From Prevotellaceae bacterium (GTDB taxonomy: Bacteria; Bacteroidota; Bacteroidia; Bacteroidales; Bacteroidaceae), in the NCBI GenBank assembly GCA_030531085.1, contig JAUNOM010000029.1, forward strand, positions 1 through 32,957: a stretch of 32,957 nt of DNA. Direction: 5' to 3'. The position numbers were made by a program, and so were the translations under genes. Under the pieces are notes generated by a model. That model did not search any database and was not told the origin of the DNA. It saw nothing but the letters and a program-made list of their open reading frames with translations. Of this stretch, positions 1-32,957 are shown piece by piece. The stretch's first letter is position 1; each line of letters opens with the position of its first letter.

Positions 1-58
1 ATAAATTTTGGGGCTTTATACACTATGTTTTTCTAATTTATCATTTTTGTTTTTCTAG

Positions 59-102
59 GTAATTTGATAGCTTTTACAGTGTAATCTGATAGCTTTTACG
101 GT
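59..102. repeat. 22-bp-period palindromic array, copy A (2 units)
   Basis: Two adjacent 22-bp units. Their 19-bp cores are GTAATTTGATAGCTTTTAC (59-77) and GTAATCTGATAGCTTTTAC (81-99), with 3-bp spacers agt and ggt, and the start of a degenerate third unit follows (ggtatctc, 103-110). The same half-sites recur in arrays near 17.8 kb and 30.0 kb. The array lies about 100 bp beyond the stop codon of the minus-strand fusion gene, so it could be in that gene's 3' untranslated RNA. The function is unknown. The rest of 1-200 is AT-rich to mixed sequence in which I see no gene. Confidence 0.85.
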
Positions 103-200
103 GGTATCTCTTTCTTGTTGATTATAAGGGTGTTATGATGGTGTCGACAGCTGTCCGCCTACCTTGCGTTGGTGTTCTTCATCCCCCTTCGTGGCAAGGC

Positions 201-3200
201 CTAATATGCGTTCAATATCTCCGCTCCACGGTAGTAGTGTGTCAGAATGTCATTGTATGCAATGCCCTTTGCGCCCATCACTGCCGCGCCTATCTGGCAT
301 AATCCCACACCGTGTCCCCAGCTGTGTCCGTTGATTATGAACGACAGTGGGAAGCCGTCCGCATCCTTGCCGCGTGCCTTCACGGTGAAGGCGGAGCTGT
401 ACAGGTGTGTTGGTGACAGTGCCTTGCGTATCTCCAGCTCCTTGCCTATGGTGAATGTGCGGTGCTCGCCTACAATCTTCAGCAGGGATATGCGTCCGCT
501 CTTGCCGCGTTCCAGAGGCTCGAGGTTTATGATACGGCCGAAGTCAATCTTCAACTTCCTGTTTAGCAGCTGTGACAGCTCCTGCTGGGTGTATGTAACC
601 ATCCAGTCATGGAAGTCCACTGTTTCCAGATCGTAGTCGTTGAGTACCTCGGAGAGTATCTTGCGGTCCTGCGTGTTGCAGTATGGGTCACTGACAGAGG
701 TGAGGTATGGCTTGGAGATGTTCTCCCAGCAGTACTGGTATTCCTCCGTCACTCCTCCGCAACATTTGGAGAATCGTGCGTCGCATATCTCCCCCTTGTA
801 TGCCAGTACCTGTCCTGTTGTGGCCTTCACGGCCTTCACCACGCATGGATTGGCGGCGTTTGTGATGCCCTGGTACCGCTGACAGTGGTCGTCAGCACAT
901 ACATCGAAGATTGTATGGTCCTCGCGGTCGTACCATCTTATGAGCATATCGTCCTTCTTGACGAATGAGAAGAAGTTGTTTGCGCCCTCGTTCTTCATCT
1001 GCTGTCGGCGCTCCATCTGTGCCAGAAGCCATGAGCGTGATATCACGGCGTGTGCCTTTAGCAGTTCCAGACTTGATGTTGCTGACATCTCGCTTGATAT
1101 GACGCTTTCCAGATAGCGTTCCACGGGCAGCTCGTTTATGGCGCATATCTTGTCGCCTTCAACCACCAGCCGCAGCTTTCCGATGAAGGTCTGTGTCTGT
1201 TTCCGTTCCCAATGGAAGTTGATGCCTATGGTGACATCCTCTATGCTGAATGAGGCGTTGTCGTCAACGGGTCTGAATGTGAGGTCACGGTATTGTGTGC
1301 CCTTCCACACTATGGCCCCCTCCTTGCATGATACCGTCTGCGGGCCGGTTATCTCCTCGCCTTTTGCCTTGTGTATGCCGTTAAGGGTGAAGTGCAGCTC
1401 GCCGGCGCTTATTATCCCAACCTTAACCATGGGCTGCTCGCTGTAGGTGTTCTTCAGGCGGTGTCGGTGCTCCTCCTCCATGTCATCAGGATTGCGCGGT
1501 ATCAGTTTCTCAATGAGTTTCTCGGCCTGTTCAGGAGTGATGGCTACCTCGCGCAGTATGTCCGCGGCTGTCTCCGCTGTCAGCTTGTTGAAGTCTTCCT
1601 GCCGTGGAGTGATGATAAGTCCGGCCATGTCGAGTGCCCCGGGGCTCACTATGACCTGCCTGTCACCCTGCATGGCATAGCAGTCCGGGCGGTGCTTGCG
1701 TCTTGGGAATATGACTGTGATCTGCTCCTCGCCCTGTCTCCAGGCCACAATGTTCATCATCGGCTCCTCGTCCTGTCTGGCATCCGGTGCCTGTACGGGG
1801 CATACTTCCGCCATGGCGTTGTACAGTCTGTTGAACATCTTGCGCTCCACCTCCTTGTGACGGCTGCGTATCATGAATGCGGGCACGATGTAGTCGGTCA
1901 GCAGGTTGATGCCCTCTCCCTCGCCATTGTCTATGACGGGGCGCATGGTCCTCATCATTCTTGCCATCATGGTCTGCACTGGTACGATGCCGGATGTGCC
2001 GGCCTGCAGGTGCAGGTGGTCAGGTGCGGAGGCTCCGCAGCGCGGTCCGTTGTAGAAGACCATCAGTCTTGTGTGCTGATGCAGCAGCTCGTGGATGGTG
2101 TGGAAGTGTCTGTATATTGACTGCGGCTCATGACTGGTAAGTGGAATGGTGAAGTGCTGTGGCAGGATGGGGTAGGGATTGACGAGTATCTCCATCTCAT
2201 ATTTCTCGTTCTTCACTGCCAGTGGCTTGCTTATCTGCTCCTCGGGCCGGTTCTCCTGACACAGGAAGCACTTGCGTTTTGCCAGTGTTGCCTTGTCAAT
2301 GCTGGCTCCTGTTGACACCATGCGTGCCGGATTGAACTGCAGGCGCAGCTCGCCCACCTCCCTTGTCTGCACGTGCTGCAGGTCGGAATAGCGCTGCCTG
2401 GCATCGTCCCATCTCTCTAACTGGCGGCTGAAGAAGCGCTGCAGGCTGTCACCGGTGTAGAATGGCAGCAGTCCCGCGTTCATGCGCTGGCGCGCTTTCA
2501 GCTCGGTGGTGCGCAAACGGTCCTTGTATAGGTTGTTAGCGTTGATGCGCTCTATGCTCAGCGCCGCGTCACTGTTGCCGTTCCATCTGCGGCAGAGGTA
2601 CAGCTCGTCGTAGATGCGCCCTATGCGGAAGCGGCGGCTGAAGGCAAGTCCTATGGCATAGTCCTCACCGTAGCTGGTGTTGGGAAATCCAAGTTGACGC
2701 AGAAGCGGGGTGAAGAATGCGCGCGGCGCTCCGAGACCGTTGATGCGCAGGGCGTTGTTAGGGCCGTTGGTGTCGGTCCATTCACGGTGGTCAATGATGC
2801 CGGGAGGCAGAGTGTTGAGGTCGAAGTCGCACATACGGTATGCGCCTATGACCATTGCCGCCTTCTGATGATAGAAGCAGTCTATGATTCGCTGCAGGGT
2901 GTCGGTGCCGGAATACAGGTCGTCCGAGTCAAGCTGGACGGCAAAGCGTCCGCAACGGTCGTCATTGACGGCCATATTCCAGCATCCGCCTATGCCCAGG
3001 GGCAGCTCGCCGTCCTCATTGTCAGGTATGATGTGTATCAGCCTGCCGCCGTCCTGTGCCGTATTCTCCTCCTGCTGCAACTGCCGGAGGATGGCCGTTG
3101 TGCCGTCAGTGGAGTGGTTGTCAACAACGATTACATTGTAATTGAAGCGCGTTTTCTGTGACAGTGCGCTGCGTACCGCGTCAGCAATGGTCTTCTCCCT

Positions 3201-3920
3201 GTTGAATACAGGTATGACCACTGTGGCCTCCACGGGGAATACCTGCTCGTTGAAGTCCGGTGTCAGCGCGTTGTCAGTGTCAATCCTTGCCCCTATTGCC
3301 TCAAGGTGCTCCGTGGCCACCTGCTCCATCTCTATCTGCATACTGCGGTTGCGCGGATTGACATAGTCAAACTGCTTCTCTCCGCTCTTGCGTGTGTCGA
3401 GTTCCTCCTCTGTGTACAGGTACTCGTTGATGTGGTGCAGTGTTCCGTGGCGCTGCAGGTACAGCCGCAGTGCGTAGATGCCGGCGTATGCCAGGTCTGA
3501 CTTCTGTTCCTTGATAAAGTCCTTGAACATGGAGGTCTTTATGCAGAGCAGCTGTCCGAAGTCGAAATCGTCACGGATGCTGCCCTCCTGATAGTCTATC
3601 AGAGGGTGGTTGTGGCGCTGTCCGCCTGTCATGGAGTAGTGGTCGGCGTAGACCATGGCCGCGTCAGTGTCTATGGCCACACGGATCATGCGCTGCAGTG
3701 AGTTCTTGCCCATTGTGACAGGGGTGGACTTCTGTGACAGCAGTATATAGTCGGCTGTCGCTATGTCCGCTATCTTGCGGAGGGTTGCCATGGCTATGAC
3801 AGGCTCTCCCTCAAGCAGGCACAGCTTCTTCACCACTTTCTCACGGTTCAGCTTCTCTACTGTGGCAGCAAAGAGCCTTGCATTGCTGCATGGAATGAAT
3901 ATGTCTATCTTCTGGAACAT
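201..3920 (-). CDS. Glycosyltransferase family 2 - DUF4922 - SpoIID/LytB fusion protein
   Basis: This 1239-residue protein has three recognisable parts. Residues 1-200 resemble a degraded glycosyltransferase-like segment. Residues 230-470 form a GT2 domain ([12 protein letters not shown] near 235; the DSDD metal and nucleotide-sugar motif at 331-334). Residues 500-800 match DUF4922, a HIT/GalT-superfamily nucleotidyl-transfer fold, with DHLHLQ at 634-639 as the likely active-site motif and a CFLC pair at 551-554. Residues 830-1239 are a SpoIID/LytB domain: Glu944 in SSEM is the probable catalytic acid of a lytic transglycosylase, Cys residues lie near 1008-1013 and 1053-1054, and the [13 protein letters not shown] signature is near the C-terminus. 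No signal peptide is visible, which is odd for a peptidoglycan-cleaving domain. It is last in a minus-strand run, 45 bp after the LolE-like permease. The domain calls are firm; the joint function is unknown. Confidence 0.85.
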
Positions 3921-3965
3921 TGTTTATGTTGGCTAAAGGCGCTGTTGATGTTTTTGACAATTTGG

Positions 3966-5249
3966 TTAACAGGTCCTCATTTTCTTCAGACGCTGTACTG
4001 GATAGAGTACTGAGATGAAGCCTACGGCGACGACAGTTATGAACACTATGAGCACATCGCTGTAGTGTACGCTTACGGGATATGCGTCAACAACGAATGC
4101 CCCGCTTGACTGTCCCAGTGTCACAAGGCCGAACTGCTGCTGCAGCCAGCACAGGAGCAGGCCGATGGCGACGCCGATTATGGCTCCTACTATGCTGATG
4201 AGCCATCCTTCGAATATGAATATCCGCCTGATGAGCGAGTCACGGGCGCCAAGGCTTCGCAGGGTCTCAGCGTCCTTCTTCTTGTCAATGATAAGCATGG
4301 ACAGTGAGCCTATGATGTTGAAGCAGGCCACCACAAGGATGAATGTGAGGAATATGTATGCCATCAGCTTCTCTATCTTCATTATGTTGAAGGTGTCCGC
4401 CTGCTGCTCGTAGCGGTCCATCACCCGGAACCTGCTGCCGCAGATGTCCTGCATCTTCTGCTTTACAGCCGTTATGTCGCTTCCCGGCTTCAGCTTTATC
4501 TCGAGGTTTGACAGCTCGCCGTCACGCTGGAACAGCATTCTGGCGAATGATATGGATGTGATGATATGGCTTCTGTCATACTTTCCCTGCTGTACACAGA
4601 ACACCACACCGGGTGATATCAGCGAGTCGACGACAAAACTCTCTATGGGGTTGGACATATCAAGCTGGCCTTCACGGCGTGGGGCGTAGATATGCAGGAA
4701 GCCGTCATAGCGTGCCGGCATGCCGAGTGTCTGTGCCAGGCGTATTCCCGGTGTGCCATACTGCAGGTCCGCGGCCTCCAGCTCAAACGTTCCCTCTCCG
4801 TAGCAGATGTCATTGATACGTGTCAGTTTTGTAAAGTTATCCTCAACACCCTTTATCGTAACCATAGCCTGACGGTCCCCGTATACGGCGAGGGCCTGGT
4901 CCTCGATACATTCCGTGGCTATCTCCACCTCTTCCATGCTGCGTATCTGCATCAGTGTGGGATCGTCTGCCGCCACGGTCTTTCCACTTGTGGGCACTAT
5001 CTCTATCTGTGGGTCAAAGGCGGTGAAGAATGTGGCAACAAGGTCGCTGAAACCGTTAAACACGCTGAGCACCACCACCATGGCCATGGTGGCTACGGTG
5101 ACACCGATGACAGAGATGGCGGATATTACGTTTATCACATTAGTGCTCTTCTTGGAAAAGAGGTAGCGCCGGGCTATGAATAGACTAACCCATGTCCGCC
5201 CGCCGTTCTGTGGTGAAGGGTGGGGAAGACTGTTTGTTCCTTTATTCAT
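3966..5249 (-). CDS. FtsX-family ABC permease, LolC/LolE type
   Basis: This 427-residue inner-membrane permease is of the kind that, with an ATPase partner, extracts lipoproteins from the inner membrane for transport to the outer membrane. The family start FIARRYLFSKKSTN is at residues 24-37. It is followed by a first membrane segment (about 38-65), a periplasmic domain (about 66-285), and three further membrane segments (about 288-315, 345-375 and 395-420), the standard MacB-core plus FtsX layout. The first 23 residues, with a Pro-rich stretch (SLPHPSPQNGGR), are not typical of the family; no other in-frame ATG lies before FIARRY. It follows rbfA by 12 bp, so the two are probably co-transcribed. 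No LolD-type ATPase gene lies in the window. The substrate is inferred from the family. Confidence 0.85.
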   Translation of the reverse strand: MNKGTNSLPHPSPQNGGRTWVSLFIARRYLFSKKSTNVINVISAISVIGVTVATMAMVVVLSVFNGFSDLVATFFTAFDPQIEIVPTSGKTVAADDPTLMQIRSMEEVEIATECIEDQALAVYGDRQAMVTIKGVEDNFTKLTRINDICYGEGTFELEAADLQYGTPGIRLAQTLGMPARYDGFLHIYAPRREGQLDMSNPIESFVVDSLISPGVVFCVQQGKYDRSHIITSISFARMLFQRDGELSNLEIKLKPGSDITAVKQKMQDICGSRFRVMDRYEQQADTFNIMKIEKLMAYIFLTFILVVACFNIIGSLSMLIIDKKKDAETLRSLGARDSLIRRIFIFEGWLISIVGAIIGVAIGLLLCWLQQQFGLVTLGQSSGAFVVDAYPVSVHYSDVLIVFITVVAVGFISVLYPVQRLKKMRTC

Positions 5250-5261
5250 GCACTGTGAGTG

Positions 5262-5597
5262 TTATTTCTTCAGCAGGTCGTCAATGTGCTCGAGATAGTC
5301 AAGGGAGTCGTCAAGGAAGAAGCGCAGCTCTGGAATGATGCGCAGCTGGTTCCTCACCTTCTGCCCGAGGTCGTAACGTATTGTTGCGGTGTTGGTGATG
5401 ATGTTCTTCAGCAGTTCCTCTCCCCTCTCAGATGGGAAGATGCTGAGATAGGCCGTACATACGCTGAGGTCAGGTGATATCCTTACACGTGTTACGCTCA
5501 CCATCACTCCGCGCATCTGACGTGTCTGGCTCTGGAAGATAAGGCTCAGCTCCTTCTGGAGCAGGCGTGATATTCTGTTTTGTCTTGTCTCTTGCAT
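5262..5597 (-). CDS. rbfA: Ribosome-binding factor A
   Basis: This 111-residue protein is the normal size for RbfA, a KH-fold factor that binds the 30S precursor and assists 16S rRNA 5'-end maturation, notably in the cold. It starts TRQNRISRLLQKELSLIF, and the conserved MVSVTRVRISPDLSVCTAYLS-like strand region (residues about 31-52) and the IPELRFFLDDSLDYLEHID motif (about 88-106) are clear. It sits 27 bp after the GH25 gene and 12 bp before the LolE-like permease. The rbfA-permease order recurs in Bacteroidales from memory. It is cytoplasmic with no unusual features. Confidence 0.95.
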   Translation of the reverse strand: MQETRQNRISRLLQKELSLIFQSQTRQMRGVMVSVTRVRISPDLSVCTAYLSIFPSERGEELLKNIITNTATIRYDLGQKVRNQLRIIPELRFFLDDSLDYLEHIDDLLKK

Positions 5598-5624
5598 GAT
5601 ATGTAATATTGTTGGTTGTTATTG

Positions 5625-7361
5625 TTAGAACTTTAATCCATTGTATACGTTGATGTCCACTTCGCCGTGTATGCCCTTTACTCGTCCGTCCGGTGACAGT
5701 TGCCAGTACTTCAGGTTCACGTTGGGCTTGTATTCTCCGTACCGTGCTATCCAGACATCGTATTTCTTCTGCAGGTCTGGCGCCAGATGCAGGTATTTGT
5801 TTACAAAGCGCTGGCTGATATATAGTATAGGTCTTACTCCGCGCCGCTGTTCCACAGTGTTCAGCCACTGCCTTACGTTGTTGAACAGGGCCCTTATTCC
5901 GCCTGATTTCCTTATCTGCGCATCGGTAGGCTCAAGGTCAAGTACGGGTGGAAGGTCTCCGATGGCATAGCGGCTGTTACGCAGGAAGTTCATTGCCTGC
6001 CTGTGTCCGGAGGTTCTCCATGAATAGAAATGGTACGCGCCGGTACGGTATCCGTGCCTGCGTGCGGCGGCATAGTCTGCGGCGAAGTATCTGTTTCGTA
6101 CTGTTACGCCTTCTGTGGCCTTTATGAACACGAAGCGTACAGGGTAGTTGACCTCGCCATGGATAATCTTCTTAGACATCTTTCCGAGAGAGGTGATGCG
6201 CAGATCCTTCCAGTTAATGGAATAACGTCTGCGCCCTTTCTCATGCTGATGTTTCGAGATGTCTATGCCATAGATACGTTCCGGGGTGTATGTTATCCTC
6301 TCGCCGAGGAACTTGTCGTCTTTCCACTCGCCCAGTTGTAGCCGTTGCCCCTTTATGATTGAGAAACCGACTCCGTTGCGTTTGCCGTGTATCCATTCAC
6401 CCTCGTAATAGTCACCGTTAAGGGTCAGAAGGGTTCCGTAGCCGTGTGGCCTGGCTGTTGAGTCACGGCCGCCGCAGTAGTTGCCAGTACTGTCTATGGC
6501 GGATGTATTGGGACGCGGATGCTTTGGGTGCGTTGCCTTTAGCAGGTTAAGGGCCTTACCTTTCTTATATAGCCGTTCCATCAGGCCGGGACCGTCGCAT
6601 TGCTCTTTAGGGGCAATTATTACCAGGCCCTTGCTCTCTTCTTTTGGTTCACACTCAATCCTTGTACCAGTAGAATCGTCAGGGATGAAGAATCTGCGCT
6701 CCATCCTTATGCGGAGGCTTTTGCTCCTCATGGCTCGCTCTATCTGTCCGGAAGCCTTGGAGAGTGACGCTTTTGTCCTCGACAGCCTTTCGCCATAGCG
6801 TGCCACTATGTCAAAGCCGTTGTCAAGTACGGTGTGGGTATGCAGGAAATAGTCCACATCCTCCAGCCGGTTCTTTGCGGTGTGCAGCTCCTGGGTCAGG
6901 TGTCTGGCCTGTCGTCTCAACAGGCGCATTATTTCATCATGCCTTAATCTGCATACTGCTGCGGTATCCTTTGACTCCACTGCTATGCGTCTGCCATTGT
7001 ATGGCAGCAGTTCCCATGGCCGTACCCACAGGGCGTTGACGGTGTCGTGGGTTGTTCTGCCGAGTCCCTCAAGCAGTGTGTCACCGCGTGTGGATGTGAA
7101 TGCCATGATGTCCGTTGTGTCGTCCGCGATGACATATCTCGTCTCGGTCTGGATCTGTATGCGGCCAGACTGTATCTCCTTCTCCGTCAGAGGGTAATAG
7201 TACCAAAGGCACCATAGCGCCGCAAGCAGCAGTAGCAGTATTGTGGGCACTACACATCCTGTTCTCCTTCTGCCTATACTTCTACGGCGGTAGGATTGAT
7301 AGGTGGCCGGCCTGTATGCTGACCGACTGCTGCGCCTTCTGAATATGATAGGGAGCATCAT
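5625..7361 (-). CDS. Membrane-anchored GH25 lysozyme with MORN motifs
   Basis: This 578-residue protein has a very basic N-terminus (residues 8-33, many Arg) and one hydrophobic segment (38-55), suggesting a type II membrane protein with its bulk in the periplasm. Residues about 60-280 match no family I know and are charged and partly helical. Residues 300-352 hold MORN-type repeats (GDYYEGEW, GKRNGVGF, LGEWKDDKFLGE). Residues 363-578 are a glycoside hydrolase family 25 domain: YGIDISKHQ with Asp367, KATEGVT, GAYHFYSW, and the catalytic pair in LDLEP (Asp475/Glu477). GH25 enzymes cleave the beta-1,4 MurNAc-GlcNAc bond of peptidoglycan. It is in a minus-strand run, 24 bp after the outer-membrane barrel gene, and the run context suggests envelope remodelling. 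The membrane topology and MORN role are inferred. Confidence 0.9.
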   Translation of the reverse strand: MMLPIIFRRRSSRSAYRPATYQSYRRRSIGRRRTGCVVPTILLLLLAALWCLWYYYPLTEKEIQSGRIQIQTETRYVIADDTTDIMAFTSTRGDTLLEGLGRTTHDTVNALWVRPWELLPYNGRRIAVESKDTAAVCRLRHDEIMRLLRRQARHLTQELHTAKNRLEDVDYFLHTHTVLDNGFDIVARYGERLSRTKASLSKASGQIERAMRSKSLRIRMERRFFIPDDSTGTRIECEPKEESKGLVIIAPKEQCDGPGLMERLYKKGKALNLLKATHPKHPRPNTSAIDSTGNYCGGRDSTARPHGYGTLLTLNGDYYEGEWIHGKRNGVGFSIIKGQRLQLGEWKDDKFLGERITYTPERIYGIDISKHQHEKGRRRYSINWKDLRITSLGKMSKKIIHGEVNYPVRFVFIKATEGVTVRNRYFAADYAAARRHGYRTGAYHFYSWRTSGHRQAMNFLRNSRYAIGDLPPVLDLEPTDAQIRKSGGIRALFNNVRQWLNTVEQRRGVRPILYISQRFVNKYLHLAPDLQKKYDVWIARYGEYKPNVNLKYWQLSPDGRVKGIHGEVDINVYNGLKF

Positions 7362-7385
7362 ACCTGTAGTGGTCTGTCGTTTGTT

Positions 7386-9662
7386 TTACATCTCGTATCC
7401 GCCCATGGAGCCGCCCATGCTGTCTTCTTCCATGGACTGCTGCTCCTGTCTCTTCTTTGCTCCGGCCTGATTGCCGAAGTTCCAGGTAAGTGTGAAGTTC
7501 ACAGTGCGGCCTCCATGCTTGTTCTCCTGATAGCGTTCAAAGGTGTCGCTGCTTGTGTAGTTCTTCCATTTGCGGCTGTTGAGCAGGTCGCGGCAGTTAA
7601 CAGAGAGTATCAGCTTGCGGTTCATGAAGTTCTTCTTTACTCCAAGATCCATGCCGTACGATGATGGTCTGTGTCCCTGTGTTATGACACTGCGTGAGTT
7701 GTAGCGTCCGCTGGCCTGCACACTGATGTCGTATGGCAGTGTCAGTGCGGCTATGATACGGGCGTTCCATGTGAAGTTGTCCTGTGACAGTCCTGTGACG
7801 GTCTGTCCCTCTATCTCGTATGCAAAGTCATCAAGCTTGTAATAGTATGCGTTCACGTTGGTGGTGAGGTCGAGAATCCTTCCAATCTTGCTCTTTCCGG
7901 TTATCTCAATACCCGTAGATATGGACTTTGCCACATTCATCGGTGTACGGTACATCATGCCGTCGCTCTGGCTGCGGTAGTTTATGCGCTGTATCACGTC
8001 ACTGGTCGGACGGTAGTAGCTTGACACGAGTATGGAGTGCATATTCCACTGCTTCAGATAGTTCAGTGAGAAAGAGCTGGAGTATTCCGGTGTCAGTTCC
8101 GGATTACCGAACGATACTATTGAGGCGTCACTCGTATTGCGGAAGTTGTTCAACTCGCCTCCCCATGGTCTGCGCAGTCTTCTGGTATAGTTCAGTTGCA
8201 GCTGCTGGGTTTGCGTAAGCTGATATGACATGAATACGGACGGGAACAACTGGAAATAGTCTTTTTTAAAAGGATTTCCCTTGTCCTGTTCTCCGTGCTC
8301 CTGCTGCCAGTTCAGTGATTCCGTCTCCACGCGCCAGTACTCTCCACGCAGTCCTGCCATTATTCCGAACTTGTCCTTGTTGTATGACAGTGTGGTGTAC
8401 AGTGCGTGAATGTCGTTGTCGTATGTGAAGCGGTTGAAGTACTGCTGGTCCTCTATCAGGTCAATACCGTCCCAGTTCTGCGCCTCGAACGACAGCTGCG
8501 GCGTGTTCTCGTGTGACATGGAGCCGTTATATCCCGCCTCCAGCTTCAGATGGTCAGTCAGTGGGTTCTCATAGTCAATCTTCACCTCCGTGCGGTGGTT
8601 CTTGATGTTAAGCGGCCGCGACTGGTATGACCTTGATGTGGGCAGCGAGAGGTCCATATAGGATATGGAGTCCTGATAGATGTTGTCGTTGTCTGACTTC
8701 CATTGGTTGTGTGATACGACGAAGTCCAGAAAGTGCTTGTCTGCAAAGTTATGGCGATAGTTGAACTCCACATTATACATCGTGCCCGGTCCTCCGGAGT
8801 ATGTGTTCCTTCTCCTTATGCGTTCCAGAACCTCTCCCGTTGCTGTGTATGCACCATAATAATAAGGTGTGGACGAATGGTTCTTGTGCTTGCCGGTGAA
8901 TATCATTCCATTTACGGAGAAGTCGTCCTTGTCTGTGGCGTGCCATGTCAGTCCGGCCCTTGTGAAGAGCATATTGCCCATACGGTCATTCTCTGTGTTG
9001 TGACGCTCGTATGATGTTGGCACACCTGCCGTCAGGTTGTCCTGCCAGCTGTTGTTGTGCCCGGTGTTCTCCATGTGGCGGTAGCCTATGTTGAAGTACG
9101 CGTCGAGTTTTGACGAGTTATAGTTGATGTTGAACGATGAGTTCGCCCCTCCGCGCGTGTTTGCTCCTGCCTGCACAGAACCGTAGTACCCGCTCTTGCG
9201 TTCCTTTTTCAACACAATATTGATGATGCCTGCCGAGCCTTCTGCAGAGAATTTTGCTGAAGGGTTGTCTATTACCTCTATCCTCTCTATACTCTCTGCC
9301 GGCAACTGCTGTAGAATCTGTGCGCGGTTATCGCTTGTCAGTCCGCTTGGTCTTCCGTTGATCCACACTTCTACACTCGAGTTTCCTCTTAGTGACACGT
9401 TTCCGTCGTTGTCCACTTCTACAGACGGTATGCTCTCCAGCACTTCGCTGGCACTTTGTCCGGCGCTTGTTATGAGGCTTGCCACATCAAACTCCTTTCT
9501 GTCCACTTTTAGTTTCATTGTGGCCCGTCTTCCTGTCACCTGTATCTCTCCGAGAGTCTGGTCCGCTATCTTTCCTTCTTCCTTCTTCTTCTGCTGTGCT
9601 GCCGCTGTCATTGCGAGTGTCAGCAGCATGGCTGTGTAGATGGCTCTTATGTGCATCTTCAA
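7386..9662 (-). CDS. Outer membrane beta-barrel protein, TonB-receptor-like
   Basis: This 758-residue protein starts with a clean signal peptide (residues 1-22, ending AAAQ). A plug-like domain (about 35-150) follows, with the typical sequence NVSLRGNSSVEVWINGRPSGL, IERIEVIDNPSAKF and GSAGIINIVLKKE. The rest alternates aromatic-rich strands and ends in a barrel with an unusual Gly/Met/Glu-rich tail (GGSMGGYEM) rather than a terminal Phe. The family, often annotated 'outer membrane beta-barrel protein' in Bacteroidetes, usually carries an N-terminal carboxypeptidase-regulatory-like domain; here the mature protein goes nearly straight into the plug. No SusD partner is next to it, so this is not a classic glycan-import pair. 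The substrate is unknown. Confidence 0.9.
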   Translation of the reverse strand: MKMHIRAIYTAMLLTLAMTAAAQQKKKEEGKIADQTLGEIQVTGRRATMKLKVDRKEFDVASLITSAGQSASEVLESIPSVEVDNDGNVSLRGNSSVEVWINGRPSGLTSDNRAQILQQLPAESIERIEVIDNPSAKFSAEGSAGIINIVLKKERKSGYYGSVQAGANTRGGANSSFNINYNSSKLDAYFNIGYRHMENTGHNNSWQDNLTAGVPTSYERHNTENDRMGNMLFTRAGLTWHATDKDDFSVNGMIFTGKHKNHSSTPYYYGAYTATGEVLERIRRRNTYSGGPGTMYNVEFNYRHNFADKHFLDFVVSHNQWKSDNDNIYQDSISYMDLSLPTSRSYQSRPLNIKNHRTEVKIDYENPLTDHLKLEAGYNGSMSHENTPQLSFEAQNWDGIDLIEDQQYFNRFTYDNDIHALYTTLSYNKDKFGIMAGLRGEYWRVETESLNWQQEHGEQDKGNPFKKDYFQLFPSVFMSYQLTQTQQLQLNYTRRLRRPWGGELNNFRNTSDASIVSFGNPELTPEYSSSFSLNYLKQWNMHSILVSSYYRPTSDVIQRINYRSQSDGMMYRTPMNVAKSISTGIEITGKSKIGRILDLTTNVNAYYYKLDDFAYEIEGQTVTGLSQDNFTWNARIIAALTLPYDISVQASGRYNSRSVITQGHRPSSYGMDLGVKKNFMNRKLILSVNCRDLLNSRKWKNYTSSDTFERYQENKHGGRTVNFTLTWNFGNQAGAKKRQEQQSMEEDSMGGSMGGYEM

Positions 9663-9725
9663 TATTGTGTTGTGGTGGTTGTCCTGATTACTAATGATGA
9701 TTGTCTTTCTGTGGCGTTATAGGCC

Positions 9726-10124
9726 TTACATTGCCTTGAACGCTTTCAGTATCTTCTCCGCTGTCTCTCTCATGTCCTCATCCGTAAGTTTCATCTTCTC
9801 ACGTCTGAAGTCCATGTCTCCCTCTTCGTTCATGGGCATGAGATGTATGTGTGCGTGTGGCACCTCAAGTCCGAATACGGACATTCCGACCTTCTTGCAT
9901 GGGAAAGCCTTCTTTATTGCTACGGCCACACGCTTGGCAAACACGTGGAAGCGTGAAAGCTCTTCATCGTCCATGTCAAAGATATAGTCCACCTCACGGC
10001 GAGGTATTACAAGTACATGGCCCCTTACTACAGGGTTGATGTCGAGGAACGCATAGAATTCTTCGTTCTCCGCACACTTATAGCTGGGTATCTCACCAGC
10101 TGCTATTCTTGAGAATATGTCCAT
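9726..10124 (-). CDS. HIT-family nucleotide hydrolase
   Basis: This 132-residue cytoplasmic protein of the Hint/HinT branch has the full histidine-triad motif HAHIHLMP (His90, His92, His94). The N-terminal DIFSRIAAGEIPSYK and the GHVLVIPRREVDYIFDMD segment (about 35-52) are typical. Such enzymes hydrolyse the P-N or P-O bond of AMP conjugates such as adenosine phosphoramidate; the exact substrate cannot be read from sequence. It begins 22 bp after greA and is probably co-transcribed from the greA promoter. The length is normal and all triad residues are present. Confidence 0.95.
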   Translation of the reverse strand: MDIFSRIAAGEIPSYKCAENEEFYAFLDINPVVRGHVLVIPRREVDYIFDMDDEELSRFHVFAKRVAVAIKKAFPCKKVGMSVFGLEVPHAHIHLMPMNEEGDMDFRREKMKLTDEDMRETAEKILKAFKAM

Positions 10125-10146
10125 TCCTTATCCTTCTTTTAACGGG

Positions 10147-10611
10147 TTAATACGATATGCTCTCAATCTTCAGCCTCAGTACTCCGCGTGGTATCTTGGC
10201 TTCCACTTCCTCACCTACTTTGTGGTTGAGCAGTGCCTGTGCGATAGGTGTCTCTATGGATATTTTACCCTCCCGCAGGTTAGCCTCATTAGCACTTACA
10301 ATGGTGTAGGTCATCCGGGCGTTGTTAGCCATATTGGTCATCTCCACCTTTGACAGCAGCTGTACAGCATCTGTTGACAACCTACTCTTGTCCACTATCT
10401 TCGCGTCAGCGATGGTTCCCTTTAGCTGGTTTATCTTATTGGCGAGATGTGCCTGTGCCTCCTTGGCCGCATCATATTCAGAGTTCTCTGACAGGTCGCC
10501 CTTGTCGCGTGCCTCCGCAATGGCGGCGCTGGCCTTGGGCATCTCTATAGCCTCAAGGCGGTGTAGTTCTGCCACGAGGTTTTCGTAGCCTTCTTTTGAC
10601 ATGTATGCCAT
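10147..10611 (-). CDS. greA: Transcription elongation factor GreA
   Basis: This 154-residue protein is the standard GreA length. The N-terminal coiled coil (about 1-75) that reaches into the RNA polymerase secondary channel contains GDLSENSEYDAAKEAQ, with the acidic tip residues that support cleavage of backtracked RNA. The C-terminal FKBP-like domain ends in the family signature around ISIETPIAQALLNHKVGEEVEAKIPRG (about 112-142). It is first of a minus-strand run and is followed closely by the HIT gene. A promoter-like pair lies about 240 bp upstream, implying a long 5' leader. Confidence 0.97.
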   Translation of the reverse strand: MAYMSKEGYENLVAELHRLEAIEMPKASAAIAEARDKGDLSENSEYDAAKEAQAHLANKINQLKGTIADAKIVDKSRLSTDAVQLLSKVEMTNMANNARMTYTIVSANEANLREGKISIETPIAQALLNHKVGEEVEAKIPRGVLRLKIESISY

Positions 10612-10854
10612 AATTGTTCTTATTTATGAAAATATTTTTTGGTTATCTGGTTAATAGAGCCGGTCTGCCTTCATGCGGATGCAACAAAAAAGAAGAACCC
10701 CAACCTTGCAACCTCTTTTATATATTAATGGTGCCTGATGTCGTGATATGACATAAAGCATCATTTTTATATACAGGGTCGTTAGTTGGAATCCCTTGTC
10801 TGCTTGATATGTGGCAGTATGTAAATGTACGGCTTTTGGATAGTTTGCCGAGTG

Positions 10855-10886
10855 CAAAGATACACATTATTTTGTTAATACGCAAG
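10855..10886 (-). promoter_or_regulatory. Bacteroidetes-type promoter toward greA
   Basis: Read on the minus strand, TATCTTTG (10855-10862) matches the TAnnTTTG -7 element. CTTG (10883-10886), 20 bp upstream, is one base off the TTTG -33 element. Transcription would start near 10848, giving greA an untranslated leader of roughly 240 nt. This is based on sequence match only. Confidence 0.65.
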
Positions 10887-10921
10887 TTTTTACATATTTT
10901 TCACTCTTTTGCCTGCACAAA

Positions 10922-10953
10922 TTTGGCTGTTTCGTGCAAAATGCTTATCTTTG
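10922..10953 (+). promoter_or_regulatory. Bacteroidetes-type promoter for the CoA-transferase gene
   Basis: TTTG (10922-10925) and TATCTTTG (10946-10953) are separated by 20 bp, an exact match to the TTTG / TAnnTTTG arrangement of the Bacteroidetes primary sigma factor. The expected transcription start is near 10960. This makes the ATG at 10994 the right start rather than the upstream ATG at 10934, which would overlap the promoter. Confidence 0.8.
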
Positions 10954-10993
10954 CATCACAATTTGCAATATAAATTACTATTTAATTAAAGAA

Positions 10994-12499
10994 ATGTATA
11001 AAACTATCACGGCTGCTGAAGCCGCATCTTTAATCAGGAATGGGGAGTCCCTTGGCCTTAGTGGCTTCACACCAGCCGGTGTGCCAAAGGCTGTGACCAA
11101 GGAGTTGGCAAAGATTGCTCTCAGTGAGCACGAGAAGGGAAATGAGTTTCAGGTGAGTCTGTTTACGGGAGCGTCAACAGGCCAGAGTACGGACGGAGAC
11201 CTGGCGGCGGCCAAGGCAATAAAGTTCCGTGCACCTTATACTACTAATGCGGACTTCCGCACACACGTTAACAAAAACGAGATAGCATATAATGATCTGC
11301 ATCTCTCACACATGGCACAGGAGCTGCGCTATGGCTTCTACGGTCCTTTGAACTGGGGTATACTCGAGGTGTGTAAGATAGAGGATGCCGGTGACAAGTA
11401 CCACGTGTATCTTACTGCCGCCGGTGGCATAGCGCCGTCAGTGGCACGCAAGGCGGAGAAGATTATCCTTGAGCTTAACAGCTTCCACAGCGAGGGAGCC
11501 GCATTGTTGCATGATGTCTATGAGCCTGCGGACCCACCATACCGTCAGCCTATAATGATTACAAAGGTAAGTGACCGTATCGGCACGCCATACCTTGAGG
11601 TTGACAAGAGCAAGGTGGTGGGAGTTGTGGAGTGCAATATCCCTGATGAGGCGCGTGCCTTCAAGGGTTCTGACCCTGTGACAGACCAGATAGGCGCTAA
11701 TGTGGCACAGTTCCTTGTCAATGACATGAAGCGCGGCGTCATTCCCCAGAGCTTCCTGCCATTGCAGAGTGGTGTGGGGTCTACCGCCAATGCCATTCTT
11801 TCGGCGTTGGGACAGGACAAGAGCGTGCCGGACTTCAACATATATACCGAGGTTCTGCAGAATGCCATCGTGGACATGATGCTTTCCGGACGTGTCAAGG
11901 ACGCTTCCACCTGCTCGCTGACAGTGGACAATGAGTGTCTCATGAAGGTTTACGACAATATAGACCACTTCGCCAAGCATCTTACCATACGCCAGTCCGA
12001 GATTTCAAACTCTCCGGAGGTGATACGTCGTCTCGGTGTCATCGCCATTAATACGGCTATCGAGGTGGACATCTACGGCAACGCCAACTCAACACACATC
12101 TCCGGTACCAAGATGATGAACGGTATCGGTGGCTCTGGAGACTTTGAGCGCAACGCTTACATATCCATCTTCACCTGCTCGTCTGTGGCTAAGGGCGGAC
12201 TTATTTCGTCCATAGTGCCAATGGTAAGCCATCAGGACCATTCAGAGCATGACGTTAATGTCATCATAACCGAACAGGGCATAGCTGACCTGCGCGGCAA
12301 GTCACCACTGCAGCGTGCACACGCCATTATCGAGAACTGTGCTCATCCCGACTACCGTCCTCTGCTGCGTGAATATCTGAAGATTGCCACTGGCGGACAC
12401 ACACACCACAACCTGTCCGCAGCCTTCGCCATGCACGACACGCTGCGCCGTAAGGGTGATATGCACCTCACTGACTTTGCGGAATATGTGAAGGAGTAG
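10994..12499 (+). CDS. Acetyl-CoA hydrolase/transferase family (succinate:acetate CoA-transferase)
   Basis: This 501-residue class I CoA-transferase starts MYKTITAAEAASLI. The reading frame extends to an earlier ATG at 10934, but the promoter overlaps that and the family starts here. Glu286 in IYTEVLQ is at the position expected for the glutamate that forms the glutamyl-CoA thioester. FTGASTGQ, PLQSGVGSTANAIL and ITEQGIADLRGKSP are typical family blocks. In anaerobic Bacteroidales such an enzyme would move CoA between succinyl-CoA/succinate and acetate or propionate, in the succinate-propionate end-product pathway. It is cytoplasmic. A gluconate-dehydrogenase-like gene follows 43 bp downstream and may be co-transcribed. 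The family is certain; the substrate pair is inferred. Confidence 0.92.
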   Translation: MYKTITAAEAASLIRNGESLGLSGFTPAGVPKAVTKELAKIALSEHEKGNEFQVSLFTGASTGQSTDGDLAAAKAIKFRAPYTTNADFRTHVNKNEIAYNDLHLSHMAQELRYGFYGPLNWGILEVCKIEDAGDKYHVYLTAAGGIAPSVARKAEKIILELNSFHSEGAALLHDVYEPADPPYRQPIMITKVSDRIGTPYLEVDKSKVVGVVECNIPDEARAFKGSDPVTDQIGANVAQFLVNDMKRGVIPQSFLPLQSGVGSTANAILSALGQDKSVPDFNIYTEVLQNAIVDMMLSGRVKDASTCSLTVDNECLMKVYDNIDHFAKHLTIRQSEISNSPEVIRRLGVIAINTAIEVDIYGNANSTHISGTKMMNGIGGSGDFERNAYISIFTCSSVAKGGLISSIVPMVSHQDHSEHDVNVIITEQGIADLRGKSPLQRAHAIIENCAHPDYRPLLREYLKIATGGHTHHNLSAAFAMHDTLRRKGDMHLTDFAEYVKE

Positions 12500-12542
12500 T
12501 GATATTCTAACCTTTTCAAAATAACTTTTAAAACAACTAACT

Positions 12543-13352
12543 ATGGCAAATTTACAGAATTTCTCACTTGAGGGAAAGAACGCGTGGATCACAGGTGCCT
12601 CTTACGGCATTGGTTTCAACATCGCCAAGGCATTTGTTCAGGCAGGTGCGAAGAACATTATCTTCAATGACATCAATGAGGCCGCCCTTGAGCGCGGACT
12701 CGCCAACTATAAGGAGGCTGGCATCACTAACGTAAAGGGATACGTATGTGACGTGACTGACGAGGAGGGTGTTAAGGCTCTCGTGGAGAAGATACACGAG
12801 GAGGTAGGCCAGATTGACATCCTTGTTAACAATGCCGGCATCATCAAGCGCATACCTATGCACGAGATGAAGCGCGCGGAGTTCCAGCAGGTCATTGACA
12901 TCGACCTCGTGGCACCGTACATCTGCTCTGCTGCCGTGCTGCCAGAGATGATGGAGCGTAAGGAGGGCAAGATAATCAACATCTGTTCTATGATGTCCGA
13001 GCTGGGGCGTGAGACCGTTTCCGCATACGCAGCTGCCAAGGGCGGTCTGAAGATGCTCACACGCAACATCTGTTCCGAGTACGGTGAGTACAACATCCAG
13101 TGTAACGGCATTGGCCCTGGCTATATCGCCACACCGCAGACTGCACCTCTGCGCGAGCGTCAGCCTGACGGCTCACGCCATCCGTTCGACTCATTCATCT
13201 GCGCAAAGACTCCTGCTGGCCGTTGGCTCGACCCTTCAGAGTTGGGTGGACCGGCTGTGTTCCTCGCATCAAAGGCTTCTGATGCAGTGAACGGCCACGT
13301 GCTTTATGTGGACGGTGGCATACTCGCCTACATCGGCAAGCAGCCTAAGTAA
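12543..13352 (+). CDS. Gluconate 5-dehydrogenase-like short-chain dehydrogenase (KduD/IdnO type)
   Basis: This 269-residue classical SDR has the nucleotide-binding TGASYGIG (17-24), NNAG (96-99), and a catalytic Tyr162 and Lys166 in AYAAAK with an upstream Ser in ICSMMS. The C-terminal PAGRWLDPSELGGPAVFLAS and VNGHVLYVDGGILAYIGKQPK are characteristic of the gluconate 5-dehydrogenase / 2-deoxy-D-gluconate 3-dehydrogenase (KduD) group, which interconverts keto and hydroxy sugar acids with NAD(P)H during uronate or gluconate catabolism. In many Bacteroidales it sits beside kduI, but no kduI is present here; instead it follows the CoA-transferase gene by 43 bp. A hairpin follows the stop codon. 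The substrate is uncertain. Confidence 0.9.
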   Translation: MANLQNFSLEGKNAWITGASYGIGFNIAKAFVQAGAKNIIFNDINEAALERGLANYKEAGITNVKGYVCDVTDEEGVKALVEKIHEEVGQIDILVNNAGIIKRIPMHEMKRAEFQQVIDIDLVAPYICSAAVLPEMMERKEGKIINICSMMSELGRETVSAYAAAKGGLKMLTRNICSEYGEYNIQCNGIGPGYIATPQTAPLRERQPDGSRHPFDSFICAKTPAGRWLDPSELGGPAVFLASKASDAVNGHVLYVDGGILAYIGKQPK

Positions 13353-13379
13353 GCCATATATTGTGATATTCCTGATAAT

Positions 13380-13420
13380 GGGGTGCACGGGTTATGTAAA
13401 CCTGGTGCACCCCATGTTCT
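13380..13420. terminator. Hairpin terminator between convergent genes
   Basis: GGGGTGCAC (13380-13388) pairs perfectly with GTGCACCCC (13405-13413), and the stem extends inward through gggtt / aacc with one bulge. A modest T-rich stretch (atgttcttt) follows. It is 27 bp after the SDR stop codon and faces the convergent hypothetical gene, so it may serve both directions. No other element is seen up to 13530. Confidence 0.75.
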
Positions 13421-13530
13421 TTAATGACTATTTTATTACTGCCCTCATAATCTACTGCTGCATCTTATGCCTCTTGAGTAACTTCATCGAGACTGCGCTT
13501 TCCTATTCCAATTCAAAATAGCCATATCAA

Positions 13531-14064
13531 CTACTTCCATATACTCATATTAGCTTCGTTATATCCTTCTTTCGGATGGAGTACAAGTGGTGTGGAGTAT
13601 TTGTAAGCACTCACATTATCAAAAATAGCTGATATTTCTCTCGGGGTATATAGATTGAAGAGGCATACGTCCGATTTGATACGTGTGCAGATTATAGTGC
13701 CATCATCAACAAGGATATGTCCTATATAAATATACATATCCTTGACAGTCATTCCTTTATGGTAACCATCAAACACGCTGCGACAATATTCCACGAACTT
13801 GTCAGTTTCTTGCTTATAAAGAGGGTAATTAGTCCAGGCAGGAGTTGTTGTTACCACATCATATGGTCTTTTCTTACGTCTTATTTCTGCAGCCTTGTCA
13901 TCGTATTCATTAATAGTATATATATAAAAGCCGTATTCCGATACATGGCGTTCCGTAACAACCCTATTCCCAATATTTTCTTTTCGTAAATCATCAGCGA
14001 AGCAATACATGGAATAAACAAGGAATAGTGTGCAGGTAAAAAGTGCAATAATAAAGTGTTTCAT
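13531..14064 (-). CDS. Hypothetical secreted protein
   Basis: This 177-residue protein is not recognised. It opens with a signal peptide (MKHFIIALFTCTLFLVYSMYCFA, about residues 1-24), so it is likely exported. The mature part is rich in Tyr and charged residues (for example YGFYIYTINEYDD, IRRKKRPYDVV, VKDMYIYIGHILVDDG) and looks like a small mixed alpha/beta domain. No metal or catalytic motif is evident. The gene is visibly more AT-rich than its neighbours, suggesting separate acquisition. It lies 30 bp downstream of the Sel1-repeat gene on the same strand and is probably co-transcribed with that family. Confidence 0.7.
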   Translation of the reverse strand: MKHFIIALFTCTLFLVYSMYCFADDLRKENIGNRVVTERHVSEYGFYIYTINEYDDKAAEIRRKKRPYDVVTTTPAWTNYPLYKQETDKFVEYCRSVFDGYHKGMTVKDMYIYIGHILVDDGTIICTRIKSDVCLFNLYTPREISAIFDNVSAYKYSTPLVLHPKEGYNEANMSIWK

Positions 14065-14094
14065 ATTTTATGAGACATACATCTTTTTGTATTA

Positions 14095-15663
14095 TTAATG
14101 ACAATCATGCTTTAAAAAGATACCTACAGGCCGCCCTGGTTCTTTTGAACTTGTAGAATAAAGGGTAAGCCTGCCATGCAGACCGTCGGCTTTAGCCGCT
14201 ATTGCCATGTTGCGCATATCATAGCTTATCATGCCTTTTGGCGCATAACGATCCTCTAACATAATGCTGCCATTTCTAAACAGTAGTGTGCCGCCAGAGC
14301 TTATACCAGCCTTAAAGGAGGTGGAGGCCTTGCCCACGGACATTCTGCCCGCCATCTCCCTGCCCTGTGGCTTAACCGTCATGGACATCGGTTTCTCCCA
14401 GACAATGTACTTGCCGCTCCAGTCATACATCACCATGCTGCCATGGTAACTGCCGGCTGGCAAATCCGCCGCGCCTGCACCCTGAACCATGTCTGCATCG
14501 CTGACTTTGCCGCTACCGCTTTCGGGGTCAGGGAATGACAACTCCGTCTTTGCGTCACGACACCCGGCCTTTCGCGCCATGTTGAGATATTCCGCAGCCC
14601 TGTCAGTGTTCCTCTCCACACCATAGCCGTTGCGGTAGCACAGTCCGAGCATATACATGGAGCGTGCGTGCCCGGCATCCGCCGCAGCCTTGAAGCACTC
14701 TACCGCCGCACGGTAGTCCTGTGTGCACCCCAAGCCTTTGTAGAGCATATAGCCCTTTGCATATATGCAGACGGCGGAGCCTATGCCAGCCCCGGCGGAA
14801 TAGTAAGCGTATGCCCTGCTGAAATCCTGCCCTATGCCGTATTGTGCATATTTGAATATGTTGCCAAGAGTAATGTACGCCCTGTCATATCCCATTCTAC
14901 CGGCCTCCTCTAATAGTTGTATGCCCTTTACCGTGTCTGCCTTCAGGCCGGTGCCGGCAATATAGGCCTTTCCAAGAGTGTACATGGAGTATGGCGACTT
15001 GTCCTTGTACGCCCCCTGTTCCAGCGTAGCCATTGCCCACTGCCTTGCCGTTTTCTTCGGATAGTGCCTCAATATGTTCATGGCATAGTTTGTCGATGCC
15101 TTACTGGTCTGCATGGCGGTGTATCCTGTCATGCCGTCAGCCTTGCCCCTGTACAGTCTTATCCTGTCACCTATTGCCAGTGTCCTGTCTGCCAGTGTCA
15201 TTGGTACATCCTTCCATTCCCATATCCATCTCAGTTCCCTCTCCATCCTGTCCTCCTGTGCGGCGGCCTCCACCATGGCGGCATCGTATTCCGGTGCGCT
15301 GACTCTTCTGCCCACGCCCACATCGGGGAAGTCCGGGTCTCTCATGTCTGCATCCACCCTGTAATGCACATCCTCCGGATTTACGGCCGTGGTAATCCTT
15401 CCGTCCACCACGCTGTACCTGCCTTTCACCTTTATATAGACGGAGCGTGCCGATGCGTTGCCGCGCATTCTACCGGCATTCACACTTATGGAGAATGTGC
15501 CGTCATCGTTGAACTTATAGTGCCCGTGCAGGTCCTCCGTGTTGAACATCAGGCTGTAAAGGAACTCCTTGGGGCACTTCCACTTACCCGTGATGCCCTG
15601 CGCCTGCATGGAAGCCATCCACGCGCCAAGCAATAGGATAAATGTTAAAATAAACTGTTTCAT
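14095..15663 (-). CDS. Secreted lipocalin-like / Sel1-repeat / YDWSGK-domain protein
   Basis: This 522-residue exported protein has a signal peptide at 1-22, ending SMQAQ. Residues 22-172 form a lipocalin-like module beginning GITGKWKCPKEFL, with YKFNDDGTFSISVN and VKGRYSVVDGRITT strands. Residues 222-375 are Sel1-type repeats (SMYTLGKAYIAGTGL, KGYMLYKGLGCTQDYRAAV, MLGLCYRNGYGVERN), alpha-helical scaffolds for protein contacts. Residues 402-520 are a C-terminal domain with the hallmark VMYDWSGKYIVWEKPMSM and a RLTLYSTSSKEPGRP ending. The N-terminal module is repeated alone in the next upstream gene, and the Sel1 and C-terminal modules are repeated in the divergent gene at 16533. The function is unknown; a periplasmic or surface interaction role is inferred from the repeats. 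Confidence 0.85.
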   Translation of the reverse strand: MKQFILTFILLLGAWMASMQAQGITGKWKCPKEFLYSLMFNTEDLHGHYKFNDDGTFSISVNAGRMRGNASARSVYIKVKGRYSVVDGRITTAVNPEDVHYRVDADMRDPDFPDVGVGRRVSAPEYDAAMVEAAAQEDRMERELRWIWEWKDVPMTLADRTLAIGDRIRLYRGKADGMTGYTAMQTSKASTNYAMNILRHYPKKTARQWAMATLEQGAYKDKSPYSMYTLGKAYIAGTGLKADTVKGIQLLEEAGRMGYDRAYITLGNIFKYAQYGIGQDFSRAYAYYSAGAGIGSAVCIYAKGYMLYKGLGCTQDYRAAVECFKAAADAGHARSMYMLGLCYRNGYGVERNTDRAAEYLNMARKAGCRDAKTELSFPDPESGSGKVSDADMVQGAGAADLPAGSYHGSMVMYDWSGKYIVWEKPMSMTVKPQGREMAGRMSVGKASTSFKAGISSGGTLLFRNGSIMLEDRYAPKGMISYDMRNMAIAAKADGLHGRLTLYSTSSKEPGRPVGIFLKHDCH

Positions 15664-15732
15664 AAAGTGTGTATTAAAGGTTGTATATTGTGATGTTCAC
15701 AGTAATGGAGTTGTACCGTATGAGTGGCTTAT

Positions 15733-16311
15733 TTACTCCTTGCCGCACTTTATTATTCTGCCAATAACCAGCGAGTCGGACGTCAGCCTGACAGAGAGGT
15801 CACGCCAAGACCACATGAACCACTTCTCCGCCCTTATCATAGTTGACTGCACATCGGCCATAGTGGCGGAACTGTTGTATGACCTCTCACTTATCTCTGT
15901 CATGTAGTAGTCCAAATTGCTGGTCTTCGCATCCGCTATTCTGGGTGGGTTACCGCTTATATCCACATACGCCTTCACGTCCTTTGGCTTCACGCTCGTC
16001 GTTATTCTGCCGTTCTCCACCTTGTATCTGCCTTTAGCCTTGAAGTACATCAGCCTGTGTTTGGAGCTGTAATTGTATTGCTGTCCGTTCAGACGTATTC
16101 CTCCGTAACCTCCTGTATGTTTACGGCCCTTTACCAGCAGTTTGAACTTACCGTTCCTGTAGAATTTATAGTACCCGTTTATGTTGTTGTATCCAAGGTT
16201 TAGCCTGTCCAGTATCTCTTTGGAGCACTTCCATTTGCCCGTAATGTCCTGCGCTGACACATTGGAGAGCGTGAACAACATGACGGTAAAGATAAGTAAT
16301 AGTCGTCTCAT
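15733..16311 (-). CDS. Secreted lipocalin-like single-domain protein
   Basis: This 192-residue protein has a signal peptide (1-20, ending NVSAQ). The whole mature part parallels residues 22-172 of the 522-residue neighbour: DITGKWKCSKEILDRL against GITGKWKCPKEFLYSL, FKAKGRYKVENGRITTSV against IKVKGRYSVVDGRITTAV, then MWSWRDLSVRLTSDSLVIG against IWEWKDVPMTLADRTLAIG. It stops where the neighbour's Sel1 repeats begin. It is 69 bp upstream of that gene on the same strand, pointing to duplication with loss or gain of modules. The molecular function is unknown. The beta-rich, lipocalin-like fold is inferred from the 'GKWKC' opening and strand pattern. Confidence 0.8.
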   Translation of the reverse strand: MRRLLLIFTVMLFTLSNVSAQDITGKWKCSKEILDRLNLGYNNINGYYKFYRNGKFKLLVKGRKHTGGYGGIRLNGQQYNYSSKHRLMYFKAKGRYKVENGRITTSVKPKDVKAYVDISGNPPRIADAKTSNLDYYMTEISERSYNSSATMADVQSTMIRAEKWFMWSWRDLSVRLTSDSLVIGRIIKCGKE

Positions 16312-16376
16312 AGTTATTTTAAGATTAAGTTATAGTTATTATGTTCCTTTATACACGATGTGTTTATTCTATGGTG

Positions 16377-16384
16377 CAAATATA
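16377..16384 (-). promoter_or_regulatory. Possible -7 box for the minus-strand secreted-protein genes
   Basis: TATATTTG on the minus strand fits TAnnTTTG and lies 66 bp upstream of the start at 16311. I find no TTTG at the right distance for a -33 element, so this is weak. Confidence 0.35.
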
Positions 16385-16490
16385 CATAATAAATATCAAA
16401 GCGCCATTATTAATTTGGGTTTATTTTATATGAAATTGGTTTTATAACATAATTTAATCCGTAGAAATACAGGATTTCACGATTAATTTA

Positions 16491-16525
16491 TACCTTTGCA
16501 ATACTATTTAACATAATAGTGGAGG
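16491..16525 (+). promoter_or_regulatory. -7 box and Shine-Dalgarno for the 16533 gene
   Basis: TACCTTTG (16491-16498) fits the Bacteroidetes -7 box, without a clear -33 TTTG. GGAGG (16521-16525) sits 7 bp before the ATG at 16533. A strong Shine-Dalgarno is uncommon in this phylum and fixes the start codon here. Confidence 0.6.
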
Positions 16526-16532
16526 AATCAGT

Positions 16533-17783
16533 ATGACAGGCAGATTAGTTCCGATGCACATATATGTCCTTATGTTGGCAATGGCCTTTGCCTTCCTTGT
16601 CACATCACGGGCGTTTTCGCAGACGCCGGGGGAGGTGGAGAGGCTGGAAAGGCGCGCCATGCGCGGCAATGCGAACGCTTACCATGACCTTGGCATGGCG
16701 TACAAGTATGCTAAATATGGCATGAAGCAGGACTTCGAGAAGGCGTACAGGTACTTCTGCATGGGGGCGGACCGCGGCTCCGTGTGGTGCATCTATGCCA
16801 AGGGGTATATGCTGTATAAGGGACTGGGCTGCAAGCAGGACTACAGGAAGGCGGTGAAGTGCTTCAAGTCCGCCGCCGCACGCCGCAACAGCCCGTCGAT
16901 GTATATGCTGGGGCTTTGCTACCGCAACGGGTTTGGAGTTGAGAAGAATGCCTCCAAGGCGTATGAATATCTTGAACGCGCCGCCGCCAAGGGCTACAGG
17001 GACGCGCGCGAGGAGCTGGGGCGCAGCAATGAGGAGACTTATCTGCACGAGGCGCTTGGCGGTAAACCCGACTATCTGTATTTCTCGGACGTGATGTCTG
17101 ATGCCTCCGCGGAGGCAAACGATACGGGCATAGTGGCAGGGGACTACCAGGGCTATCTGGTAATGTATGACTGGAGCGGCAAGTTCCTGTTCGGCGAGGA
17201 GCCGCTGTCCATGAGTGTGAGTGGAAAAGGTAATGAAATTGACGGCTTTATGGTTATCGGTGTGGACACGGTGCCCTTCAGTGCGGAGATAAAGGACGGT
17301 AACAGGCTGCGCTTTAAGGACGGCAGTGTGATACTCCGCGAGCGGTATGCGCACAGGCTAAAGGTGAGATACCGTATGGAGGATATGCCGTTCCATGTCA
17401 GTGGCAATAAGATACGCGGCAGGCTCAACCTGTATTCTCTGGGGGCAAAGGAGCCTGAGCGCCCTATGTATTTTGAACTGGTGCGTGATAACGGGACGGA
17501 CAGCGGCGCAGGCGGCAGTCAGCATGACGGTGTTTCCATCACCCCCAATCCCTTCGGCGCAACGTTTACAGCCGCATTTGAGCTTCAGAGTGACGCGGAC
17601 GTGCAGGTGTGGATGTTCAATACGCATGGCATGATGGAGTGGCAGGAGGACATAGGACACCTGAAGCAGGGCCGGCACAGCATAAAATTGTCTCCGGACA
17701 TCAGGCCCGGCAGATACATTATGAACATAAAGGCCGGCCGCCGGAACCTGCATGGAATGATAATAAAGGGGAGGGACGGATGA
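16533..17783 (+). CDS. Secreted Sel1-repeat / YDWSGK-domain protein with type IX-like C-terminal tail
   Basis: This 416-residue protein has a signal peptide at about 1-30 (ending RAFSQ). Residues 47-165 are Sel1 repeats (HDLGMAYKYAKYGMKQD, KGYMLYKGLGCKQDYRKAV, MLGLCYRNGFGVEKN), almost superimposable on those of the 522-residue minus-strand protein. Residues 200-318 repeat its C-terminal domain (VMYDWSGKFLFGEEPLSM, RLNLYSLGAKEPERP). Residues 333-416 are an extra module: SITPNPFGATFTAAFEL, VQVWMFNTHGMMEWQ, LSPDIRPGRYIMNIKAG, which matches the shape of type IX secretion sorting domains (Por secretion tails). The lipocalin-like module is missing and is found instead in the divergently transcribed gene. 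Surface delivery is therefore likely; the activity is unknown. Confidence 0.85.
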   Translation: MTGRLVPMHIYVLMLAMAFAFLVTSRAFSQTPGEVERLERRAMRGNANAYHDLGMAYKYAKYGMKQDFEKAYRYFCMGADRGSVWCIYAKGYMLYKGLGCKQDYRKAVKCFKSAAARRNSPSMYMLGLCYRNGFGVEKNASKAYEYLERAAAKGYRDAREELGRSNEETYLHEALGGKPDYLYFSDVMSDASAEANDTGIVAGDYQGYLVMYDWSGKFLFGEEPLSMSVSGKGNEIDGFMVIGVDTVPFSAEIKDGNRLRFKDGSVILRERYAHRLKVRYRMEDMPFHVSGNKIRGRLNLYSLGAKEPERPMYFELVRDNGTDSGAGGSQHDGVSITPNPFGATFTAAFELQSDADVQVWMFNTHGMMEWQEDIGHLKQGRHSIKLSPDIRPGRYIMNIKAGRRNLHGMIIKGRDG

Positions 17784-17832
17784 TTTTTCTGATGTTCTGA
17801 TTTTGTCGCTGTAAGTATCTGATAACCATGGC

Positions 17833-17937
17833 TTTGTAAAAGCTATCAAATTACCTTGTAATCTCTATCAAATTACACGGTAAAAGCTATCAGATTACTG
17901 GGTAAAAGCTATGCTTTTGCGGCGCTATCTGATAGCA
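17833..17937. repeat. 22-bp-period palindromic array, copy B (4 units plus a partial)
   Basis: The cores are GTAAAAGCTATCAAATTAC (17836-17854), GTAATCTCTATCAAATTAC (17858-17876), GTAAAAGCTATCAGATTAC (17880-17898) and GTAAAAGCTATGCTTTTGC (17902-17920), with 3-bp spacers ctt, acg and tgg. A degenerate last unit with a short perfect palindrome, GCTATCTGATAGC (17924-17936), follows. The array fills most of the gap between the 17783 stop and the 17960 start, ending 22 bp before the flavodoxin/ferredoxin gene. It is made of the same half-sites as copies A and C. The function is unknown. Confidence 0.9.
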
Positions 17938-17959
17938 CTAATTTTTAATATCAAAAACT

Positions 17960-18718
17960 ATGACAATACAACAGATTTTTTTCAGCCCGACAGGTGGCAC
18001 AAAACGTGTCTGCGAGCAGGTGTGTAGAGGTATGAATGGCGTGACAATGGTGACGGACCTGTGCGTTCCCCGTGGACAGATGCGCCTGCCTGTCCTGTCG
18101 GAAGATGACATCGCCGTGATTGCCATGCCCGTATTCGCCGGCCGTGTACCCGCCATTGCCGTGGAACGCTTGCGTATGATTGAGTCAAACAATGCCTTTT
18201 GCGTTTTATTGGCGGTGTATGGTAACCGGAATTATGATGACGCTCTGCTTGAGATGTATGATGTGGCGCGGTCAGAAGGCTTCCGCCCCGTGGCGGCCAT
18301 AGCGGCGGTGGCGGAGCATAGCATAGCGAGGGTGTACGCCGCTGGCAGGCCTGATGCGGCGGACTGTGAGGAACTGGCGGCTTATGGCCGTGAGATTATG
18401 GGACGCCTGGGGGACGGTGTGCCTCCCGTGGGGCTTGACATACCCGGTAACCGCCCGTATAAGGCGGCCAATGTCGGGCCGTTTCCAGAAGCGGATGAGC
18501 GGTGCACCGCCTGTGGACTGTGTGCCGTGCAGTGTCCTGCAGGGGCTATTCCTGTTACAGATCTGAGGACTATGGACCGTAATACCTGTGTGTCGTGTAT
18601 GCGCTGTGTGGCAGTCTGTCCGGCAGGCGCGAGGGGCATTGGCGCTCTTCGGGACTTTGTCACCGAGAGGTTGAGGCCGCTGTGCTCCGAAAGGCGGGGG
18701 AATGTGTTGGTGGTTTAG
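17960..18718 (+). CDS. Flavodoxin - two [4Fe-4S] ferredoxin fusion (EFR1-like)
   Basis: This 252-residue cytoplasmic redox protein has a flavodoxin-like N-terminal part (about 1-165) with the FMN phosphate-binding loop FSPTGGTKRV (8-17). Residues 180-225 are a bacterial ferredoxin-type domain with two complete cluster motifs: Cys182, 185, 188, 192 followed by Pro, and Cys210, 213, 216, 220 followed by Pro. It should pass electrons between FMN and iron-sulfur clusters; the partner cannot be inferred, as no neighbouring oxidoreductase is seen. The gene stands alone, 22 bp after the repeat array. GC is high, unlike the AT-rich upstream gap. The antisense remnant gene overlaps its final bases. 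Confidence 0.9.
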   Translation: MTIQQIFFSPTGGTKRVCEQVCRGMNGVTMVTDLCVPRGQMRLPVLSEDDIAVIAMPVFAGRVPAIAVERLRMIESNNAFCVLLAVYGNRNYDDALLEMYDVARSEGFRPVAAIAAVAEHSIARVYAAGRPDAADCEELAAYGREIMGRLGDGVPPVGLDIPGNRPYKAANVGPFPEADERCTACGLCAVQCPAGAIPVTDLRTMDRNTCVSCMRCVAVCPAGARGIGALRDFVTERLRPLCSERRGNVLVV

Positions 18719-18957
18719 TGGTTTTGTCGTTTGGTTGTTTTGTTGTTTGGTTGGCAGTCAGTCCGTTTTGGCGTGACTTGATGCCGTCTGTCAGAGCTTA
18801 TTTTCCAGCAGATCCGCGGCCTCTCGCTGTCCATGCCCACGGGGGTGGGCAGCTGTTCGCAGGTAAGGCTGCAGAGAGAGCGGCCGGCCCACGATGGCAG
18901 GGAGGTGATGCAGAGCAGCAGGGCGGTGGCAGCAAGGAAGTTTCTTAGTGTTGGCAT
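18715..18957 (-). pseudogene. 5' remnant of an alpha-L-rhamnosidase-like gene (GH78)
   Basis: This 80-codon minus-strand frame starts with a good signal peptide (MPTLRNFLAATALLLCITSL then PSWA). It continues SLTCEQLPTPVGMDSERPRI and CWKISSDRRHQ, which is the usual opening of Bacteroidetes GH78 rhamnosidases (pattern L-x-C/T-E-x-L-x-x-P-x-G-(I/M)-D-x-x-x-P-R-x-x-W-x-(I/L)-x-S-D-x-R). After about residue 58 the similarity ends in low-complexity sequence (QPNNKTTKRQNH), and the frame stops inside the end of the flavodoxin gene. The roughly 700-residue catalytic part is absent. This is read as a truncated relic, not an active gene; a small secreted protein cannot be excluded. Confidence 0.6.
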
Positions 18958-19222
18958 AATGTGGAGGGATGGTTAAGAACGTGTGTTGTCAGTGTAAGGA
19001 CAGACCGTTATGGTGGCGGTCTGGTGCAAAGTTACGAAAAAAAATGGATATGGCAGCCCTTTTCTTTGTGGAAAGTGGGGTGGGAGCCCTGTTTTGTTGA
19101 AATTGTAAACGTAACTTAAAAAATGCCCTTTTGCCCATAATTTGTATAATAAATTAGGAAAAACGTGCTGTTTTCAAGAATTTATGATTAATTTTGCAGG
19201 TGATTTCGAAATTATTTGTTTT
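18958..19222. other. Intergenic region upstream of the DUF6242 operon
   Basis: This is 265 bp of mostly noncoding sequence. It contains a minus-strand TAACTTTG (19027-19034) that could once have been the -7 box of the remnant rhamnosidase gene, an A-run (19036-19044), and the plus-strand -7-like TAATTTTG at 19189-19196. No gene is seen. Confidence 0.6.
19189..19196 (+). promoter_or_regulatory. Possible -7 box for the envelope gene run
   Basis: TAATTTTG matches TAnnTTTG and lies 26 bp before the ATG at 19223. The -33 position has no TTTG, so this is moderate evidence only. Confidence 0.45.
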
Positions 19223-20662
19223 ATGACATTGAAAAAAACTCTACCGCTGATTGTTGCGGCTGTGGTGGCTCTGTGCTCGTCATGCCTAAGCAATGACAAT
19301 GAGATTGTGACATACGAAGACGCTGCTGTGACCTCGTTCCGCCTGGGATCAGTCAGGTGCTATCGCACGGTGAAGGCTAAGAGTGGCGAGGACAGCACAT
19401 ATTCCTTCTCGTATTCGGCCACTTCAACGCCTGTATACATAGACCAGATAGGACGGCGGATATATAATGCGGACTCACTTGTGGTGGGGACGGACCTGTC
19501 AAGGGTGCTTGTCACCATTGGGACAAAGAGCAATAGCGTGGTGAGGCTGAAGAGCCTGACGGGTGAAGGCTGGGAACTGTACTCCACAAGCGACTCCATA
19601 GACTTGTCGCAGCCGCGTGTGATGCGTGTCACATCCAGTGACGGGCAGTATAATTGTGACTATACAGTGGATATAGTGGCGCACAGGGAGTATGCGGATT
19701 CATTCTCATGGAGCCGTATGCCTGATGACGCTGCTGTCGCAACCTTTGTGAATATGCGGTCAGCACAGGCCGGTGGGGCGCTGTATCTGTTGGGACAGAC
19801 TGCCGACGGGACTGTTACTCTGCTGCGTTCCGCTGACGGTGGAGGGACGTGGACGGCGTGTGCCGCTCCCGTTGCCGACATGACAGGGGCGACAATGGCG
19901 GGTGTTGACGGAAAGTTGCTGGTGCTTGTGTCAGGTGACATATACGCCACAGAGGACGGAGAGCAGTGGGAACCGGCCGTGACACCTGACGTGGCGCTGC
20001 GGAGTATCATTGGCGGCAGCCGCAGTGAGCTGTATGCCATCGGTGCTGAAGGAAGGATAATGGTGTCCCGTGACATGGGACTGACATGGATAGCGGACGA
20101 TATGGAGAGTATGGAGTATGTGGACAACACACCGCTGCTGCCTGCGACGGACGTCAGTGTCATCGTTACTCCGACACGTACCAACAGCGATGTGAGCCGT
20201 GTGACGGTGGTTGCGAACAAGGAGTACACGGGTGCGGACGACAAGCACACCACGGCTGTGGTGTGGAACAAGGTGGTGGACGCTATGGAGCCGCAGGCGT
20301 GGACATACACCAATGTGGCATGGGACAACTATGAGTACACCCTGCCAAGGATGGAGGGACTTTCCGCCGTGGCGTACGCTGACGGTATCATGGCTATTGG
20401 TGGCACGCCGGTGAACAACGGCGCCGCGCCATATTCCAGAATGTACTACTCGCCGGACCTTGGCGCCACGTGGCACACGCAGCAGAGCATGAATGTGCCC
20501 GTGGGATTTGAGAGGATGAAGGCCGCCACGATAGTGACAGACGGTAATGGATACATATATCTAATAGGTTCTGACCCGCAGGCTTCCGGTGACCGCTGCA
20601 TGATATGGCGTGGGAAGCAGAACAAGGTGATGTGGCAGAATCCGCAGAAGTATTTTGAATAA
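19223..20662 (+). CDS. DUF6242-like outer-envelope lipoprotein
   Basis: The reading frame opens at 19142, but the sensible start is the ATG at 19223 (479 residues), which gives a signal peptide MTLKKTLPLIVAAVVALCSS followed by Cys21 for lipidation. The next region (about 22-160) has the strand-rich DUF6242 N-terminal pattern (AAVTSFRLGSVRCYRT, TPVYIDQIGRRIYNAD, MRVTSSDGQYNCDYTVDIV). Residues about 175-479 look like a beta-propeller built from sialidase/BNR-type repeats (LLRSADGGGTWTACA, MVSRDMGLTWIADD, YYSPDLGATWHTQQS). It leads the conserved run with the barrel protein, uppS and bamA, suggesting an envelope role. The actual function is not known. Confidence 0.85.
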   Translation: MTLKKTLPLIVAAVVALCSSCLSNDNEIVTYEDAAVTSFRLGSVRCYRTVKAKSGEDSTYSFSYSATSTPVYIDQIGRRIYNADSLVVGTDLSRVLVTIGTKSNSVVRLKSLTGEGWELYSTSDSIDLSQPRVMRVTSSDGQYNCDYTVDIVAHREYADSFSWSRMPDDAAVATFVNMRSAQAGGALYLLGQTADGTVTLLRSADGGGTWTACAAPVADMTGATMAGVDGKLLVLVSGDIYATEDGEQWEPAVTPDVALRSIIGGSRSELYAIGAEGRIMVSRDMGLTWIADDMESMEYVDNTPLLPATDVSVIVTPTRTNSDVSRVTVVANKEYTGADDKHTTAVVWNKVVDAMEPQAWTYTNVAWDNYEYTLPRMEGLSAVAYADGIMAIGGTPVNNGAAPYSRMYYSPDLGATWHTQQSMNVPVGFERMKAATIVTDGNGYIYLIGSDPQASGDRCMIWRGKQNKVMWQNPQKYFE

Positions 20663-20682
20663 GTAAAGACAACTCGCTGTAC

Positions 20683-21429
20683 GTGCGTATACATAATATA
20701 TTATATATAAGGTTAACGGCTGTGATGTTCATGCTGTCTGTAGTGACGGTGGGGCTGAGGGCGCAGGACGATGTGGAGTACCGCATGGAGATAGGTGCCG
20801 GAGTGGGTGCCGTAGCATACCAGGGGGACTTCAATGACGGACTGTTCACAGGTATGCAGCCGTCTGGAGCGCTGGTGTTCAGAGCCATACTCAACCCGTA
20901 TATGGCGGTGAGGGTGTCGGCGATGTACACACAGGTGAAGGGAGACCTTGCCAATGTGAGCACTGTTTATCCCGATCTTGCGAACAGTGGCTACTCCTTC
21001 AAGAACTCGCTGGGAGACCTTTCCGCCACATACGAGTACAATTTCCTGCCATACGGCACAGGACATGAGTACCGTGGAGCCAAGCGTCTCACGCCGTTTA
21101 TATCCTTGGGCATCGGCATGACGTACGTTAAATGCAAGGATGGCAGGTGGGACTATTCCGCGGCAGAGCCGTACAGCAGTTCAAAGAGTGCGGTGACGGC
21201 CAACGTTCCGATTGGTGTCGGGGTGAAGTACAGGATGGGTGACCGCCTGAACCTGTCGCTGGACTGGCAGATGCACTTCACGCTCACGGACTATGTGGAC
21301 TCTGTCAAGGACCCGTACCACATAGGCAGCTCCGGATTGTTTAAGAATACCGACTGCTATTCAGCGCTGACGCTGGCGCTGACGTACAGCTTCTCGGCCA
21401 AATGTTCTAATTGTCAAAAAGATAGATAA
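20683..21429 (+). CDS. Outer membrane beta-barrel protein (DUF6089-like)
   Basis: This 248-residue protein is read from a GTG at 20683, with a signal peptide through about residue 28 (GLRAQ). An ATG at 20725 would leave only a 14-residue signal, so the GTG is preferred. The mature part alternates hydrophobic strands and turns typical of an 8-10 strand barrel ([64 protein letters not shown]). The GDF opening and LTPFISLG match the DUF6089 family found just upstream of uppS in Bacteroidales. It ends 10 bp before uppS. A Cys pair close to the C-terminus (CSNC) is slightly odd for a barrel protein. Confidence 0.85.
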
Positions 21430-21439
21430 TAATATAAAG

Positions 21440-22186
21440 ATGATAGATCCTAATCGTATTCCACAACATATCGCCATCATTATGGATGGCAACGGCCGTT
21501 GGGCCACAGAGCGCGGCAAGCCACGCAGTTACGGACACGCCGCTGGCACGGACACAATACGCAGTGTTACCGCTGACTGTGTGCGTCTCGGAGTGAAGTA
21601 TCTCACACTGTACGCCTTCTCAACAGAGAACTGGAACCGTCCCGCAGAGGAGGTGGCGGCACTGATGGACCTTGTGCTTACACAGCTGACAAACGAGATT
21701 TTCGACAAGAATAATGTGCGTTTCCGGGTGATAGGCGATATGTCGCAAATGCCCGAGGCCGTGCAGAAGCGTCTGCGTGACACCGAGGAGCACACCGCAA
21801 GCTATGACCGCATGACGGTTGTGGTTGCCTTGAGCTACTCATCACGTTGGGAGATTACGGACGCTACACGCCGTATCGCGGAGAAAGTGAGGAACGGGGA
21901 GATGAAACCGGAGGATATCTGTGAGGATACAGTGTCACAGCACCTTAACACATGGTTCATGCCAGACCCGGATCTGCTGATACGTACAGGGGGAGAGCTG
22001 CGCATATCCAACTATCTGCTGTGGCAGATAGCGTATGCGGAACTGTATTTCACACCAGTATACTGGCCGGACTTCAACAATGACAATCTGCTGGAGGCTG
22101 TGGAATATTATCAGTCAAAGCAGAGACGCTTTGGAAAGACAGAGGAACAGATTGAGGCCGAGGAGCTGTTGAAGGCTAAAAAGTAA
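21440..22186 (+). CDS. uppS: Isoprenyl transferase (undecaprenyl diphosphate synthase)
   Basis: This 248-residue cis-prenyltransferase condenses isopentenyl diphosphate onto farnesyl diphosphate to give undecaprenyl diphosphate, the lipid carrier for peptidoglycan and O-antigen. [18 protein letters not shown] holds the catalytic Asp and the diphosphate-binding motif (residues about 8-25), followed by [48 protein letters not shown] and [13 protein letters not shown], all family blocks. It is cytoplasmic and membrane-associated. It lies between the barrel gene and bamA with short gaps (10 and 21 bp), consistent with one transcript. Confidence 0.97.
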
Positions 22187-22207
22187 AATAATCACAAGAA
22201 AGATTAT

Positions 22208-24829
22208 ATGTCATTAAGTAAAAACATTGTTCTGACAATGACTCTCCTGATGTGCACCATAGCGACTGTGGCGCAGGAGAAGATTGTGAACCCGGACATA
22301 TCATATTCATCAAAGGTGCGTATGTGTACCATTGCGGCCATAAACGTGAGCGGTGTGGACGATTATGAGGACTATATGCTGACCAGTATTTCCGGACTTT
22401 CGGTGGGACAGGAGATTAGTCTGCCGGGCACGGAGATTACTGATGCCGTGAAACGTTACTGGAAACACGGCCTGTTCTCTGACGTAAAGATTGCGGCAGA
22501 CTCCATAGTGGCCGACTCTGTGTATCTGCACATATACCTAAAGACACGTCCGCGTGTCAGTACCATAAACTACTACGGTGTTAGCAAGAAGGGTGAGCGC
22601 ACGGATTTGGAGCAGAAACTCGGACTGCTTAAGGGCTCTCAGATTACTCCTAACATGATTGCAAGGGCCAAACTGCTTGCCCAGAACTACTTTGAGGGTA
22701 AGGGTTTCAAGAACGCGGAGGTCAATATAAGGCAGAGGGATGATGTGGCGGAGAAGAACCATGTGATACTTGATGTGGAGGTGGACAAGAAGGAGAAGAT
22801 AAAGGTGAAGCACATCTTCATTGAAGGTAACAAGGAACTGTCGGCAAAGAAGATACACGGCGGAATGTTCTCAAAGGGTGCTCTGCAGAATATCAATGAG
22901 GTCAACAAGATAAATAATATATTCAAGAAGAAGAAGTTCACTCCCGAACGCCTTGAGGAGGACAAGCAGAACCTGCTGAAGCTGTACAATGAGCTGGGTT
23001 ACCGTGACGCTCTGGTGCTGTGGGACAGCGTTGCGCCATACGATGACAAGCACGTTGATGTGTATCTGAGGGTGCATGAGGGACAGAAATACTACATACG
23101 CAACATAACATGGGCAGGTAATACAGTGTACAGTACCGATATGCTTGCGCGTATGCTTACGATGAAGAAGGGTGATGTGTACAACAGGACGCTTCTGAAC
23201 AAAAGACTTAAGGATGACGAGGATGCCGTGGGCAACGCCTATTGGGACCATGGCTATTTGTTCTATGACCTTAATCCCGTGGAGATAAACGTCGTTGGCG
23301 ACAGCATAGACCTTGAGATGCGCATACGTGAAGGACCACAGGCCCATATATCTCATGTGCGTATCAACGGTAATACCAGACTGTATGAGAAGGTGGTGCG
23401 CCGTGAGCTGCGTGTAAAACCGGGTGATCTGTTCTCCAAGACATCACTGCAGCGCTCAGCACGTGAGATTGGTTCCATGGGACACTTTAATGAGGAGAAA
23501 CTGGAACCGGAGATAAGACCGAACGGAGAGGACGGTACTGTGGACATAACATGGAACCTGGAGCAGAAGTCTAACGACCAGGTGGAGTTCTCATTAGGTT
23601 GGGGACAGACGGGTGTCATTGGCCGTATAGGATTAAAACTGAATAACTTCTCAATGGCCAATCTGTTCCGCAGGGATAAGGAACACCGTGGAATACTGCC
23701 GATAGGCGATGGTGAGACAATGTCACTTGGCGCGCAGACCAACGGTACATACTATCAGTCCTATAACCTGTCATACTCTACGGCGTGGTTTGGAGGTAAG
23801 AGACCGATACAGTTCAGTGTGGGAGTGTTCTACTCTAAGCAGACTGACGTGAACTCAAACTATTATAATTCCAGCTGGTATAATAACTATAACTACTATG
23901 CCGGTGGTTACGGATACTATAATAACTATTCTTCATACGAGAACTATTATGATCCGGACAAGTATGTACAGCTTCTTGGCGGCTCCATTGGCTGGGGAAA
24001 GCGTCTCAGATGGCCTGATGACTACTTCACACTTATGGCTAATGTCTCATATACCCGCTATATGCTGAAGAACTGGAACTACTTCCTTGTGAGCAATGGC
24101 AACTGTAACAACCTGAATTTTGGACTGACACTGTCCCGCACATCAACAGACAACCAGATGTTCCCACGCACGGGTTCCACGTTCGAGTTCTCCGTTACGG
24201 CCACTCCACCATGGTCTGTGTTCAGTAATAAGGACTATGAGCATCTTGCAACAGACTACAACTCCTCTACGTTCGCGGCAGAACAGCAGGAGAAGTACCG
24301 CTGGATTGAGTACCATAAGTGGAAGTTCAAGTCCAAGACATACACGGCCCTTTCAAGCGCTCCAAAGTGTTTTGTAATCATGACACGTGCCGAGCTTGGC
24401 ATACTTGGCTCTTACAACTCGCACAACAAGTCACCGTTCGAGACATTCTACATGGGCGGTGACGGTATGTCCGGATACTCCAGCAGCTATGCGGAGGAGA
24501 CTATCGGACTGCGAGGATATGAGAACGGCTCTCTGACACCATACGGAAATTCCGGATATGCCTATGACCGCTTCTCCGTAGAGCTGCGCTATCCGTTCAT
24601 GCTTGGCTCCACCATCATCTATGGTCTGGGCTTTGCCGAGGCGGGAAACGCATGGAATGACACCGCAAAGTTCAATCCGTTCGACATGAAACGTTCCGCC
24701 GGACTGGGTGTCCGCATATTCCTGCCAATGGTAGGACTGATGGGACTGGACTGGGCGTATGGCTTTGACAAGGTATACGGTACCAAGGGCGGCAGCAATT
24801 TCCACTTCATCCTTGGACAGGAGTTCTAA
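22208..24829 (+). CDS. bamA: Outer membrane protein assembly factor BamA
   Basis: This 873-residue protein has a signal peptide (to about residue 22, VAQEK), then POTRA repeats over about 25-440 (ISGLSVGQEI, TRPRVSTINYYGVSK, VEVDKKEKIKVKHIFIEGNKELS, YIRNITWAGNTVYST, ISHVRINGNTRLYEKVVRRELRVKPGD). An Omp85 barrel follows from about 455, ending in the usual WAYGFDKV...FHFILGQEF with a terminal Phe. It inserts barrel proteins into the outer membrane. A Tyr/Asn-rich segment at about 551-582 lies within an early barrel loop and is longer than I would expect. It is followed after 43 bp by three ompH-type periplasmic chaperone genes. Confidence 0.96.
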   Translation: MSLSKNIVLTMTLLMCTIATVAQEKIVNPDISYSSKVRMCTIAAINVSGVDDYEDYMLTSISGLSVGQEISLPGTEITDAVKRYWKHGLFSDVKIAADSIVADSVYLHIYLKTRPRVSTINYYGVSKKGERTDLEQKLGLLKGSQITPNMIARAKLLAQNYFEGKGFKNAEVNIRQRDDVAEKNHVILDVEVDKKEKIKVKHIFIEGNKELSAKKIHGGMFSKGALQNINEVNKINNIFKKKKFTPERLEEDKQNLLKLYNELGYRDALVLWDSVAPYDDKHVDVYLRVHEGQKYYIRNITWAGNTVYSTDMLARMLTMKKGDVYNRTLLNKRLKDDEDAVGNAYWDHGYLFYDLNPVEINVVGDSIDLEMRIREGPQAHISHVRINGNTRLYEKVVRRELRVKPGDLFSKTSLQRSAREIGSMGHFNEEKLEPEIRPNGEDGTVDITWNLEQKSNDQVEFSLGWGQTGVIGRIGLKLNNFSMANLFRRDKEHRGILPIGDGETMSLGAQTNGTYYQSYNLSYSTAWFGGKRPIQFSVGVFYSKQTDVNSNYYNSSWYNNYNYYAGGYGYYNNYSSYENYYDPDKYVQLLGGSIGWGKRLRWPDDYFTLMANVSYTRYMLKNWNYFLVSNGNCNNLNFGLTLSRTSTDNQMFPRTGSTFEFSVTATPPWSVFSNKDYEHLATDYNSSTFAAEQQEKYRWIEYHKWKFKSKTYTALSSAPKCFVIMTRAELGILGSYNSHNKSPFETFYMGGDGMSGYSSSYAEETIGLRGYENGSLTPYGNSGYAYDRFSVELRYPFMLGSTIIYGLGFAEAGNAWNDTAKFNPFDMKRSAGLGVRIFLPMVGLMGLDWAYGFDKVYGTKGGSNFHFILGQEF

Positions 24830-24872
24830 ATCTTTGCAGAAATCAATAAACACTATAAAATGTGACACAGCT

Positions 24873-25379
24873 ATGAAGAAGTTACTGTTAATACTCATTA
24901 CAGTGTGCGCGGCCATGACTGCCAGCGCACAGAAGTATGCTCTTATCGACATGGAATACATATTGAAGAACATTCCTGCCTACGAGCGTGCCAACGAACA
25001 GCTGGCACAGGTGTCAAAGCGATGGCAGGCAGAGGTGGAGGCGCTGAACACAGAGGCGTCGACCATGTATAAGAACTATCAGAACGAGGTGGTGTTCCTG
25101 TCACAGGAGCAGAAGCAGAAGAAGCAGGAGGCCATAATGCAGAAGGAAAAGGAGGCGGCGGACCTGAAGAAGAAGTACTTCGGACCGGAAGGTGAGCTGT
25201 TCAAGAAGCGTGAGAGCCTCATGTCGCCCATACAGGACGAGATATACAATGCCGTGAAGGAGGTGTCAGAGCTGCGAGGATACCAGCTGGTGATGGACCG
25301 TTCCGCAGACAATGGCATAATATTTGCCTCACCAAAGATTGACATATCAAACGAGGTGCTGCAGAAACTCGGTTACTGA
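24873..25379 (+). CDS. OmpH/Skp-family periplasmic chaperone, first copy
   Basis: This 168-residue protein starts at the ATG at 24873, where MKKLLLILITVCAAMTASAQ is a proper signal peptide; the open frame continues back to 24759 into bamA but lacks a signal there. The mature part opens KYALIDMEYILKNIPAYERAN, then a long charged helix (about 45-110, KQKKQEAIMQKEKEAADLKKK) forms the Skp tentacle coiled coil, and strands YQLVMDRSADNGIIFASPKIDIS close the body. Skp-type trimers hold unfolded outer-membrane proteins in the periplasm. It follows bamA by 43 bp, as expected for its role. Confidence 0.93.
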   Translation: MKKLLLILITVCAAMTASAQKYALIDMEYILKNIPAYERANEQLAQVSKRWQAEVEALNTEASTMYKNYQNEVVFLSQEQKQKKQEAIMQKEKEAADLKKKYFGPEGELFKKRESLMSPIQDEIYNAVKEVSELRGYQLVMDRSADNGIIFASPKIDISNEVLQKLGY

Positions 25380-25432
25380 TCTGTATGGTAAAGCAGAAAA
25401 TTATTAACAATAAAACAAAGAATAAAGAAAAG

Positions 25433-25933
25433 ATGAAAAAGATTATCATTGCGCTCGTTGCCGTATTCTCTATGGCTGTCAGCGCAAATGCACAGAAGTT
25501 CGGTCATGTTGACACACAGTCAATCATGCAGAGCCTGCCAGAACTGACAAAGGTAAACGGAGAGCTCCAGGCAATAGCGCAGCAGTACGAGAACGACCTC
25601 AAGGCAATGCAGGAGGAACTGCAGCGCAAGGCGGAGGAGTACGAGAAGAACAAGGCCACAATGAGCGCCACAGCACAGCAGGAGCAGGAGAAGACACTGC
25701 AGGATATGTACACCAAGATACAGCAGACTGCACAGCAGAACCAGCAGGAATTCCAGAAGCAGCAGGCTGAGAAGATGCAGCCTATACAGCAGAAGGTGGT
25801 CACTGCCATACAGAATGTGGGCAAGAACGGCCAGTACACATACATATTTGAGCAGGGAGCCGCCCTGTATATAGGCACTGGCTCAAAGGATGTTACATCT
25901 GAGGTGAAGGCAGAGATTAACAAACTCAAGTAA
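25433..25933 (+). CDS. OmpH/Skp-family periplasmic chaperone, second copy
   Basis: This 166-residue paralogue is read from the ATG at 25433 (MKKIIIALVAVFSMAVSANA signal); an earlier in-frame ATG at 25385 adds a Lys/Asn-rich tail that would spoil the signal peptide. FGHVDTQSIMQSLPELTKVN opens the mature part, and a Gln/Glu-rich helix (about 60-125) with many QQ pairs forms the coiled coil. The end YTYIFEQGAALYIGTGSKDVTSEV matches the family. It lies 53 bp after the first copy. A strong hairpin follows the stop. Confidence 0.93.
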   Translation: MKKIIIALVAVFSMAVSANAQKFGHVDTQSIMQSLPELTKVNGELQAIAQQYENDLKAMQEELQRKAEEYEKNKATMSATAQQEQEKTLQDMYTKIQQTAQQNQQEFQKQQAEKMQPIQQKVVTAIQNVGKNGQYTYIFEQGAALYIGTGSKDVTSEVKAEINKLK

Positions 25934-25947
25934 GCACCGCCACTTAT

Positions 25948-26020
25948 AATACAGGAATTAAGGAGTCAGGGGTATGTATTCTCATTACTGTCCAACCTCC
26001 CTTAGTTCCTGTATTCTTTT
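25948..26020 (+). terminator. Long hairpin between the second and third ompH-type genes
   Basis: AATACAGGAATTAAGGAG (25948-25965) is complementary, with one mismatch and one extra base, to CTCCCTTAGTTCCTGTATT (25997-26015), followed by ctttt. The loop is about 31 nt. As it lies inside the chaperone gene run it could act as an attenuator, a terminator, or a processing or stability element that sets the level of the downstream genes. Confidence 0.7.
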
Positions 26021-26055
26021 ATAAACAAGTAATACCCACAAGTTAACCGCCTATT

Positions 26056-26562
26056 ATGAAGAGGACAATCTTTACACTTACAATGCTTCTTGTCACTGTT
26101 GCCAGCGCAATGGCGCAGGACATCAAGCTGGGTTATTTCAGCTATAAGGCACTGTTACAGTCAATGCCGGACTATTCCGTGGCTACTGCGAGTCTCGACA
26201 AGCTGCGCCGCCAGTATGCGGACGAGCTTAGCGCAGCCCAGAAAGAGTTCAATGAGAAGTACGAGCTGTTCCTTGACCAGCAGGCTTCCCTTGCGGAATC
26301 CATACGACAGAAGCGTCAGGCAGACCTGCAGACACTCCTTGAGCGTAACGAGGACTTCAAGTCATCGGCCGACCGCCTGCTGAAAGATGCGGAGAAACAG
26401 CTCATGGCGCCGCTGCACGACAAGCTGAAGGCCGCCATAGCCAAGGCCGGAGAGCAGGGAGGCTATCTTATCATTGTCAACACTGACAGCGAGGCCTGTC
26501 CATATATTGCACCGCAGATGGCTGTGGACGTTACAGAACAGCTGATGGAGCTTACAAAATGA
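26056..26562 (+). CDS. OmpH/Skp-family periplasmic chaperone, third copy
   Basis: This 168-residue protein has a signal peptide MKRTIFTLTMLLVTVASAMA then QDIKLGYFSYKALLQSMPDYS. It has the same layout as the two preceding paralogues: short strand, long charged helix (about 45-115), short strands to the end (GGYLIIVNTDSEACPYIAPQMAVDVTEQL region, about 135-163). It is less alike than copies one and two are to each other by eye, so it may bind a different client set. It is separated from the second copy by the hairpin, and its stop overlaps the murI start by 4 bp (ATGA), which suggests translational coupling. Confidence 0.92.
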   Translation: MKRTIFTLTMLLVTVASAMAQDIKLGYFSYKALLQSMPDYSVATASLDKLRRQYADELSAAQKEFNEKYELFLDQQASLAESIRQKRQADLQTLLERNEDFKSSADRLLKDAEKQLMAPLHDKLKAAIAKAGEQGGYLIIVNTDSEACPYIAPQMAVDVTEQLMELTK

Positions 26563-27458
26563 GCCTCTCATGCGGTGACATAGCGATGTCCGGACATGAC
26601 ACTCCCATCGGCGTGTTCGATTCCGGATACGGAGGACTTACCATATTGCAGCAGCTGCGCAGACAGCTGCCGCAGTATGACTTTGTGTATCTGGGCGACA
26701 ATGCGCGTGCTCCCTACGGTCCACGCTCCTTTGATGTGGTGTATGACTTTACACGACAGGCCGTACTGCGGCTCTTTGACATGGGATGCCACCTCGTGAT
26801 ACTTGGCTGTAACACCGCTTCTGCAAAGGCGTTGCGCACCATTCAGCAGAATGACCTCCCTATATATAATAAGGAGAGGTATGGCATCATACCCGGTACC
26901 GCTACATCCGCGTGGAGTGGCAACAGGGTTCTGGGAGTGATACGCCCCACTGTCGAGGTAATAGGCTCGCTTACCGCCACACGTCATGTGGGCATAGTGG
27001 CCACAGAGGGCACAGTACGCTCGGAGAGCTACACCCTGGAGATAGCAAAGTTCCATCCTGACATAGTGGTTACAGGCCAGTCATGCCCTCTGTGGGCGGC
27101 GATAGTCGAGGCGGGAGAGGCGGAGAGCGAGGGGGCGGAATTCTTTGTGCGCAAGCGTATCACCCAGTTGCTGGACAAGGACCCACTCATTGACACCATA
27201 ATCCTTGGCTGTACGCACTATCCTCTGCTTATTAATGCCATACGAAAAGTCACCCCACAGCACATCCGCATAGTGCCCCAGGGGGAGTATGTGGCCGCCT
27301 CATTACAGGATTATCTGCACCGCCATCCCGATATGGATGCCCGTTGCAGTAAGGGCGGCGGCATTCACTATTACACAACGGAGTCTCCGGACCGCTTTAA
27401 GGAATGTGCCGCCATGTTTCTGCATGAGGAAGTGCAGGTGCAGCACATAGATCTGTAA
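26559..27458 (+). CDS. murI: Glutamate racemase
   Basis: This enzyme (299 residues from this start) converts L- to D-glutamate for peptidoglycan stem peptides. The two catalytic Cys are present: Cys84 in LGCNTASA and Cys218 in LGCTHYPLL. PIGVFDSGYGGLTIL (16-30) and YLGDNARAPYG (44-54) are standard. The ATG at 26559 overlaps the chaperone stop codon; an alternative ATG at 26586 would remove nine residues and begins MSGHDTPIGVFDSG, closer to the usual family start. It is cytoplasmic and last of the envelope gene run. Confidence 0.96.
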   Translation: MSLSCGDIAMSGHDTPIGVFDSGYGGLTILQQLRRQLPQYDFVYLGDNARAPYGPRSFDVVYDFTRQAVLRLFDMGCHLVILGCNTASAKALRTIQQNDLPIYNKERYGIIPGTATSAWSGNRVLGVIRPTVEVIGSLTATRHVGIVATEGTVRSESYTLEIAKFHPDIVVTGQSCPLWAAIVEAGEAESEGAEFFVRKRITQLLDKDPLIDTIILGCTHYPLLINAIRKVTPQHIRIVPQGEYVAASLQDYLHRHPDMDARCSKGGGIHYYTTESPDRFKECAAMFLHEEVQVQHIDL

Positions 27459-27535
27459 TTCTCATGAGGTGGTGACAATTCTCCTCCTGACGTGTGATTG
27501 AGGTTGTTTAGAAAAGTCTGACAATATTAACATCA

Positions 27536-27560
27536 ATAATCCTGTAGCAAAAAGGATTAT
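27536..27560. promoter_or_regulatory. Inverted repeat just upstream of the restriction gene
   Basis: ATAATCC (27536-27542) and GGATTAT (27554-27560) form a perfect 7-bp inverted repeat with an 11-bp centre, 16 bp before the restriction gene start. It could be an operator or a hairpin in the leader that limits restriction enzyme expression. I see no C-protein gene in the window. Confidence 0.45.
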
Positions 27561-27575
27561 AATAAGAAGACGGCA

Positions 27576-28253
27576 ATGAAGAAGTTAGATAAACAGGAAC
27601 TGATAAAGAGTGCGGAAGTATTCTGTAATCAAGAAAGTGGCAAGTATAGAAAGGAACTGTTCGGCGTGACGGATGGGAAGGCCATTGGTACATTTGTTGA
27701 ACATTTGTTCCAGGACTATCTTTCAAAAAGCTATGATATGGAGGTGGGAAACTCTGCCAATGGGCTTGATTTGCCGTCAGTCAACACTGATATTAAGGTG
27801 ACTTCCATCAAGCTTCCACAATCCAGCTGCCCGTTTAAAGATAGCAAACAGAAGATTTACGGACTTGGCTACAATCTCATTGTCTTTGTTTATAATAAGG
27901 TGGATGATGCTAAGCAGAAGCAGGGAATGCTTGAATTTGTTTCTTGTACATATATAGATAAAAGCAGAACAGCAGACTATCAAACGACAACAGGTCTTAG
28001 AAAAATAATAGAGAACAATGGCAATGTTGATGATATTTTTGCTTTTCTGAGTGATCATAAAGTTCCAGCGGATGAAGTGACATTGATGAGTATGGCAAAG
28101 GATATTCTCAATAATCCTCCTGTTGTTGGTTATCTCACCATCTCGAATGCTTTGCAATGGAGATTGCAATACGGACGAATCGTTTCACTTAATGAAACAA
28201 TAGAGGGTGTTTCCCCTATTGTCAAATATGATGCAGAAACAGACGAGGAGTGA
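27576..28253 (+). CDS. Putative type II restriction endonuclease
   Basis: This 225-residue protein has a plausible PD-(D/E)xK nuclease core: Glu42 in GTFVEHLFQ, Asp65 in GLDLPS, and Asp72-Ile-Lys74 in NTDIKVTS, followed by strand-rich sequence (GYNLIVFVYNKVDD, LEFVSCTYID). The C-terminal half has an arrangement consistent with DNA binding but no motif I can name. The next gene is an adenine methyltransferase that overlaps it, which is the main support for a restriction role. The gene is clearly more AT-rich than murI and other core genes, so horizontal acquisition is likely. The recognition sequence is unknown. I am confident in the pairing and less so in the exact catalytic residues. Confidence 0.75.
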   Translation: MKKLDKQELIKSAEVFCNQESGKYRKELFGVTDGKAIGTFVEHLFQDYLSKSYDMEVGNSANGLDLPSVNTDIKVTSIKLPQSSCPFKDSKQKIYGLGYNLIVFVYNKVDDAKQKQGMLEFVSCTYIDKSRTADYQTTTGLRKIIENNGNVDDIFAFLSDHKVPADEVTLMSMAKDILNNPPVVGYLTISNALQWRLQYGRIVSLNETIEGVSPIVKYDAETDEE

Positions 28254-29868
28254 CATAGTTCTCAAGGAGAAAAGAAATGAATATGGCGATTGGCAGACAA
28301 GCCTGTCACTTGCCATCTCTATTTGTGAACATATAAAATCACAAGGCATACGTCCGCAAGTCATTGTCGAGCCAACTTGTGGACAGGGAAACTTTATTGT
28401 TGCAGCTTTACTTACTTTTGACACCATTGAGGATGTTTACGGAATAGAAATATATAAGCCGTACTTGGATATCTTAAAAGACAATCTCCTGAAGTTCGGA
28501 AAATCATTGGATAATGTGAATGTCCATCTTTATCACGAAAACATCTTTGATTTTGATTTCGGGCGGATAACAGAACATATTAAGGGTAAAATTGTGCTCG
28601 CTATAGGAAACCCACCTTGGGTGACTAATAGCAAACTCTGTGAAATAGGGAGTGCTAATTTGCCGGTCAAGACTAATTTTAAAAGGCTAAAGGGACTCGA
28701 AGCAATCACTGGTAAAGGAAACTTTGATATAGCAGAATACATCTGTATCAAACTGATAGAGAAATTTTCGGCAGAGAATGTATATTTTGCATTCCTGCTA
28801 AAGAATTCTGTCATCAAGAACATTGTGTATGAACAGAAGGCAGGACAAGCCTCTTTGTCGGGCATTTCGCAGTACAACATAGATGCACAAAGGGAGTTTG
28901 ATGTCTCTGTTGCCGCTGCATTGCTAATCATGCGCCTATTTGGTGGGCGTGAACGCAGTTGTAGAGTGTTCGACTTCTATACAAAATCCATGCTGTATCG
29001 CTTTGGATGGACTGATGACAAGTTCGTGGCTGATTTGGATAACTACATAAAGACGCAAGTGATAGATGGTGTATCACCGTTTGTATGGAGGTCAGGCTTG
29101 AAGCACGACTGCTCAAAGGTCATGGAGTTGTCAAAAGAAAACGGCCAGTATTTTAATGCACTTGGAGAAATTGTAGACATAGAGGATGATGTGATCTATC
29201 CTCTTATAAAAAGTTCTGATGTCAAGGGAGAGGTCATAAAGCAAAGCCGTAAATATGTGATTGTGACCCAGCATAGCACAAAAGAGGACACAATACAGAT
29301 GAAGGAGAAATACCCTAAGGCTTATAAATACTTGACATCTCATGCAGATTATCTTGATAACCGTAAGAGTTCCATATATAAGAATAGACCAAGGTTCTGT
29401 ATGTTTGGCATAGGTGATTATTCTTTCAAGAAATATAAGGTAATTATTTCTGGCCTGTACAAACAGACAAGCTTCTCTATGGCTTCAGAAATCGACGGCA
29501 AAATCGCAGTATGCGACGATACTTGCTATATGCTTGGCTTCGATGATTATGATGTTGCAAGGCTCACTTTGTCAATACTCAACAGTCAGCCAGTACAGGA
29601 CTTCATCCGTTCCATTTGCTTTTATGATGCCAAACGGGCAATAAATAAGGAACTGTTAATGCGTATAAATCTTTTGTCTGCAATCAGTCTTCAGAATTGG
29701 CAGACCCTGAAATTGACAAAGGATGTATATGAAAAGGCTGCAAAACACATTGCTCTGCACAGTAATGCCGTAATGGCGCAGCAGACTATTGATTTTGAAG
29801 CGGTCCGTGCAGAATTTCCTAATGAAAAGGCAAATCACAAAGAAGATGCTGACAGCCTTTCTTTATAA
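28228..29868 (+). CDS. DNA adenine-N6 methyltransferase, paired with the restriction gene
   Basis: This protein is about 546 residues from the ATG at 28228 (another ATG follows at 28231; the frame opens with GTG at 28207). It overlaps the nuclease gene by about 26 bp. It has the AdoMet-binding motif EPTCGQGNF (about 48-56) and the catalytic NPPW (about 128-131) of gamma-class adenine methyltransferases that protect host DNA. GNFDIAEYICIKLIEKF follows, and the long C-terminal half (about 230-500) is the likely target-recognition region. The order R then M with overlap is compact. AT-rich base use matches the nuclease gene, supporting acquisition as one unit. The C-terminal part lacks nuclease motifs, so this is not a single-chain restriction-modification enzyme. 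Confidence 0.88.
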   Translation: MMQKQTRSDIVLKEKRNEYGDWQTSLSLAISICEHIKSQGIRPQVIVEPTCGQGNFIVAALLTFDTIEDVYGIEIYKPYLDILKDNLLKFGKSLDNVNVHLYHENIFDFDFGRITEHIKGKIVLAIGNPPWVTNSKLCEIGSANLPVKTNFKRLKGLEAITGKGNFDIAEYICIKLIEKFSAENVYFAFLLKNSVIKNIVYEQKAGQASLSGISQYNIDAQREFDVSVAAALLIMRLFGGRERSCRVFDFYTKSMLYRFGWTDDKFVADLDNYIKTQVIDGVSPFVWRSGLKHDCSKVMELSKENGQYFNALGEIVDIEDDVIYPLIKSSDVKGEVIKQSRKYVIVTQHSTKEDTIQMKEKYPKAYKYLTSHADYLDNRKSSIYKNRPRFCMFGIGDYSFKKYKVIISGLYKQTSFSMASEIDGKIAVCDDTCYMLGFDDYDVARLTLSILNSQPVQDFIRSICFYDAKRAINKELLMRINLLSAISLQNWQTLKLTKDVYEKAAKHIALHSNAVMAQQTIDFEAVRAEFPNEKANHKEDADSLSL

Positions 29869-29976
29869 CCATATATGCCGGCGGTTGCCAATATGAAGAG
29901 ACGCTTATGGTGGGGCTCATGCTGTCGAAATTTCTATCACTTGTAACGTGCTGATAATCAATAGTAAATGTGTGCC

Positions 29977-30064
29977 GCTGTAAAAGCTATCAAATTACAC
30001 AGTAAAAGCATAGAGATTACACAGTAATTTGATAGCTTTTACTGTGTAATCTCTATGCTTTTGT
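29977..30064. repeat. 22-bp-period palindromic array, copy C (4 units)
   Basis: The four cores are GTAAAAGCTATCAAATTAC (29980-29998), GTAAAAGCATAGAGATTAC (30002-30020), GTAATTTGATAGCTTTTAC (30024-30042) and GTAATCTCTATGCTTTTGT (30046-30064), with spacers aca, aca and tgt. Units 1 and 3 are reverse complements of each other, as nearly are units 2 and 4, so the whole array can fold into a long hairpin (arm 30001-30023 with arm 30043-30064). It lies between the convergent methyltransferase and M6-protease genes and could act as a bidirectional terminator. The remainder of the 261-bp gap (29869-30129) holds nothing else I recognise. Confidence 0.92.
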
Positions 30065-30129
30065 TTTGGTATCATATAGTGTTTAAAATCACACCATATT
30101 CGGTCTGTTTTTTTATGGCTATTGTTGCG

Positions 30130-32352
30130 TTAATGCGCAACATATTTCTTTCCTCCTTTTATATAGACACCGCCGTGGATACTATTGTGCAACGGGGTGC
30201 ATTTTATTCCATTCACACTGTATGTGCTGCCGTCTTGGGAGGTGTCTCCAATGCTGTTAATCCCTGTTGCCAAATACTTTTTACGAATAACGATGTCGTC
30301 CAGCTTTAACATTGAGTTCTTATAACTCGTTCCTTTTATATATAGTCTAAGCGGCAGACATTCCCTGCCTATGTCAATGGAATGCGTTGTCCATGCCTCA
30401 GACAACACCTCGAACTTCTTTTCGTAAAGTGTCTGCTCATGACTGTCCATAATTTGTATGGTGACGTCATTAACACCTTTGGCACCTTCATCAATGTTTG
30501 CCACCTTGAAGTACATGACATAGTCGTCAGTATCCAGTTTCAGACCGTTCAGTCCCAGTCTTGTCACAACCTTTTCCTCCTTTCCGAAGCCCGAGGACAA
30601 TAGCGACAGTTGCAGCCAGCGGTTGTTTTGGCCAAGTTCCGTTGTGCGTCTTGACTCCCATTTACCGCCTCCTTCCATTATCTCCTGTGACCATACGTAG
30701 GATAAAATCATATCATCAAAGGGCTCATGCCATACAGTGTCTCCTTCTGCTATCGGCTCCTCTTCAGCAATTGTGTTTCCTATGTTGACATTGAGACTGA
30801 CCGAAAGGTCGCTGCTTTCGTGTATGTTGTTCAGAGAGAAACCCGCATCCGAGCCGTCAGCACGCAATGCTGTCGGTATGGTGCCTGCTCCGAACTCCGT
30901 GTTTGCACTCACACCAGGGAACGGGCAGCCTCCGCTGTTGACACTGCCGTATGATGCTGGCAATGATGAGGGTTGCCTGTATTCGGACGAGGCGCATACT
31001 ATGTAACAGTATTGTGGGAACGTTACGTTCACTTTGTTGGTGCTCTTTGCCTGCTCTATGCCATCGTTGATGTGATATATCAGCAGTCCGTGTCCCGGAA
31101 CAGATGCGTCAAAACTCTGCTGCTGCCTGTTTTCCAGCATGAAGATGTCATTGCCAGATATAATTCTGAATACGTTTTCCTCAACAGAGGATGGCATAAG
31201 GCGCAGTTCCGTGTCCTCCTTTACATCCGTCACATTACACCATCCAAAGTCAAACGCCTTGACATACGGGTTGAAATTGGCTGGACTTATGCCGTCCTCG
31301 TTCCAGCTTCCAGATGCCATCACGTCCCATTCTCCCGTGCCGGGATACTGTCCTCCGGTGTCATAGTCAGTATCATAATAGTCCATAGCTCCAAGTGCAT
31401 GGCCTATCTCATGACAGTGAGGCCCTATGCGTGATATGCCGTTACCACGGTTTCCACGCAGTTCCGGTGCACATGAATAGCGGTTTATCCTCACTCCGTC
31501 TACAGTCACGGGGCTGAAGCTTGACTCATGAGACCATATTGCGTCCGATGACGCGCCCGCTTCTTCTCCATAACCGGCGAAGATGATGTGTATATTGTCA
31601 ACAAAACCATCGTTATCCTGATCGTAGTCTGCAAGGTTTACACTGTGCCGCACCATCTCCACCGTCTCTCTGAACATGGCGTAAGCATTGTTGTCATTGC
31701 CTCCCAGACTGGCGTTGCCGCCATAGTATGCCATGGGATGCTCCATATTGAAAGGACCGATGACGTCACTGTGCATCCGCAGCTTGCTGTATGAGGCGTA
31801 ATCATAGAAATCCCTCACGCTGCCTTTTGCTCCATCCTCGCTGTATCCCTGCTGGTTGAACATATTGTCAAAGTCATTCCTCGACTTGGAGAATGTGACA
31901 TCTTTGAACTGTACCAGTACTACGAGGACCTTTCTGTCGCCCGTTGCCGCTGTTCTCTGCTGTGTGTACTGCTCCAGTCCAGCAGTTTCCATACTTCTGT
32001 TGCCGTTGGCTGTGGCAATACCGCGTATAGTTGTTTCCTCCATCCTTGCCGATTGCTTTGCAAGGAAACGGAGCAGACCCTCTGAACGCTTTCCGGAAGC
32101 GGCGGCGTGATGGTCTGATATGTTCAGGTGTCCGTCTTCATTGATACTTGCAAAATACCATTCCTTGCCTTTTTGCAGTAAAGGATAGCCGTCTTCAGTC
32201 ATGGCATACTTTATATGTTCATTGCCTTTCAGTAATATTTTTATGTATCCGGACGGTGTAGCCACTGTGATGGGATAGGGATATGCAGGGACAGCCTGCA
32301 TGGCATCGTATATGTACAGGCAGCAAAGCAGCAGAAATAGAATTCTTTTCAT
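30130..32352 (-). CDS. M6-family metalloprotease with C-terminal anchor/jelly-roll domain
   Basis: This 740-residue secreted protein has a signal peptide to about residue 20. The prodomain-like region (about 22-135) begins VPAYPYPITVATPSGYIK. The M6 (immune inhibitor A-like) peptidase domain spans about 140-440, with the zinc motif HEIGHALGAMD (His314, Glu315, His318, Asp324) and the downstream EWDVMASGSW Met-turn. It is followed by a linker, a jelly-roll 'choice-of-anchor' type domain (about 545-690), and a short C-terminal segment (TYSVNGIKCTP, GVYIKGGKKYVAH) of the kind seen on Prevotella surface proteins, probably a type IX signal. It likely degrades extracellular proteins. It is transcribed toward repeat array C, with no obvious operon partner apart from the upstream lipoprotein gene. 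Confidence 0.9.
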   Translation of the reverse strand: MKRILFLLLCCLYIYDAMQAVPAYPYPITVATPSGYIKILLKGNEHIKYAMTEDGYPLLQKGKEWYFASINEDGHLNISDHHAAASGKRSEGLLRFLAKQSARMEETTIRGIATANGNRSMETAGLEQYTQQRTAATGDRKVLVVLVQFKDVTFSKSRNDFDNMFNQQGYSEDGAKGSVRDFYDYASYSKLRMHSDVIGPFNMEHPMAYYGGNASLGGNDNNAYAMFRETVEMVRHSVNLADYDQDNDGFVDNIHIIFAGYGEEAGASSDAIWSHESSFSPVTVDGVRINRYSCAPELRGNRGNGISRIGPHCHEIGHALGAMDYYDTDYDTGGQYPGTGEWDVMASGSWNEDGISPANFNPYVKAFDFGWCNVTDVKEDTELRLMPSSVEENVFRIISGNDIFMLENRQQQSFDASVPGHGLLIYHINDGIEQAKSTNKVNVTFPQYCYIVCASSEYRQPSSLPASYGSVNSGGCPFPGVSANTEFGAGTIPTALRADGSDAGFSLNNIHESSDLSVSLNVNIGNTIAEEEPIAEGDTVWHEPFDDMILSYVWSQEIMEGGGKWESRRTTELGQNNRWLQLSLLSSGFGKEEKVVTRLGLNGLKLDTDDYVMYFKVANIDEGAKGVNDVTIQIMDSHEQTLYEKKFEVLSEAWTTHSIDIGRECLPLRLYIKGTSYKNSMLKLDDIVIRKKYLATGINSIGDTSQDGSTYSVNGIKCTPLHNSIHGGVYIKGGKKYVAH

Positions 32353-32417
32353 AGTGAATTGTAGTGGTAGTTAATGGGATTCGTCTGTCAGTGTTAATGG
32401 AGTGATAAGCGGAAAAG

Positions 32418-32458
32418 TAAAGAGTATGTACAGGACATATTCTTGCACATACTCTTTT
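32418..32458 (-). terminator. Hairpin after the small lipoprotein gene
   Basis: AAAGAGTATGT (32419-32429) pairs perfectly with ACATACTCTTT (32447-32457) across a 17-nt loop, 9 bp beyond the stop codon of the lipoprotein gene. Read leftward it is followed by acttttcc, a weak T-run. It should separate the lipoprotein from the M6 protease transcript. Confidence 0.7.
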
Positions 32459-32466
32459 TCACTTCA

Positions 32467-32871
32467 TCACTTCTTGTACATTGTCGCAATCTTCTGGGAA
32501 TTGCTGGTGTTGTACACTTCCATCTTTATGGCAGAGTCATCCAGCCTGCACTCCAATGTGGCGTTGCCAGACTGTGTTGGAGTTAGGATAATCATTGTTC
32601 CAGACCTCCTGTAGGTGTAGCTTGATGTGCTGGTTGTTGTTTTACCATTCTTCTCTACCTCTTCCACTTGGTAGACGGCGGTGTTTCCAGAATTGAATGA
32701 AATCCTGACGATTATGGCACTGCCGTCAGAGAAAGAATGTAATTCTTCCCAATTACTGCCAGACACCTCATATTTGTCAACAACCGGAATAGGCGTTGGC
32801 TCTGGTTCTGGATCGTCATCACTGCTGCACGCAGTTGTGGTAAATGCCGCAAACAGCAGCATCACAGGCAT
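32467..32871 (-). CDS. Small surface-type lipoprotein, start uncertain
   Basis: From the ATG at 32871 this is a 134-residue protein with a short hydrophobic start (MPVMLLFAAFTTTA) and Cys15 as the lipidation site. The acidic run SSDDDPEPEP follows, resembling the lipoprotein export signal that sends lipoproteins to the cell surface in Bacteroidetes. The remainder (about 35-134) is strand-rich and ends KIATMYKK; it looks like a small beta-sandwich or lipocalin-like domain, with no identified ligand. The signal lacks positive charges. The same frame is open upstream and encodes FNFWRLL just before the ATG, so the true start may be a rarer codon (ATT near 32895), or a base may have been lost from a short T-run. 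The function is unknown. Confidence 0.7.
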   Translation of the reverse strand: MPVMLLFAAFTTTACSSDDDPEPEPTPIPVVDKYEVSGSNWEELHSFSDGSAIIVRISFNSGNTAVYQVEEVEKNGKTTTSTSSYTYRRSGTMIILTPTQSGNATLECRLDDSAIKMEVYNTSNSQKIATMYKK

Positions 32872-32957
32872 TAGTAAACGCCAAAAGTTAAAAATCTCAT
32901 TGTTTTTTTGGTTTTTGTTCCTTGCCTCCTGAACTCCCGAATTCAGCGTGTTAAATA

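Follow-up and report, generated by a model that had tools for sequence, protein, structure and literature searches.

Three arrays of 22-bp units

The window (the whole stretch of DNA analysed here, 32,957 nucleotides) carries three tandem arrays of short units, together with decayed units and flanking boxes, at the following positions.

1: start of the contig, 58 bp to the left of array 1
59..99, unstranded: array 1, two full units at 59-77 and 81-99 (from the sequence and a pattern search), made up of GTAATTTG-ATA-GCTTTTAC, agt, GTAATCTG-ATA-GCTTTTAC
201..3920, minus strand: large ORF with a family 2 glycosyltransferase domain, DUF4922 and a SpoIID domain
17810..17829, plus strand: putative variant of flanking box 2, TGTAAGTATCTGATAACCAT, ahead of array 2 (by eye)
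17836..17920, unstranded: array 2, four units (17836-17854, 17858-17876, 17880-17898, 17902-17920), all in the CTAT orientation, the last half-site ending in TTGC
17924..17942, unstranded: decayed fifth unit GCTATCTGATAGCACTAAT, in register with array 2 (by eye)
29942..29964, plus strand: flanking box 2 (head), TGTAACGTGCTGATAATCAATAG, ending 15 bp before array 3
29980..30064, unstranded: array 3, four units (29980-29998, 30002-30020, 30024-30042, 30046-30064) in the orientations + - - +, the last half-site ending in TTGT
30068..30086, unstranded: decayed unit GGTATCATATAGTGTTTAA, in register with array 3 (by eye)

The first-pass annotation of this window had placed ten units at three loci under a single pattern with a strict 22-bp register, and this was borne out. 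The pattern GTAAWHKSWWWSMDWTTAC fits eight of the ten units exactly, the other two being terminal variants with TTGC and TTGT ends (1 and 2 mismatches), and the register inside each array is exactly 22 bp. When up to 3 mismatches were allowed, 12 matches were found in the window, namely the ten array units and two outside, at 8897 and 30373, as compared with 2.67 +/- 1.60 in 100 shuffles (largest 6).

In array 3, unit 3 is the exact reverse complement of unit 1, and unit 4 is nearly that of unit 2 (17 of 19 positions); the second and third spacers, ACA and TGT, are complementary to each other as well. Its box 2 is also found beside other arrays of the same genome, in the same orientation, and the decayed unit that follows it resembles the right edge of other arrays with a head. 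A box-2-like stretch seen by eye to the right of array 1 was dropped, as it runs against the orientation rule of the boxes in this genome.

A phased lattice throughout the genome

The window genome (G000; 2.37 Mb, 81% complete) contains 84 exact units, and none of the reversed control pattern. Taking the surroundings of all 84 matches and extending each array in register, we obtained 45 arrays comprising 185 units, with exactly four units in 30 of the 45. The outcome that the first-pass annotation had named as fatal to its own reading, three loci only and no excess of the pattern, is thus far from what the genome holds. One more tandem pair, made of other words, lies at C5:64167, outside the 45-array set. 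Four contigs of this genome (C8, C12, C24 and C35), as well as the contig of the window (positions 1-58), start within an array or at most 60 bp from one; the arrays probably break short-read assemblies.

In these arrays 8-bp half-sites recur at 11-bp steps in alternating orientation, giving the 22-bp period. The annotation had proposed a grammar of half-sites variously paired around TAT or ATA; the half-sites and the register stand, and the pairing is described by a simpler rule, a directional CTAT core present in 170 of the 185 units, mostly as GTAA-[AAG or TCT]-CTAT-[CAAA, CAGA or GCTT]-TTAC. The best reading of the grammar is a unit with a direction, GTAA-nnn-CTAT-nnnn-TTAC, whose arms avoid self-complementary pairs: AAG and GCTT arms are combined 3 times (16.8 expected), and so are TCT and CAGA arms (10.7 expected). 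Adjacent units follow each other in every combination of orientations (35 +-, 32 --, 27 -+, 25 ++ and 21 undetermined). Among the 30 arrays of four units, neighbouring arms are identical in 6 cases within units as against 30.1 +/- 4.3 in shuffles, and in 15 cases across unit junctions as against 27.4 +/- 4.1; the directional core accounts for part of the deficit within units. Under strict word identity, identical arms within units number 2 of 162 in G000 (expected fraction 0.20), 22 of 165 in G964 (0.29) and 8 of 117 in G963 (0.21), these expectations being given without a computed spread, and 5 of 68 units from the fetched loci of nine other genomes are perfect palindromes, a count with no computed expectation.

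The outer G, T, A and A are kept in 96, 84, 92 and 99% of the 280 internal half-sites, figures that overstate the conservation of the frame since exact units served as the seeds of all arrays. These internal half-sites mostly start with GTAA (219), GCAA (28) or GTGA (13), whereas the 90 terminal ones often have GCAA (26) or ACAA (16) instead. Our reading of what the arrays have in common is a half-site of 8 bp with 3 bp added, once in each helical turn and with alternating orientation.

Distribution among genomes and variation of the words

For the genome surveys we used a more general pattern, GTAA-N11-TTAC-N3 twice in tandem. The search of related genomes for which the annotation had called retrieved tandem units of the same frame in 30 of 299 genomes of the genus, and the arrays are frequent (at least 10 tandem matches) in 15 of the 299 sampled; genomes with one to three matches may carry single-locus repeats. 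At the level of the family, 5 of 281 genomes, from 3 of 30 genera, gave matches, and at that of the phylum 1 of 395, the window genome itself. The same words as in the window genome occur in Prevotellaceae MAG UBA3849, Prevotella sp. Tb.RUG.131 and Prevotella sp. RGIG1502, and also in the MAGs SRR873599_bin.37 and SRR5976183_bin.27; judging from the names of these relatives, the host genus is apparently Prevotella in the GTDB sense. Exact units number 163 in UBA3849 (control 1), 190 in Tb.RUG.131, and 103 and 35 in the two other MAGs (control 0).

Among the matches listed, the inner words vary from genome to genome. The dominant words are AAGC, TCTC and TTTG in G000, and AAGC and TATG in both G963 and G964, for which 30 and 40 stretches were taken from the listed matches, a part of the total. 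The array words are recognisable signatures of a species group. The frame itself also varies. A CATT-N11-AATG frame, which is the reversed control pattern, is present in 9 of the 299 genus genomes and strong in G225 (65) and G184 (31), and as it picked up these arrays the reversed pattern is no true null for the general pattern. Further frames are found in 8 of the 299 genomes (GATT in 1 and its reverse, CTAA, in 7). Two frames occur together in G271 (18 matches to GTAA, 3 to GATT), and at locus L083 a CATT array is adjoined by another palindromic 22-bp array with a sequence of its own (AATGTAGTCGCACTACATT att).

Spread by phages was rejected: the words of the window genome were found in 0 IMG/VR contigs, and the general three-unit pattern in 2, which look unrelated.

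Flanking boxes and longer elements

Some arrays are part of something larger. A head, TGTAAC..GTTGA...TCAATAG, lies beside twelve G000 arrays (at most 5 substitutions); at up to 3 substitutions, all 7 matches in the 201 kb formed by the window and the array surroundings end 15 bp from an array. Elements with such a head span about 145 bp by an estimate made by eye. The consensus of box 2, GTAAC..TTGA...TCA, is kept in a subset of arrays. For comparing three genomes (G000, G964 and G963, in this order below) a different array rule was used, giving 43 arrays in G000. Box 2, in a looser form, occurs within 120 bp of 19 of 43, 20 of 40 and 11 of 30 arrays, and at a control distance in 1 of 36, 3 of 31 and 1 of 25; it is absent at 24 of 43, 20 of 40 and 19 of 30 arrays. 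Its orientation toward the array is uniform in G000 (19 of 19) and mixed in G964 (16 versus 5) and G963 (6 versus 5). When the 200 bp around the arrays were examined, another box, CAAAATAGAG / CTCTCTAAAACG, was found at 10 of 43, 19 of 40 and 11 of 30 arrays (3, 4 and 2 at the control distance). The boxes of different species were matched with one another by eye.

Ten of the 45 G000 arrays lie inside a longer repeat of about 430-470 bp ('type 2'), conserved on both sides of the array and with a terminator-like hairpin at one end. Two copies, inverted on one contig, are identical at 402 of 427 positions (94%) and break off abruptly, with unrelated sequence beyond; a further eight copies, more diverged, align with them over about 430-470 bp. 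At the left end (L018, L027, L033, L047 and L053), the hairpin reads TGTCAG/CTGACA, TGTCAC/GTGACA or TGTAAG/CTTACA, so that by eye its pairing survives the sequence changes; the right end often has a word similar to this hairpin, and related hairpins at both ends were recognised, again by eye. Elements with other ends are found in UBA3849, where 11 loci could be aligned and pairs of copies are 88% identical over 393 bp, 86% over 385, 87% over 341 and 81% over 369, and the CATT-frame arrays at four G225 loci lie within a conserved element of about 400 bp. For a subset of arrays, whole elements, about 340-470 bp long and conserved to the left and to the right, thus stand in unrelated surroundings. 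No target-site duplication was recognised in the 8 element copies inspected (the longest word common to the flanks was 5 bp), nor was a clear terminal inverted repeat or a parent element found.

Since the long element was shown for ten of the 45 arrays, the other G000 arrays may owe their spread or maintenance to something else. Three MAGs (L137:725-2076, L140:1-532 and L129:125-1477) share one array locus, together with its flanks, at about 95% identity, which points also to stable inheritance or to the transfer of larger pieces. At this locus a terminator-like hairpin lies beside the array, and L132 holds a related copy (89%).

Independent expansion at each locus, as in ordinary minisatellites, would account for the tandem register, and some genomes do have a single uniform array (G147, five copies in one place). 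The identical words at 45 arrays, the mixed orientation of the units and the flanking boxes in common make such an origin hardly credible here, and they uphold the earlier claim that ordinary tandem duplication does not give these arrays.

Genes around the arrays

The neighbouring ORFs, called mechanically, place 26 of the 45 G000 arrays between tandem genes, 9 between convergent and 3 between divergent genes, with 7 at contig edges. By the same calls the arrays are intergenic, except one inside an 89-aa ORF and four overlapping the end of an ORF by 4-26 bp. A position at gene ends, as the annotation had suggested, is weakly apparent, the stop codon being nearer in 17 of the 26 tandem-gene arrays; a strong 3'-end bias was rejected. 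No tRNA was found beside the array in a scan of 15 of 42 G000 loci. When 83 neighbouring proteins were compared with Pfam, 163 families were matched, of which none, among the best 25, occurred in more than 3 proteins, and a link with a particular neighbouring gene was rejected. A home-made scan found terminator-like sites ahead of 9 of 33 arrays, in at least 4 of them as the end hairpin of the element itself.

This context also bears on a role of the arrays as targets of a site-specific recombinase, rearranged at the unit centres, for which dRS3 of Neisseria offers a parallel. Outer tetranucleotides conserved around an inside that varies across species (the search pattern itself fixing the outer bases), units in both orientations and a mosaic unit order would all suit such targets. 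No integrase family recurs beside the arrays (among the best 25 of 163 Pfam families), the words of G000 are in no IMG/VR contig, and within G000 the CTAT core is constant in 170 of 185 units; we therefore regard this role as very improbable.

RNA or DNA

The arrays might be transcribed and act as RNA, be it as a 3'-UTR hairpin, a terminator or a structured RNA with pairing between units. The outer units are indeed often reverse complementary, sometimes with their spacers (array 3 of the window, L018, L048), and they match better within than between arrays (p = 0.005 for the whole set of 40). In 20 four-unit arrays the outermost arms agree, as compared with 14.6 +/- 1.9 in shuffles. The weak bias toward gene 3' ends and the terminator-like hairpin with compensating changes at the left end of type 2 elements would also fit. 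However, the signal of the outer units is lost in the 32 arrays that are not of type 2 (p = 0.38), and the inner units match less than expected within arrays. The folding energy of the arrays equals that of unit-permuted and re-oriented controls (mean z -0.14, 27 of 44 below zero), and the left half of an array pairs with its own right half no better than with halves of other arrays (26.50 versus 26.04 of 41, p = 0.25). Spacer complementarity in four-unit arrays gave p = 0.21 for spacers 1 and 3, 0.82 for 1 and 2, and 0.012 for 2 and 3. Stem mismatches on the sense strand, counted in those 20 of the 26 tandem-context arrays that have a well-paired pair of units, were 12 A:C and 8 G:T, that is without a G-U bias. 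Terminator-like sites lie within 4 of 33 arrays and have weak stems, unlike the G+C-rich stem and T run of an intrinsic terminator, and no Rfam family matched the window or ten element loci at the gathering score. The RNA hairpin model was rejected on the permuted folding, the comparison of halves, the G-U count and Rfam, with the outer-unit signal as the exception; the modular RNA hairpin put forward by the annotation is accordingly disfavoured, and an RNA element of any of these kinds appears improbable to us. On balance, reading as duplex DNA is favoured.

The other possibility raised by the annotation, a phased binding array for a dimeric protein, fits the evidence at the DNA level and is possible; no candidate for the DNA-reading protein was found, transposases having been looked for as Y1 genes in the genome and among the array neighbours (the best 25 of 163 Pfam families). 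In its strongest form, the arrays would be the chromosomal binding lattice of a dedicated host protein (a nucleoid, segregation or silencing factor), functional genome-wide, with species words that track the changing specificity of this protein. The narrow array size (four units in 30 of 45), the strict 11/22-bp phasing and the conserved tetranucleotides, a conservation biased upward by the seeding, are what such a lattice would show, as are the concerted word use in each genome, the avoidance of hairpin-forming neighbours and the lack of preference for a gene family. Against it, the absence of the exact pattern from 269 of the 299 genus genomes leaves no room for a general housekeeping site with this frame, and the long conserved flanks and near-identical dispersed 427-bp copies point to the spread of whole elements. 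No such protein was found either, and we consider this form unlikely.

A related reading takes the arrays as genus-wide DNA lattices whose words drift by species in concert with a putative DNA-reading protein; the avoidance of self-complementary neighbours would then be a selected reading rule. Built from combinatorial half-sites, it has a logic comparable to that of the dialects of DNA uptake sequences. We hold it to be distinctly unlikely.

A proposed mosaic element and its known relatives

What has to be explained is a set of 45 arrays on a phased lattice, with genome-specific words, avoided arm pairs and no common neighbouring gene family, some of them within whole dispersed elements. We think it fairly likely that the arrays are the variable core of non-autonomous, interspersed intergenic elements of one genus, which may be called mosaic MITE-like elements. 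They would have been dispersed by copying, through transposition by a putative transposase or through gene conversion, and this copying may have homogenised the word set of each species. The arrays are probably read as DNA by a putative protein; the interpretation of the first-pass annotation is partly supported. One might speculate that a dimeric protein (a transposase, a recombinase or a host architectural protein being candidates) reads the half-site tetranucleotide in duplex DNA, where it is offered once per helical turn in alternating orientation. Perfect short palindromes could have been kept out because they extrude as hairpins. Such arrays would make a clean case for learning how short intergenic repeats of Bacteroidales are dispersed, and by what they are read.

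The annotation had not recognised a named element, and the open-access literature that we searched yielded neither a name nor a description of these arrays. CRISPR arrays, with identical direct repeats and unique spacers of similar length, were set aside in view of the 3-bp spacers, mixed orientation and reused half-sites. In two viral contigs (L146:1010-1090 and L147:574-654), an array with a 22-bp unit, GTTTAC-TTT-GTAAAC, precedes by about 110 bp an ORF that has no Pfam match; downstream, L146 has an SU10-type portal gene. This array, which we label iteron-like, shares the 22-bp period and TTAC-nnn-GTAA palindromes with those described here, and differs as a single array upstream of one gene, with no dispersal seen.

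By their construction, the elements look like the BrickBuilt MITEs of Porphyromonas gingivalis and the BIME and NIME mosaics, and appear to be an unnamed relative in kind of such mini-transposon or mosaic repeats, which provide a precedent. As described in the corresponding part of PMC4596501, BrickBuilt is present in 19 intergenic copies in one genome, consists of a leader, a short tandem array (23-nt direct repeats, 1 to 22.8 copies) and a tail, with some copies lacking leader or tail, and is reported from P. gingivalis and also from P. gulae; that source further mentions 22-nt tandem repeats described earlier in strain W83 of P. gingivalis, for which it gives no locations. A Bacteroidales host, the intergenic position and a tandem array between conserved leader and tail, the latter layout being found in a subset of our arrays, are common to both. 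In contrast to the 23-nt direct repeat of that description, the units here are of 22 bp, composed of two opposed half-sites, in both orientations and usually four per array, and they occur with genome-specific words in many genomes of one genus. The IS5-like terminal inverted repeat of BrickBuilt, GAGACCTTTGCA, was found (at most 2 mismatches, within 350 bp) at 3 of 43, 3 of 40 and 0 of 30 arrays in the three compared genomes, without enrichment over the control (1 of 35, 1 of 26 and 0 of 22).

REP sequences and BIMEs, associated with RAYT, likewise comprise many intergenic palindromic units in mosaics of alternating orientation, and the section on BIMEs in PMC2817692 reports protein binding. 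REPs are defined, in the relevant part of PMC3733652, by a GTAG or CGTC tag at one end of the palindrome, whereas the arrays here lack either tag and keep to a fixed 22-bp lattice. The Y1 transposase (RAYT, PF01797), present in 155 of the 299 genus genomes, was not found in G000 (81% complete) and is missing in 8 of the 15 genomes with at least 10 tandem matches, that is G000 and 7 of the other 14; with the tag and the transposase both lacking, a RAYT link and REP membership were rejected. The dRS3/NIME repeats of Neisseria, according to the part of PMC3898611 devoted to them, are of 20 bp with 6-bp ends, ATTCCC(N8)GGGAAT, combined with RS repeats of 30-160 bp. They resemble our units as short repeats with conserved inverted ends and a free middle in intergenic mosaics, and the difference lies in the uninterrupted 22-bp lattice, which belongs to the arrays here and not to NIMEs as described in that part of the source. 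Membership in BrickBuilt and in REP/BIME thus fails on the features tested, while the statement that these elements work like a MITE with an internal minisatellite stands.
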